Made by a program: the position numbers and the translations under genes. Positions 1-64,000 of a stretch of 64,000 nt of DNA are shown here, one piece after another; the first letter of the stretch is position 1; every line of letters begins with the position of its first letter. Source of the stretch: Acarospora socialis (Eukaryota; Ascomycota; Lecanoromycetes; Acarosporales; Acarosporaceae). The stretch is from positions 2,604,001 to 2,668,000 of the forward strand of contig JAMYGW020000002.1 in NCBI GenBank assembly GCA_025617375.2. Direction: 5' to 3'. The notes under the pieces were generated by a model. The model did not search any database. It was not told where the DNA came from and was given only the letters and a program-made list of their open reading frames with translations.

Positions 1-1
1 G

Positions 2-298
2 CATGGTAATCATCATCATCACCACCATGGACACCGGACACAGGTGGATGGTCACTTGGTGGATAGTGACACCGACGACGAACGTGACCATGCTCACCAT
101 GTGCCGTCCGATGCGGAAGAAACGGAAAGACAGGGACATCTTATGAGGACTGTAAGTAGGAAGTGGATGAGACTGGCTGGTATTCAGCACAAGCATGTCG
201 CAACGGCGGAAGACGACGAGGAAGAATTCCTACCGCACTGGACAAGAGGTATCGCGCCTAAGCTGGAGGGACGAATCCTCATTCGAGGAGAAACATGA
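2..298 (+). CDS. 3' end of an unidentified gene (5' part outside window)
   Basis: An open frame runs from the window edge to a TGA at 296-298. It encodes about 98 C-terminal residues. The first part is His-rich (six consecutive His from about position 11), then acidic, then a more ordered tail with KWMRLAG and WTRGIAPKLEGRI. The ordered tail and the stop followed by AT-rich DNA suggest a true C-terminus rather than a chance frame. I do not recognise the family with confidence. A hydrolase or phosphatase tail is possible, but nothing visible proves it. Whether the left part is one exon or begins at an acceptor just outside the window cannot be seen. Confidence 0.45.
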   Translation, partial: HGNHHHHHHGHRTQVDGHLVDSDTDDERDHAHHVPSDAEETERQGHLMRTVSRKWMRLAGIQHKHVATAEDDEEEFLPHWTRGIAPKLEGRILIRGET

Positions 299-687
299 AG
301 CTTTATCTGAAGTACTGCCACAACCAACGACAACTACTGAATTATGATCGATAACGAAACATCTATCAAAACATCATCTGTTCATACTACTATGAAAGGA
401 CATGAATGCTATAATAAAGCCGTTTGGCATAATAGCTTTAAGACTCTGAGTAACCGGCAATACACACGTCTCTTGATGTCTTAGTTCCCATTCATAATGG
501 TATCTACCGTAAAGTGATCTGCACATCCAAATTGTGGTATACTACCGTAGGTAGCTTCGTTGAATGAAGTGGCCCCCGTCCAGTCCTGTTCGCTTAGCCC
601 TTGTCCCTGTATATCATTCTCTCCGTCACTAAACGTCCTTACGAACCAACCTCAATAGAACCAGCAAATTCCACAGTCGTCACCATA
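299..687. other. intergenic, GPI8 promoter side
   Basis: This is 389 bp between the stop of the upstream partial gene and the GPI8 ATG. The left half is AT-rich (probable 3' UTR). Pyrimidine-rich DNA lies just before the GPI8 start, as is common in fungal promoters. I see no repeat or RNA gene. Confidence 0.5.
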
Positions 688-1943
688 ATGAGGTCCAATC
701 TTCTGCTTCTCATCTTCCTCGTCCTCCTTTCTCCCCTCCTCATCCTCTCATCTCACACCAGCAACTGGGCCGTCCTCGTCTCCACATCCCGCTTCTGGTT
801 CAACTACCGACACCTGGCCAATGTCCTCTCACTCTACCGCACCGTCAAACGGCTCGGGATCCCCGACTCACAGATCATCCTGATGCTCCCCGACGACATG
901 GCGTGCAACCCGCGCAACGCGTTCCCCGGCACCGTCTACAACAACGCGGACCGGGCGTTGGACCTGTACGGCGACAACATCGAGGTCGATTACCGCGGGT
1001 ACGAGGTGACGGTGGAGAACTTCATCCGGCTGCTGACGGACCGCCTGGGCGAGGACGTACCGCGGAGCAAGAGGCTGGGCAGCGACGAGCGGAGCAACGT
1101 GCTCGTGTACATGACGGGGCACGGCGGCAACGAGTTCTTAAAGTTTCAGGATAGCGAGGAAATTGGGGCGTGGGATCTGGCGGATGCGTTTGAGCAGATG
1201 TGGGAGAAGAAGAGGTAGGGGGTTCATCTTTTCGCATGCCCCACGGTTCGGGATCTGGATTGTATGGAAGTAATATTGATGGCTGAATTAGGTATAATGA
1301 GATGCTCTTCATGATCGACACCTGCCAGGCCAACACCATGTACTCGCGCTTCTACTCCCCCAATATCATCGCCACCGGCTCCTCCGAGATCGACCAGTCC
1401 TCCTACTCCCACCACGCCGACAACGACGTCGGCGTCGCCGTCATCGATCGCTACACCTACTACAATCTCGACTTCCTCGAGACTCAGGTGCGGGAACCGA
1501 GCTCCAAAAAAACGCTGGCGGACCTGTTCGATAGCTACGACGAGTCGAAGATCCACAGCCACCCGGGTGTGAGGTGGGATCTGTTTCCAGGTGGCGAGGA
1601 GGAGGGGAGGAAGAGGCTGGTCATGGATTTCTTCGGGAATGTGCAGAATGTGGAGGTTGGAAGTGGGGTGGAAATTGAGACCGAGTGGAAGGAGGATTTG
1701 ATACAGCTGGGCAAGATGATTGCTGCAACGCGCAAGACGCGGAACGGCACCAGTGATGACAAGCAAGCCGTGGTGATTGGAGAGAAGGTCAAGGCAGATA
1801 GTCAAGCACCGCAGCGGAAAGGGAGGCCGGGCGCGGTCAAGGTCGAGGCGGAAGCAGGATGGGGTTCTAGGATCGTAGGGGCTTGGGCGTTGGGAGGCTG
1901 TGCGTTGTTGTGGTTCGCAGGGTCGTGGATAGAGTCTCAATAG
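688..1943 (+). CDS. GPI8: GPI-anchor transamidase catalytic subunit (PIG-K/Gpi8)
   Basis: This caspase-like (C13 family) endopeptidase of the ER GPI-transamidase complex cleaves the C-terminal signal of precursors and transfers the GPI anchor. Exons are 688-1214 and 1292-1943, with a 77-bp GT-AG intron, giving 392 residues. The ATG at 688 opens a hydrophobic signal sequence ([14 protein letters not shown]). The catalytic His lies in TGHGG (about residue 145) and the catalytic Cys in DTCQA (about 187). Their spacing of 42 equals that of human PIGK. The junction reads [17 protein letters not shown], the conserved family sequence, which fixes the splice sites. A C-terminal hydrophobic segment ([12 protein letters not shown]) is the expected membrane anchor. 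Length is normal and no lesion is seen. It converges on the CCDC124-like gene downstream. Confidence 0.96.
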
Positions 1944-2370
1944 TATCGGTGTGTGACATGCTTTGGTCAGCATTCGGAGGCGTTGCATTGCTGGAGTCGG
2001 TCTGGGGCAAGCTAAGAAAATACCCTCGGCTTGTGTACGCAAGTCAAGGTGCTCTACTTCGTAGTATATATAACATTCATGGTATATTACAAATACTATA
2101 CTTTGATCTGTCATGGTTTGGACGTAATCCTCCTCTGCCATCCCGTGCAATGCTGGGCAGAAGGGAGTCAAGACGGAAGGTGACTCTAAGCGGCAAATAG
2201 ACCGTTCTGCCTCTATGTGACCCAGCACCCAATCTAGAACCCGCGCAAGCAGCCAAGTCGCCATCATACGCCGACCAGCCGCCTACCTTGCCAGGACGAA
2301 GCTCCTCTCAGCCCACACCGAGCACTTCGGAATGGCGCCTCGAACCCCTCCCCACTCCCCCGCCTCCCCC
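1944..2370. other. convergent 3' intergenic region
   Basis: This is 427 bp between the GPI8 stop and the stop of the CCDC124-like gene on the other strand. It contains TATA-like AT runs (around 2065-2100) that would serve as 3' UTR/polyadenylation sequence. I see no further structure. Confidence 0.5.
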
Positions 2371-3225
2371 TCACCTCGCGCCCAACCGCGCCTCCACCTT
2401 CTCCCTCTCCATCTCCTTAACCTCCCTCACCTCCTCCCTCGTCGCATCGAACCGCACACTAACCTGATTGAACGGATTCTCCGGACTCCTCTCAAACTCC
2501 CTGCGCACGACCTCGACCCGCTGCTGTCTCCTCAACCCCTTCATCTCCTCCTCCAGCTCCGGCAGGCGGCGTGCCTCGAACGCCGCGTACGCCGCCTTGA
2601 AGCGCCGCTCCGGGTGCCGGTCGACCTTGTCGGACGCGTTGTTGGATGTCAGCGAGAGCGCGTCGAGCGCGTTGTCGATGCCCGTTGCGTTGAGGGCCGG
2701 CGCCGCTTTCGAAGACGACGAGCTCGGGGACGGGGTCGAGTCGTCGAGGGCGGAGAGGTCGAGACCGCGCGTCTTCTTCGTCGCTGTCTTGGCGTTGGCG
2801 CCTTTGGGCGTCGCCCGCGCCGTTTGCTCCTCGGCGGCGAGGAGGGCGTCTTTTTCGGCTTTCTTGCGCGCAGCCTCGGCTTTTTTGGCGTCGGCTTCTT
2901 CTCTGGTGAGGGGGTGGGTCAGTACATGGGCTGTTTAGGGGCGGGGGTGGGAAGGAGGGATGAGATGGTCCTAGGGGAAGGAAGCCAAAGACGGAGGGAG
3001 ATGGAGCAGACGCACTTCTTGGCGTTCGACTTGGCGCCCTTGCTCCATTCTCGGTCCTCCGCGACGGCTTTCTTGGCGTTTTCGGCGGCCGCTTTTTGCG
3101 CGGCTATTTCTGCTTTCTGAGGTTGCGGGTCAGCGTTGTGAAGCTACGAAATGGGTGGTGGGTTGGGTTGCCTTGGCATTTCCGGCGGCTTTCTTGGTGT
3201 TCTCGGCGCCTACTTTCTTGGGCAT
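2371..3225 (-). CDS. CCDC124/Lso2-like ribosome-associated coiled-coil protein
   Basis: Exons on the minus strand are 3225-3172, 3116-3016 and 2902-2371, giving 228 residues. The start MPKKVGAENTKK matches the conserved CCDC124 N-terminus. It is followed by a long Ala/Lys/Glu helix (coiled coil) and then the C-terminal family block HPERRFKAAYAAFEARRLPE ... SPENPFNQV. CCDC124 and yeast Lso2 bind the 80S ribosome and help recovery from dormancy; that role is taken from the family. Intron 2 (3015-2903) has ordinary GTGCGT/CAG ends. Intron 1 (3171-3117) begins GCAACC, so it is a GC-AG intron. It has a GCTGAC branch-like motif, keeps phase, and no GT donor gives an intron longer than about 35 bp. 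A low-complexity Ser/Ala segment separates the two conserved blocks. The 5' leader carries a 17-bp tandem repeat. Confidence 0.88.
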
Positions 3226-3771
3226 GATGCTTGAAGGTTGAGCGGATATGTTCGTGTTGTGAGGGTTGGCCACAGAAGTCTTCGAGAGACAGAAGTCTTC
3301 GAGAGACAGAAGTCTTCGAGAGACAGAAGTCTTCGAGGGGGACGATAAGGTAGGTTTAGTGTTTGGGCCGCCACGCTTGTGTCGATAGGGCTGACTCAAA
3401 CCGTGGGTTTGCCCCGCCACTAGATTGGCGCTAGATCTAATCCAGTCACAGAGGATGAGCTGGGCAATGATGGGTCAGCCAGACTTTACTCATTGGCATA
3501 CGGATCTATCATTATTAACACAACGACGAAGGACATCTAGGATAAGAAGGTCAGATGATATCAAGATATGTTCAAGTTGCTCAGCTGGATACAACCATGA
3601 CCCTCCAAGACCCCAAGCTCCCAGCTACAGTTGCCGAATCCCACTTACCCTGACACGCACGTATATATATGCTTCTCAAAACTACACAAATACGTCCACA
3701 ACATGCCCTGTACAACGCCTCTGCTTCCCAATGCCACAACAATGAAAGTCGTCATAGCTTAGCCATCCTCA
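3226..3771. other. intergenic between CCDC124-like gene start and CDC45 stop
   Basis: This 546-bp stretch should hold the promoter of the CCDC124-like gene and the CDC45 3' UTR. The only structure I see is the 17-bp tandem repeat next to the start codon. Confidence 0.5.
3272..3337. repeat. 17-bp tandem repeat, about 4 copies
   Basis: The unit ACAGAAGTCTTCGAGAG repeats almost perfectly four times, the last copy shortened. It lies about 47 bp upstream of the CCDC124-like start codon, so within its probable 5' leader or core promoter. Each unit contains the palindrome GAAGTCTTC or the near palindrome CTTCGAGAG. Confidence 0.9.
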
Positions 3772-6538
3772 TTACCCAACCACAACCTTCATACTCAAAG
3801 ACTCCAAGAAGCCGCTCAAGTCATCCTTCTTGACCTCAACGACACAATGCTCGAAGCTATCGATGCGGACCCGAGCATTCGTCTCGTCCACGACTTCCTG
3901 GAACGCGTTGCCGAAGCGATTGCGGCCGTGGCCTCTTGATTCCGTGATCACGTCGTCGTCACTATCGTCGCTCGAGTTATCCTCCGCATCTTCACTCTCG
4001 TCGTCTTCTTCCACACCATCATCTCCACTTCCCTCACCATCCTCCCTCTCCTCCCTCTCCCTTCTCTTCCTCTCCCTCTCCGCCTTCCTCGCCTCCCTCC
4101 CTTTCTGCTTCGCCGCCCTCTTCTCCTTCCGTTCCTGCCGTTCCGCAAAGTCCAAAACACCCCCACCTCCTCCCGTTCCGACGACAACGTACACGCCCCG
4201 TGCCTCGTTGAGCCCCGCTAGCACAAGCGGCGTGCCTTTCTTGCCCGACGACCCGCGCTTATCTCGCTCCTGTTCCGCAATCGCCTCGCCGACCCAGAGC
4301 GCTAGCTTTGTCAGCGCCGCCGGGTGCGTGAACAGGTGCACGTCGGGCCCTTCTTTGACGATCGCCATGCGGAAGGCGCGGAGATGGCGGATTTGTCGCT
4401 TCTCGATTAAGGAGGTGCCGGTGCGGAGGATGGCGCGGTGCAGGTGCATGGCTGTTGGGAGGGCGAGTTTAAGGGCTTCGACGCTGTGAGTTGGCCGTGT
4501 TAGTTTACTGCTTGTCTTGAGTTGCCCTTTTGGAGTGGAAGAAGGGGGATTTTCACTTTTCCAGCGCGTCATACGCCTCCCAGAAGCGCCCGACCCACTC
4601 TTCGCCTTCCTTGTGGCCCTCCTCGTCTACCAGTTCTCTCTTCTCCGCTCTGTTCCGATCGAAGCCTCCGTTCTCGGACGCGTGGACGCCTGCTTTGCCG
4701 ACTTCGAGAATGGCGCCGACGACGACGCCCACGTCCGTGGCACTCAGGCAGGCTTTCCAGCCCCAGCTGCGCACGAAGCCCCAGCCATGACGGCTCGGGT
4801 TTACGCTCGTCGCTGGCGGAACTAGCCCGTCGAGACCGTAGAGCGGCGCGTATTTGAGCAGTAGCTCGCGCAGTCGACGCTTGAGATCCATGTCCATGTG
4901 TGTGTAGCTTTGCTTGCATTGGCTCAGGCTCACGCCCATCTTTGCAAGGAACTTGTGGAGACGCTTCCGGCCGACGTCGCTCCAGATGTGCAGTTTCGCG
5001 GAGAGGTAAGGTGAGTGTAACATGCTGTCGTATAAGGACCAATGCCGGATGAGGAGGAAGCGAGGCTCGGGCGAGAGCCGGATGGAAGTGTCGGTGGGTG
5101 AGCGCGCGGTCGTGGGGATGACGCCTGAGGCGTCGGTGCGGTAAAAGTCTCGCCCTGCGTCGCTGAGCTCGGGCGGATTGATTCGCCTTACCTCGTCCCT
5201 TAGGACCTGTCGGATCCGTTCCCCTCTTTCACCGCCCCAGCTGGAAGTCATGTCGGACTCGGAAAAGGAGGAGATGCTGACGCCGGTCATCGTCCGCCCA
5301 TATAGTTCGAGGGAGCTCACGCCGACGATGGCGTACCAGAGGAGATCGTTGTCTTCGCGGCCCAGTTCAGAGGCAAGAGAGTAAAGGAGGGATGAGATTG
5401 GTTCCGAGTATGAGGCACCCAAGGAATAGTAAGCTCGAAGAACGGCCTCGTGTTTCCGCCGCATGCCTAGCAGGCGCCTTCTGAGCGTTCGGGCAGAGGG
5501 AGGCTTTGGAAGTCTTCGGGGTGATGAAGAAGGATAGTTCTGTGTGGGTGATTGAGGCGAGCCAGTAGCATTGTTAGCAAGGTGCGTATGGTTTGAGGTG
5601 GATAGGAGGCCACGTCGAAGGGGCTTCGATGAATATGGCGATGGCGATGGCGATGGCGATGGCGATGGCGATGGCGATGGCGATGGCGATGACGATGACG
5701 ATCTTGAGGCGTCCTTGGTTCAGACTTAGTTTTCGCTATGATGCTACTCGCTATCGAGACTTACAGAGCTGCTTCTTCGTCTTTGCCTAGGCCTTTCGTC
5801 TTCAGCGTCGCTCTCGTCAGATCTATCTTCTCGGTCAGATGTAGACTTCCGTTTCTTTGACACCCTTGGGTGCTCCTCTGCGGCAGCAGAACTGTCGTCA
5901 CTCTCGGAGCCTTCGCTGCCGATTCCATCATCCCCCACGTCAGGCATCTCTGCAAGTGTACAGTATGCTTCTCGTTCGATATTCAACTCCTCTTCTACGT
6001 CTCCATCATCGAATACGATAATACCGCCCTCTCCAGGCTTGTAAGACCGCTGAATTTGCCCTCGATCGACACCCTTCTCTCGGTTCTGCACGTTGCCATC
6101 CACTTCCGCCAGCGCTTTTGGCGCCGATTGCCCACCGAAAACATTGCCCAGATTCCACGGCCGTCGAGCATCTATGACCCACACTTCCACACCGCCATGG
6201 TCCTGTGACCGGTCCTCATCCAATTGCAGCCCTAGCACGGTACTTAGATCCACAAGACCGCCAACCCCCAAGCAGACCACTACCCCTCCACTGCCGCCAT
6301 CGGTCGTACGCATCGGCTGGACCAGCTCTTCGCCTGCGCGCGCGAGGTCGCCATAGCCAGACACGGGCTGGATCTTGTGCGGAATGTAATCGCGCTTGAG
6401 CAGCGTTGTGAGGATCCGACATGCGCAGAGAGCGTCCGGATCTAAGGCGACGAGCAACAGTACCGGCGGGGAGAGAGGGTGGTGGGTTCGTAAAAGGTGG
6501 AGGTAGAGGTGCGAGATAAGACTTCGTGGAAGGAACAT
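3772..6538 (-). CDS. CDC45: DNA replication initiation factor Cdc45
   Basis: Cdc45 is the CMG helicase cofactor that joins Mcm2-7 and GINS at origins and forks. Exons on the minus strand are 6538-5765, 5539-4557 and 4483-3772, giving 822 residues. The N-terminus (MFLPRSLISHLYLHLL, then ALDPDALCACRILTTLLKRD) is the conserved DHH-like fold start. An acidic/basic low-complexity region with a KKRK cluster follows at about 205-260, as usual in Cdc45. The block YSEPISSLLYSLASELGRED, the junction DALEN-VEALKLALPTAMHL and the block GTSLIEKRQIRHLRAF are all family signatures. The C-terminal domain carries a strongly charged Lys/Arg/Glu/Asp insert typical of filamentous fungi. Intron 1 (5764-5540, 225 bp) is long for this genome and holds an ATGGCG microsatellite. 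Intron 2 is 73 bp. Phases agree throughout. Confidence 0.96.
5635..5700. repeat. hexanucleotide microsatellite in CDC45 intron 1
   Basis: There are nine tandem ATGGCG units followed by two ATGACG units on the plus strand. They lie wholly inside the 225-bp first intron of CDC45, which runs on the minus strand where the unit reads CGCCAT. Read on the plus strand the repeat would code Met-Ala repeats, but there is no gene there. Confidence 0.95.
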
Positions 6539-7538
6539 GATACATGAAGATCATGAATCGGTGAGGGCGGCGGAGTTGAGAGAGCACTGTGAGGCTTTTT
6601 ACGCGATCATATGCTGCAATGAGCAAGACCTTTGCCTAAGTCCTCCATGAGGGTTCAAACAATCTACGCCGGACTGGAGGGGGGATTGAGAGTGGAAGCT
6701 TGTCAATGGGATAAGTCGCGTCTTGGTTTTGGGTGAACACGCGCCTGTGGTTCGCGATTACGTTACGGTAAGGTACGAGTAAGGTAATGTACGACTAGAG
6801 AAAGTCAGGCTAACTATAAGAGGTTTAAGGGTTTTAGCCGGAACCGGGCTAGCGCTCGGTGCCAATATCTGATTGACAACCACCTCCACCACAAGGTACC
6901 TCAGGTAAAGGAGGCACTGTTCCTATGAGCACGAAGGTCAAGGACCCTCACCGTACCCATAGATCTTGCTAAGAGCTCGTCTAAACCTCGGATACTTTTA
7001 CCTACGTTCGGTTTGTGTGGAATAATTTGATTACCTGGCCACGCACGATGTACTTCAACGTTGTGGGACTGGCCGCCGGATTTGGGACATCGACAATAAC
7101 AACCGCATCCGGTCCTTCTCCTACCTGGGAAGCAATTCCACTTATATCTTATGGCAACGGCCTTTCCAGTGTAGTGTTCTCTTTGTATCTTCTGCAAGCA
7201 GCGATTCCCTTCGAGTTGCAAACTCATCTGTTTTTGCCGTTAACGGCACTGTTGGCTCGACCAGCGCAAACGCTCTTAGTTTGTGTCTTTGTAGCCTCTC
7301 TTCGTCGTTCAAGCTGGTCTGCTTTTATCATGCGTCTTATAATCAATTGTGCGAGGAGCTCTCTCCCAAGTTTCGTTCACTTCAAAGACTGCACTTCTGG
7401 AAGTCTTCCTGCCTTTCCTTATACGTCAGCAGTCTGTCAGCGGTCACAGAGACAACTAGCTCGTCAGGGCCAGCTCGCCGAGTACCTCTCAACTGAAGAA
7501 TCTCTTGAAGGAGCTGTTGTATACGCGTATCGTTGGAC
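6539..7538. other. 1-kb intergenic, possible decayed minus-strand coding traces
   Basis: This region lies between the CDC45 start and the start of the SAP/USP-like gene. It must hold the CDC45 promoter (right side of that gene) and the promoter of the next gene. On the minus strand some segments read like protein: MSNDTRIQQLLQEILQLRG from 7540 downward, and VVIVDVPNPAASPTTLKYIV around 7100. They do not join into one frame without several guesses. I call no gene here. Confidence 0.4.
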
Positions 7539-9545
7539 ATGGCTAAATCAGGGTCAGGGCTACTTGCTGGGAGACCCGACGCCGAATATCTTAGATTCAC
7601 CCGCTCAAAGCTTGTTGAAGTAGTTCAGTCGCTCGGTCTCACCCGTGGACTTAGTGGTCTGAGTAAGGTAGGGATTCTTGGGGCGTTGAAAGATCATGTC
7701 CGCGACGCACGACCCCGGATAACTGACAACCGAGTTCGCACTGCTTTTGGTATAGCCGCGCCACCACGACGTCCTCGAGCGCCCCAAGTTCCTCCGCCGC
7801 CACAAGTACCTCCACCGGGTCAGGCTCCTGGAGTTGGGCCAGCCCCTCCGCCGCCACAGGCTCCTCCAGTGCCACCACCAGCTCCTCCAGTACCGCCACC
7901 CGTTCCTCCACCCGGTCAGGTTCCTGGAGTGGGCCCAGCTCCCCAGCCACCACAGGATCCTCCAACAGGCCAGGCTCCTCCACCAGCACAACAGATAGAG
8001 CTACCTGTGATAAGAATAGAAAAACCAAGGGCAAGGTCTGCAGAACCGAGCTCTACGGACATCCAGGACATCCTCCGTCGCATACTCAAAGCCCTCGAAC
8101 GGAAAGATCCGGAGCTCATTCCGCCATACAATCGTGGGCTGGGCATTGATCCAGAAGCAGATGATCCTAGGTACAAGATACCTTCAAGCCAAGGGCTCAC
8201 CGTGTCCAACGCTCAGGCGTTCATGACAGCCCTTTCGATTGCTTACCCAATTGGCCCAGGTGCCGAAGTTTCCTTCGTGAAGATGACAACCACAGGGTCG
8301 CCAGCAAGGTACGTCTTTGCCGATGGCAACAGCACCTATCCCTTTCGTGGGAGAGGGCCGGTTTGGAGATCTAACTCCTGTGCGGTCGACACTGTCATTG
8401 TGGCTGCCATGTTTCTCGATGCAGGGTCGACAACAGCAGATAAGGGTACTGCAACACGCACATCATGGATGGACTCGCTTACAGTCACACAACGAACATT
8501 TCTGGACACGATCAACTTGGATTGGAGGAGCATCTCGGTGGAGAAGAGCATGGAGCTCCGAGATATATACCTGGATATGTTCATCCGTGCCATGAACTCA
8601 AACCGCTCGGCAGACAGTACCGCGCCCGAGTTGAAGAAAGGCATGTTTATGTCGGCGATTGCCGCCTGGGAACTCAGTACCATGAACTTCCACCAGTTTA
8701 CCTTCTTGACAAAAAGATTTCTCAACGTGTGCAGGTCATGTGGAGCCCGGACCGAACTTCCGAAAGAAGATGCTCCCGAGAGCAGTGTAGCTATTGAACT
8801 GAGAAGGGACGAACACAAGCAGGACCCGCCACCAACGTTCGAACGCTTGCTGAGGAACTATTTTGGCTACACGCCACTGAGGGACTGCAGCAAATGCAAG
8901 GCTCAAGGTACCCGATTTCGACGCCGTCTGATCGTTGGCGACCTCCCCCCGAGACTGGTGGTTCAACCCCACGCCGATTACAGGCACATGCCGGGCTACG
9001 CCACAGATGATGTCTCCTTCGATTACGAGGACCCCGAGGGCATCGAGCGCCGCGCGAAGTACCGCTGGCTTGGCGGAATTTACTTGTACAACAACCATTA
9101 CCGGACCTACTGGAATGACTCCAAGGCTGGGGACAGAACTCAGCTCCTTCGATTGTACGACGGGCAGCATTATGGTGGCATCATCATAGGAGGCATCCAT
9201 CGCAGAGAACCTGACGCCGGGGACGAGGACCAGAGGAGCCTCTTTGGAGGTTGGGAGGATGGAACGGATATTCTCTTCTACGAGCGGACGGACAATCCGT
9301 TGGTGGAGAGTGTATCTGCGGTTGTGCGGAAAGCGGCAGATGATCTTAACAAGCAAGGTGGAGACGACAAGCAAGATGACGATGATGATGACAATGGGGG
9401 CCCTGGAGACGGTGATGATGGGGGGCCGGGAGACGGTGACGATGGGGGCCCTGGAGACGGTGACGGTGGGAACGATGGGAACGATGGCAAGCAGGGTAAC
9501 GGCCCGACTCAAGGTGGGACAGAGGTAATGGTAATCGATGATTGA
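7539..9545 (+). CDS. SAP-like plus USP-like cysteine peptidase domain protein
   Basis: Single exon, 668 residues from the ATG at 7539. Residues about 17-56 resemble a SAP-type helix-extended-helix (YLRFTRSKLVEVVQSLGL). A Pro-rich linker spans about 76-150. From about residue 265 the pattern looks like a ubiquitin-specific protease: a Cys box WRSNSCAVDTVIVAA (Cys281), two paired cysteines CRSC and CSKC (398/401 and 450/453) as in the USP zinc ribbon, then a His box NNHYRTYW (His520) followed by LYDGQHYGG (Asp541). A DUB-like thiol hydrolase on DNA or chromatin is therefore possible, but this is inferred from motif order, not from a match I can verify. The C-terminus is a Gly/Asp tail with a 24-nt repeat. 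Other options are a Ulp1-like or CYLD-like peptidase, or an inactive relative. The neighbour downstream is an F-box gene. Confidence 0.75.
   Translation: MAKSGSGLLAGRPDAEYLRFTRSKLVEVVQSLGLTRGLSGLSKVGILGALKDHVRDARPRITDNRVRTAFGIAAPPRRPRAPQVPPPPQVPPPGQAPGVGPAPPPPQAPPVPPPAPPVPPPVPPPGQVPGVGPAPQPPQDPPTGQAPPPAQQIELPVIRIEKPRARSAEPSSTDIQDILRRILKALERKDPELIPPYNRGLGIDPEADDPRYKIPSSQGLTVSNAQAFMTALSIAYPIGPGAEVSFVKMTTTGSPARYVFADGNSTYPFRGRGPVWRSNSCAVDTVIVAAMFLDAGSTTADKGTATRTSWMDSLTVTQRTFLDTINLDWRSISVEKSMELRDIYLDMFIRAMNSNRSADSTAPELKKGMFMSAIAAWELSTMNFHQFTFLTKRFLNVCRSCGARTELPKEDAPESSVAIELRRDEHKQDPPPTFERLLRNYFGYTPLRDCSKCKAQGTRFRRRLIVGDLPPRLVVQPHADYRHMPGYATDDVSFDYEDPEGIERRAKYRWLGGIYLYNNHYRTYWNDSKAGDRTQLLRLYDGQHYGGIIIGGIHRREPDAGDEDQRSLFGGWEDGTDILFYERTDNPLVESVSAVVRKAADDLNKQGGDDKQDDDDDDNGGPGDGDDGGPGDGDDGGPGDGDGGNDGNDGKQGNGPTQGGTEVMVIDD
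9391..9470 (+). repeat. 24-nt coding tandem repeat (GGPGDGDD)
   Basis: Three copies of a 24-nt unit encode GGPGDGDD in the C-terminal tail of the SAP/USP-like protein, followed by degenerate GNDGNDG. The copies differ by single synonymous or near-synonymous bases. Confidence 0.85.
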
Positions 9546-10294
9546 GGGATATTTGATCACTCTGATTATAAGCGGTCGCATTCAGTAATTGGACGGTCCA
9601 AAACTGGAGTTATTCTGGGCTTGTGCGAATTGATAGGGCTTTGAAAGGAGTTGTTGGAACGGTAACGAGTTTTGCACCATTCATTCATTAACATCGTAAA
9701 AAGTGATTTCCTGACTGCCACTACTTAATCCAGAGGTTGATGGCAAGAAAATTCGGGCTCGTTGTGCGATCCGGCCAAAGCAGTAAATGTTCACTCTCCG
9801 AAAGAACCTGGTTGGTCCAAGCTTCTTGAATCTCAGCCTCTAAATTACCTACCTGCTCACCCATACAAACCGCAAACGGGTAGTATATACATGTGGAAGT
9901 CCCACTTCTCGGAGATAATCGCCCTACGCCTTACGATCTAGATAGCCTAATGCATGACATGTGATCGAGAACTTGGACACTAGATGGTTGTTTCACTATT
10001 CACTTCTACCCTGCCGACCAACAGAGAATCGGCTTCGAAAGCTGCGCTCGTCCGCAAAAGCCCGCCGTCTTTGCACGCTTATGTACAGCATTTTCTACCT
10101 TCTAAAGCGTAAGGCGATACTACGTGGCTCGGGAATGCAAGTTTGTGAGGTGACGGCGCTGTAGCTTTGCCAAAGAGTAACAATTTCTACCAGGCCACCG
10201 TCTGAAGCGTCTGCGCATTTCCCTTTGCTTCCTGCTCCGTCGATGAGGCCGTCTGAGACCTCAGCGCTCGAGATACTGAGAATACCGAGGTGTG
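9546..10294. other. intergenic upstream of F-box gene
   Basis: This is 749 bp with no convincing coding frame, RNA gene or repeat. It is presumed to hold the 3' UTR of the SAP/USP-like gene and the promoter of the F-box gene. Confidence 0.45.
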
Positions 10295-13200
10295 ATGGCC
10301 GCCGACGCCGGAATGGAGCTCAAGCAGGGCATCGAGGCTGGCGCGAAGAGGCCCGGCATTGAGGACCTCCCAATTGAGACGCAAGAGGGTATTTTTAAGC
10401 ATGTCAGTATATCGTCCAAATGGAAAGGGTTATGCTCATTGTGGTAGTCCGCCACCAACGACCTCCTGGCACTCGCTCTTGTGTCAAAGCATTTCCACGA
10501 CCTAGCAAGCGCTCAGCTATATCGCGTCCTCGAGTTCAGTCTTGTGGACATGGGCGACTTGGACTACATCTCTCAGACCTCACGAGCAACTAGTGGTCTG
10601 GAAACGTTGGTAGCAAGCGGCCATGATTATGCGAAGTATATCAAGGAATTACAGCTGGGTGCACCAGGTCCGGACGAGCGCACATGGAGGACTCCAGGAG
10701 ATAACTTTGTTAGCGGCCGGTTGCTGAACACATTGCTACTATTGGCATTGAAGAAAGCAAGAGCCTTGGAGACATTCCAGTGGGCCACCCAGCATTTTAA
10801 GGTTATGGCTCTTCGTGACTGACGAACCTACGTGTAGATGGAACCTTCGAATTGAACTGAATCGATCTGTGTTTAGAGCTCTCCATGACATTGGGGGTCT
10901 ACAACACCTTCGGATACGCTTGAAGGCAGGCCCATCAATACATGTCGAGCCTCCGCCCCCACCCATGTCTACCATAACCAACTCTCTGTCTGCGTCAAAT
11001 CCCTCTAGTATGCCATGGGTATTCACGGTCAAGGTCCCGAAACCATCGCAGCCCACTAAACCATTGAACGCCCCTTCAACGTTTTCAGGCTTCAAATCGC
11101 TGAGCAGCTTAGCAGTGCTTGATATGGACACGCTGGATCATGTACCTGAACTCACCCAGTGCATTCTTTCGTCGGCTTGCACGTTGAAGAGCTTAGAATT
11201 GTCCATATCGGAGGCTATGGCTCTAAGAGCCCGCAAGCCTGGTGCTCCACAAGAGTCGGATGATGAATCCGATCCAGAACTTGATGAGAATGACAATCCC
11301 TGGGCTGCTCCTCCCCCTATGCCGCCACCACCTGCCGCTGCAACTCTGGGGCCTTTACCTCTGTCGAGCGAAGCCGATATCCGCAAGGAGCGGCTTGCTC
11401 AAGAAAATCTTCTGGCTCGAATTTTTGGTCTAGAGAATCTGAGTGCTGAAGCCCAGAAGATGGACAGGGAAACCGAACCTGTTGCGGTGAAGCCTCGAGA
11501 GGATGCACAGAAGGCTTTTCTTAAAGACCTGAAGACCGTAATGTCCAAGCTTATTGTTGCAACCTCGTCGCAGACTGGGGGTACCTTCAAACCACAAAAG
11601 GCGCTCGACATGGTTGAGAAGGCGGCCGAGAAGTACCTTAATGCAACTGAGAAGGCAGAAAGTGGCTCGTCAAAGAAGACTGGCAAGAGTCTGGGACATG
11701 GTGGGAAGAAAGTATCTACGAAAAAGACAGTACCATTCTTCAACAAGGGAAGCGCAATGGAACATCCACCAGGACCGGTAGCATCTAGTAGTGAGTCGGC
11801 AGACGTGTTGATCAACTTCGACTTCGATTCATTCTTGGACCCATCACTCAAGGACAGTCCTTATCCAGGGAACGACCACAAGTCAAAAAGCAAGAAGCCT
11901 CCGATGCCCCCTGGACACTCCTCAAATATGCCGCCGAAGATCTCTAAGCAGCCTAGTCACTTCGGCCAGCATTCACCAAACACCATGTCGAATTGGACAT
12001 ATTCATACTACGTAGGAAACCCTGAAACAACCACTCACGCGATATCCAAGGGGAAAGCAAAACTTGTCGACGCGGCAGAACCGGCCACAAGTTCGAAGAT
12101 TGTGGACGGGGATGAAGACGAATCTGATAGCCCGGGACTCTTCGACACCCCTGCCGGCTCGGTCAAAGCTAGTAAACGCTTACAAAAGGAGGCTGATGAC
12201 ACAGATGATATTGATATCGAGCACCCTGACGTCAACACTCTTGATGAAGGGGACGACCAGGAGAGCGATGATTCATCTGGGGTTGAATCCGAGACGAAAG
12301 TTAGAAATGTGTCAGAGGCTGAAGAGCCGGTTGAGGGTCTGAAGTCATCACGGTTAACGAACGGGACGACCGTGAGCGAATATATGCCACCGAAGGCGGC
12401 TGATAACAGACCGGACTCCGCAATAGGACCTGTTACATCCGTCACTAACGGGCAGGCCGCCGATATGGCTCAACTCACAACAGAACAGGCGATGCAGGAC
12501 TACGTACGCTCAGTGCATGGTCTTCCATTGGAAAATCTTGCATTATACCTCATCCCGATCAAGCCTTCCGTGCTGTCGAGAGCTATTGATTTGACAATGC
12601 TGAAGAGTGTCACCTTGCTCAATGTTGGGCCCCAAGGCGGCTTCTGGTCAGTCATGGCCAAAAAACATGCCGAGACTCCATTACAACTCCGGTATATTCA
12701 CACAGACAATGTCACGCCATCATTCCTGTCCTGTGTCCATAGTCTTTCGGGCCTCGCGGAGCTCTACATGGTGGAGCGCAGTAGTAAAAGCAAGGTCGAG
12801 TCCCTAGCGCCCAACACGGTAGTCGGGATCGAAGACATCCGCCAACAGGTTCTCATCAAGCACATCCGAACCCTTACGAGACTCATGATCAAGAACGAGA
12901 ATGACAACGGCCACACCTGGGACCTGAACGGGAAGGCGACGAGGCTGATAACGACCAAAGGTCACAACTTGACTGAACTCGCCGTCAGCTTAGACTCGCG
13001 GAACTCGGTAAGCACCACCCCCCTAGCCCCAACCCCCAGTCCCCATCCTCAACCCGGCACCAAAAACAACACCCCCTCCCCGGAGTACTGAACTGGAGAC
13101 TGACCGCCCATAGCACCTCTTCATGCAAAACCTCTCCGGCCTCCAGAACCTCTCCGCCCTTCACATCCTCCACTTCCGCTCCGACGACACCTGCATCTGG

Positions 13201-13626
13201 GTCTTCCGCGAGCTGCGTCGCTTCATCGTCGACAACGTCGCGCAGCACCCACACTTGCCCCTCGAGTACCTCGCCCTCAAGGACTCCGTCTCCCAGCTCG
13301 TGCGGAACCTCAAGGCCCCCTCGACCGCGGCAAGAACAAAGAAGCAAAAGAACGATTCGACGTCGAAGCAAAACGTTGGAGGAGCGGCGAAAGCTACTAT
13401 GGGCACAGACGCAGGGGCAGCTAGCACTGATGGTGCTGGGGCCGTGTCCGGAGACGATTCGACTTCTGACCACGATACCGACGACGGCGACGACAATGAC
13501 GACGGCGACGAAGACGAAGTCTTCTTGGCCAACGGGCTGAAAATCGACACGATCGATGGGTATCGGTTCTCTGATCTGCCCGAGGTCAAAATTTTCAGTC
13601 GGGAGATACGGCTGGGGAAATTATGA
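10295..13626 (+). CDS. large F-box protein with LRR-like segments
   Basis: Exons are 10295-10402, 10448-10779, 10838-13007 and 13114-13626, giving 1040 residues. The N-terminal F-box reads IEDLPIETQEGIFKH, then after the first intron LLALALVSKHFHDLAS, with the junction inside the box. F-box proteins are substrate receptors of SCF ubiquitin ligases. The exon 2-3 junction restores LETFQ-WNLRIELNRSVFRAL, a typical fungal F-box/LRR motif. It requires donor GTGGGC at 10780, whereas the nearer GTTATG donor breaks the frame. Leucine-rich stretches continue to about residue 270 and resume from about 695 (LENLALYLIPIKPSVLSR) to about 840. Between lies some 400 residues of charged, Ser/Pro-rich, presumably disordered sequence with acidic runs. 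A second acidic tail region (DDGDDNDDGDEDE) lies near the end. Substrate unknown. Confidence 0.82.
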
Positions 13627-14567
13627 TGATCTGCTCGTCTATTGATGGATTTATGAGATGATGATGAAAGTTGGTTTTTCCCTCCATCCAGCTAGCGAGG
13701 GAGGTGGGTAGGCAAGGGTAGGTAGGTTGGCGTGAACGGTCGGCTGGGATGGGATGGGGTATACAGTACACGTGTAGAAGCTGGAATGAAATGACGATTG
13801 GTGGGTTTGGGGCAACTGAACTGAGGCATTAGATAATGGATTACTTGCTCTCTGGGCCTTCGACGTAGATTTGATTGTGATGTAATGTGGTGTAACGTAA
13901 TGTGCTGTGCAGTGCTGTGAGGGAACAAGAACTATTGAGCCTTGGTGGGAAGGAGGTCGTGTCGGACAACGGAACGCTACGAAGTTGTTCTTTTGGGGTA
14001 TTGAATGACGTTGAAATCGAAGGCGAAGTGTAGATCTCCACCCAAGTCGAGTAGATAGGTATTATTCATTCATCTGGCATTTGAATTGATCTCCATGTCC
14101 TGCGAGGTAGGGTAGGGGTTTCGGTCAGTTGTGGATCGGAGTGCGGTTTCACGTAGACTTACGGTTGATGGAAATGGACTTTGACAGCAGTGCTTAGACG
14201 GATGAGCTTACCTAGCTAGAAAGAATAATTGCGGTATTAGATAGACACATTCGCTAGATGTAGAGCATTGAAGGAATTCTAGATGTTGATATTTCTCAGC
14301 CCCGGCAGAGGTGCCGATCTTTCACTTCTTGTGGGTTCTGTGCCGCGCTGTGTCAGTGTCGATATTGACATCGATTTGATATTAATATATAAAAGAATAA
14401 ACGCCCAATACCCTCATTTTCTATTCTGTCCGTGTCGATATCCATATTGATATTGATGGGATGTTGATGTTGTTGGTTGAACATAAGCTGCCCTCCTGCT
14501 GCTCACTTCATTTTCGTCGAGACTCCGATGACAGAGGTGTATCGCCGTCGAACGAAGCTCCCCTCGA
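13627..14567. other. convergent intergenic region, AT-rich in part
   Basis: This is 941 bp between two converging genes. Around 14350-14460 there are two related AT-rich blocks with GTGTCGATAT and nearby GATATTGAT, each partly self-complementary. Otherwise I see nothing. Confidence 0.45.
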
Positions 14568-16781
14568 TCATTGGTAGCGTGGGCCAGTTCTACCGTCGAG
14601 ATGCAGACGGTTCATGTCGTCGAATCCGAGCTGCAATATGCCAACCGAGCCGTCGCCTTGTATCACCCTGCCAGAATCATCACCTGCTGTTGAAATCGGA
14701 AACGGATAGTAAAGATTCTCGTCCGCCGCAGCAGGTTGCTTCCTTGATGATCCCCCCGCCTTCTTCAGCCCTCCCGGTACAACATACGGCGGATGTAGAT
14801 TGAGGTCTTGCATGCGGATCGGATTCGGGTCCACAGTCTCGCAGAGGCCGTTCTCGCGCTTGAAAATCTCCAACCATTGCTTGTTATCAGCTGGCGTCTG
14901 GTTCCAAGGATCGTCGTCGTCGAAGACGATGCGGCGGCCTTGGTCCCGGAGGATCTTGTCGCTCGGTATGATGCCTGCTTCGAGGAGGTCCTTGACGTAC
15001 TCCGAGAGCAGACGCTCGAGGCGGCGGTAGCAGTTGGCGTCTCGGATGTGAAGATCTTGACTATCGGAGGTGGCGGCTGACATGTTGACCTTGGGGACCA
15101 TTGCGTTGGCGGAGAAGGGGTTCATCGATGCGCGGTCCTCAGCAATCATGTAAGGGGGCATGGCGTTCTCGACAAGTCGGTCCACGTGTGGCTGGAAGCC
15201 CCAGTCTCCCGTCCAGTGTGACATGTCGGCTCCAGATTTGAAGTGCGCGGCCAGGTGATCGACGCGGCATTGCCAGGTCGTGAACACCTTCGGGCAGAAA
15301 CCGCAACAGGACTTGATGTCGACGGCGGCGGACTTCCAATTCTCCATTGTGTCGTCGAACTTGCACTCGTGGACCAGACGTAGGTGCTGGCGGAGATGAT
15401 CTTTGCGGTAAAATGTTCGCTCGGGTAATGTCTTCTCTTGACACGCGCTGTAGTTGTGGGTCTCAAGATGACTCGGTCTGGGATTAGGTGCGTTGCAAAA
15501 CACGCAAACGGTCCCGCCCTGAGGTGTTGTTATCACACCGCCATACGGTGCACAGGTCCACTTCTCAAGTGCTAGATGAAGGGACTTCTCATGGCGTTGC
15601 CAATCGTACTTGGCTGGAAAGGTGTCGGTGCAGAAAGTGCACTGATAGATGCGTGCGCTGCGCGCTTCGTTGGGTTTTCGGTTGTTGGTGACTAGCCTCT
15701 TTGTACGACGTCGCCGTCCTCTCTTCTCCATAGAACCAAAGGAGCCTTGAGAGCGATGGGAAAATGCAGAAGCAAAAGACATATCTGAGGTGCTCGAATG
15801 ACCCGTGTTCAAACTACTCATGGAAGGTGCTCTAAAGACGGAGAAACTAGACTGGTCGCTGGAATTCTGGCGAGAACGTGCACGGCTTTCGGAGCGAGAT
15901 GACTCTTCGGGGTTGTAGCTGGTAGTTGCAACAGCATTGGCTATAGCGGAGACAGAAGCGGGTTCATTCTCGGGAGGGGATTGCTTCCACCGTTCGAGCG
16001 GACTCATGTCTCGAATCGATTGATGTCCAAGGTGGGAAGCTCCATAAGGGATGTCGACGGGTACGGAGCGGGCGACGGAAGGTGACGTCGCGCGGAGGGG
16101 TCGGACCCTGCCCCTACGACGGGCATTTGCGAGCCAGTTGGAAATCTGACTTCGCTTCAAACCCGTCTGCTTCTTCAACTCATCCTTTTGGCGCTCGCTT
16201 GGGTAAGGTAGATGTGAGTGCTCGGCGAACCAGTCCTTCAAGACCTTGACCGCTTGCCTGGAGAAGCGAGTACCGCTCTTTCGGGCTATGCTTTCACCCT
16301 CATCAAGGGAAGGTGCCTGGAAAGGTTGCATCCCGCTCGTGTTAACAGGGGGCGGACTTCCATTTAGGTTAGGTTCTTCGAAAACCCCAGGAAAGCCGTC
16401 TAATTGCACACCGTCTTGCTGGATCAAACTGCAATTCCTGAACAGCGCGATACAACTCGTGCAGCCCTTTTGCATCATCCCATAGGTTGCAATAAAGCAT
16501 TCAAGCCCTCGTCCTCGACAGTAATCACAAGCTCTTTCAGGCCTGTACATGGGTCCCATACCGTTGCCGGAGGTGCCGGGGTTGTTTAACTCATCTGTAG
16601 AAGATGGGAGAGGTGGAGGTGGAGGAGGACCCGTTCCTTCCTTGAGTTGGTTCTGGAAGAAGATATCCGCATCTTCAATGTGGTCGGGTATAGCTGGAAT
16701 TGCATCATAGGCAAGGAAATCTCGTAGACAATCCTCCGCAATGAGACCTTCTGCAGCTTCCTCGAAATCAAAGTATTCCAT
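14568..16781 (-). CDS. TALE homeobox / C2H2 zinc-finger transcription factor
   Basis: Single exon, 737 residues from the ATG at 16781 (MEYFDFEEAAEGL). A Cys cluster CDYCRGRGLECF ... CTSCIALFRNC at 85-117 resembles a Zn2Cys6-like knuckle. A homeodomain at about 168-226 has the TALE hallmarks: the PYP loop extension and recognition helix SQISNWLANARRR. A Ser/Arg-rich linker with a basic GRRRRTKR stretch follows. C2H2-type fingers come next: YQCTFC ... H-x4-H at about 380-402, FYRKDHLRQHLRLVH at 458-471, and CGFCPKVF ... DHLAAH at 493-513. It is thus a nuclear regulator; targets are unknown. The frame stays open upstream to an ATG at 16949, adding 56 hydrophobic residues. I prefer 16781 because that extension looks unlike the protein and lies partly in a duplicated segment. 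Confidence 0.85.
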   Translation of the reverse strand: MEYFDFEEAAEGLIAEDCLRDFLAYDAIPAIPDHIEDADIFFQNQLKEGTGPPPPPPLPSSTDELNNPGTSGNGMGPMYRPERACDYCRGRGLECFIATYGMMQKGCTSCIALFRNCSLIQQDGVQLDGFPGVFEEPNLNGSPPPVNTSGMQPFQAPSLDEGESIARKSGTRFSRQAVKVLKDWFAEHSHLPYPSERQKDELKKQTGLKRSQISNWLANARRRGRVRPLRATSPSVARSVPVDIPYGASHLGHQSIRDMSPLERWKQSPPENEPASVSAIANAVATTSYNPEESSRSESRARSRQNSSDQSSFSVFRAPSMSSLNTGHSSTSDMSFASAFSHRSQGSFGSMEKRGRRRRTKRLVTNNRKPNEARSARIYQCTFCTDTFPAKYDWQRHEKSLHLALEKWTCAPYGGVITTPQGGTVCVFCNAPNPRPSHLETHNYSACQEKTLPERTFYRKDHLRQHLRLVHECKFDDTMENWKSAAVDIKSCCGFCPKVFTTWQCRVDHLAAHFKSGADMSHWTGDWGFQPHVDRLVENAMPPYMIAEDRASMNPFSANAMVPKVNMSAATSDSQDLHIRDANCYRRLERLLSEYVKDLLEAGIIPSDKILRDQGRRIVFDDDDPWNQTPADNKQWLEIFKRENGLCETVDPNPIRMQDLNLHPPYVVPGGLKKAGGSSRKQPAAADENLYYPFPISTAGDDSGRVIQGDGSVGILQLGFDDMNRLHLDGRTGPRYQ

Positions 16782-16904
16782 GGAAGAAACCACCACGAAC
16801 AATGGCGAAATGGAATTAAAGGAAAGAAGACTTAAGGAAAGCAATATAAGCACTGAATCACGTTCTCGATGTTGACTGACAAAGCGGTCTGGAGAAGCTA
16901 ACAG

Positions 16905-16980
16905 TGATGACTCTTCAGGTACGGGGACGGGGCTGCAGCTGATTGACATGTTGCGCCCTTCTGGATCCCGAACGGGTATA
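16905..16980. repeat. direct duplication, copy A
   Basis: This segment begins TGATGACTCTTCAGGTAC and ends CCGAACGGGTATA. It recurs at 17874-17950 in the same orientation with about four differences. Copy A lies across the upstream open extension of the homeobox gene. Confidence 0.9.
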
Positions 16981-17726
16981 GCGCTGACAGGATGATATCT
17001 ACAGCCACAGCGTATACGCTGGGACGTGGTTAAACCCTCCCTCCATCACCTATTACGATGGAATACACCGTTTCGTGGCTTCTGGAACGCACCGAGGTAT
17101 GAGTGAATATTAATCACACATGGAGCCGATTGGAACTGACAGCAGGTAATGCAACATGTCAATCACAGGGATCGGACATCAATGCGTCTCTTTACCGACG
17201 CTGTATTACAGATGCCTGATAAGTCAAGTCCATTGAACTCTCAATTACCTCCTCACGTGGAAGGCGGTTCGCTACAGAGTTGATAGCCACCCACCTTGTT
17301 TTAGTAAGGCGGTTAGGATTTGTATTGTGGCATTCTCAAACATTATAACTGTGAGCTAGTTATTTGAGGCAGTTACCTCGGAGAGAAGTCTGCCAAGTCT
17401 CACCACATTTGATAGCTGATCTCAGTAACAGCAAGGCATGCGGACCATAGCGAACATAACCCAAACGAAAACAAAGGGCCAGAGATAGTCATCGTGTACG
17501 AAATAATCTGTGTTTGGCGATCTGAACTCAATCACCTTAAGCAATGTAGAAGAGCCAAATGTGAAGTCCAGAGTTGAGGCTCAAGATTGTTAAGGGGCGC
17601 TAAAAAGTAAGGTAGTTTTGTATAAGTCCACAAGCACGGTAGGTAGGTATTAGTACCAAGATACTGCGTATGTGCCTGTCACAACTTTAAACCCCCACTA
17701 CCTTATCCATCTGAATCCATCTAAAG

Positions 17727-17753
17727 CTGCATCATCTGCATCATCTGCATCAT
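17727..17753. repeat. 9-bp tandem repeat (CTGCATCAT)x3
   Basis: There are three exact tandem copies of CTGCATCAT in non-coding DNA, about 120 bp left of duplication copy B. Confidence 0.85.
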
Positions 17754-17873
17754 TTGCCAACTCTGCATTCTGAGCCTCGCGCTCATGCCTTGCAACTTCC
17801 TTTGAAACTGTGACGGAATTGTATAAGAGTTCATCCGACCAGCCCGACAAGTCTGCGGTACCCTTTGCCAAAG

Positions 17874-17950
17874 TGATGACTCTTCAGGTACGAGGACGGG
17901 GCTGCAGCTGATTGACATGTTGCGCCTTTCTGGAACCCGAACGGGGTATA
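17874..17950. repeat. direct duplication, copy B
   Basis: This is the partner of 16905-16980, about 970 bp away. Past its end both copies also share a diverged GTATACG ... GTGGTTAAACCC stretch, so the original duplication was longer than the near-identical core. Confidence 0.9.
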
Positions 17951-18192
17951 CGGCATATGTGGTTAAACCCCCCACTATCCTTCTGAATCATTATCTCGAA
18001 AGTTGATGTTGGTATTTATTACTAGAATCTGATACACGAAAAACTTGTTATCCCTGTAAGACACCAAGGAAACAAGCGCGAGACTCAGATTCTGACACAT
18101 CCCCTGGAGCCAGAGCGCTGTGACTGCTAAAAACAGTCTGAAAAACATGCCTTTATCTAAGACCTCTGACAGACCCAACTATTGATCGTCAT

Positions 18193-18322
18193 GACTATTG
18201 CTCGCTGTTCCACCCATTCTAGTCAGCTATTGACCGCTGGTACTGATTCCTGCACACAGCTATTGCCCGCATGACATTGTTAGGTATTGACCGCTGTAGA
18301 CCTCCCACAGTTATTGCCCGCT
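18193..18322. repeat. five-copy degenerate TATTGMCCGCT array
   Basis: Related cores occur at about 18194, 18227, 18260, 18284 and 18311 (CTATTGCTCGCT, CTATTGACCGCT, CTATTGCCCGC, GTATTGACCGCT, TTATTGCCCGCT). They are spaced 33, 33, 24 and 27 bp on the same strand, with unrelated DNA between them. This is either a decayed minisatellite or a binding-site cluster. Confidence 0.7.
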
Positions 18323-18900
18323 ACCCAGTTTCAAACAACGTCCTCCAGACCTCGGTATGTGTGCCACGGCCTCGGCAAGACCTATGTGGATTTTCGTATA
18401 ATGCTCCAGAGGAGGAGACTTAGTCGCAATGTGCTCCAGCCACACAGGCCTTGACTGATGTGGCTGTCGTGAGGCTTGAATAATGGTGACAGCGAGGTAG
18501 GAAGGACTTCTCGTAGCCTTGAACAGGAGAACATAACATAGCCTACTAACAGAACAACAACGAGGTCATTTTGATGCAGTAGTGAAGATATTGTTGGCAA
18601 GCGGTTATTGGCGGCGCCATAAACAACCTCGGCATCTAAATGGCCGACTCTGTTTTGGCTTTGCTTACATCCCTACCGAAGATCAGCATATCACCTCAGT
18701 TAACCCCGCAACTTTTCCTGGTCAGCATTGATGATTAACCCGAGCTGTAGAATGCAGACGTTTCGCCACTACAAGCTGCCAAGTACATATATAGTATTAT
18801 AAACTTCAACATCCCCGGCTTCGGTAGCCTTTCTCTCCACCGACTTTCACGGCAAGGCTTCAGCAATTCATCGTTATTCTGACCATTACTGGATACAACC

Positions 18901-19910
18901 ATGTCGCCTCCATCAGCAACTACGACCGAAACCCAAACAAACGGTAACAGTCATTCTAGTAAACAGAATGGCTCATCCGAACCCTCCGTCACTGCCCCTC
19001 TGGAGCCTGGTCTAAGCACCCAGCAAGCCAAGGTGCAAATGCCCAAGTTCCCCGGCCCCCCCAAGTTCGAGAACAAATATGAGGAGAGGGAATACCTTAA
19101 AGGGCGACTGGCTGCCGCCTTCCGCATCTTCGGGAAATTCGGGTTTGACGAAGGAGTTGCCGGACACATCACCCTCCGGGACCCGGTCGACCCGACCACG
19201 TTCTGGGTGAACCCGTTCGGCGTTGCTTTCTCGTTGATCAAGGTGTCGGACTTGATTCAGGTGGACCATAAAGGACAGATCATCGCTGGTGGACCGGTGA
19301 GGTTGCTCAACGCTGCAGCGTTCATGATCCATTCGGCGATCCATGAGGCACGACCCGACGTGTTGTGCGCGGCACATTCGCATAGCATTTATGGGCGCAG
19401 CTTTTGCACGTTAGGACGGAAGCTGGATATCATCACTCAGGATGCTTGCTCTTTCTATAACGTAAGTCCTCAAGCCATTTTCGTCCTGTGACAACTGGCC
19501 GCACTTCCTGTCAATCCTTATGATACATTGAGGTGCTAATATGAATCCTCCAGGACCACGCCCTGTACGAATCATTCAACGGCATCGTCCTTGCCGAGAA
19601 GGAAGGCAAAGACATTGCCGCCTGCCTCGGGAACAAGAAGGCTGCCCTCCTCCAGAACCACGGTCTCCTCACGGTGGGCCAAACGGTCGAAGCGGCCGTC
19701 TTCTGGTTCCTGTCAATGGAGAAATGCTGTCATGCGCAGCTGCTAGCTGATGCTGCTGCCGGAGGGAGGGGAGGCGTGACCGCGAAGATTGGCGACGAGG
19801 AGGCAGCGTATACGTATAAGACGATTGGCTCGCCGGTGGCCGGGTGGTTCAGTGCAAAACCGCTGTTCGATGTCGTTCACGAGGAGACGCAAGGAGCTTA
19901 TCTCAAGTAA
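18901..19910 (+). CDS. class II aldolase/adducin head-domain protein
   Basis: Exons are 18901-19461 and 19554-19910 (92-bp intron), giving 305 residues. After a Ser/Thr/Asn-rich N-terminal 45 residues comes the class II aldolase fold: GHITLRDP, then AAHSHSIYG with the two His that bind metal in the aldolase family, and after the intron LLQNHGLLTVG with the third His. Family members act as zinc aldolases/epimerases or as non-enzymatic adducin-like proteins. Fungal stand-alone members of this length are mostly uncharacterised, so the substrate is not predicted. The intron is phase 0, in FYN-DHALYESFNG. Three CCTCGG hexamers lie 270-550 bp upstream, which might be FarA-type sites or chance. Confidence 0.88.
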
Positions 19911-20333
19911 AACTGATCTAAGTACTTGTACCAATGAATATAATTGTTGGTTAATTGATCTGCCAAACATGTTAGCATTATATATAAGTCTACGCAGACT
20001 GAATAGACCATCCGGCTGCATATGAGCGTCGAGCCATGTCCTGTGAATTTCAGTGGAGGAATCGGGTGTTGTTCGCTTACCTAACGTAACGAAGCTCCTT
20101 AATACGCTAGTCTAGATGAGGGTAGTTCAGCGGCGAGAAAGACCCTGGTCAAAAATTTGGGAAGGGAAACTTCTGAGACGAGTCGCGCATCATTGAGGTA
20201 GAAGATATTTCGATCTTCTCAGATAAGGCCAATTTCTAGACAGTGTCACTCCTTCATTGCACCTTCTAGAACCTCAAGACGTGGATTGGTTTTTCTCTAA
20301 CTACAGCTCCACACCTCTCAAATTACTGGCGCT
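19911..20333. other. intergenic upstream of DEAD-box gene
   Basis: This is 423 bp. The left third is AT-rich (aldolase-gene 3' UTR). The right side contains the helicase promoter. I see nothing else. Confidence 0.45.
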
Positions 20334-22581
20334 ATGCTGCGCGCTGTTCGACGAGCGCCGACTCTGACGAGAGTGCTGTCGTCAACGTCGATAACTACTT
20401 CCGTTGTAGGGAGACTCATCCCCAAACCTTCCCTATCCGCTCGCTATACACCTCAGATCGCATGTACCGCTAGGCAATTACATTCTACACCCCGATGGCG
20501 GAGGAATGCCTACGCGGCAGCCAGTGTCGAGGACGATGCTCCGGCAGAAACCCTAGATCGGAACGATGGACCCACCAGATCAAAGCCACCACAGGATGCG
20601 AATCACGGACCTATTACCAGGTTCCAAGAACTTGTTGAACGGAATCTTGTGGACGAAAGCCTCGTTCGCCCAATAACGCAAGACATGAACATAACCACCA
20701 TGACCCACGTTCAAAGTCTGACTATCAACCAAACTCTCAAAGGTGTTGATGTGTAAGGGCTCACTTGGAACGTTATTGAGGTGCTTAGCTGACCAGTAAA
20801 TCTTCAGACTTGCGCAAGCAAAAACCGGAACCGGCAAAACGATCGCTTTCTTACTTCCAGTCCTCCAGAACATTCTTCTCCAAGATGAGCGTCTAAAGTC
20901 ACCAAGGCGCTTTCGAGGATCTCGGGAAAGAACGTCACCGTCAGATATTCGGGCAATTATTATATCTCCGACGCGTGAGCTCGCAGAGCAGATCACTGTG
21001 GAAGCAAAGAAACTGATCAGGTATACTGGTATTGTCGTGCAGACTGCCGTAGGTGGATCGTCCAAGCGATTCATGCTACAACAGCTGCAGAGGGATGGTT
21101 GTCATCTTCTGGTGGGTACACCTGGACGTCTGAACGACCTTTTGTCGGATGAGTACTCCGGAGTAAAGGCCCCGAAACTCCATGCGCTCGTCTTGGATGA
21201 AGCGGACAGACTCCTGGACCAAGGGTTCTCGAGAGAGATCAGTGATATACAGAATCTTTTACCTGATAGACGTGAGGTCGATCGGCAGACACTCCTTTTC
21301 TCGGCCACGGTTCCAAAGGAAGTGATGCGGGTGGTCCGGGAGACGATGAAGCCAAACTTCACATTCGTGCGCACGGTACAGGAAGGCGAGCAAGCTACGC
21401 ATGAGAAGGTACCTCAGAAAATTGTCGTTACCCAAGGGTTCCAAAACAATCTACCTGCTTTACTGGAACTATGCAAACGGGAAATCGAGCGTTTCAACCA
21501 AGGCGAACCAGGCGCAAAGCCCTTCAAAGCTCTAGTGTACTTTGGCACGACCATGGAAGTCGTATGCGCTTCTGAACTTTTCCGAAACCTCCGCAGACCA
21601 GGCGACGGCCAGTTCGGTCGTGGCCCGCTGGAACCAGCACGCATCCTCGAGATACACTCACGCTTAACACAGGCCGGACGAACGAGTGCGGCAAACGCAT
21701 TCCGGTCCGCCAAATCTGCCATACTGTTCTCATCTGACGTCACCGCTCGCGGCATGGACTTTCCCGACGTTACGCACGTCATCCAAGTGGGTCTCCCAGG
21801 TACCACAGAGACCTACGTCCACCGGATCGGACGAACCGGCAGAGGAGAGAAGACCGGTGAAGGCTGGCTGATCATCTCGCCTCTCGAAGTCCGCGAAGCT
21901 CGTCACCGTCTAGGAGACATGCCCCTCGACGCAGATCGATCCCTACAAACTGCGACCGTCGACATGACGCAAGGCGCCCAGCTGCCAGAGCCTGTTGCGG
22001 AAACGCTGAAACAGATTGGAGACGCCAGCAGGGGGGTGTCCAAGGGTGATCAGGCCAGGATGTACATGGCCAACATCGGTTATTATCAATGGATTGGCAG
22101 CAAACAGAAACTGATCGACGCACTGAACGAGCAGTTCAAGTATGGCTGGGGTTGGGAAATGCCACCGAAGGTCCCGCCAATGCTGGCTCAGAAAATGGGT
22201 CTTAGCAGAGTGGAGGGCCTCAACATCGGCCGCGAGGATAATCCGCTCGCCGGAAGGGGTGCAGGCGCGTTTGGAAGACAGGACTCTAGCAGCTACGAAA
22301 GGGGTTCGGGAGGATTTGGTGGTGACCGAGGGAGGCGCGACTTTGGTGTCGATCGCGGGGGTCGCGAATTCGGTGCGAGAGGCGGGTACGGAGGGAGGAG
22401 CGATGGCGCATCCGGCTTCCGGGACCGCGGCGGCGCAAGGGGAGGGTTTGGTGGGCATTCTCTGGGTGGCTTTGGGGGCAGGTCAGCTGGTGGTGATCGT
22501 CAGGGCGGGTTTGGTGGTGGGTCGTCGCGTGGCTTCGACCGAGAGCGGAGATCTTCCAGCCGTCAGGACCGGGGCTGGTAA
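20334..22581 (+). CDS. mitochondrial-type DEAD-box RNA helicase (Mss116-like)
   Basis: Exons are 20334-20752 and 20808-22581 (55-bp intron), giving 730 residues. The N-terminus (MLRAVRRAPTLTRVLSSTS) is Arg/Ser/Thr-rich without acidic residues, the pattern of a mitochondrial presequence. The splice junction lies just before motif I and yields GVDV-LAQAKTGTGKT. Further motifs are PTRELAEQ (Ia), GTPGR, LDEADR (II), SATVP (III), SSDVTARGMDFP (V) and HRIGRTGRGE (VI). The C-terminus is about 130 residues rich in Gly/Arg/Ser/Phe (RGG-like), an RNA-binding tail also seen in Mss116/Ded1 relatives. Likely role: RNA chaperone for mitochondrial intron splicing and translation. That assignment rests on family and presequence. 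Confidence 0.92.
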
Positions 22582-23099
22582 GCTATAAGAGAACACTTAA
22601 TTCCGGACCTTACCACCGACTTTCAGAGGCTTAGGGTGGAACATTCTTTGCACTATTGTTCTAAGTTTCTCTCTGTCCCTTATATTTGTAAAATATTTGC
22701 CCTATCGTTGCTATGGCGTTTCATGCCCTAGGGTCATCGAGATGATGGCGCAGGGTAGACGGCTATGCGCAATCAATACATTCAACTCCTGAAGCGCTAA
22801 AATTTCTGCTACTGTCATCACTTGAACGTGATATTTAGGAACTGAGGCCTTGGGGTAGATGCACATTGTATACGATGAATTGACTTACTCGTAGATCGTG
22901 TATAAGGATACTTATGGTCCGCTTACCTAAGCTAGCCGGTGTCGGCTAATGACTAAGCGAAGCCGAACCTACCGAAAATCTCCCGACTCCGCTCGATCTT
23001 TTTCGCCCACCACCACGAGAATACGCCCTGAAGCTCTCGGATTGCGCAAAGAAGGTCCAAAAGAAGGAAAAGACACCGGAAAGGAGCAAAAATAACACT
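22582..23099. other. intergenic downstream of DEAD-box gene
   Basis: This is 518 bp with an AT-rich block at 22640-22700 fitting a 3' UTR. No gene is seen. The tRNA-Glu terminator is listed separately. Confidence 0.45.
23088..23092 (-). terminator. Pol III T-run terminator of tRNA-Glu
   Basis: There are five A on the plus strand (TTTTT on the tRNA strand), 7 nt past the mature 3' end. This is the usual RNA polymerase III stop. Confidence 0.75.
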
Positions 23100-23186
23100 T
23101 CGGATACCGGGAATCGAACCCGGGTCTACTCGGGTGATGCATCACGTGATGAGAGCGAGTGATGCTAACCCCTACACCATATCCGA
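23100..23186 (-). tRNA. tRNA-Glu(CUC) with 16-nt intron
   Basis: The cloverleaf folds by eye. Acceptor TCGGATA pairs with TATCCGA; the D arm is GTGT/GCAT (one G-U); anticodon stem ACTCG pairs with CGAGT; the loop is CT-CTC-A...C; the T arm is CCGGG-TTCGATT-CCCGG. The sequence between loop positions 37 and 38 (23149-23134, 16 nt) is at the canonical eukaryotic tRNA intron site. Removing it leaves a normal 71-nt body before CCA addition. The anticodon CTC reads GAG. Confidence 0.93.
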
Positions 23187-23321
23187 TTGATGAATTCACA
23201 TTATCACATTTTGATAAATATTTCCAAAAAGGATGGAGTTTGACGTTAGTCCGCTCCGAAGCCAAGGAGAGGACATGGAAAGCTCCATACAACCACTTTC
23301 GTTCCTTCTAAGATGTGCCAT

Positions 23322-23363
23322 TTATGGTGTAAGGGCTAGCATCACTCGCTCTCACCACGCGAT
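23322..23363 (+). pseudogene. truncated tRNA-Glu copy (5' half), inverted
   Basis: The plus strand reads TATGGTGTAAGGGCTAGCAT, then CACTCGCTCTCACCACGCG. This matches the D arm, anticodon arm and start of the intron of the tRNA-Glu at 23100-23186 with a handful of mainly C/T or G/A differences. There is no T arm or 3' acceptor, so it is a relic. It sits about 140 bp from the intact gene in opposite orientation. Confidence 0.85.
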
Positions 23364-23437
23364 CCGGACCGATTTGCTTGGATACTCAGTCAAAATCAAA
23401 ACCATTTCATATATCAAAATCAAAGTTCAGAACAACA

Positions 23438-23628
23438 AGGTCTACATCATACAATCTGTAGCCTACACAACCTGATAGCCTATACAATTGATAGTCTACA
23501 TGATCAGTAGTCGGTAGCCTACAGAATTGGTAGTCTACAGGATTGGGGGCCACAACGGGTAGCCTACATGGTGGGTAGCCTACACAGTCTGTAGTCTGTA
23601 GCCTACACAGTCCGTAGCTTACACATAT
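23438..23628. repeat. degenerate minisatellite, GTAGYCTACA core
   Basis: About eleven copies of a palindromic core GTAGCCTACA/GTAGTCTACA occur at 16-29-bp spacing, joined by variable linkers. The core is itself an imperfect inverted repeat (GTAG-YC-TAC). Confidence 0.85.
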
Positions 23629-23906
23629 GGATGAGGCACACTAAATATGTGCTGCAGGCCTGAAGATTTCAGGGATTGACTCATAGGGTTCGGTAACACC
23701 CTATTACTCGTTTAAGGTCAAGCGGTATAATTACGAACTCGAGCGCAAACGCCTTTGCGAGACAGAACACGAGACCTAAAATCTCAAAATGATTATACAC
23801 ATTATTACTTCCGAGATACTGCTATTAACTATTTATGCCGATGTACCACCATTATCATCACAACATTACTCCGACAACCATATCCGTACGCTCTGACTAG
23901 CGGTGT

Positions 23907-24682
23907 TCAAGCAAACTGTCCTCTGACCACCCCCAACGGGAACAGATTGGTGTGTGCATCAGTAAAGAAGCCAGCTGGGTTTGCCTCGATCTGCACGACC
24001 TTGAACCCGGCTCCGGTATCGACGCCGTTCATCACGATGCCCGTCTTGAAGGGGCCGACCAAACAACCGACGGACCGTTTCAACTTCTCGTCGCCAGCCG
24101 GGTTGGGGAAGGCAATCCTTGGCGGACCGGAGGTGCCGCGGGCGGCCTGGTGAATGTGCGTTGCGGTGATTGCGGGGGACTGGAAGGTACCAGCGACGTT
24201 GATCAGGGTGATGTTCTAGGTAATGTTAGAGGTCGGTTAGGTGGGGAACGGGAGTGAAACGAACATAGCAGATGGTATCTTCGGCACCGTTGATACCGTA
24301 GTTGAAGTAGCCGACTGCGTCTGCTGGTCCGGGTCTTGGGGTGGTGCCGTTGACGACTTGGGCGCCAACGGCTACGATGGAGAATTGAGATGTGAAACGG
24401 AAGACCTGGAGCATTGGACAGCTGTTAGCCTGGGGGTGTGCGAGTGGGAAAAGACAGAAACTTTACACTTTGTCCGGGACAAGCACCGGCACCGATTCCT
24501 GGAGGGTAGCTAGGAAGATTTTCGCCTGTTCCTGGGGGATAACTGGGAAGATTGGCGCCCGTTCCTGGAGGGTAGTTGACATTCTCGAACCCACCCGGGG
24601 GAGGAGCGTAGTCGGTTGGAGCAGCGAGGCCGGTACCGGCAAGCAAAGCAAAGCAGCTGAAACCAAAGAAGCTTGACCTCAT
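23907..24682 (-). CDS. secreted CHRD-domain protein
   Basis: Exons on the minus strand are 24682-24467, 24405-24265 and 24215-23907 (introns 61 and 49 bp), giving 221 residues. A signal peptide is clear: MRSSFFGFSCFALLAGTGLA, with cleavage likely near LAAP. A short Pro-rich segment with three near-identical repeats follows (SYPPGTGENLP type). A CHRD (chordin-like) domain comes next: VFRFTSQFSIVAVGAQVV, GYFNYGINGAED, THIHQAARGTSGPPRIAFP, and the C-terminal NPAGFFTDAHTNLFPLGVVR that is typical of the domain's end. Fungal CHRD proteins are extracellular and of unknown biochemical function. A frame-compatible upstream ATG exists, but it would bury the signal peptide. Confidence 0.9.
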
Positions 24683-27600
24683 TGTGAAGTTTGATGGAGT
24701 CTTTGGATGAACAAGATATTTTGACAAGAGAAGTGCAACGAAGGATGCTTGAAAGTGGATATTAGTCTTCAAATAGACAGGGTTCTGTCGATTGAGAGAT
24801 GAGAACGAGGAAAGCTCAGTAGCTTTATACTGTCTTTTTGACTTCTTGCCAATGCCATCTTATAAATCTTGGAGAACCTTAAGGATCAAAATCCTTTGGC
24901 AGCGAGGTAATATGTTAGGGCAAACATGTACTGCCCGGCGCTTCAATGCTAAAGATACCTACCGATCTTACCATTGTTGAAGAAATGAGCACAGAACCAA
25001 CATCAACACGGCTGGTAGAGGCATACCCCGCAGCATACGCGTCGGCCAAGCAATCCAGACTATAAGATAAGGTGATGAAAAGCGATGACGCCAAGCATTC
25101 GAGTACGGAAGGGTTCCTCGGCGCCTTGGGGGTCCTCGCGGCTGGCCATCTATCCGGTGTCTGACTTTCTGAATATGGCTTAAAGTGGATAGATATGTGT
25201 GTTGCATGATGTAATTAGGTCTAGCCGGTAGAATCTCGTCAGATGCCAAGTTCCACTTGCCCCAATGTGTTCCGCTCTCGGGGGCCAAGCCGCTTAACGA
25301 AAGCTTGGCAGCGGAGGATGGCTGAATGTGTGCGGTCGTATTCATCATCTTAGATCTTGGCTGTCTGACTGAGTGGAGAAAGCTAGAAAGCATAGCCCAC
25401 CAACTGTACGGGAAGTTGATTGGTAGCAAATATGGTGTCACCACTTCTCGGTGCAGGCCCGAGGTTGAGGGGCACAGACACAATGGATTAGTAAGCACAT
25501 CCTTCAATAATGAGTGTGAACACACATATATACTACCGATGGTGGTATGGGCACAGGCCCTAGGACGAGGGCGCAGTCACCTCAGTCAGTGCACTCCGCG
25601 CAACTCTCTATACTCTATGCTCAAGGTTAGAGTGTCAGCTTTTTACCAGTGATGTGAAGCTCCACAATTTACTTGTGAGACTTCTAGTAATTCAGTCTTA
25701 CCTTGACCAAGGCAGATGATGTTTCTCGTATATTTACGCGCTCTTCAATGTCCAAATGTTTTGACCGTCGTTACCTGAAGACTATCGATAACCTTGACCT
25801 TCATCACAGCTATCTGTCAATCTGGCCTTCTCAGCCTCAACCGCGTGACCACTAGACCCTTTACCACTACATCACGGAGAATGTGAACACCTACCACCCA
25901 GGAAACCTGCTTCTCGTCTACGATCTGGGAATCATGTTCTCAGCTGCTCCTGCAAGCTCTATACCATCAGGACTGCTACGCAACGGAATCGTCAGTCAAA
26001 TATACATTTTCAGCTTTCTTCCGTGCTACACGAGGAACTCCCTACAATCTTCTGGTTCGGCCTGCGGAGGGGAGCGGCGGCGGTACCTCATCTTTGCGCA
26101 CCGGCGGGTTCCTGGTGTTCTTTGGAGATCTAAACTGTAAAAGCTTTCGAACTAGGGCCCCAAGGTCCAAGCATTCAAGAACTGAACAGATTGCAGACAA
26201 ACACACTGTCAAGGAGCAACCACGACTAGTACATGGCTCTTGGACGAAAGCGACACCCAATGTATTCACATACTATTGGGGTGTATATCACACATGACCA
26301 TGATATTCTTTCATGGCGGCGAGAGTCATTCACTCACCGTTTCTTGGATATAAGTCTAACTTTCAACGTAGTTTCAATCTTACATCCTTATAGTCTATTA
26401 CGACCAAGACGCAAAGTTTACCTTCTATTCTTCAAGTCGACCCGCACACCTCAAATGGCAACGCTATGTCAAGAGCCTTTTTATAGACTGCCGAAGACAC
26501 TTATAGCCTCCACCTGAGCAACCTCTCACCCGACGCTCCTCCCCGTTCCGTCAGAATCATCTCCTCGTATTTGAAGCAGGTGGCCTGGTGCAAGGTATTG
26601 CAACCCCTCACATTGGGTGGCCTGGATGAGCTACAAGTCTTCCGTCTCGGAGCACTCCACTCAGTCAAAAGACACTATTACATTCCTAGTCTAAGATTTC
26701 TTCAGTGTCATGCATGGCTCTTCAATAGACTATGTTGTCAAGATCGAAAAGTATTTATCGGATGTCTACTCAACCCTGATGTGTACCTCTTACATCCGTT
26801 TCTTTGATTTCTTCAACGCTCTCCACTTGGCTGGTCATATCGCTCTAGCATTGATAGCCCTGACCAAGACTGCAGCGAATGCAAAACCTGCTCTTGAAAC
26901 TCTGTGTGCAGTGACCAAGGTGGTCTTCGATCACTTGCGAAGTTGGTGCACGGCCAGCGAAGTGTCCCTTCAAGATTCGACAGAGGTTGAGCGCCACATA
27001 TTCTCACCCTGACCACTCTCCATCCGGTGGTGCTCTCCTATGTGTGCCGCCAAGTGTATTTGAACAATACACCGTCTTGTGGCAGAAGTTTCTCTGCCAT
27101 CTTCTTCGATCATATCAAGATCCTACCAAGTCCGGATTAACCCTCTCGAGCACACAGATCACCACATTGTCGACTGTCTGGATACATCTCAACCAAGTCA
27201 ACCTTGATCAGGATACTGTCGTTGCGAATGTCATGGCTCTCATACACCTCAAGATATCTCGCCATATTAATACCAGAACTGAGAAGTGACTAAGAACGCT
27301 CTTACACTGAGAGGTTCAATCGTTTTCTCCATGATGGCTAGCAATCAATCAAAGCGAAACCTCATCATTCAGATTACCTTTCGTTCTTAAGGGCATCCCG
27401 ACTGCCCATAGTCGACGGAGGAACTTCTTGAGATGATACTATTATTTAGACTGATTCAAGCAAGTCTTATATTTACGATTGCCAACGACTAGCTCAACCA
27501 AAGTTTCGTTATATAATTCACATTTCATTTCTAAAGGGCAGCCACGACAGCCCATACTTGATATATTCCGGTTTCAGACTCAGTTATTGATCTTTAACCA

Positions 27601-27954
27601 TGAGCTGAAGTCTCTTATCCTTGCATGCTGTGCACTCGAGCGGGCTTCAGTTGCGAGTCATCTGAAGATGATGATATCATTCTCACTCACCCGAAACAAG
27701 TTCGTTCTTATCACATCGAATACTAGTCATCTTACAATTGTCGTCCACCGCGGATTAGAAACCTGTCACTTATCTTATTACGGTCTCACTTTAATTTACA
27801 AGGCAAGTAGCCTGACTAAAGAAATAAACAGGACCATGAGTCCTTCCTCTCAGTACCAGGCACCGACGTAACTAGGACCACGCTCTGGCCCTCAGTCAGG
27901 CCGGAGATACTCGGAGTAGGCACGGCAACGATACTGGCACGGCAGGATACGATA
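24683..27954. other. 3.3-kb gene-poor, AT-richer stretch
   Basis: I find no gene here that I can defend. Several frames between 26570 and 27290 have protein-like composition (for example VFEQYTVLWQKFLCHLLRSY, and AKPALETLCAVTKVVFDHL in another frame). They are broken and unrecognised, fitting a decayed gene or DNA-transposon-type remnant. Two diverged copies of a segment with GGGCA ... CGAC ... GCCCATA lie at about 27390 and 27535. No intact mobile element, RNA gene or terminal repeat is seen. Confidence 0.45.
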
Positions 27955-28464
27955 ATGATGGTTTTGCAGGACATCAGAGACCGCTCAGACAGGTGGGTCA
28001 TAATACTCTGCTGTCGGCCTGTCCTTAATTGATTTGTATCGGTTCCTAATTTGGCGGCTAGGATTGAGAAGATGCTCCGGAAACGCGGTCTCGACCTAGA
28101 TGAGCCCGACGAAGGAGGCCCAGTCGTGAAGCGCCGTCGCCTTAACCACAACCTAAATCAGACCCTACTAGATAATTTGGTCGCCGCAACTATTACTTGG
28201 GTTGAAGGCAATGGCAACCGCACCTTCAAGGCCAAGGGTAAGGGGCCGAACGCCATGGCCATGGCGAAGAGGTGGCGGGACGCTATGACCATAGCGTTGG
28301 ACGAGGGTACGGCAGACTTGTTGCGCTGGTCTGATGACCAACTCCTATACAATTTCGTGGCAGTATCGAAGGAGGTTGCAAGGCGGGAGCGCTTGGCTGA
28401 CAACCCGGAGTCACCCAATAACGATGATGGGTCAGATTTTGAGCCTAACGGCTCGCTTACTTAG
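27955..28464 (+). CDS. small orphan protein, two exons
   Basis: The model is 27955-27992 joined to 28062-28464 (69-bp intron, GTGGGT...CTAG, phase kept), giving 146 residues. The start MMVLQDIRDRSD joins RIEKMLRKRGLDLDEPDEGG. A basic patch KRRRLNHN follows (possible nuclear signal), then a helical, Ala/Arg-rich segment with AKRWRDAMTIALDEGTADL and an acidic/Ser end. Base composition is clearly more GC-rich and codon-like than the flanks. I recognise no family. The intron that repairs the frame supports a real gene. The frame also continues upstream of the chosen ATG, so the 5' end is uncertain. It could instead be the surviving part of a larger decayed gene. Confidence 0.4.
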
Positions 28465-29801
28465 TGTCTTGCCATCTAGCAATAAACTACTGTCAGAAAT
28501 TGAGCCTAGCCGCTCGCTTCCATAGATAACATGTTTTTCGTGTATTAGATTTTAATAACAACAACATCAATTTTCAACAACTACCTATAAGCCCAGATTA
28601 TGAGCTCCAGCAACTTCGTCTGCATCAACAAAGACAACTTGACAATCTGATCACCAAGCTGATAAGTAAAGTCTTCAGATTGACATCATTGATTCTGTTC
28701 ACACTCTCTTGAACAGTCAGATTGCAGTGTCTGCTTACTCATATTGACTGTTCTTAGAAAGAGAACACAGAAGATGAAGCTCAAAAGAGTGATCAGAACA
28801 ACAATGTTGTCAATTTACATGAGCATGATAGTGAAAATGTCTTTGTCTGAGCTTACCAGTCTGATTCCAACAATTGTTTTGTTGAAGTTGATGACAAATG
28901 AATTGATGTTGATCTGTCAGAGAAGAAGAAGAGTAGCTAGCTATCTTAGTTATTCTCTGTCAATAAACTGCATGTTCTCAATTGACATCTGCATTTGTTG
29001 TGAAGTGTTCTTCACTTTGTCTTGAGAGGTTGTGGTGATGACTTATCACATGACATTGTACAAGTGTAGTTTGAAGTATTCTTGACTTTGCCTCAAAGAA
29101 TTAGTAGAGCTCAACTGGTGTCTTGCTTTCTTGGCTTCGCCTTGAACAAGTAGCGGTTAGTGGGAGTTGACCGACGGCTTTGACATGTGATGTACGCCTC
29201 GACAAGTCAATTTGAAGCGGCTAAGTACTCTTCACTCTCGAAGAGAAGACAGTTCGTCCGACCTTCGCATATCATTTCATCGTCGAGATTGTCACGAAAA
29301 GCGGTATTCTAGTTGATAGTCGCTTCAGCGCTCCAGGGAATGCTTGAGCCTTCACAGCTCAAAGCCTTACGATAGTGGGTGAGCGCATGTCTGAGACTGA
29401 GCTCACAACGTAGCATCCATAAGCAGAGCAACCTAATTGTTTCATTGGAAGCACTCCCTAGAAGTGCACTGCTGGCCCTGAGCCTGGCTGCCACAATGGT
29501 ATGTGACTTATCGTTTCCAGACACAAGCCGGTTGATGCAAGTAGTCTTACTACCATACAGAGAGGGGCAGTTGTGACCCTCTTGCTAACTTAACAACAAG
29601 GCTCTATTTAGATATGTTTGATAGGTAGCATCATGGGTGTGGTAGCCAAATAAGCTACGAACGTAAATGGCAAAATTATCTGGACAGTTGTAGCCGACAA
29701 GAGCGAACTACTTGTGAGGTTGTAGGACCAAGCCCCGTAACAGACTGCGGACATCCCTCTTCATGCCGGCCACGTATTGTGCGTTACTGGTGAAAGTTGG
29801 C
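28465..29801. other. 1.3-kb AT-rich intergenic with diverged repeats
   Basis: The phrase TTGAGCCTA-CGGCTCGCTT recurs at 28438 and 28500. From 28560 to 29030 the DNA is A/T-rich with no usable frame. Three related blocks containing TTCTTSRCTTYGYCT lie near 29008, 29077 and 29125. It looks like decayed sequence of unknown origin. No gene is called. Confidence 0.45.
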
Positions 29802-31923
29802 CTAGTAAAGTGCACCAGGTTTGTTCCTAACACCACAGTACTGCGTGTAGGAATGGAGGCTTTTATTGGCGTAGGTAGGGCACCCGTCGACGCTCCCGGC
29901 GCTCATCAACTTGCCGAAGACTGCATTCATAACGCCTCCGACGGTGTCGGCTACACTCAACAATGCACCCCCGACAGCGTTGTTTAGTTCCCAATTGACT
30001 GAGAGCTGGAGTAGGCGGTAGTCTATAATGTGTGTTAGCACTACCTCATGAGAAGGTGGCATTGGGCCCTGCGGGTACTCACAGAAGCAGGCAAAATTGT
30101 CGCCATTGAGTAGGTTCTTTGAGTTGTACACCCTTCCGGTAAGATCACCTATGTCAAGACCAGTAAAGGTATTGACCCCTGCAGTGTTGCCACCAATGTC
30201 GTGTACGAGGCTCGGCGGCAATGAGCGGCGGATAGTCCACAGCCAAAAAATATGCAAGAGTGTAGGGTATAGGCCGCCGGTACCTGATAGGATATAGATC
30301 AGCGTCATGCGTTAGGAAGAGAAGCGGCGGCAGAGGACTGACCGATTGGCAGGGATTTGTTCATGCCCCAAACCCTTGCCAGAGACCGTACCATCTTTAT
30401 TGATCTGAACAGAGAAGAAGGAGGCCAAGGTCTGCTTGGTGAGGGTGCCATTGGGTTTCTCGGGCGTGTGGTTGCTCATCATGCGATAGGCAAACGAATG
30501 ACCACCCGGGGCTGCAACAACTCCGGCGAAGGGTGCATTGAAGAACTAAAAAAGAAACACCATGACAGTGAGCATCTGGCGTATCGTAGAGATCCTAGGA
30601 TGTGTAAGATACCCGCGGACAGAAACTGAGTGGCTCACACCCTTCAAAGGCGCACGTAAAAGGAGCATAAGGAGGAGTAAGAAAAAGAATCTGGAAGCAC
30701 GCCGTGCATTGAGGGCATGGTTGGATGAAACATTGGCGTCAGTCAAGACTCACGCATGGGTTTGTTGCAACCGAGTTTTGCCAACGAGTGGCATGGTTTC
30801 GAGTAAATATACCGTAGTCGTCAAAGGTTCCGTCGGCTGTACTCAACATTAGTGGTTAGTCTGTCAACAAGGTTGTTGTCACGTACGTAGGGCCTGATTA
30901 TAGAACTGGCGGAATGCTTTCATGTCAACCGTAGATGCGTCGAAACCATTTTGAGCTACCACAGATGTCAGTAATAACCCCGCTGAGACTCTCCACCGCC
31001 ATAGACTTACTTCCCCAGTCCCACTGAAACATCCTCGACACAGTTAACTGAAGCTCTTCAGACAGACACAATCTACCTACGAGTGAGGCCCTTCAAAGCT
31101 ATTTACCGTCTCCGCAAGTCCAGACCCAGACGTACCTAGAGCGGTATTGGTGAGCGGGTTCGCGACACCACAGATTATACCGCCTTCGATGGTATCCAGA
31201 GGACCAAGTGGAAGAACGTTGGGACAGGCTTCGGTGATTTCAGAGTCGACGGAGCTATCGTTCCCAATAGCCCATGTAAGTCCCAGCAAATTGCCACCGG
31301 TAAATTGCGCTATGAAACTAATACCAGTTAATAATCTCTCACAACTATGCAAGAAGGTTTATTTCCCATGCAAGCCGAAGACAGTAGAAGGGCAATGATC
31401 TTCGCTGTCGACGGAGAGAAGATGATGTCCAATTTAGGTTACAGACATGAACCTTTGGACGACAGTTCTTCAGAGCAAAGACCGAAGCCAGCTCTTAGGA
31501 AGACCGAAACAGAAGGCACATCCAAGGGAAGCTTACCATAAAGCCGCTGCGAACTCCGGGCTAAAGTTGAACACCTCAACATTTGCAGACGTGCATTGTA
31601 AAAGAGTAGTAAACCCAGAGCGATCGAGATAGCCATGGTTGGCCAGAGCATTCTGAGCTGGGCATGGTCCACGACTAAAAGGATATTAGCGTGCCTCAGA
31701 CATCAGACGGGGAGATAGTTTACCTTTGTCCAGCGGTGGGAACTTGGAAGGCATGAGCACCGGTGACGTCAACCAATTGCGAAGGGCTCCAGGTTGTTTG
31801 TGTCTGACGTTTCGAAGTTCGGCCAGCACCATGTCGTGGTGACATGAACAGGAAAGCATCGACAGCACGAATACTAGCAAAAGCAAGGACGACCCCGACG
31901 GTTAAGATATAGAAGAGATACAT
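29802..31923 (-). pseudogene. heme-thiolate (chloro)peroxidase family gene, frame changes once
   Basis: This is a secreted heme-thiolate peroxidase (Peroxidase_2). Nine exons fit on the minus strand: 31923-31724, 31674-31537, 31317-31081, 31033-31011, 30955-30887, 30836-30754, 30545-30343, 30283-30083 and 30022-29802. A signal peptide (MYLFYILTVGVVLAFASIRA) precedes GAHAFQVP and RGPCPAQNALANHGYLDRSG, whose Cys is the proximal heme ligand. FEGPHS stands where the family has E-G/H-D-x-S, so the Asp is Pro. Later blocks are FFNAPFAGVVAAP, GHEQIPANRYRRPIPYTL and DIGGNTAGVNTFTGLDIGDL. All junctions keep phase except inside exon 8: the frame giving NRYRRP...YPPLIAAEP and the frame giving HDIGGNTAG differ by one base near 30205-30235. 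Summed exons are 1375 nt, one over a multiple of three. Either a recent pseudogene or a sequence error. Confidence 0.78.
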
Positions 31924-32929
31924 GACTTCCCTATGGCCTCTACGGTTTGCGTTTTCGTTGGAAGGCCTGATTGCCCTAGAAGATGAAGGAACGAAGAGAA
32001 CGCAGGATAAAGGTACTTCTTGGAGCCTTGGCGGTCAAAGATCACCTACCACTGGGAGAAGTAAACAGAGAGACAGAGTGGAAGAAGACGACGGGAGAGA
32101 GTAGACGGATTTATAAGACGGTGGAGGCACTGAGCGGGGTAAAGGGCCATTTGCATTTGATGCAAATGGAAGGCACGGACAGGACAAGTGAGAGATTGGG
32201 TCCTTTCATAACGGTAAAGGCAAGGCATTCCTTCTGAGAAAGCCAATCCGATGGAGCACTAGCGTCCAATAAAGCTGTGCCAGTGTCTTACCCACAGACA
32301 TGGAGCATGCTAAGCCGACACGCCACAAGATGAATTCGCCGGTAGAAGTCTGCCTCCCAAGTAAGACACGCCATGAAGGAAAGCTGATTAGAAAACGGGC
32401 CACTCAGAGCCTCTTTCTGGACGTCTTCTGCCGTCGACTTGGGTAGAGTCCAAGCTGGAGTGAAAAGCACAAGGTAGAGGCTCAACCTCAGTGAGTCAAA
32501 ACTGTCCTTCATACTACAAACTTAGTTCCAGAGGCAGGAACAATATTCATAATAGGAAAGCATAATGACTCCTGAAACATCCATTGACAAGCTTGGTGCC
32601 TATTTAGTAAAGTACCTATATGCATTGTGGCCCCACCGCTGAGGTACCGGTAGGATCCGGCCTTCAAATATGGTAACATCCTTCTGGAAACTGAGACTGA
32701 GTCTGAGTTACCCATTCAATTTTAGACATCGCTGTCAGCAATGAGGCAGAGGGGTGTGAGGTCCGGAAAACATGCGGAGAATACACAGACAGAGGATGCG
32801 CCTCAAGCGCGTATGCTCCGCCGTACTTCTCGAACCTCGAGCTACACGGTCCGAAAATCTTCCGCTATAGCACAACTGTAACAGCACGCACAGCTCAGAA
32901 GCTGCTCAGTACTCAATCAGACCCAGGTT
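31924..32929. other. 1-kb intergenic between peroxidase and methyltransferase starts
   Basis: This is divergent promoter DNA of the peroxidase (minus) and NSUN2-like (plus) genes. A short minus-strand frame starting MKDSFDSLRLSLYLVLF at 32512 looks faintly signal-peptide-like but stops after 74 codons and matches nothing I know. No repeats of note. Confidence 0.45.
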
Positions 32930-35791
32930 ATGGGCAAGCGTGGAGGAAAGAAGGTAGTTTTCCCACCTATTTTCCTGAATTGACACCAGAGTTAAGAGTG
33001 TACTTAGTTTGGTGGCGGTCGAGGGGGACGAGGTGGCCGTGGTTGGAACCGCCCACAACGAACCGATTATAAGGAAGTCACCAAAGGGAATGAACTATTC
33101 GAGAGACTCTACACTGAACTCCCCATACTCGACGAAACTGAGCGGCCAGCTTTTTGGGCTGCTCTGCGGCGCGAACTCCCAAGCAGTTTCCGCTTCACTG
33201 GTTCCAAAAGGTACTGATCTCGAGTCTCACACATATGTTTTACGGTCACTAAGTTCTTGCAGTCATGCACTCTCTGTCCAGCAACGCCTTAAAGATCATT
33301 ATATTCCCCAAATTACTGCAATTGAGCACAATGGTGAACCCGTGGAGCCTCCAACCCCCATACCCTGGTACCCGGATCAGCTTGCCTGGCAGATGACGAC
33401 GCCCAAAAATGTGATCAGAAAGTTCCCACCCTTCGCGTCGTTTCAGAAATACCTCGTATCTGAAACAAGCGTGGGAAACATCAGCAGGCAGGAAGCTGTC
33501 AGCATGATACCACCACTCTTGATGGACGTCAAGCCTGGTATGACTGTTTTGGATCTCTGCGCAGCTCCGGGGAGTAAAGCAGCTCAACTCATCGAGATGG
33601 TCCACGGAGGCGAAGAAGCACGGATTCAAGAAGTGGTACTTGAACTCGCCAAGCGACATGACACAAGTACAGAGTCGGGCGGGGATGATCAGGTCCCGGC
33701 ACAAGAGGGATCTTCCACGAGCGACTTGTCCGACGACGGCCGAACGACAGGATTGCTCATAGCAAACGATGCCGATCACAAACGAGCGCACATGTTGATA
33801 CATCAGATGAAGCGATTAAACTCTCCCAATTTGATAGTCACAAACCACGACGCAACAATGTTTCCTTCGATCAAGTTATCCCCAAAATCCTCCTTCCGAG
33901 ACGGATCATCCCAAGTACAGTACCTGAAATTTGATCGAATACTTGCCGATGTTCCATGTTCTGGAGACGGTACATGTAGGAAAAACCCTGGTATCTGGAA
34001 GGACTGGAGCCCAGGCAATGGGTTGGGGCTTTTCGTCACTCAAGTTCGGATCCTTGTGCGTGCTCTACAGATGTTGAAGGTCGGGGGCAGAGTAGTGTAC
34101 TCGACTTGCAGCATGAACCCGGTGGAAAATGAAGCAGTTATTGCAAGTGCGATTGCAAGATGTGGAGGACTGACCAAGGTTGGCCTTGTCGATTGCAGCG
34201 AGTCACTTCCCGATCTGAAAAGAAAACCAGGCCTGCAGGAATGGAAGGTCATGGATAAACAAGGTAAGCTGTGGCAATCATGGCAGGAGGTCCAAGACCA
34301 AAGAGCCAAAGAGAGCTCTGATGGCCCGGAACGACTCACGGAAGGGATGTTTCCCCCAGCGAGCGCCTCTGATCAGACCGTAAAGATTCCACTCAATAGA
34401 TGCATGCGTGTATATGGGCATTTGCAAGATACCGGTGGTTTCTTCATAACCGTGTTAGAGAAGCTTTCCGAAATCAAGGCCAGACCAGAAGGCGAAGGAA
34501 AGAACCCCGAGGTCCGACAAAAGTCCACGACATCCATTATCGCAGCAGTCGAGGAGATCGAAGCGAAACCTGTGAACGGTGTGAATCCGATCGAAAAGAT
34601 TGATGCTCTTGATGCTATCGCACCTCCACAGGAGAGTGCCGAGGTAGAGGATCCTTCTCCGGCAGCACGGCAGAACCAAGAGAACAATTCAATTGGAGAG
34701 TCATCCTTATCCAAGCGGCAGCTTGATGAGGCCGATGCCGAATTGTCTACTAAACGGCCCAGATTCAGGGAGGAGTCGGATGAGGCGGCTCCACGCGGCG
34801 AGGAGGACAGGCAGGTACACTGGCCACCACCACCAGCCGCACAGCTTGATATCAGTAGACCAGAGAGCAACTCGATGTCACAACCAGTCCTGTCAACTCC
34901 ACTAAGAAAGAAATGCAATCAACCCTACGAAGAACCTTTCAAGTACCTTGATCCGAACCATGAAGAGCTGCAGTCTATCTACAGCTTCTATCACCTATCA
35001 CCCCGGTTTCCCCGAGATCGTTTTATGGTCCGCAACGCCCTCGGAAATCCCGTCAAAACCATCTACTATACCTCCGACCTGGCGCGTACCATTCTGGTAG
35101 AGAATGAAGGCAAGGGCATGAAATTCGTACACTGCGGGGTCAAGATGTTTGTTAAGCAAGACGTGCAGAAGCCGGGTGTGTGTAAATGGAGGATACAGAC
35201 GGATGGCTTGCCACTCCTAGAGGCATGGGTCGGCGAGGATAGGGTTGTCAAACTTTGGAGTAGGGAAACGCTGAGGAAGCTCTTGGTGGAAATGTTTCCA
35301 AAAGTCACCGGAGGTGGGTGGCAGGATCTCGGAGAAATTGGTGAAAGGGTCAGAGATATCGAGATGGGTTGCTGTCTACTCCGGGTCGAGCCGCGTGAGG
35401 GAGATGATGGCTTTAGGTGAGCTGCCAACAACCATACACCGGGCAATTGCGATCCCGTACGGATTCAGCTGACAGGTGCACTAGCGAACGGATGGTGTTA
35501 CCGCTATGGAGAAGTCTTCATTCTTTGAATCTCATGTTACCGAAAGAAGATCGAAGAGCAATGCTCCTGCGACTGTACAACGACGACTCGCCTCTGATAG
35601 ACAGTTCTAAGGATCGGTTTCATGACAAGCAGGACGGTGATGCTCCAGACGCGGCGGCGGCGGCGGCGGCGGCGGATGAGAACATGGTCGTCGAAGAAGA
35701 CGAGAGTGAAGACTCGGCCGCTCCTGACAAGCGGGAGAACAGCGAAGGAGATGCGGGAATGAAGGATGATGAACATGTGACAGTTGAATAA
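32930..35791 (+). CDS. tRNA (cytosine-5) methyltransferase, NSUN2/Trm4 type
   Basis: Exons are 32930-32953, 33008-33210, 33263-35416 and 35476-35791, giving 898 residues. Exon 1 is only 24 nt (MGKRGGKK) and splices to a Gly/Arg-rich start FGGGRGGRGGRG. WAALRRELPSSFRFTGSK-SHALSVQQRLKDHYIP is the Trm4 N-terminal signature. The SAM site is TVLDLCAAPGSKAAQL. The two catalytic cysteines are in ADVPCSGDGTCRK (motif IV) and YSTCSMNPVENE (motif VI). Exon 4 supplies the conserved tail MVLPLWRSLHSLNLMLPKED and ends in an acidic tail with an eight-Ala run from a GCG repeat. The enzyme places m5C on tRNAs in the nucleus (yeast Trm4/Ncl1, human NSUN2). A disordered insert of about 150 residues splits the C-terminal half. 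Reading straight past 35416 would stop at once, so the last intron is needed. Confidence 0.94.
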
Positions 35792-36580
35792 AAAGCAGGG
35801 CAGAACGCGGAGTCTATTACGGAGCGGTGACCAGCAGAAAAACCGGGATGAACGAAGCGCTTTGTTGCTCACTCCCAGGTCAGTTCAGTACAGTCTCAGC
35901 AGCAACTTCCGGCATCGAGCACTGTGTGCCATGCTGCGAACGCTTGGGTCGGTGCAGCAATGCTCCAGGAATGGTGAGCCCGTTACTGCAAGATTGGATG
36001 ACATTACAGACTGACAATTGGATTAGGTAGTTTAGGCACGATTGCTCTTCCAATCTGTGCTAGATAGACGTATAGAGACAATCTATCGGAAGTTGGAAAT
36101 CGCCTCAGTAGCTATTTTTGGATGAAACCGGTCCCTACCCGAGTCCCTTGGCGAGCGTGAATCCCGAAGAAGTTAGCATGGTGTCATTACTCGTAGCGAT
36201 CGTCATCACTGCCACCCGCATTCCTATCACATCTTACCTTTTTTGGCGCGCTACTGTTTCCCAGCCATCCCACCTTAGATGCCCGTAAGAGTGTACATAC
36301 TTCGTACCGCACCGGAGCCCAGCCCCGACAACGAGAACCAAGGTCTTCCTCCAACATCACCATCGAATATTCTGTATACCCTACTTGAGGGAACTGAAGC
36401 AATCTCTAAGGTCTTTTCGAACTCAGCAGACACCACTCTCATTTCGGCTATCACCATCTCTCACTCATGTCGTTTGTTTAATCGTCTACGTAAGCATCCA
36501 CGCGAGGTTGCAGATCGTGCGCATTTACGTACGGGCGATTACCACAATACTGTGAGAGCGGACTCTTGCATTCAGCTACG
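35792..36580. other. intergenic, 789 bp
   Basis: This holds the 3' side of the methyltransferase gene and the promoter of the next membrane protein. I see no conserved frame, RNA gene or repeat. Confidence 0.45.
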
Positions 36581-37300
36581 ATGCCTCCATTATCATTACC
36601 TCGACGTATGAAACCCGATCACATCCCTCAACTTCACGACCTTCTTGCATCGCTACCTCACCTTTCGCGCCGAGACCTCACCCCGCGCGGTCTCCACATT
36701 CCTGACCTTTCCGTCCCATCACCTCTCGCAACTCGAACATCAAGACCGGTTGAAGCACGAACAAACCCATTTCGCACACTTTCCTCCCTAGTCCGCCGCC
36801 AAACGGTTGTCGCAATACCTGCGACCTACTCTGGCCTTGACGCCGGCCCCCCAGCAGGGAATATTGTTGGTATCGTTCTTGGCTCCGTCGCCGGCTTCCT
36901 CCTCATTCTCTGGCTCTTCTATACCTGCTCAAACATGGGGGGCAGGGGCGACGTTGTTGCAGAAGAGACAATCCAGCGGCGTGCCCGCTCTCCCCGACGT
37001 TCTTCCCGGGCACGCTCAGATCGGTCGGAGATGATGGAATCGAGGCGCTCACGCAGTCCCCCGCCTCCAAGGAGAGAAAGAGAAAGAGAAACGAGAAGAG
37101 AGACGATTGTGGTGGAGGAGAGGAGAGCGCCACCGCCGGTGGTGATAGAACGGGAAGACGATATTGTGGAGGTCATTGAGGAACACAGCCCACCAAGGAG
37201 GGTTAGGAGTAGTCGGGATCGAAACAGTGGATATAGGCCCGTTGATCCGGATCTCTATGCGGGAGGGAACAGGCCGATGAGGAAAGTCAGTCGACGGTAG
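36581..37300 (+). CDS. single-pass membrane protein with basic cytoplasmic tail
   Basis: Single exon, 239 residues from the ATG at 36581 (an in-frame TTG lies upstream but no ATG). Residues 1-70 are Pro/Leu/Arg-rich. The motif VVAIPATYSGLDAGPPAGNI leads into one strong transmembrane helix VGIVLGSVAGFLLILWLFYT at about 95-114. The rest is highly charged: RRSSRARSDRSE, then an ERERETRRE stretch and a Pro/Arg tail. I have seen this layout (short IPxTYxGLxxxP motif, Gly-rich helix, Arg/Ser tail) as a conserved fungal protein of unknown function. Topology and localisation are not proven. No signal peptide is visible. Confidence 0.75.
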   Translation: MPPLSLPRRMKPDHIPQLHDLLASLPHLSRRDLTPRGLHIPDLSVPSPLATRTSRPVEARTNPFRTLSSLVRRQTVVAIPATYSGLDAGPPAGNIVGIVLGSVAGFLLILWLFYTCSNMGGRGDVVAEETIQRRARSPRRSSRARSDRSEMMESRRSRSPPPPRRERERETRRETIVVEERRAPPPVVIEREDDIVEVIEEHSPPRRVRSSRDRNSGYRPVDPDLYAGGNRPMRKVSRR

Positions 37301-38354
37301 AGATGATGTGGGGTGCTGGCAGTGGCACCCGAGCCGTACAACCTACACATCACCATTTAGGATAGGAATTGACGAAATATGAGGAGATCTTCGCCCAGGA
37401 CGATTGCACTGTGTTACAGGGTCGCTACGAAGTCGACGAGATCCTAGGTCTCTGGGCAGTTGCATCTCTGAATGGCATCCTGACACTCATTTACTCCGTG
37501 TGCACTCGGTCGAGGCATGGAGATGGGTTTAAAGTTCCTTGAGTGAATTATTCGAGTACGGCCGACTGGAGCAACTTGCAATCTGGCGTTATATATCCTG
37601 TTGCCGAGCGCCGTGTGTTAGGTCTTTGGGGATTACCATGAGCCTCCGAAGGCACGCACAGGGCTCTATGTACCTAACTTTATGTTTGTAAATCCTCTTC
37701 ATTCTGAAATCAGTATTCCAAAGTACCACAACTCTAGCATTTTGAACCTCATATGCATAGTTCATCTCTCATTGATTTCATGAGGTGTGGCTGTGCAATG
37801 AAGAAGGCTGTACATACCGGATGTGGTTGTTGTAGCGCTAGAGCAAACATGGACGAGGACGCCGACGTAATTCCATAGAGTCCACGCAACCACGCCCCCC
37901 GTCGAATTGTAACTCTTACAGTAAGATAAAAAAGGGAAGACCCTATCGAAGAGGTTCCTATCGCTCTTTGCTACTTAGGTACTCCGTATCTCCCCAATTG
38001 AATATTGGGACGGGAACATTCTGCTCTTGCAATATCCCTTTGATCTTGGCATCCGTGACAAAGAGCTTCCGAACCCGCCACCACCAGCACTAGTGAACGA
38101 GGCTATTACCTCTTCACATCAAGACTACGCCTCTCCTCACATCATACACTCACCATTCACTCAGTCTCATCCTATTCCCATACACTACCATCTCGCAACA
38201 CAAACGCTCGTCAACTTAGACACTCAACAACTCAACTCCCGACTTCACCTCACTTCTTACGAACAGCGGGCAAACTCGCTCGCAACCACATCCGCAGCGT
38301 AGCAGCATCAACCACAACTCTCAAACAACACCACCTCATCCTCCACCCCACAAC
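37301..38354. other. intergenic, about 1 kb
   Basis: AT-rich 3' sequence then promoter of the CYSTM gene. The 250 bp before its ATG are C/A-rich and depleted in G, a common fungal promoter/5' leader composition. No gene is seen. Confidence 0.45.
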
Positions 38355-38789
38355 ATGGCAAACCAGTTCGTACGTCAACCTGCCTCCCCCTCCCCTCCCT
38401 CCCCTTCTCTGACCCACAACTGACAAGCACCACCACAGGAACCCCCCAAAGGCGCGCCCCCCACCTACCCCGCGCAAGCCCACTACGACGCCGGCCCCGC
38501 CTACCCGCCGCACCCCTCGGCCTCGCCCGCCCCCTACGGCGCCTACCCACCACCCCAGCCAGGCCACAACGCAGACTACTACGGCGCCGGCCCGCAGCCA
38601 GGATACGGCCAGCCGGGTCCGTACGGCCCGCCTCAGGGAGGGTATTACAATGGCCCGCCTCAAGGTGGCATGTATTATGGACAGCAGCAACGCCCGCCAC
38701 CGGGACGACAGGGTGGGGCGGGTGAGGGACTGTGCGCGGGCTTGTTGGGGGCGCTGGCTTGTTGCTGCTGTTTGGATTTCATGTTTTAG
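38355..38789 (+). CDS. CYSTM-type cysteine-rich tail protein
   Basis: Exons are 38355-38369 (15 nt) and 38439-38789, with a 69-bp intron (GTACGT ... CACAG), giving 121 residues. After MANQFEPPKGAPPTYP comes a Pro/Gly/Tyr/Gln-rich region with QPGYGQPGPYGPPQGGYYN-type repeats. The C-terminus is LCAGLLGALACCCCLDFMF, the CYSTM signature: a short hydrophobic helix with four consecutive Cys. CYSTM proteins are small stress-linked tail-anchored or palmitoylated membrane proteins in plants and fungi; the role here is inferred from the family. GC content of exon 2 is very high. The tiny first exon is easily missed by gene finders. Confidence 0.85.
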
Positions 38790-39831
38790 TCTGCAGGACG
38801 CACGGGGGCGAGGGTGTACGATCGTTTCGGGTTGATTCTCTGATGCGCGGCCTGCTTTCGGTGTAGGGTGGGAAGGTTGTGTTGCGATAATTTCAATCGA
38901 CGACTTTACTTGACGTCTGATGAACCCTACGAAGGTGGTCATGACTTACGTAGTTTGACTGCACGCTGTACAAGCACACAGATTTTGATTAGCAGTGTTG
39001 AAGCTAGCCCAAGTTACTTCGTCCACCTGCCCGGTAACGAAACCTACTGCAATTACTGTAGAGAATGACGTGCATTTCACTTAAGATATAGCTCCGTATA
39101 CGTGCATGGGTTCCCTTCATCGAGATGGCACTAAGATGAATGAGTTGCACACGTTCGCGACAGGTCCACATAAGACTCTTCAGCCGATACTTGACGTCTC
39201 GGGAGCTATATATATGACTTCTTGCAGGAATCGTGTTCATCTACAGGCATTGTGTCCCCTCAACTCGGGGTTTTTTTTGGGGCTTAGTCTGAATCAATAA
39301 GCCCGAGTTGCTGGCTCTGCCGTGTGTTAGCCTCACAGTAGGTACTCGTACTAGTCGGCAAGGCCCAGTTTATCCACCTTCATCCACCAAGGAGAAGTAC
39401 ACTAATTGAACAATACTCTAAAGTATGATCTTCCTGCTCGAGCGCTATCGAACTCTAGAGATTTTCAATGGTCCTTAAAGTTAGAGCCTCAGATCAAAAA
39501 GATCGGCTGAGCGTGTGGGGAATTTCTATGCCGCAAGATTTAGGCCCGAAGTCACGGACAAGAGAGATTGGAGTCTGAGACTATGATTCCGTTCTGTGAA
39601 TCCCAACCAATGCAGTCCATCTGTCTACTCTCTCCTGTTGTACAGCGTCTATGGTTGTGTAGTACCGAGTATCCTTGTTATACTTCCGCTTTCTGTCCTG
39701 CAATATGTCCCTGTTGCCTGAATTGCCCCCTTTTCTGGTTGCACTTAGATATATCACGGTCAAGCCCAATATACGCTTCCAGATGATAGCTTGCTACTTC
39801 CGTGTCATCTGTACGATATTATCGTTGCAAC
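38790..39831. other. intergenic, about 1 kb
   Basis: I see no coding frame with support and no RNA gene. A GGGGTTTTTTTTGGGG-like run lies at 39268-39283. Confidence 0.45.
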
Positions 39832-42823
39832 ATGAAGTCTATCTCTCTCGTCTCAGCAGCTACACTGCTTTGCTTAAGTCTCCACATCTTGCAGTGTGTC
39901 TGCGGTGAGTAGGGAACAGCATGCTTGCAGAGGTCAAGGCTGAATCGAATTCAACTTCTCAGCCGGTGGAAATTACACCTTCGACAATATCGTCATATCC
40001 AGGACGACTATAACAACAATTTCTGGCCTTTCAACGGCGATACTGTCGAATCCGGAGTGGACGGGAAACACAGCAATAACGAATACTATTGTTGAAACTG
40101 GTAGCCCTGTCACAACAACCCTTCCAGTTCTATATGGCTGCTCTCTCTGTGCAGGAGATGGCCACGGGTTGGTTTTCTGGGGATTGGCAGCGGAGTCAGG
40201 AAGAAGCAATGTCATTTATGAGTTGACTGGCCTACCAACCTTTACCATTGGACTCAGTGGGCAACCTGTGCCGATGATTACGTCGACACCACTGGTGCCA
40301 TCGGCAGCAACATATGGAGCGAACAGCGTTGGTTCCACCACAGGCTCAGTTACTTCGCCTCCAATGGCTACCTCGACCCTGCCAAGCATAGCGGCATCTT
40401 ACGACTTTCCGGTCATGTCGAGTTTTACAACATCTTCGAGTTCGGTATCCTCCTCAAGCTCACAAACTACTCCCAACAGACCTGCAGCCTCGGTATCCGT
40501 GCAAGGTAAATCACCTATACTTACAAACGAATCTCGAAACCAATCCACGCTTCGGTCAACCACATCCCTTACGAGCTCATCTGGGAGTTCTGATAGCTCC
40601 GTACGCACGGAAGAACACACTTCCCACGCGTCGGAGGTGGATGCCTGGACAGCGACCGCTACCTCGGCACCGGTCTTTTCCTATAATAACATAAGTACAC
40701 AATCCATGAGCACATCAGACCCGGCTTCAATCGCTCTTGAATCAGAACTAGCCTACCTCTCAATGTTGAAGTCACTAATTACTTCTGACTTATGCCTTAT
40801 ACAAACTATAGCCATCACTGATAACGGCAGCACAACATTCGTGGCTGTGACAAAGACCACACAGTGTGGTCCTACCATAACAGGTTCAGGCCGCGGCTTC
40901 CGCAGACCTAATTTCCATGTGAAACCCGGTTCGGATCCTGCGGAAGTTATTCATTATTTGGACCCAATCTCGAGTCTCGACATTGCGATACCCAGAGCTT
41001 CTGCGCCTGCCGGTGGCACAAGCGGCTCGACAACCCAAACCTTTGTCAAAACTGCAAGCCCTCAGCAAACCACAACTGGACCTGAAATGACACAACGGAC
41101 TCAGACTCAGAATCAACAGACACAGAAACAGAACCTACCTGCTCAACTGCCGTCGACACAGGTTGACCCCGGGGTTAGCACCTCGGTGGTATGGCTCCAG
41201 GCCGTGGCCGTTCAGTCTCAGACTATCGTGCAAGGTGCGCCAGCTGTGTTGATCTCCGGAGCTACTGTGAAATACTCCGCAGGCTCTATTTATGTTGGCA
41301 ACAACGCAGCGCCGATACCTACAGCAACCCAGCCACAACCGCCGCAGCAGAAGGGTCCTGATGCAGCAGTCATTGGCGGCCTAAGCTTCGTGCCCGTGCA
41401 GCAAGATGTTACAAGGGCTACAAGCCCACCCGTTGTTGTTGTTTCCGGGCAGATACTAACAAACAACGGGCCTGCTGCTACCATAAACGGGCAACTTGTA
41501 GCATACTCTTCCGGCTCAATTCACGTCGGTACATCTGTAGCTGCAGCACCAACGGCAGCTTCTCAACAAGAACAACAAGGGCATGTCGCACCATCGAATG
41601 CAATCATCGGTGGTTTGACATTTATTCCTGTCCGGCAAGGTTCTCATGCAGCCACGGGCAAACCAGAAGTCATTGTGCAAGGTCAGACGCTGAAGGAGGA
41701 TTCAAGCGCCATTACTATAGATGGCAACCCGGTAGCCTATTCCTCGGGATCAATCTATGTCGGGACGGACGCAGCTCCAGCGCCTACCTTACCCTCCCAT
41801 CAGAACCCAGAGAATCATCCGCAAGTCTTGGAAGGTTTTACATTTACCCCTTTACTATTACCAGGTAGCCAGTCTAGCGCAGCGCCAGTAGCCATCGATG
41901 GACAGACGGTCTCACTCGGCACTTACGGAGCAAGGATTAGCACGAATTCGATCTTACCAGGCGCAGCTCCTATAACGATCTCGGGGACCCCAGTATCTCT
42001 CGGGTCTGGAGGCCTTGTTATCGGAAGCCAGACTTATGCGACGTCTGGGTGGTCTACCAAGTATGAGGCAGGTTCGAATATCGCAACGGTTGCCGGTCAA
42101 GCGATCTCTATTGCCCCTACTGGTGCTATTATGCTCGGCTCAACAACACTTACTCTGGGCGGCTCACCTATCACTATATCAGGCACCCCCATATCTCTAG
42201 GTGTCGCGGGTCTCGTCGTCGGAAGTAACACTGTTCCACTACCCTCTACACCTATCCAGTCTATCTTCAATATTGGTGGGACTACGTTTACTGCCAACCC
42301 AACCGGCTTCTTGGTCGCCGGATCTCCCATTTCCAAAGGCGGGCCTGCAGTGACTATTGCCGGAACACCAGTTTCACTCGGTCCTTCGGGCCTTGTCATA
42401 GGCAGTAGCAATGTACCCCTCGCAACCCCGTCTTTGCAGTCTATCTTCACCGTCGGCGGCACAACATTCACCGCCAACCCAACCGCCTTCCCCATCGGCG
42501 GAACAACCCTCTCAGCAAACGGCCCCGCCATAACCATCTCCGGCACCGCAGTCTCACTCGGTCCCTCCGGCCTCATCATAGGTACCAGCACCTTTGCTTT
42601 AAACGGACCTGCCGCAACCACCATCGCAGGCCTCGGCGGGCTTATCTTGCAGGGTCTAGGTCCTGTCGGTTCAAGCACGGCACTGACGTCGACGGCGACA
42701 TCGACACCAATATCCGAATTGTTTGCTGGGTCTGCAATGCCAATAACACGAGCACCTGGTTGGGCGTTGAGCGTATGGGGAATAACGGCAGCGTGTATGC
42801 TGTGTGCAGCACTAATCCTGTGA
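39832..42823 (+). CDS. large GPI-anchored Ser/Thr-rich repeat surface protein
   Basis: Exons are 39832-39904 and 39963-42823 (58-bp intron), giving 977 residues. The signal peptide (MKSISLVSAATLLCLSLHIL) is split from the mature part by the intron. A Ser/Thr-rich stalk covers about 95-250. Family-1 repeats at about 440-655 each combine a GQTL or ISGATV strand, xxxITIDGNPVAYSSGSIYVG and a Pro/Gln linker. Family-2 repeats at about 670-915 read GGTTFTANPT, then PAITISGTPVSLGPSGLVIG. The C-terminus has small residues (AGSA) before a hydrophobic tail (LSVWGITAACMLCAALIL), the pattern of a GPI-anchor signal. It is likely a cell-wall adhesin-like protein. Beta-strand-rich repeats of this kind are frequent in filamentous fungi, but binding partners are unknown. 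The last codons are duplicated 112 bp downstream. Confidence 0.9.
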
Positions 42824-42938
42824 TCCGTTTCGTTATATACATAGCACCGACTTGGGGTTAGGGACTTGGGGGTTAGGGACTTGGGGGTGTTGGGTAATGG
42901 CAGCGTGTATTGTCTGGACTGCACTAAATCAGTGATGC
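42787..42938. repeat. duplicated gene tail around a 15-bp tandem repeat
   Basis: The final 40 bp of the GPI-protein gene (42787-42826, GGCAGCGTGTAT ... CACTAAT ... GTGATCC) recur with changes at 42899-42938. Between them lie three copies of CTTGGGGGTTAGGGA (42851-42894), which include two TTAGGG hexamers. Confidence 0.8.
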
Positions 42939-43831
42939 AAGATCATTATGTACCGGATTTGCGGTTGAAGGTTACGGTTTGGTTCTTTCCTGTATGAGCA
43001 CTCTTAACATCGATAGGGCTTTTCTCCTACGGTAGACTCGCCGAAGCCCTAATTAAATCCTTTGTCATATCTTCACATCTGCACATGCAGCACATCGAAC
43101 TTAGAGTCCCAAAGAGCAAGGTCCCAGTGATGGATCCTCGAGTAGAGGGTTGAGGGTAGGGTCTTTGGTCTGGCTGTCCTTAACTCTCCCTCTTGATGTT
43201 TGATTCCTATGGTGAGCAACAGGGAAACAGAGTACCAGCTCCCGTTGTCTCTTTCCTGCCCTCCTCCCTATCTGCATGTATGACTCTGAACGTTGTATAA
43301 GCCCTAATCTCACGATATCTGAATGTCTACGTCTCGATGTTATTCCATACAAGCATCGACTGCTTGGTTGGATGATCATATCATTGGGCCCATTATACAT
43401 ACATGAGTCTAGCCGTCTGGCTGGCTGTCTGATTGATCGTGAATAAAAACAACCCAGTTATCTTTGACTGTCATGTAAGGAGCTAATTAGGGCTCTCCAC
43501 TAGTAGTAATATTAGAGTAAGCGTTGCCTGTCGTTATGCTTCGATGGAAGTAAGGTAGGGTAGGTATGTCATAAAGTGTATATAATGTACCTCAGTAAGG
43601 CAAAGGAGTGGTCGGGTCAGGGTTGTAGCCTTGAATGTGTAGAACGAGGAGAGGGTGGGAGATCTTTGTCTCTAGGGCAAGGCTCAAAGTCAATCACGGG
43701 TGGAAAAGAGAGTCGAGTGATTGACTTCGCTACAGAAAACATAGGACTCGCATTAGTCTAAAGGCATCAACTATCTTTACCGCAATATGTAAAGACAATC
43801 AAGCTAATTCCCAGCCCACCCCTTCCAAACC
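42824..43831. other. convergent intergenic, 1 kb
   Basis: Apart from the duplicated gene tail at the left end I see no structure. It lies between two convergent genes, so it should hold two 3' UTRs. Confidence 0.5.
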
Positions 43832-45155
43832 CTACGTACCCCTCGCGACCCCCCTCTCCCCCCTCAACAAATCCTTAATTGGCTGGACGATCTTATCTCT
43901 CATCTTTAGCATATCCTCCGCCTTCATCCCCTTCGGTGGCGGCCGGACCCTCTCGCTGCTCTTCACCACCTCCCGCACATTCGTATCGATCTGGAAGACC
44001 GTCCCACCGGGATACTTCCCATCCTGTACGAGATCCAACATCGTCTGCGCCACGTCCTCGACCGGGACGGCGGCAGCAGGGTTGTCAGTGACGGAGAACT
44101 GTGCCATCTTATCGGGGTTGTCGGTCCAGAGGGGAGTTATGACGAGCCTGGCAATCACATAATGAACCAAGTCAACTCCGCACTCGTTCTCAAGTATTCC
44201 GCGGTCCCAAGTCAATGCTTCCACAACCGACAAGAGTCGTGGGACGGGAAGGAAAGGGAAGAGAAAAGGAAACGTAAACGCACCCTGGACAAACCACTAC
44301 AAACTTAACGCCCTCAAGCGCATCCGCCTCGGCCATACTCTTGACGAAGCCGACGATCGCGTGCTTCGTGGCGCAGTACAGCGGCGATGAGTATACGCCC
44401 GCCAGCCCCGCCACCGACGCGATCATCAGCACGACACCCTTCTTGTCCGCGCCCAGCAGCGCCCGCATCGCGATCCGCGCCAGCTTGATCGGGTGGTTGA
44501 TGTTGATCTCCACTTCCGCGTACCGCTCCGGCTCCGCGTCGTCCCAGAAGTTGGACCATTTCTGTCATTGCACCGCGGACGTCAGTCAGTCCGTTCACAA
44601 CGAGCAAGATTTCTTTTCTCGGCACTAGAATGACACTCTAGAAGTGAGGGGGAAAAGAGGGGGTAGGTACAGGCTCAAAAACTCCGGCGCCAGGAACGTA
44701 GATGTCCGGCACATCGCCAAACTCCTTCTGCGAGACGGCGACGAGGTTCTGCAGATCGGCCCATTTCGTGACGTCGCATTTCGTGAAGATGACATTTTGC
44801 GCGCTCGCGACGTAGGCGGAAGCTTCGGGGGTGAGGCGCAGGTCGGCGATGATGCACTTGGCGCCGTGGGAGGCCGCAAGGCGGGTGAAGGCGAGGTTGA
44901 TTCCTGAGAGAGTTGGTTAGTGTGCGATGGGGAGATGTGTGGATGTAGTGGATGGCTTGGGACGAGCTGTGAGATGTGGTGTTTGTGAGGGTAGGTGGGG
45001 CTGGTTCTGGGGACCTTGTCGTCGCCCCACAGCGATGAGCGTCATTTGGGCAGGCAATGGAATTTGATGTTTGGGAGAGTAAGAGATTGACCCGTACCTG
45101 ACCCTGCGCCCGTGATCACGGCGATCTTGTCTTTGACGGGGAAGTCACCAAACAT
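43832..45155 (-). CDS. short-chain dehydrogenase/reductase (classical SDR)
   Basis: Exons on the minus strand are 45155-45098, 44903-44671, 44561-44284 and 44147-43832, giving 294 residues. The cofactor motif is IAVITGAGSGIN (split by intron 1). IIADLRLTPEA ends strand 2 with an Asp, which favours NAD over NADP. CDVTKWADL is the adenine-pocket region. Catalytic Ser-Tyr-Lys is in SVAGLAGVYSSPLYCATKHA. CPG-LVITPLWTD crosses intron 3. The arrangement resembles 15-hydroxyprostaglandin-dehydrogenase-like fungal SDRs. The substrate is unknown. Introns are 194, 109 and 136 bp, long for this window but all phase-consistent. No targeting signal is seen. Confidence 0.92.
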
Positions 45156-45729
45156 CGTGAGAAAGAACGCTGAGCATGCCAATCAATGGTAACATAGGGA
45201 TTGAGAGATCAGAAGGACAGGTGGTGTTCAGGGCGAGCCATTGCCGCGCTACTAACGCGCCACCCAGACTCGAAAAGGTGGGGCATTTGCTGCAGGTAGC
45301 TATCTAGGCGTAGGTGTGAAGTTGTTCAATGACTCGAGTCGTACAAAGTGGGATGTGGAGCCGCATGAGGCGGGGTTGATTGGATCCCTGTGATCGCGGG
45401 ACAACATCTCCCTGCCGGAGCATCAACTCCGAAGATGCAGGATAGAATCTATCACGAAAGAGACTGCACGTGAAGGAAATGAATCGCTTTAAGTTTGTTA
45501 AGTGGAGTGATTAACATTTAAAGTACTGGTAATAATGTCTCCATGGCCAGCTTCGTAGCTGGATGTGCGCAGAGTGATGAGATGCCAAAGGAAAATCCAA
45601 ACGCGAGATGCCCTATTCTTTGATGACAACACTCTATATCCGACCCCTTGCATGAGACTTTTGATGAGTACAACATAGCTCTGAATGCATAAAGGCCTTT
45701 CGAAAATTCCTCTAACCGTGTCTAAGCCC
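45156..45729. other. intergenic, SDR promoter
   Basis: This is 574 bp upstream of the SDR and downstream of BFR1. I see no repeats or genes. Confidence 0.45.
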
Positions 45730-47466
45730 TTATTCCTTATCTTCTATCGAAGCTCTCTGTAGATCTTCGGCTGCGTCCGCAGCAGCGTCCTTCTCTTGCG
45801 CTAGCTCAGCGTCAGCAGACGCGTTCCCGTTTGTTGAGTTGTTGGCTATGGTCGGTTTCTTTGCGTGCTCGTGCCTGCGCTGAGTTGAAGAGGATGGTGC
45901 TGGCGGCTCGTTCGCCTCTGCTTCCAGCTTCGCAATCTCCTTCTGTGCTTTCTCGATGTTCTAGTGTGCGACACAGCGTTAGTAGTAGTATCAAACCAGC
46001 GTGAATCTTGAGTGACTCACCTCTTTCGTCTTCCGATCCTGATCCTTCTTCCACTGCTCGACCTTTCCTTTCAGCTTTTCGACCACTGATGGCACGTCCG
46101 ACTGATTCATCGGCGGCTCCACGCCAACTTTTGCCAGTTCTTCAATCACGCCAATGCTGAGGTTGAATTTCCCGCTTTCCGAAGGAGTAGACGAAGTCGT
46201 AGAGCCTGCGGCACTTCCTTTTTTGCCCTTCTTTCCCTTCTTACCTCCGGTGCCCATAAAGTAATTTTCCTCATGCTCATCTTTCTTCATGACTCTGGTG
46301 CCTTTTATACCCGAATCATTCACGGTTCTTTGTGCCTCAGCCGCAAAACCACTAGGTCCACGAAGTGACTTGGACGCCTCAGGAGCTGAAGGATCAAAGT
46401 ATCGTATCAGGCCTTCCGCGGTCAAGATTTCGTCCACAAAGGCCGGCTCGCTTGCCTCTTCCAGCTTCTTGTCGGCAATCTTTCTTCTCTTCTCCTTTTC
46501 ATACGCATCTCTCTCCGCTTTTTGTCTCTCCCTCCTTTGTCGGTAAGCCTCATCCTCGTACTCCTTGTACGCTTTCCTCGCCTTGTAATACTGATCTTTG
46601 ATATCCCGCATGGCAAGGTACTTCTCTTGCTGCTCTGCATGTATAGTCGAACGTTCGTCCCTTAGCGAGTTGATGCTTTTATATGCTTCGTCCTGCTCAG
46701 CCTTGATATCGTCGAGTTCTTTCTGTATGCCGTTATACTTTTCGCTCAGCGCTTTCGCTTCTGGGTTGTCTAGCTCCTTGCGCAATTCCGATATTTGTGC
46801 CTTCACATCGTCGATGCCCCTTTGGGCTTCATCGAACCCAGCGAAGCCTTTCCGTTGCTTCCGCAAGCTTGACACTTCCGCAAGAGCTTTCTTTTCGTCC
46901 ACAAGCTTCATCGTACCGGCATCCACTTGCTTCTCCAAGCGTTGGATCTCCCGGTCGACTTCCTCGACATTCTTGTAGGACACTCTACTGCGGGCGGTTT
47001 TCTGTTCGGCGATGCGCGACTTGAGTGTAGAGTCTAGAGAGCTGATCTTCTCCTGCACACTACCTCTCGACGTTTTGAAGCCTTGTTGCTGTTGTCGGAT
47101 TGATGCGAGCTGTGACCGGAGTTCCTGCTGCTTTTTGGCAATCGGAGAGTCCTTGTTGGGCGGTTTTGCGAGGTCAAGCTTGGCCTTGATGGCGTTCTAT
47201 ATAGCGCCCAAGGGATCAGAAGAGTGACCAACGAAAGGTTATAAGTGTAAGCTCCGCGCACCTGCGCCGATCCAGCACTTGAGAGTTGCGGGCTGCTGCA
47301 TGGTTTGTCGCAAGGGCAAACATACCAATCGTTCTTGTACGGCGGCATGCTCCTTCTCGGCCTTTGCCAGATCGGCCTTGTACTTCTCCTCGTCCGGCTT
47401 TTCGGGCTTGATCTTTGAGGGCTTGTCGTCCACGCGATCAGCGCTGGGTGCTAAGTCTGCTGCCAT
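45730..47466 (-). CDS. BFR1: Bfr1-like polysome/ER-associated coiled-coil protein
   Basis: Exons on the minus strand are 47466-47326, 47196-46021 and 45960-45730 (introns 129 and 60 bp, both phase 0), giving 515 residues. It is almost wholly helical and charged: SRGSVQEKISSLDSTLKSR, then SYKNVEEVDREIQRLEKQVD, a hallmark of the Bfr1/nuclear-segregation family, and MRDIKDQYYKARKAYKEYED. A Lys/Gly patch (GGKKGKKGKKG) and FNLSIGVIEELAKVGVEPPM near residue 400 are also family features. Yeast Bfr1 binds mRNA at the ER with Scp160 and influences secretion and ploidy. Those roles are carried over from yeast. It is transcribed away from RPB5 across a 334-bp shared promoter. Confidence 0.93.
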
Positions 47467-47800
47467 AACCTAATAATTGACCGATCTCGGAATAGATGAT
47501 ATGAATATATAATGCTATCGAAAGCCCACTCAATTAGCAGGCTCGAATTGGTTGATTGACGTGCTTATGTAGCAATACTAATAATCGTAGCTGCCTTGCG
47601 CAAAAATCTGTGTGGGGGATCGCAGTCGGGCGTTCTGCAGCATCGGTGAGATTCCAGTCTAACTTCTTCTAGTCAAGTGCAAGATCGGCCGCATGTGGAA
47701 TTCTCGAAAGTGGTCACCTTTCTGATATTCTGCACGTACTTTCAATCGGGAGGGCCTCACATCCGTCACACGTTCATAGCACAGCTTGGTGGTTCACGCA
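47467..47800. promoter_or_regulatory. bidirectional promoter, BFR1 / RPB5
   Basis: Only 334 bp separate the two divergent start codons (BFR1 ATG at 47466 minus, RPB5 ATG at 47801 plus). Core promoters and 5' leaders of both must lie here. I do not identify a specific factor site with confidence. Confidence 0.7.
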
Positions 47801-48649
47801 ATGTCTTCATCAGACCAACAAGCAGCAAAAGACGCAGCGGATGCCGAACGCGAGCTCGTCCGACTATGGCGCGCATGGCGAACGATCCACGAAATGTGCC
47901 AAGATAGGGTACGGAGCCATACATCCCACGCCATGCTTCCCAGACACTCGTCGCGGAGCTAACATCAAACCACTCTCAGGGCTACGAACTCGCCGAAGAA
48001 GAAGTCCGCATATCTCTCGATGATTTCCGCGCCCAATACGCCGACTCCACCGGCCACCCCGAGTACGCTCTCACCACCCCACCTCCCACTAAACCCTCAG
48101 ATACTAATCTCCCTCCCCTCTATCAGCCGCAAGAAAATGAACTTCTCCGCCCGGCCCACCACGCAAATGCTCACCAAATACACCTACCCCACCCCCCCCG
48201 GCGCGGAGCCCAAACCGCCGGCGATCGGCACCATCTGGGTCGAGTTCTCCTCCGACGCGAGCATCGGCATCAAGCAGATGCGGACCTTCGTCCACCTGGT
48301 GGCGGACAACCACTTCCACACGGGCATCCTCGTCACACAATCCTCCGTAACCTCCTCGGCGGCCAAACTGGCGCCCGCCGCGCTGCCGTCCATCATCGAG
48401 TTCTTCCAGGAGTCGGATTTGTTGGTGAATATCACGCATCACGAGCTGGTACCGAAGCACGTCCTGTTGAGTCCCGAAGAGAAGAGGGCGTTGCTGGAGA
48501 GGTATCGGTTGAAGGAGAGCCAGTTGCCGCGGATCCAGACGGGCGATCCGGTCGCGAAGTACTTGGGCTTGAGGAGGGGGCAGGTGGTGAAGATTATTAG
48601 GAAGAGTGAGACGGCGGGGAGGTATGCGAGTTATCGGTGGGCGATTTGA
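47801..48649 (+). CDS. RPB5: RNA polymerase I, II and III shared subunit Rpb5 (RPABC1)
   Basis: Exons are 47801-47908, 47980-48062 and 48127-48649 (introns 71 and 64 bp), giving 237 residues. The N-terminal jaw domain contains [27 protein letters not shown] and [14 protein letters not shown], each spanning a splice junction, and so fixing both introns. The C-terminal assembly domain contains [40 protein letters not shown] and [14 protein letters not shown], the near-universal Rpb5/archaeal RpoH end. It is a nuclear subunit common to all three polymerases. The length is slightly above the yeast protein (215) because of a Pro-rich insert after the jaw core. Confidence 0.97.
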
Positions 48650-48837
48650 TGGGGTGGTCAGAGTCGGGGGTTCTTATTCGAGGTTTTGGCTTTGAGAGCT
48701 GGCGTCCCAAGTTCAGTCGACATTGTCACCGGCGTTACTTCACGGGCAAAAGCGAGTTGGGAGTCTGGTTACAGTGACTGTACACTTCGATAAATCATAC
48801 CTACAAATTACAATGCATACTCTCTCGTTCGTCCAGC

Positions 48838-50760
48838 CTACAACTTCGCCTTCTCCGTGACATCGTCCCGTACAACCGTCTCCTTATCCGCCCCACTCGC
48901 CCTATCCTTCAGCACCCTCCGTAAGATCTTCCCGCTCGCACTCTTCGGAATCTCCGCCACAAACTCCACCTCCGTGATCCACTTGTGCCTGACCTTCCTC
49001 TCCTGCACATACTTGATGAGCTCCCTCCCAAGCGCCTTATCGCCCTTTTCCTTCCCTCCCTTCGGCACCACGAACGCTTTCGGCTTCTCCCCGGAGTAGT
49101 CATCCTTGACGGCCAGAACCGCACAATCCTCAACCTTCGGATGGCCGAGAAGTAAATCTTCCAGTTCCGCGGGCGCGACGCCGATACCCTTGACTTTGAT
49201 CATTTCCTTGATGCGGTCCGTGATAGTCAAGACGCCTTCGTCATCGATGAAGCCCTGGTCGCCCGTGTGCAACCAGCCTTCCGAATCGAAAGTCTCGGCC
49301 GTGGCCTTGGGGTTGTTGAGGTAGCCCATGACGCACTGCGGGCCGCGGGCCAGAATCTCGCCAGGCTGGTTGACGCCCAGCTCTTTGCCGTCGAGGTCGA
49401 TGATCTTGACCTCCGTGTTCGCGACGATCGTTCCCACGGCGTGGGCGTACTTGTAGTCGTACTTTTCTGGTGGGTGGGCGGTGATACACGAGCATGATTC
49501 CGTCATGCCGTAGCCTTGTTTGAAGCCTGTCTGCGGGAACTTCTTCTGGAGTAGCTGGATGATTTCCTCGGAGAGAGGCGCGGCGCCTGAGGAGAAGCGA
49601 CGGACATGCGAGAGGTCGTATTTGTCGACGATGGGGTCACGCACCAGACGGATGAGGATAGGAGGGACGAGGAGGAGCTCTCGGAGTTGGTATTTGACTA
49701 CCGTGTCTAGCATTGCTTCCATGGTGAAAGCAGGTAGCATGTAGACCTCCGCATTGAGGAGGACAGGCAGATGTAGGCCGTGGACAAGCCCGGTGACTGC
49801 AATTGTCAGTTGCCGAAAGCCCCTAGTGGGAGAGCGCACTCACTATGAAACAAAGGTAGTACCGCTAGAATCTTTGTCAAATCAGGCGGTGAAATCTGTC
49901 TAACCTGTAAACATTGGGCAATGACATTCTGATGCGCTATCATAACCTGAGACACCATCAGTATAATACCTCAAGAAATGCATCTATAGAGCGAGGTAAT
50001 CCCCACGGCTTTCGGCATTCCGGTAGTACCACTACTGAAACTTAAGAAACCACAAACGTCCTTATTCTTCTTTCCTTTTGGCAACTGAAAGCTCTTAAGT
50101 TGTCCCTGTTCGCCAAACGACTTTCCCATCTCGAGCAACTGTTTCATTGTCGTAAAGCCCTCCATTTCCCCCTCAAGCAAGAAAACTCGCTCCTTGGGAA
50201 TGCCGGCATTCTTAGCGGCGGCCGCTGCGACTTTCATCGACGAGGGCAGCGTCATGAGGAACTTTGCATCCGCCGTCTTGAGCGCGTATGTCATCTCTTC
50301 GATGTTGTAGGCAGGAGAAGCGCCGGAAACCACGGCTCCTGCAATGGTCATACGATGAGCCCTCACTCGCGCCACACAACAACACCGTAGTAGGTGACTA
50401 ACCAGCCCTCAGAATCCCTAGCATGGCCACGGGATACCATATCGTGTTCGGGCTGAAAAGCGCCACCGTCTGGTTCTCCTCCAACCCATATTTCTTCACC
50501 AGCGCCGTGGACAGGTACGTTGAGTACTCTTTGACCTCGGCGTAGCTGACGCGCTCTTTCGTGATGGCATTGGTGTAGCCACGTAGATCGGAAGCTTTGT
50601 TGTTTCTAAGCGGAGAGTAGGAGGACTCGAACAGCCAGTCCCAGACTGTGAGATCGGTGGGTACTGAATGTGATTGTCAATTGAAATGCCAAGAGACTGA
50701 GAGGGGATTCACCTCAAGGGACTTACTGTCTATGTGTGGCTGTCTCGAGCTGAAAGGCAT
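48838..50760 (-). CDS. 4-coumarate-CoA-ligase-like acyl/aryl-CoA synthetase, peroxisomal
   Basis: Exons on the minus strand are 50760-50727, 50663-50403, 50338-50007, 49946-49844 and 49796-48838, giving 562 residues. This ANL-superfamily enzyme makes acyl-AMP and then acyl-CoA. The nucleotide loop is SFSSGTTGMPKA (end of exon 3), followed by VMIAHQNVIAQ in exon 4. Further motifs are LPLFH-ITGLVHGL, QGYGMTES, GWLHTGDQGFIDDEG, TDRIKEMIKVKG and the catalytic-Lys motif PKSASGKILRR. The protein ends KAKL: the last three residues AKL are a peroxisomal PTS1 variant. Substrate may be a fatty or cinnamate-type acid. Only 383 bp separate it from the divergent 3-hydroxyacyl-CoA dehydrogenase gene, and that spacer holds a CCTCGG inverted repeat, so peroxisomal beta-oxidation-type use is likely. 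Confidence 0.93.
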
Positions 50761-50841
50761 GAGGGGCTAGAAGTCAATGTCTAATCTCTATGATTCAAGT
50801 GAGGAAGAAGGTGAGAGAGTTCTACCTCTCATCGTTCCTCT

Positions 50842-50882
50842 TTCCCGAGGCTAGCTACTGCGTCCCTAGCTTTCCTCGGGAA
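50842..50882. promoter_or_regulatory. inverted repeat with CCTCGG cores (FarA/FarB-like site)
   Basis: TTCCCGAGG at 50842-50850 is the perfect reverse complement of CCTCGGGAA at 50874-50882, with 23 bp between. CCTCGG is the published recognition core of the Aspergillus FarA/FarB Zn2Cys6 activators of fatty-acid catabolism. The functional reading is inference. Confidence 0.6.
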
Positions 50883-51116
50883 CGCCTTAGCTACTGTACA
50901 CGCTTACATCCCTTCTCCAGTTGAGGGGCGTGGGGAACAAAGCCCGATTGCGGGGAAGATCTAACTTACGGGAGCACTAGCTGCTTCGGGCTGACTTTCA
51001 CCGAAAGCCGAGCTGAAATCACTGCATACAACGTATGCAAGCCTGATCTGTTGATAGAGATCAGATAGGTATACTGTCAAACGAGGATACCTCTATCGAA
51101 GACCTACCTAGGTATA

Positions 51117-51130
51117 TCGGTATATACCGA
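51117..51130. promoter_or_regulatory. CGG-N6-CCG palindrome upstream of dehydrogenase
   Basis: TCGGTATATACCGA is a perfect 14-bp palindrome ending 13 nt before the ATG at 51144. It has the CGG-N6-CCG form bound by some Zn2Cys6 dimers and also contains TATATA. Confidence 0.5.
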
Positions 51131-51143
51131 GTTCGACTTCTCA

Positions 51144-52247
51144 ATGGAAGTGCCCAAACTCCTCCACATAACCCTCATCGGCGCCGGCACCATCGGCCTC
51201 TCCTTCGCCGCCCTGCACCTCTCCACATCAACCTCGTCGCGGCCCATCCAAATCACCATCCACGACACACGGCCCAACCTCCTTGACTACATCTGCGCCA
51301 CCCTCCCCTCCTACCTGCCCCAGCATGTCGGCGCCGCACATTTCCTCTACGCCCACCACGGAGATCCCATACGAACGCGGACCGTCGTCGACCGCCTGTT
51401 CGCCACCAACGTCTTGCGAATAGCGCCCGATCTTGGCGACGCCGTGTACGACGCCGAAATCGTGCAGGAGCAGGGCCCGGAGAACCTCGAGTTCAAGGCC
51501 AACATCTGGAAGGAGGTGGAGAAATTTGCGCCGCCCAAGGCGCTGTTCTGGAGCTCGACGTCGGGAATCCCGGCAGCGCTGCAGTCTAGGGACATGAAAG
51601 ACCCGGGGCGGTTGGTGGTGGTGCATCCGTACAATCCGCCGCATGTCATGCCACTGCTGGAGGTGGTTCCGTCACCTGTGACGAGAGCGGAGGTGGTGGA
51701 GAGGACGGTCGAGTTTTGGAGGGGTATAAGGAGGGAGCCGGTGGTGCTAAGGAAGGAATGTACGGGTTTCGTGGCGAATAGACTGGCGTTTGCGCTGTTG
51801 AGGGAGGCGATTCATCTTGTGAATGAGGGCGTGGCGTCTGTGGAGGACATCGATACGGTCGTGCAGGCAAGTATGGGACCGAGGTGGGCGGTTGCGGGAC
51901 CTTTCAAGAGTTATCACGCTGGAGGCGGGGAGGGTGGGCTGAAGTCGTTTTTCAAGAACATTGGGGGGACGGTGCAGAGCTGCTGGGACGATGCCGGTAA
52001 GGTCAACGTAGGCGAAGGGTGGGAGGAAGAGGTCTTCAAGCAGACACAAGAGGCTTATGGTGTTGTTGATGTTGGCGAAAGAGATAGGGTTACTATGAGG
52101 GTGTTGGAGGCCGTTAGCGAAGCTAAAGTCATACAACAAGGACGGGAAACGGATCCGGCAGTACCTATTGGAACAGCTCAAAACCCCTCCTCTGGACCAA
52201 TGGAGATAGAACGTTCTAGCTTCTCTTCAGCTTCACAGCATCCTTGA
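51144..52247 (+). CDS. 3-hydroxyacyl-CoA dehydrogenase family (NAD-dependent)
   Basis: Single exon, 367 residues. The Rossmann motif ITLIGAGTIGLSFAALHL lies at the N-terminus and SSTSGIPAALQSRDMKDPGR in the mid domain. The catalytic His region is VVVHPYNPPHVMPLLEVVPS, followed by GFVANRLAFALLREAIHLV of the C-terminal helical domain. The layout matches the short monofunctional 3HCDH/L-gulonate-3-dehydrogenase (lambda-crystallin) group rather than the multifunctional beta-oxidation protein. Fungal members act on carnitine-like, gulonate or hydroxyacyl-CoA substrates, so the exact substrate stays open. It has no PTS1 at the C-terminus (ASQHP). Its divergent partner is the peroxisomal CoA ligase. 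Confidence 0.92.
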   Translation: MEVPKLLHITLIGAGTIGLSFAALHLSTSTSSRPIQITIHDTRPNLLDYICATLPSYLPQHVGAAHFLYAHHGDPIRTRTVVDRLFATNVLRIAPDLGDAVYDAEIVQEQGPENLEFKANIWKEVEKFAPPKALFWSSTSGIPAALQSRDMKDPGRLVVVHPYNPPHVMPLLEVVPSPVTRAEVVERTVEFWRGIRREPVVLRKECTGFVANRLAFALLREAIHLVNEGVASVEDIDTVVQASMGPRWAVAGPFKSYHAGGGEGGLKSFFKNIGGTVQSCWDDAGKVNVGEGWEEEVFKQTQEAYGVVDVGERDRVTMRVLEAVSEAKVIQQGRETDPAVPIGTAQNPSSGPMEIERSSFSSASQHP

Positions 52248-52804
52248 GCTCTGATACAATCGACCGTGAACGTGTATTATCGTTTTTACCCTTCACAGCT
52301 ATAAGAGCTCAGAAGCGCGTTGAACAACCTCAATGGTCAAAGGGCCATGTACAGGAAGAAAGGCACGGGAAACACTCGGAGCCGTTACCGGCCATGAAGT
52401 CTCTGAAGGGAGGAATCGAGGCAATAGAACGTCCAACCTGAGACTATGGAACGTGTGAGAAGTATGAAGGGTCTGTATAATGACAGGGACTGTTCTCATA
52501 GAGCGTCTTGGAACGACAAAGACATGCTTCCATGGAGGGGAATACGATAATTCCACTACAATCAGGGTAAAGCAGGCAGCGAGAGGTATAGATTTGTTGT
52601 AGGATTCAATTGACATGGTGTTAGAATAGAGGTGGTAGGTAGAGTACGAATGCGTCTAAGTATCTATTTTAAAACAAGCTTATAGGTATCATAGAAAAGG
52701 TTCAGCACTCCATCTTGACCATTCAACCAAAGCTGCCAAGTTATCTAAGAGCAGATCCACGCGAAGTGTCTGCGATTTCGCACGTGGTATGCCTGACGGA
52801 GTGG
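52248..52804. other. convergent intergenic, 557 bp
   Basis: Two 3' UTRs meet here. I see no repeats, RNA genes or credible frames. Confidence 0.5.
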
Positions 52805-54832
52805 TTATAAACTCGGTGAAGTGCCTGCTTCAACACACAGAATATCCAGCTCTGACCACATCCCATCCCACATCTCTTTGGCGACAGCTTGATAGAATGG
52901 CTGCAAAGCCGTCGTGGCCAGATTATATGATCCGTAGTCGTCCCGTGGGATATCATCCAAGGTCTTGAATAGGGACTGGTGGCCAATTCGCGTCGAAGTG
53001 CCAGGGAAGCACAGCATGTTTGTTTGAGGATCGTCATGAAATGTTAGGTACACTATTTCCGAGACGGCCGAGGTATTGCCATAGCCAGAGTATATAAGAA
53101 GAGAAACTCCCGGGACGATGTGCATCCGCCCATGCATGTCCAGAATCATTCGACAGCTCCAGGTGCCTACCCCTCGGTGCCGTTTGTAGGGCTCGTACTG
53201 GTAAGCATGCTCGAACGTCCGGCACCTCAGCTGTATCCATCTCTTGAAAAGGTAATCTGGTACGTCCCAAAAAGCCGACGCGTTTCGAAGGAGCAAAAAG
53301 TCTTCAGAAGTAGCTGTCCCTTTCCGGATCCTCTTCGTTAGCTCAAAGGCTTTTGGCAGTCTCATATTATCCACCTCTCTGACGAACCACTTTGGCAACG
53401 AGATTGTATCAGGCCGCTGAACGAGTCTATTGGTGGGTTCGGAGGCGGCCCACAACGGTGTTTCAGGGCTTGATGCCCAGCAAAGTACAACTTCGAGTTC
53501 GGTAAAGGAATCTCTGAAGCAGCTGACCCGCTGATCGGTCCATCTGACGACTGTGTTGGTGTTATGACTGTTGTTGAACCAGCGCAGGTGGGGTACCCAG
53601 ACCCAGGCGATGATCCGTACAACAGCAAGAACACCTTGGAGGCCTAACCATAGACTTGATCCTTTGGGGGAGGTTGTTCGCAACTCAAGGTATTGACAGA
53701 CGTAGGCTATGGCTACTAATGCTGCAGAAGCAAAGCTGGCTGCGCGCACGATCCACATGTGTCTTTTACCAACCGCCTTACAATCGAAAATGTAGAAATG
53801 ATCATCTTTGACAAAAAAGGCTAAAGAATTCCTGCGCGAAAGTGATCCACCTGGGCTAGCAGCGGACAAGGCAGTTGCAACATGAAGACCGTCCTTCCAA
53901 TCGGTGCGGAACCAGTCAGATGGTCTGAACGGTAACTGCTCGATGATGTACACCAGACACCATGGAAGGCCTCCTAAGGTCACAGATGCAGTCAGGCCCA
54001 CACTGGCAACTAATCTCGACCAGGTCCATCCAGAGGTGAAGAGAAGAACAGCAAAGCTCGGGACACTCGTTGCGACTGCCAAACCAATGCCACTGAGTCC
54101 GAGTGTCATTCCTGCGCTGCCCATGCTCTTATCTAACTGGCACATCGCGATGCCATAGAACGGGCTGTGAGCTCGCCTATCTCTTACTGCTCGAACTCCA
54201 TCCCCAGCTGTCAAAGGCATACTCTCTTTGCTATGCGTGATACTCTTCACAATCTTCCACCTTACGGAGTTCGCCGAAACTATACGCTCGAGATACTGGA
54301 CTTCTATAGCTTTTTCATCCGACGATGCATGGTCACTTCCAACCCCGAAATACGATCGCAGTGCGGTTGTCGAGAAGGCTGTGCGTTTGCAAATTTCCGC
54401 CCCTAGGCTTAACTTAAGCAATGCCCGAACATATCCAAGCAATCCCAGCAGCGAGAAGGGAGCCATGATTGCGGGTAAAAACCCCTGAGTGTAATCAATC
54501 GCATATCGTTCCACCGAGTCTGTGGCAAAGAGGCCGACCATGGCGACCAATTCTTGCACCCCGTCCGCAAGGACATGAAAGTCTGTGCTCCCACTTGTCG
54601 GTGCTGTTTCTGACGAGGATCGGCTTTGCAAAGGTCTTGCTGATACCGAGGGTATGCAGTACCAAAGTACGCCATAGAGAAGTGCGCGCAATCTGAGAAC
54701 AGAGCAGAAATGCCACGCCTGACGATATATCTTTATCTTCAAAGGACGGGACATGTTAGAAAGAGAGAAGGCTGGGCAAACATAGACGATCGAAGACAGT
54801 AGAGAATAGGAAGTCATGAGGAGGGTGGACAC
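52805..54832 (-). CDS. polytopic membrane protein of unknown function
   Basis: Single exon, 675 residues from the ATG at 54832; an in-frame ATG at 54754 (MSRPLKIKIYRQ) is an alternative start. I do not recognise a named family. Hydrophobic helices are visible at about 10-30, 110-140 (FLPAIMAPFSLLGLLGYVRA), 240-300 (LGLSGIGLAVATSVPSFAVL and the next segment) and 360-430 (two or three helices). The C-terminal third is soluble, Trp-rich and ordered (SLPKWFVREVDNM, FWDVPDYLFKRWIQLRCRTF). This layout, several helices then a cytoplasmic Trp-rich domain, occurs in lineage-restricted ascomycete proteins. It is transcribed divergently from a kelch/TM gene with 484 bp between start codons, a pairing that may be functional. 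Confidence 0.8.
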   Translation of the reverse strand: MSTLLMTSYSLLSSIVYVCPAFSLSNMSRPLKIKIYRQAWHFCSVLRLRALLYGVLWYCIPSVSARPLQSRSSSETAPTSGSTDFHVLADGVQELVAMVGLFATDSVERYAIDYTQGFLPAIMAPFSLLGLLGYVRALLKLSLGAEICKRTAFSTTALRSYFGVGSDHASSDEKAIEVQYLERIVSANSVRWKIVKSITHSKESMPLTAGDGVRAVRDRRAHSPFYGIAMCQLDKSMGSAGMTLGLSGIGLAVATSVPSFAVLLFTSGWTWSRLVASVGLTASVTLGGLPWCLVYIIEQLPFRPSDWFRTDWKDGLHVATALSAASPGGSLSRRNSLAFFVKDDHFYIFDCKAVGKRHMWIVRAASFASAALVAIAYVCQYLELRTTSPKGSSLWLGLQGVLAVVRIIAWVWVPHLRWFNNSHNTNTVVRWTDQRVSCFRDSFTELEVVLCWASSPETPLWAASEPTNRLVQRPDTISLPKWFVREVDNMRLPKAFELTKRIRKGTATSEDFLLLRNASAFWDVPDYLFKRWIQLRCRTFEHAYQYEPYKRHRGVGTWSCRMILDMHGRMHIVPGVSLLIYSGYGNTSAVSEIVYLTFHDDPQTNMLCFPGTSTRIGHQSLFKTLDDIPRDDYGSYNLATTALQPFYQAVAKEMWDGMWSELDILCVEAGTSPSL

Positions 54833-55316
54833 GAATCCAAATCAGTGCGTCTGGCAGCCCCAAACCGATGCGCAGCGGCCGAAGCACTTGAGAGTAGGTT
54901 AGAAACATAACACAGGAGTGCGTGGAGCACATGATGCTTCAAGTTGAGTCTCAGAGTCACAGTGTGACGACAATCCAATGGGTAGGGTTTTTTTGATACC
55001 AGTTGAACAACATAGCCCAATAGAGTTGCCCTTTTCTAGGCGCCTCGTCTGCATTGTGGCCGTCAAAAGGAGGGCCCGGCTGCCGAAAACAGTCCAGCCT
55101 CTCAAAGATGCCACCTATGAACATCTGAGCTACGCGGCTCCCTCCTGGAAGATCATCAGCTCTGAGGAAGTCAGTCGCGATGAAGGTTGCGATATATATT
55201 TTGACGGCTTCACTGCAACACTGGTTGTTGGCTTTTGGTGGATATCTCATATTTCGTACCATCAAGAGTACTACTCAATCTCTCATCCTGCTCTACACTC
55301 ATTCAATAAAGTCACC
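54833..55316. promoter_or_regulatory. divergent intergenic between membrane-protein and kelch genes
   Basis: This is 484 bp shared upstream region of two divergent genes. It contains a TATATATT-like element at 55193-55200, about 120 bp before the kelch ATG. No strong factor site is seen. Confidence 0.5.
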
Positions 55317-57234
55317 ATGTGCTCCTCGATTGCTGGATTGTTAGCTGTGCTGGTCAGCCTCGCCATAGGCAGTGAAGCCCAGCAACTGAATCCAGTCGCG
55401 AACATGTGCGTGCGCTTAGATCATCAAGGTAACTCATGCCCTCAGTCAACGTCTAGATCCAGGGCTGACAGTGAGAAGCGACCGTTAAGAACGGAATACT
55501 GTACGTTGACGGCGGCATAGAAACGTTCATCAACATGGTCAATAATAATAGCTCTAACCATAAGGGAGACATAACAGTTGGCTACAGTAAGTCAGTCAGC
55601 TTACATAATCGTTAGCGGACGAGCTTGTGCTGAAAGTTCCAATCTGCTCTTTTAGATGAGTATCTGATCGCCATCAACCTGACCACTTCATGGGACGTTT
55701 CCAATGGAATTGAACGGATAGTAAATAAAACAGCAAGTCCGATATCAGGCACGCCGCCACTCCTAGTGCGTGGTGCCCTCTATCAAGGTACTGTCAATGA
55801 CAGCAATATCTATCTCTATGGAGGGACTACCTCATGGGTAAATATGAGCTTCCCCGGGTTCCAGTTCCCGACGCCTTCCACCTACTCCCTATGGTCCTAC
55901 AACACCCGTTCCAACGCTTGGGGTCAATATGACATCAGCTCCGCCAGTCCCTATCGACCGAACAGCGGAGCGTACGCCGAGGCGCCAGATCAAGGCCTGG
56001 CATTCTATTTCAACGGTCAAATCGATTCAGGAAGTTCGACGGGAACGCAGCGCCTGGGTGATTCCGTGAAGCCCTTTCTCACTGGAATGATGGTTATCGA
56101 CACGACGCAGCAGGCCGCACGAAACATCTCGACCGCTGCGGTAAGCGGTGATAAGCCGAGGACCCGAGGACGGATGCAGTATATTCCTAGTATCGGTGAG
56201 CGAGGTATCTTGGTTATGGTCGGAGGCAGTTACAAGGACCTCACGGAGCTTGACTCGGTGGAGATTGGCAACTTGGTAAGACCTATTGCCTCTGTACAGC
56301 AACGATAGACATTGATGAAGAATACCAGGTTCCAATGGATGAGATTGATATCTTTGACGTTGCCTCCCTGTACAACACAAGTACCCCAAATGGAACTTGG
56401 TACAAACAAAAGGCCAGCGGAACTGTCCCAAATGGGCGGGTGGATTCTTGCTTGGTCGTTGCGTCTGCACCTGATTCTTCGAGCCACAACATGTTGGTAA
56501 TCTCCATTGCCCTTGCTTCCAACTATGGACGTTGACTGCCTCCTTTCGCACAGCTATATGTATGGAGGTCGAGGTCCATCAAACCTTTACTACGATGACG
56601 TCTACGTGCTCTCCCTGCCCTCCTTCACATGGACCAAATTGTATTCGGGTAACAGCCCAAGATTTGGGCACACCTGCCATCTGGTCGGAAACCGTACCAT
56701 GATCACAGTCGGGGGTGCTTCAAATATAAACGCGATCTATGGTACCGGCCCGTGTGATTGGCTAGTTAAGGGCGTCAATTACTTGGACCTGTCGTGTATG
56801 AGTTGGAGCGGCGTATACGACGCGCAAGCTCCAGCGTATGAAGTGCCAAAGCAAATTATCTCAAGTATTGGCGGGTCGTAAGTATTGCTTTGGAAGCAGT
56901 TGGCGAAGGTGATGGCTTGCTGACCAGTTGTTGCAGCAAGGATGGAAACGCAACAATGCAAGAACCCTCTTCCGGTTACTCGCAAGCTGGACTTGCACAA
57001 CTGTTCGGCGTTCAGATAATGAGTCCCACCCCGCCGTCAAGCTCAACAACCAGTCAGGGTGTGATTGTCGGGGGCTGTATCGGCGGTATTGCAGTATTAC
57101 TGGTCTTGGTTGGCGCGGTGTGGCTGATTGAGCACCCCAAAAACAAACAGTCCGAGAACAAGCTGGAAGGCCCATTTGAGATGGCCGGCACTACCGCGCA
57201 TCGCCATGTCAGGACTGATGCTGATCATCAATGA
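55317..57234 (+). CDS. kelch-repeat membrane protein
   Basis: Exons are 55317-55428, 55476-55586, 55656-56275, 56329-56492, 56554-56877 and 56937-57234, giving 542 residues. A signal peptide (MCSSIAGLLAVLVSLAIGSE) is followed by kelch blades: TVKNGILYVDGGIETF, then NIYLYGGTTSWVN, GILVMVGGSYKDL, NI-YMYGGRGPSNLYYDDVYV and SPRFGHTCHLVGNRTMITVGG. A Ser/Thr linker and one transmembrane helix (GVIVGGCIGGIAVLLVLVGAVWLIE) lie near the end, with a short basic/charged cytoplasmic tail. The kelch propeller is therefore extracellular or lumenal. Two splice choices are not the first GT/AG seen: acceptor GTGAG before exon 2 and donor GTTGGT after exon 4. Both are required for frame and for blade motifs. 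The ligand is unknown. Confidence 0.85.
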
Positions 57235-57540
57235 AATAGTCAACCGGAGTGATAGAATCCTAATTAATTAGCCGTTAGATCTCTCAAACAGAATGAAACA
57301 TCAAGGGTAAAGACTTTGATATACCATGCGCCTTCATGAAAGACCCTGAGAAACAAAGGCCTGTAGAAAGACAGTAATGAGATGCCCCTATCGCTGACCT
57401 CACTGTCACGCATGTCACCGTCCGAGAACATCAGATATAAGTTACTGCCCTCTAACAGCCTAACCACCGATCCAACCAAGCTTTGTTGTGTGAAAGATCT
57501 TTCCAGGTCGTTTACCCAACAATCAATCCCGAACATCAAC

Positions 57541-57886
57541 CGGCAAATTTCTAAAATCACCCCCGGCTTGACAATTCCTTTCTCAATTCACCCCTAAATC
57601 AAGGACACTTCGCAATTCTCCCCCACCCATCGCCCCCTACCTATGACCTAGGCCCTTACACCTAAACTCATGCCCAAAGCCATGCCTAAAGTCGCATTAA
57701 CTCAAGTCAAAGAAAAGACTGTTGAGATGAGTTTAGCCATGACTTTGGGCATGAGCTTAGATGTAAAGGCCTAAATCATAGGTAGAGTAGGGGGAGACAG
57801 GTGGGGGAGAATTGTGAAAAGCCCTTGATATAGGAGTGAATTGAGAAAGGGATTCTCAGGCCGGGGGTGATTCTAGAAGTTTGCCG
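57541..57886. mobile_element. 346-bp fold-back/MITE-like DNA element with 9-bp TSD
   Basis: The left arm starts CGGCAAATTTCTAAAATCAC. The right end, read in reverse complement, starts CGGCAAACTTCTAGAATCAC. The match continues along almost the whole arm (about 165 bp each) at roughly 80 percent identity, leaving a short loop near 57705-57730. Flanks are AACATCAAC (57532-57540) and AATATCAAC (57887-57895), a 9-bp candidate target-site duplication with one mismatch. Nine-bp duplications with long inverted repeats point to a Mutator-like non-autonomous element, though the family is inferred. There is no coding capacity. Confidence 0.85.
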
Positions 57887-57956
57887 AATATCAACTGCCC
57901 CGGGCATGTAGTCAGTTTATGTACAAATCAGTACCTTAAAGCAAGCGAAGTAAATG

Positions 57957-58623
57957 CCTTTCTAGTTCCACCCCCCAAGTCATAATGCTTTTCACGTTTT
58001 CTCTCCCATTAAGCTACGTCCTCCCTATTTGCACCTAAAGTTCAGGTGCTGCCGCCTAGACTGATGCCAAGACTCATGCCCAAATCTGTACTTAAACTCG
58101 CATATTTGACTTTTAGAGACAACTTGACTGGAATTCAGAGGTAGTAGCTGTTGGGTCAGGCGTAAATCTAGATGTGAGTGTAGGAGTGAGTGTAGAAGTG
58201 AGTTTAGACATGGATGTAGGGGTAGATCTAGGGGTGGATTTTAGATATGGATTTAGGTGTGACTTTAGGTGTGAAGTTACAGTACTAGTCGGTTTAGTGT
58301 TTACCTGCCCTAAATTGTAGGCCAGCAAATAGATACACTCCACTCTCAATGAATTTCCACAGTTTAGATGTTAATAAAAGAGCACGTAGCATGAAATAGT
58401 TTGAGGTCAAGAAGATACAACTGAATCTATAAGATGTTCACTTTAGAGTATGACGTTTTGGCTAATTTGTTAAGATATATGTCGTTGATTTGAGATCGGT
58501 AAACACTAACCGACCATTACTGTAGGTGTGAATAGTCTAAATCACGGGTGCAAATGGGTCGCGGTAGATAGAGTGGGGAAGAAACGAGAAATCATCTGGT
58601 TGTAGGGGTGAAACTTGTCTGCC
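57957..58623. mobile_element. second, more diverged fold-back element
   Basis: The left part (CTAGTTCCACCC ... CTATTTGCACC, 57960-58035) matches the reverse complement of the right part (58535-58622, AGTTTCACCCC ... CATTTGCACCC) with gaps. Inside, phrases such as ACTCATGCCCAAA are shared with the neighbouring 346-bp element, so the two are related. Boundaries are approximate and no clear target duplication is seen. Confidence 0.55.
58155..58280. repeat. degenerate 12-bp tandem repeat inside second element
   Basis: Repeated GTGAGTGTAGGA/GTGAGTTTAGAC/GTGGATTTTAGA-like units run head to tail for about 120 bp. Read on the minus strand they resemble a Thr/Ser-rich frame, but that is a by-product of the repeat. 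Confidence 0.65.
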
Positions 58624-59193
58624 TTATGATTACCTCAGCAGGCAAAGCAGGCCCAGACTGCTCTAACAATCGTGTAACTGCTGTAGCAGAGGTGTTCTGA
58701 ACCACACCAGGTACAGTATGGGCAATGGCAGGGTAACGAGAATTGTTGTGAGGCTGTTATATGACCAGTATTTCAAGACCTGGTTTGCCCGCTAAGGTAG
58801 GTACAACGAAACAGATGTAGTACTGTGGTTCCAATAGACTAACGCTGTGCCCTTGCAGCAACAGCAGGGTCTAACAGGCAAAACACGTAAGAAGAAAGAT
58901 GGATGAGACACATCCGAAGTACTCTCGCAAGCTGCTCGCACCCCTTATGGTACACTATACAAATGGACTCGAGTAATGAGTACCAAGAATTCTCACAATC
59001 GCATGAACATCAACAGCACACCACCAGTATACCACCGCAAACCAAAAGTTTAGGGCTTTCACCGCGATTCTCGCCTCGACCCCGAAAACGCCCCGCTCCA
59101 AAGGCATCATGATTCGTGGGGAACGCCAATCGCTCGAAGTACGTGCAACGCTGTGAAGAGTGATAAAGACAAAGGAAAGTACGCTGTAGCTAG

Positions 59194-60889
59194 TTAGCGT
59201 GGTCCTAGTAAGCCTCCAACATCCTGGAGACTCTGGGCGGTGTGTTGTCGAGGTAACCCGAACACACGGGGCGGCCGTGTGCTTGTCGTACTCGGTCCCA
59301 CGGTTGCCCCGATTGTCGGAGGATGCTCGGGCGTTTGTAACTGACTTGATGTCGGCCTGCTGAAGTTACGGGTGGGGGATGATGGAGGATGCAGCACTTC
59401 CTCATGGGAAGACAACATGCCACCCATATCCTGCAGCAATGCTTTGCTGCCCGTTCCTACCAGTTGGTGTGTTGCTGAGTGACGAGATAACGGTGGGGAT
59501 GAAGTTGAGCCACTGGAGGCCGTTAAAGTGTTGGCGTGCAGGGTCCGACCAGCATAGCCGGTTTCAAGTAGCCCCCCAACGTCGAAAAATGACATCCGCC
59601 TCGACGTCATCATCGATACTTCACCGGGACTGTGCGCTCCTCCGTTGTCAATCTTCTCATCAGATATAGTCGTTGAGCCTGACGAAGGAAAGTGCCAATC
59701 GGAGTTCATGACACCCAGAGGGTTCCGTCTAATCTGACCGTTGGCTGGTACTGTCGCTGGCGCAGGCCTCGCCACATATGTTTTCTCTCGCAATTCCGGA
59801 TCCAATCGCATGCCCACATCGCCGGCCAGATCTGCATCACTGCCCCAGTGGTGGTGCGTAATCGTACCCCGGCGTGTGGACCCGCGTTCAATGGTATCAG
59901 TCGTGGACCCGAACTTGAAACGCTGGATTTTGATGCCCCGATCACGGACAAAAGAGCCAAGCACAAGAGCATTCGAGACCGCCGCGGCGGCTAGTATTTC
60001 AAAGGAGGCGAGGAGGGAACGGAACTGTTGGCTGCCACGGCGCTCGATGATAGCAGGCACGCGGTAAGTCGTTATGGCGACAAGGATGAGCGAAAGACCA
60101 AACAGTAGCACAAGGGATATTTTGCTACATTCCTGTCAGCAATGGAGCGTAAATAGTGTGGTGCCAAAGGGGCTGACCGTTTCATCGCCATCGACGACAC
60201 GATTACGACAGGGATCGGAAAGCCGACAAGAAGTAGATCGGTGATGACATCGCAAGTGCCCATGGTGATGAGTTGCGCGTAACCCTGGCGGCACTTAGGG
60301 CCAGGGTCGGGGACGACCTGCCAGTAGTGTGTAAAGGGCTGGCATTCAACAAGTGTAGCAATCACCACACCACAAAAGGTTATGACGAGGAAGTATCGGA
60401 TGAACTGTAAGCCAACTTCGTAGGACCGTCTCCAGAATTGACCGATTGAACGCTTGAGGAATTCCGATATGGTGAACTTGGCAACCCAGAGACTAGCGGA
60501 TCATCAGCGTCTCCATCATGCAGCAAGCCGAGACACCAAACTTACAATGCGGCGTACATGATCCTTGACGCTAACACCAATCTGCTCCCGATCTCTCGGT
60601 GGTGGATGTCCACTTCGGTCAAGCCTGTCGTGATCGCATTGTTCGTGCCCCAGAGGAGGATGACGTGCACCAAACCCATCCGCAACATGAGTGGGATGAT
60701 GCTCAACGCCATGATCTTGTCCTCGCGGAACAGCCGTTCTGTCCGAATATATCGCCCGCTAAGTCGAACCAGGATGATAGCCAAGGAGAAGCCGGTACAC
60801 CACCAACTCACCAGCAAGGTCGGATTGTCCTCGACATTGGTCGTCGCCGGTGGTGGTTCGGTCGAGTAGAGTCGGCGAACCAAGTCCAT
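59194..60889 (-). CDS. rhodopsin-domain integral membrane protein (PTH11/SAT5-like)
   Basis: Exons on the minus strand are 60889-60546, 60492-60178 and 60124-59194 (two 53-bp introns), giving 529 residues from the ATG at 60889 (MDLVRRLYSTEPPP). Membrane helices are visible: LVSWWCTGFSLAIILVRLSG, KIMALSIIPLMLRMGLVHVI, YAAF-LWVAKFTISEFL, FIRYFLVITFCGVVIATLV, CDVITDLLLVGFPIPVVIV, KISLVLLFGLSLILVAITTY and SFEILAAAAVSNALVLGSF, seven in all. Sequence features such as ECQPFTHYW and CDVITDLLLVGFPI are hallmarks of the fungal rhodopsin-domain family related to PTH11 receptors. No CFEM domain is present. The C-terminal 230 residues are Ser/Pro/Gly-rich with three repeats of DVGGLL/DMGGML type (FFDVGGLLE, LQDMGGMLS, LQDVGGLLG). 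The frame stays open upstream of the chosen ATG. Ligand unknown. Confidence 0.88.
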
Positions 60890-62692
60890 GGCCGGCTCCA
60901 AGCCCGACCGCCTCCGCAGAGGGGTGAGCGTCGACGGTGAGGTTCGTGCAATAGGTCTCAGAAATGAGGGTGGTCCAGCGACAACAGGCAGTCTGCCGTT
61001 CAAGGCATCTCTACCGAATACCGCGGGTATGGTTAGGCAGTCCGCTTGGTTCCGAATGCTACCGAGGCAGCAGGAAGGAGGGTTGCACAAGGTCGGGGTC
61101 AGGATGCCGGTACGGATGTTTTGAAGATGTTTCATGAGAGCTCATACAGCTTTGCGATGGAGTCTCGTACATGACAGGAGTCCGAAAATCAGATTGATGG
61201 AAAATGGAATAGAAAAGGGCAGGCTGACGTTATTGTTGGAACAAGTCAAGATACGGTAACTTTCAAAGTCAGAGGGCAGTTCAAATCAGCACAAGACACC
61301 AGTCAGGCAGGGCTCAGGCAGGATGGTGGCCCAGCCATGGCTTGGCTGTCTGTGTGGGGGGTATACTACGTATATTACCGGTCCGGTACGCTTTAAGTTG
61401 GGGAAGCATTGCATGAGTCGGAGCCAAAGATATGTAACTCAGACAGCTGGAGGGCATGTTATTTACGACTGATAAATCTCTTCCAATAAAGTTGCAACTC
61501 CTGAACTGTTAACACTCGTATTTGTCTGCGCAGTCCGCGAGACTTGGAACTTTCTTCTTACTGACAACAAGTGGAAAGCCGTAAAGCTGGTTCAATAATT
61601 TGGGTGCAATACCTGTACAGGATTGGATTTAATACCTCCGGTATTGGTACGATAAGAATACCTCATCCCAATCAAATTCCGGGGCGTTAAGCCGGGGAAG
61701 CGCTAAAGCACAGACTGAAGGGTGATCCCATACCATACCTTATATGTACATAAGGTACTCCTGACTGCCTGGTTTGTACGAGTACCCGTATTCAGACTTG
61801 TGTAATCTTACGATACTTTCCTACCGAGCTTGGCAATAATCGCCTCAGCAAGGCCTCGGCCACTTCGTACTCGAGTACTTTCGTTTTCAATGGTGTGAAT
61901 AATACACGCAAATGTAAGGGATAAACAAACCTTCAACCTCTCCCTCCGAGCACCAGCCCCGCCGCAGATCACGGAGAATAAATCGACAAGCGCGGCGTCG
62001 GAGCGACTATTTGATTTCGGTCCGCCAGCCCGAAGAAGGAAATGGCGTGGGGTAACTCCATTAATGGCGTTTGATAAGGTAAAGTTTACTCCGTACTTTT
62101 GGGTGGAAAGTGACTTGGCCCCAGGTACAGTGAGAGGTCACTTCCTGGAGTGATTGGTAACCTACGTGACCTGACGAGTACTCGAGGGGACGTTCTGCAT
62201 GTCTGTCACATGTGATTCCACGCCTCGCGAAGGGCCTTACTTGACGACGCTTTTGTCATTCAAAGGAGATAAGAGTTATCAATCCTCAACAACCCCGGGG
62301 AGAGGGCCTGATACCTTCAGGGCCAACATCTGGCATCTAAGGTATGAACACTTTCGTAGCACGTACCATTTCGGCCGCTTCTTGCCCTTGGTCTATGTAG
62401 GGCGTGGCCCGGGACTCTACAGTTTGAATAGATAGTTGCCTTTTCGTGAAATTTCTATAGCCATGCATTATATCATTCCTATCCCTTTCCTAATATCTAA
62501 CCGCTCATGTCGCTGGCATAAAGCTGAATCGATTCCCCCTTATTTTTGCCATGCACCCTGTGCCCTGATCCACGCCTATCTGCCTTTGAAAGCCTGATCT
62601 GCGCCCTTGTTGTCCTCCGTCTAGCAAAAGTGCCCATGAAACATGGATATCAATATGACGTTTCAAGCTGTAATGAACAAGCTAATTAGTTG
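60890..62692. other. 1.8-kb intergenic region
   Basis: The first 250 bp remain open in the frame of the rhodopsin-domain gene and may be 5' leader or extra N-terminus. Further right the DNA is AT-rich with two related phrases, CTTTAAGTTGGGGAAGC (61390) and GTTAAGCCGGGGAAGC (61686). No gene or element is recognised. Confidence 0.45.
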
Positions 62693-64000
62693 TCAATCCA
62701 CTTCCGCCGCGATCTTGTGCTCATGTATCGAGTTGGTGGCCCTGGCCGAGACGGTATCCGTCGGAGAATTAGTGGCCCCACCAGCCGCAATGATTGCAGC
62801 ATCAATGGCGTTGGGATCTATAAAAGGCTCGCTGAGTAGTGCCTCTTCGTCCTCAGACGCCTGCTGATCCATTCGGCCCTTGACTTCCTCCATCCATAGG
62901 CTCTCAATGGCACCCATGATACACATCAAGCCGCTCGCCCACCAGGCAAGTCCGGCGTACCCCATACGAAGACCGGCCGAGTGTATCAAGCCTGAGACGG
63001 TAGGCCCGAAAGCCCGACACAAGCTCGCGGTAGAGGCAGCGACCCCGTTGATAGTCCCAAGAACCAACAACGACGGGGCTGAATTGGTCAATAAGATGGC
63101 ATTGGAGGGATAAGCCAGCACTTGAGCAGTGATTCTCCAGAAGAGACACAAGTAGATCCCAGGCATTTGCAGATACCTCGGGAGAAGCACAAGATATGGC
63201 ACACCAAAATATAAGACAGGCCAAGACATGACGACGAAGCGGAATGTTTTGAGAGTACCGAAACGCCGAACCACGAACGGAAATAGGAATATCTGCGCAA
63301 CCATGGAATAGGTGCCTTGGACAGACAACATGATCCCGATTGTCTTGGTCGTCAGAGCGAAGCCTCCTGTGAATTTGAAGGGCAATGAGGTTGGGTCATT
63401 GGAATGGGGAGTACTGAGGAATACTGGCATTAATTGATCAAACGAGATGGTATGGCTATAGTTTGATCGTCAGCAACAGAAAGTCTCATGTGCCAAGCGA
63501 TCGACTTACTAAGCAAGGATGCCGTAACCGATGATGTTAAGAACCACTTGTTTGTTGAATGCCTTCTGGACTCCACGATGTTTGTGCGTTCTGAGACCGT
63601 TGCTGCTGTTCGAGGAACATTCGCCTTTGCGAGGCAAGGGCGACAAAGCACGCGAAGAAGGATGGATTGGGGAACCCTCGGTAGTCCTGTACCCAGGTGG
63701 TGGCTCGTCATCCACCAAGGCATGCGACGCAGCGAGGTTGGCACCTGCAGCTTTCCTATCGTTTGTTGCATCGTGACTCGTTGTTCTGAATTTCCTCAAA
63801 ATCCACTTGCCAGCCTCGAGCCCTACGTCCCTGTTGTACTTCTTCGTTTCGTGCGTCTCCTCTAAGAAGAGAATCCCGATGGCAACTCCGCACGCCAGTA
63901 TAAGTGAACAGACAAGGTTGGGTAATAGGAATGGATATCGGTCGAAAAGGGTTCCGCGCTTGAATATCGAAGGATAGCTCTCACACGGTTGTGCTAAAGA
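62693..64000 (-). CDS. MFS transporter, 3' part (5' cut by window end)
   Basis: Exons on the minus strand are 64000-63510 (continuing beyond the window) and 63455-62693, with a 54-bp intron; about 418 residues are visible. At the left of the protein, SYPSIFKRGTLFDRYPFLLP and VAIGILFLEETHETKKYNRD mark the loop and helix 6 region of DHA1-type fungal MFS proteins (YCR023C-like). A long hydrophilic central loop (about 250-330 in full-length numbering) is followed by helices 7-12: FNKQVVLNIIGYGILA-YHTIS, then SVQGTYSMVAQIFLFPFVVR and the LWMEEVKG end. The acidic tail is typical. The substrate (drug, polyamine, nutrient) cannot be read from sequence. The intron interrupts helix 7, YGILAYHTIS. Confidence 0.92.

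Follow-up and report, generated by a model that had tools for sequence, protein, structure and literature searches.

The question raised by this locus of Acarospora socialis is whether it encodes a peptidase of the ubiquitin-specific protease (USP) type fused to a SAP-like DNA-binding segment, as was proposed in an earlier note on this DNA. The window, that is, the whole stretch of 64,000 nucleotides that was analysed, covers positions 2,604,001 to 2,668,000 of the forward strand of contig JAMYGW020000002.1 (assembly GCA_025617375.2); the host genome is eukaryotic and comprises 31.1 Mb in 38 contigs. Translation of positions 7539-9545 on the plus strand of the window gave a frame of 668 amino acids running from ATG to stop. 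Most likely, the product belongs, as a far-diverged member, to an enzyme class that is already known and is not wholly new, because the active-site and zinc-binding landmarks stand in the right order. These landmarks and the other features of the gene are listed below.

7539-9545, plus strand: whole predicted product, a 668-aa frame from ATG to stop (translation, codon usage)
7575-7706, plus strand: possible SAP/Rho-N-like helical domain, residues 13-56 (model and Foldseek ranking; the sequence test was not significant)
7764-7997, plus strand: Pro-rich linker, residues about 76-153, with imperfect 18- and 21-bp repeats (translation, repeat analysis)
8370-8393, plus strand: Cys box SNSCAVDT, starting at residue 278, with predicted nucleophile Cys281 (translation; USP catalytic Cys column in 3 of 3 alignment modes)
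8730-8741, plus strand: first CxxC (CRSC, 398/401), predicted finger zinc ligands (translation, profile alignment)
8886-8897, plus strand: second CxxC (CSKC, 450/453), predicted finger zinc ligands (translation, profile alignment)
8943-8963, plus strand: LPPRLVV, putative equivalent of the P-x-x-L strand that follows the USP fingers (profile alignment)
9090-9113, plus strand: His box NNHYRTYW, starting at residue 518, with predicted general base His520 followed by Tyr521 (translation, alignment; aromatic gatekeeper rule as described in passages of PMC7391069)
9153-9164, plus strand: LYDG, starting at residue 539, with predicted third catalytic residue Asp541 (first D of USP FDD in two of three modes, gap in the third)
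9270-9290, plus strand: ILFYERT, putative equivalent of LFY, the C-terminal strand of USPs (profile alignment)
9345-9542, plus strand: acidic tail rich in Gly and Asp, containing a 24-bp tandem repeat at 9389-9470 (translation, repeat analysis)

Codon usage was modelled on seven segments of the same genome, and the six frames of the gene were compared. The annotated frame was the best of the six, with scores of 0.069 per codon for the whole ORF and 0.086 for the core, which were slightly under those of the seven training segments (0.095-0.173). The score of codons 1-75 was -0.020, yet the annotated frame was still the top one there. In the Pro-rich linker, codon usage showed no preference for the annotated frame. 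The linker itself, which had been described previously, was present at residues about 76-153. The 18- and 21-bp repeats that encode it lie at 7780-7910, and the acidic Gly/Asp tail is encoded by the 24-bp tandem repeat at 9389-9470.

The protein contains only five cysteines in total (281, 398, 401, 450 and 453), and these are exactly the proposed nucleophile and the four proposed zinc ligands. Cys281, the CxxC pairs 398/401 and 450/453, His520 and Asp541, which the earlier note had read as an array in USP order, were all located by translation at these residues and in this order. With a loosely USP-like spacing, none of 100,000 shuffled versions of residues 205-602 showed the pattern C - CxxC - CxxC - H[FYW] - D, the pattern and its spacing bounds having been defined post hoc, with the sequence already seen. 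The CxxC-CxxC part alone appeared in 11 of 100,000 shuffles of the same residues.

When the whole protein was compared with Pfam, no family was found at E up to 10, and neither UCH nor UCH_1 gave a row at E up to 10 with the whole protein or with its pieces. The pieces matched only weak, unrelated rows, namely Zn_ribbon_Nudix (E 8.8 and 0.092) and HTH_AraC (E 0.19). The gene is also absent from the 27 Pfam UCH rows of the genome. A PDB sequence search with the protein returned six weak unrelated rows and no USP, and a PDB search with a profile of its core and a second locus of the genome, described below, returned no rows. The single-sequence model of the catalytic part (pLDDT 31.5, pTM 0.19) was unusable for fold.

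The core was then compared with the USPs of the same genome. Ten UCH loci were taken from the 27 rows, and seven USPs entered the reference alignment; L011, L012 and L014 were excluded owing to broken or partial frames. The reference set itself has gaps: L007 and L009 are without a complete Cys box, L013 stops before the His, and one or both finger CxxC pairs are missing in L008 and L009. Residues 205-602 aligned to these seven USPs with a local hhalign score of 31.9 (probability 16.6 per cent). This score was reached by 0 of 200 plain shuffles (highest 24.3) and by 0 of 150 cysteine-fixed shuffles (closest 31.2); the reversed sequence scored 15.7, and 32 further open frames from the window, each at least 200 aa long and represented by its first 400 residues, scored at most 18.0. 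When the alignment was made end to end (residues 261-602), the score was 17.9, compared with at most 9.7 in 100 cysteine-fixed shuffles and at most 14.2 in 100 plain ones. Each reference USP scored 113.8-225.2 against the other six, far above the 31.9 of the window core. Similarity of the protein to the USP profile is therefore above chance. The proposal of a USP-like peptidase was thus supported in comparisons with plain and cysteine-fixed shuffles, the reversed sequence and the 32 frames, and gained nothing from Pfam UCH or from the PDB sequence search.

The contribution of separate segments was uneven. The finger segment alone scored 28.7, and 0 of 100 shuffles were as good (highest 23.5); the His-box segment alone scored 17.7 and was marginal (3 of 100 shuffles as good). 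The Cys-box/thumb segment alone scored 11.7, which was at chance (64 of 100 shuffles as good), and the thumb was not recognisable. Judged from these alignments, the USP-profile signal sits mainly in the fingers, and the case for the catalytic boxes comes from their order and their placement around a significant finger domain. This distribution of the signal could also be read as that of a zinc-ribbon protein unrelated to USPs, in which the CxxC pairs only imitate those of USP fingers; for a finger piece, the top Pfam row was indeed Zn_ribbon_Nudix (E 0.092), which spans ten residues. Such a protein would not readily account for a score that beats cysteine-fixed shuffles both locally and end to end, nor for the position of the Cys, the His and the LFY strand on USP columns, with Cys and His jointly placed in 0 of 60 control shuffles. 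This non-USP explanation was therefore considered unlikely.

The placement on columns was checked by aligning the core with one canonical USP (L006) in three modes. In two of the three, Cys281, Cys398/401/450/453, His520, Tyr521, Asp541 and Phe580-Tyr581 all fell on the matching residues of this USP, i.e., the catalytic Cys, the four finger cysteines, the GHY box, the FDD aspartate and the LFY strand. The third mode gave the same placements except for Asp541, which stood opposite a gap. In a control with 60 shuffles in which C, H and D were held in place (local realigned mode), the four finger cysteines were placed right in 20, Cys281 in 6 and His520 in 3; Cys281 and His520 were jointly right in 0 of 60, as was Asp541. 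Because it was reproduced in 20 of 60 such shuffles, the placement of the finger cysteines alone is weak evidence. It appears from this control that finger placement follows easily from the cysteines, which is not the case for Cys281 and His520 placed together. A global realigned version of the C/H/D-held control gave zero everywhere, with 7 of 120 shuffles yielding no alignment; it was given no weight, since in the global unrealigned mode the shuffles aligned over a median of 12 columns only.

The earlier note had also remarked that the usual GLxNxGNTCYxN sequence is absent, and this is true of the protein. Trp276 sits on the column of the USP oxyanion Asn in all three modes. This Asn, five residues before the catalytic Cys, is present in all five reference USPs with a complete Cys box (L006, L008, L010, L013 and L015). 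The residue that follows His520 is aromatic. According to passages of PMC7391069, an aromatic residue after the catalytic His is enriched in proteases that cleave after Gly-Gly, among them USPs and USPL1, which cleaves SUMO; the same source cautions that in single cases this feature can be due to chance.

Only one other locus in the genome matched the protein. It lies at 4286-5525 on the minus strand of L003, approximately 14 kb from the end of a 1.67-Mb contig, and was found as two pieces in the search; reverse searches from it recovered the window gene with E-values of 0.198 and 8.9e-4. Its first piece (24% identity over 108 aa) and its last piece (42% over 50 aa) were each better than 300 of 300 shuffles. 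The middle piece was not above chance (30 of 300 shuffles as good), and an apparent loss of one CxxC pair at this locus, noted by eye, was dropped on this ground. The N-termini of the two proteins showed no likeness (1797 of 2000 shuffles as good), and the stretches preceding the catalytic part were equalled by 185 of 2000 shuffles. The second locus contains an in-frame stop, and its reading needs more than one frame; for this reason, it looks like a second, broken member of the family, with unusual splicing as an alternative.

At the second locus, NSSAID stands against NSCAVD of the window protein and RYKVFW against HYRTYW, so that Ser and Arg replace the catalytic Cys and His. These replacements, the missing oxyanion Asn and the strong divergence would suit a protein that has retained the USP fold and is catalytically dead, a pseudo-deubiquitinase that binds the modifier or serves as a scaffold like Sad1 or Pan2; inactive USP-like scaffolds are known, as described in passages of PMC10318531. 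The Ser and Arg prove little, because the gene that carries them looks broken. In addition, the Cys, the His-aromatic pair, the Asp and all four zinc ligands co-occur in the window protein, and a dead domain would have little reason to retain them. In UCH_1/Pan2, Sad1 and other inactive USP-like proteins, the fold is USP-like and the function is eroded (PMC10318531, in the passages concerned), whereas the window gene has the catalytic Cys, His and Asp and gives no UCH_1 hit. Loss of activity is thus an improbable explanation, though one to be kept in mind, and isopeptidase activity of the window protein is probable and not assured.

Relatives were also sought in other collections. IMG/VR gave 2 pattern matches and the prokaryote species genomes gave 13, none of which was confirmed, and no plasmid matched at E up to 1; little follows from these results, because the collections are not fungal. 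No such family was found in the titles and abstract starts of the top-ranked open-licence papers.

The N-terminus was studied separately. No Pfam match to SAP was found for it. A SAP alignment was built from six segments of this genome (five above the Pfam cut-off and one, L021, just under it; L022 had been dropped as partial); against it, the N-terminus scored 10.7, which was equalled by 20 of 150 shuffles, while the six segments, each left out in turn, scored 21.8-46.2. The single-sequence model of residues 1-72 had a mean pLDDT of 62.9 and a pTM of 0.46, with helices at 13-18, 22-31, 43-56 and 59-70, an order that is SAP-like. A Foldseek search of this model against PDB yielded 24 rows with E-values up to 10, of which the lowest was 2.7. 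Ten of the 24 were Rho (four), FAN1 (four by name and 4rea, which we take to be FAN1 as well) and the SAP domain of a rice SUMO ligase (one); such rows held six of the top seven ranks, with the FAN1 matches made at entry level only. FAN1 carries a SAP domain, and the Rho-N domain is SAP-like. The possible domain resembles SAP and Rho N-terminal domains in the helix layout of a 72-aa model and differs from them in having no significant sequence match and in every Foldseek E-value being above 1. The SAP-like segment proposed previously was thus not significant by sequence and was weakly favoured by a model of middling confidence and by the Foldseek ranking; on the latter grounds, we lean towards a SAP-like domain.

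The genomic neighbourhood was characterised by a Pfam scan of a set of ORFs of the window near the gene, and the possibility that the gene is the cargo of a mobile element was considered. Upstream, Pfam identified CDC45 on the opposite strand, split into three ORFs, and a C13 peptidase at 601-1218; the upstream ORFs at 1224-2267 and 2332-3120 had no Pfam match. Just downstream, the interval 10296-13091 on the plus strand comprises what looks by eye like an F-box-like start, followed by a 758-aa ORF without a Pfam match. Approximately 5 kb downstream, a 793-aa ORF at 14568-16949 on the minus strand contains a KN homeodomain (E 5.7e-18) and a Tc5-transposase DNA-binding domain (E 3.4e-7), and a weak C2H2 finger in the same frame (E 0.0045) is under the curated cut-off.

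Taken as a whole, the gene probably encodes a far-diverged USP-type isopeptidase, papain-like, with Cys before His and zinc-fingered. It shares with the USP/UBP family (MEROPS C19, UCH PF00443) the order of Cys box, CxxC, CxxC, P-x-x-L, His-aromatic, Asp and LFY, as well as the above-chance profile score; unlike that family, it has no Pfam UCH hit, its Cys box reads NSCAVDT, there is no Asn five residues before the Cys, and the thumb is not recognisable. If this assignment is correct, residues about 261-590 would form a thumb, fingers that bind zinc, and a palm. In catalysis, His520 and Asp541 would polarise Cys281, and Cys281 would attack the bond that follows the C-terminal Gly-Gly in ubiquitin or in a ubiquitin-like modifier, with the modifier's tail resting against Tyr521. 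Stabilisation of the oxyanion would fall to the backbone or perhaps to Asn279, because the canonical Asn is absent and Trp276 stands in its place. The Pro-rich linker would join the catalytic part to the small N-terminal helical domain, possibly SAP-like, which may bring the enzyme to its substrate, perhaps chromatin.

The modifier could be SUMO rather than ubiquitin, which would make the protein convergent with USPL1 (C98); this is a special case of the USP-type reading and overlaps with it. USPL1, too, is a highly diverged USP of low identity that has zinc fingers and a triad of Cys, His and Asp, as described in passages of PMC8983731, and nuclear SUMO substrates would be in keeping with a SAP-like domain, should the protein have one. 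In contrast to USPL1, the window protein has no match to the Peptidase_C98 profile (PF15499), and none was found anywhere in the genome; SUMO specificity is quite unlikely. A more elaborate form of the USP-type reading is an isopeptidase that is tethered to chromatin and belongs to an undescribed subfamily of USPs, confined to some fungi, in which the Cys box and the oxyanion site have been remade; the enzyme would settle on DNA by its SAP-like domain and remove ubiquitin or SUMO from chromatin proteins. This extended version is conceivable and rather doubtful.

If the assignment to the USP type is right, Pfam-based counts of USP-type enzymes are incomplete, and the USP family can dispense with the oxyanion Asn. 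The protein would then offer a natural means of finding out which features of a USP are indispensable, and it would possibly add a DNA-directed member to the family.
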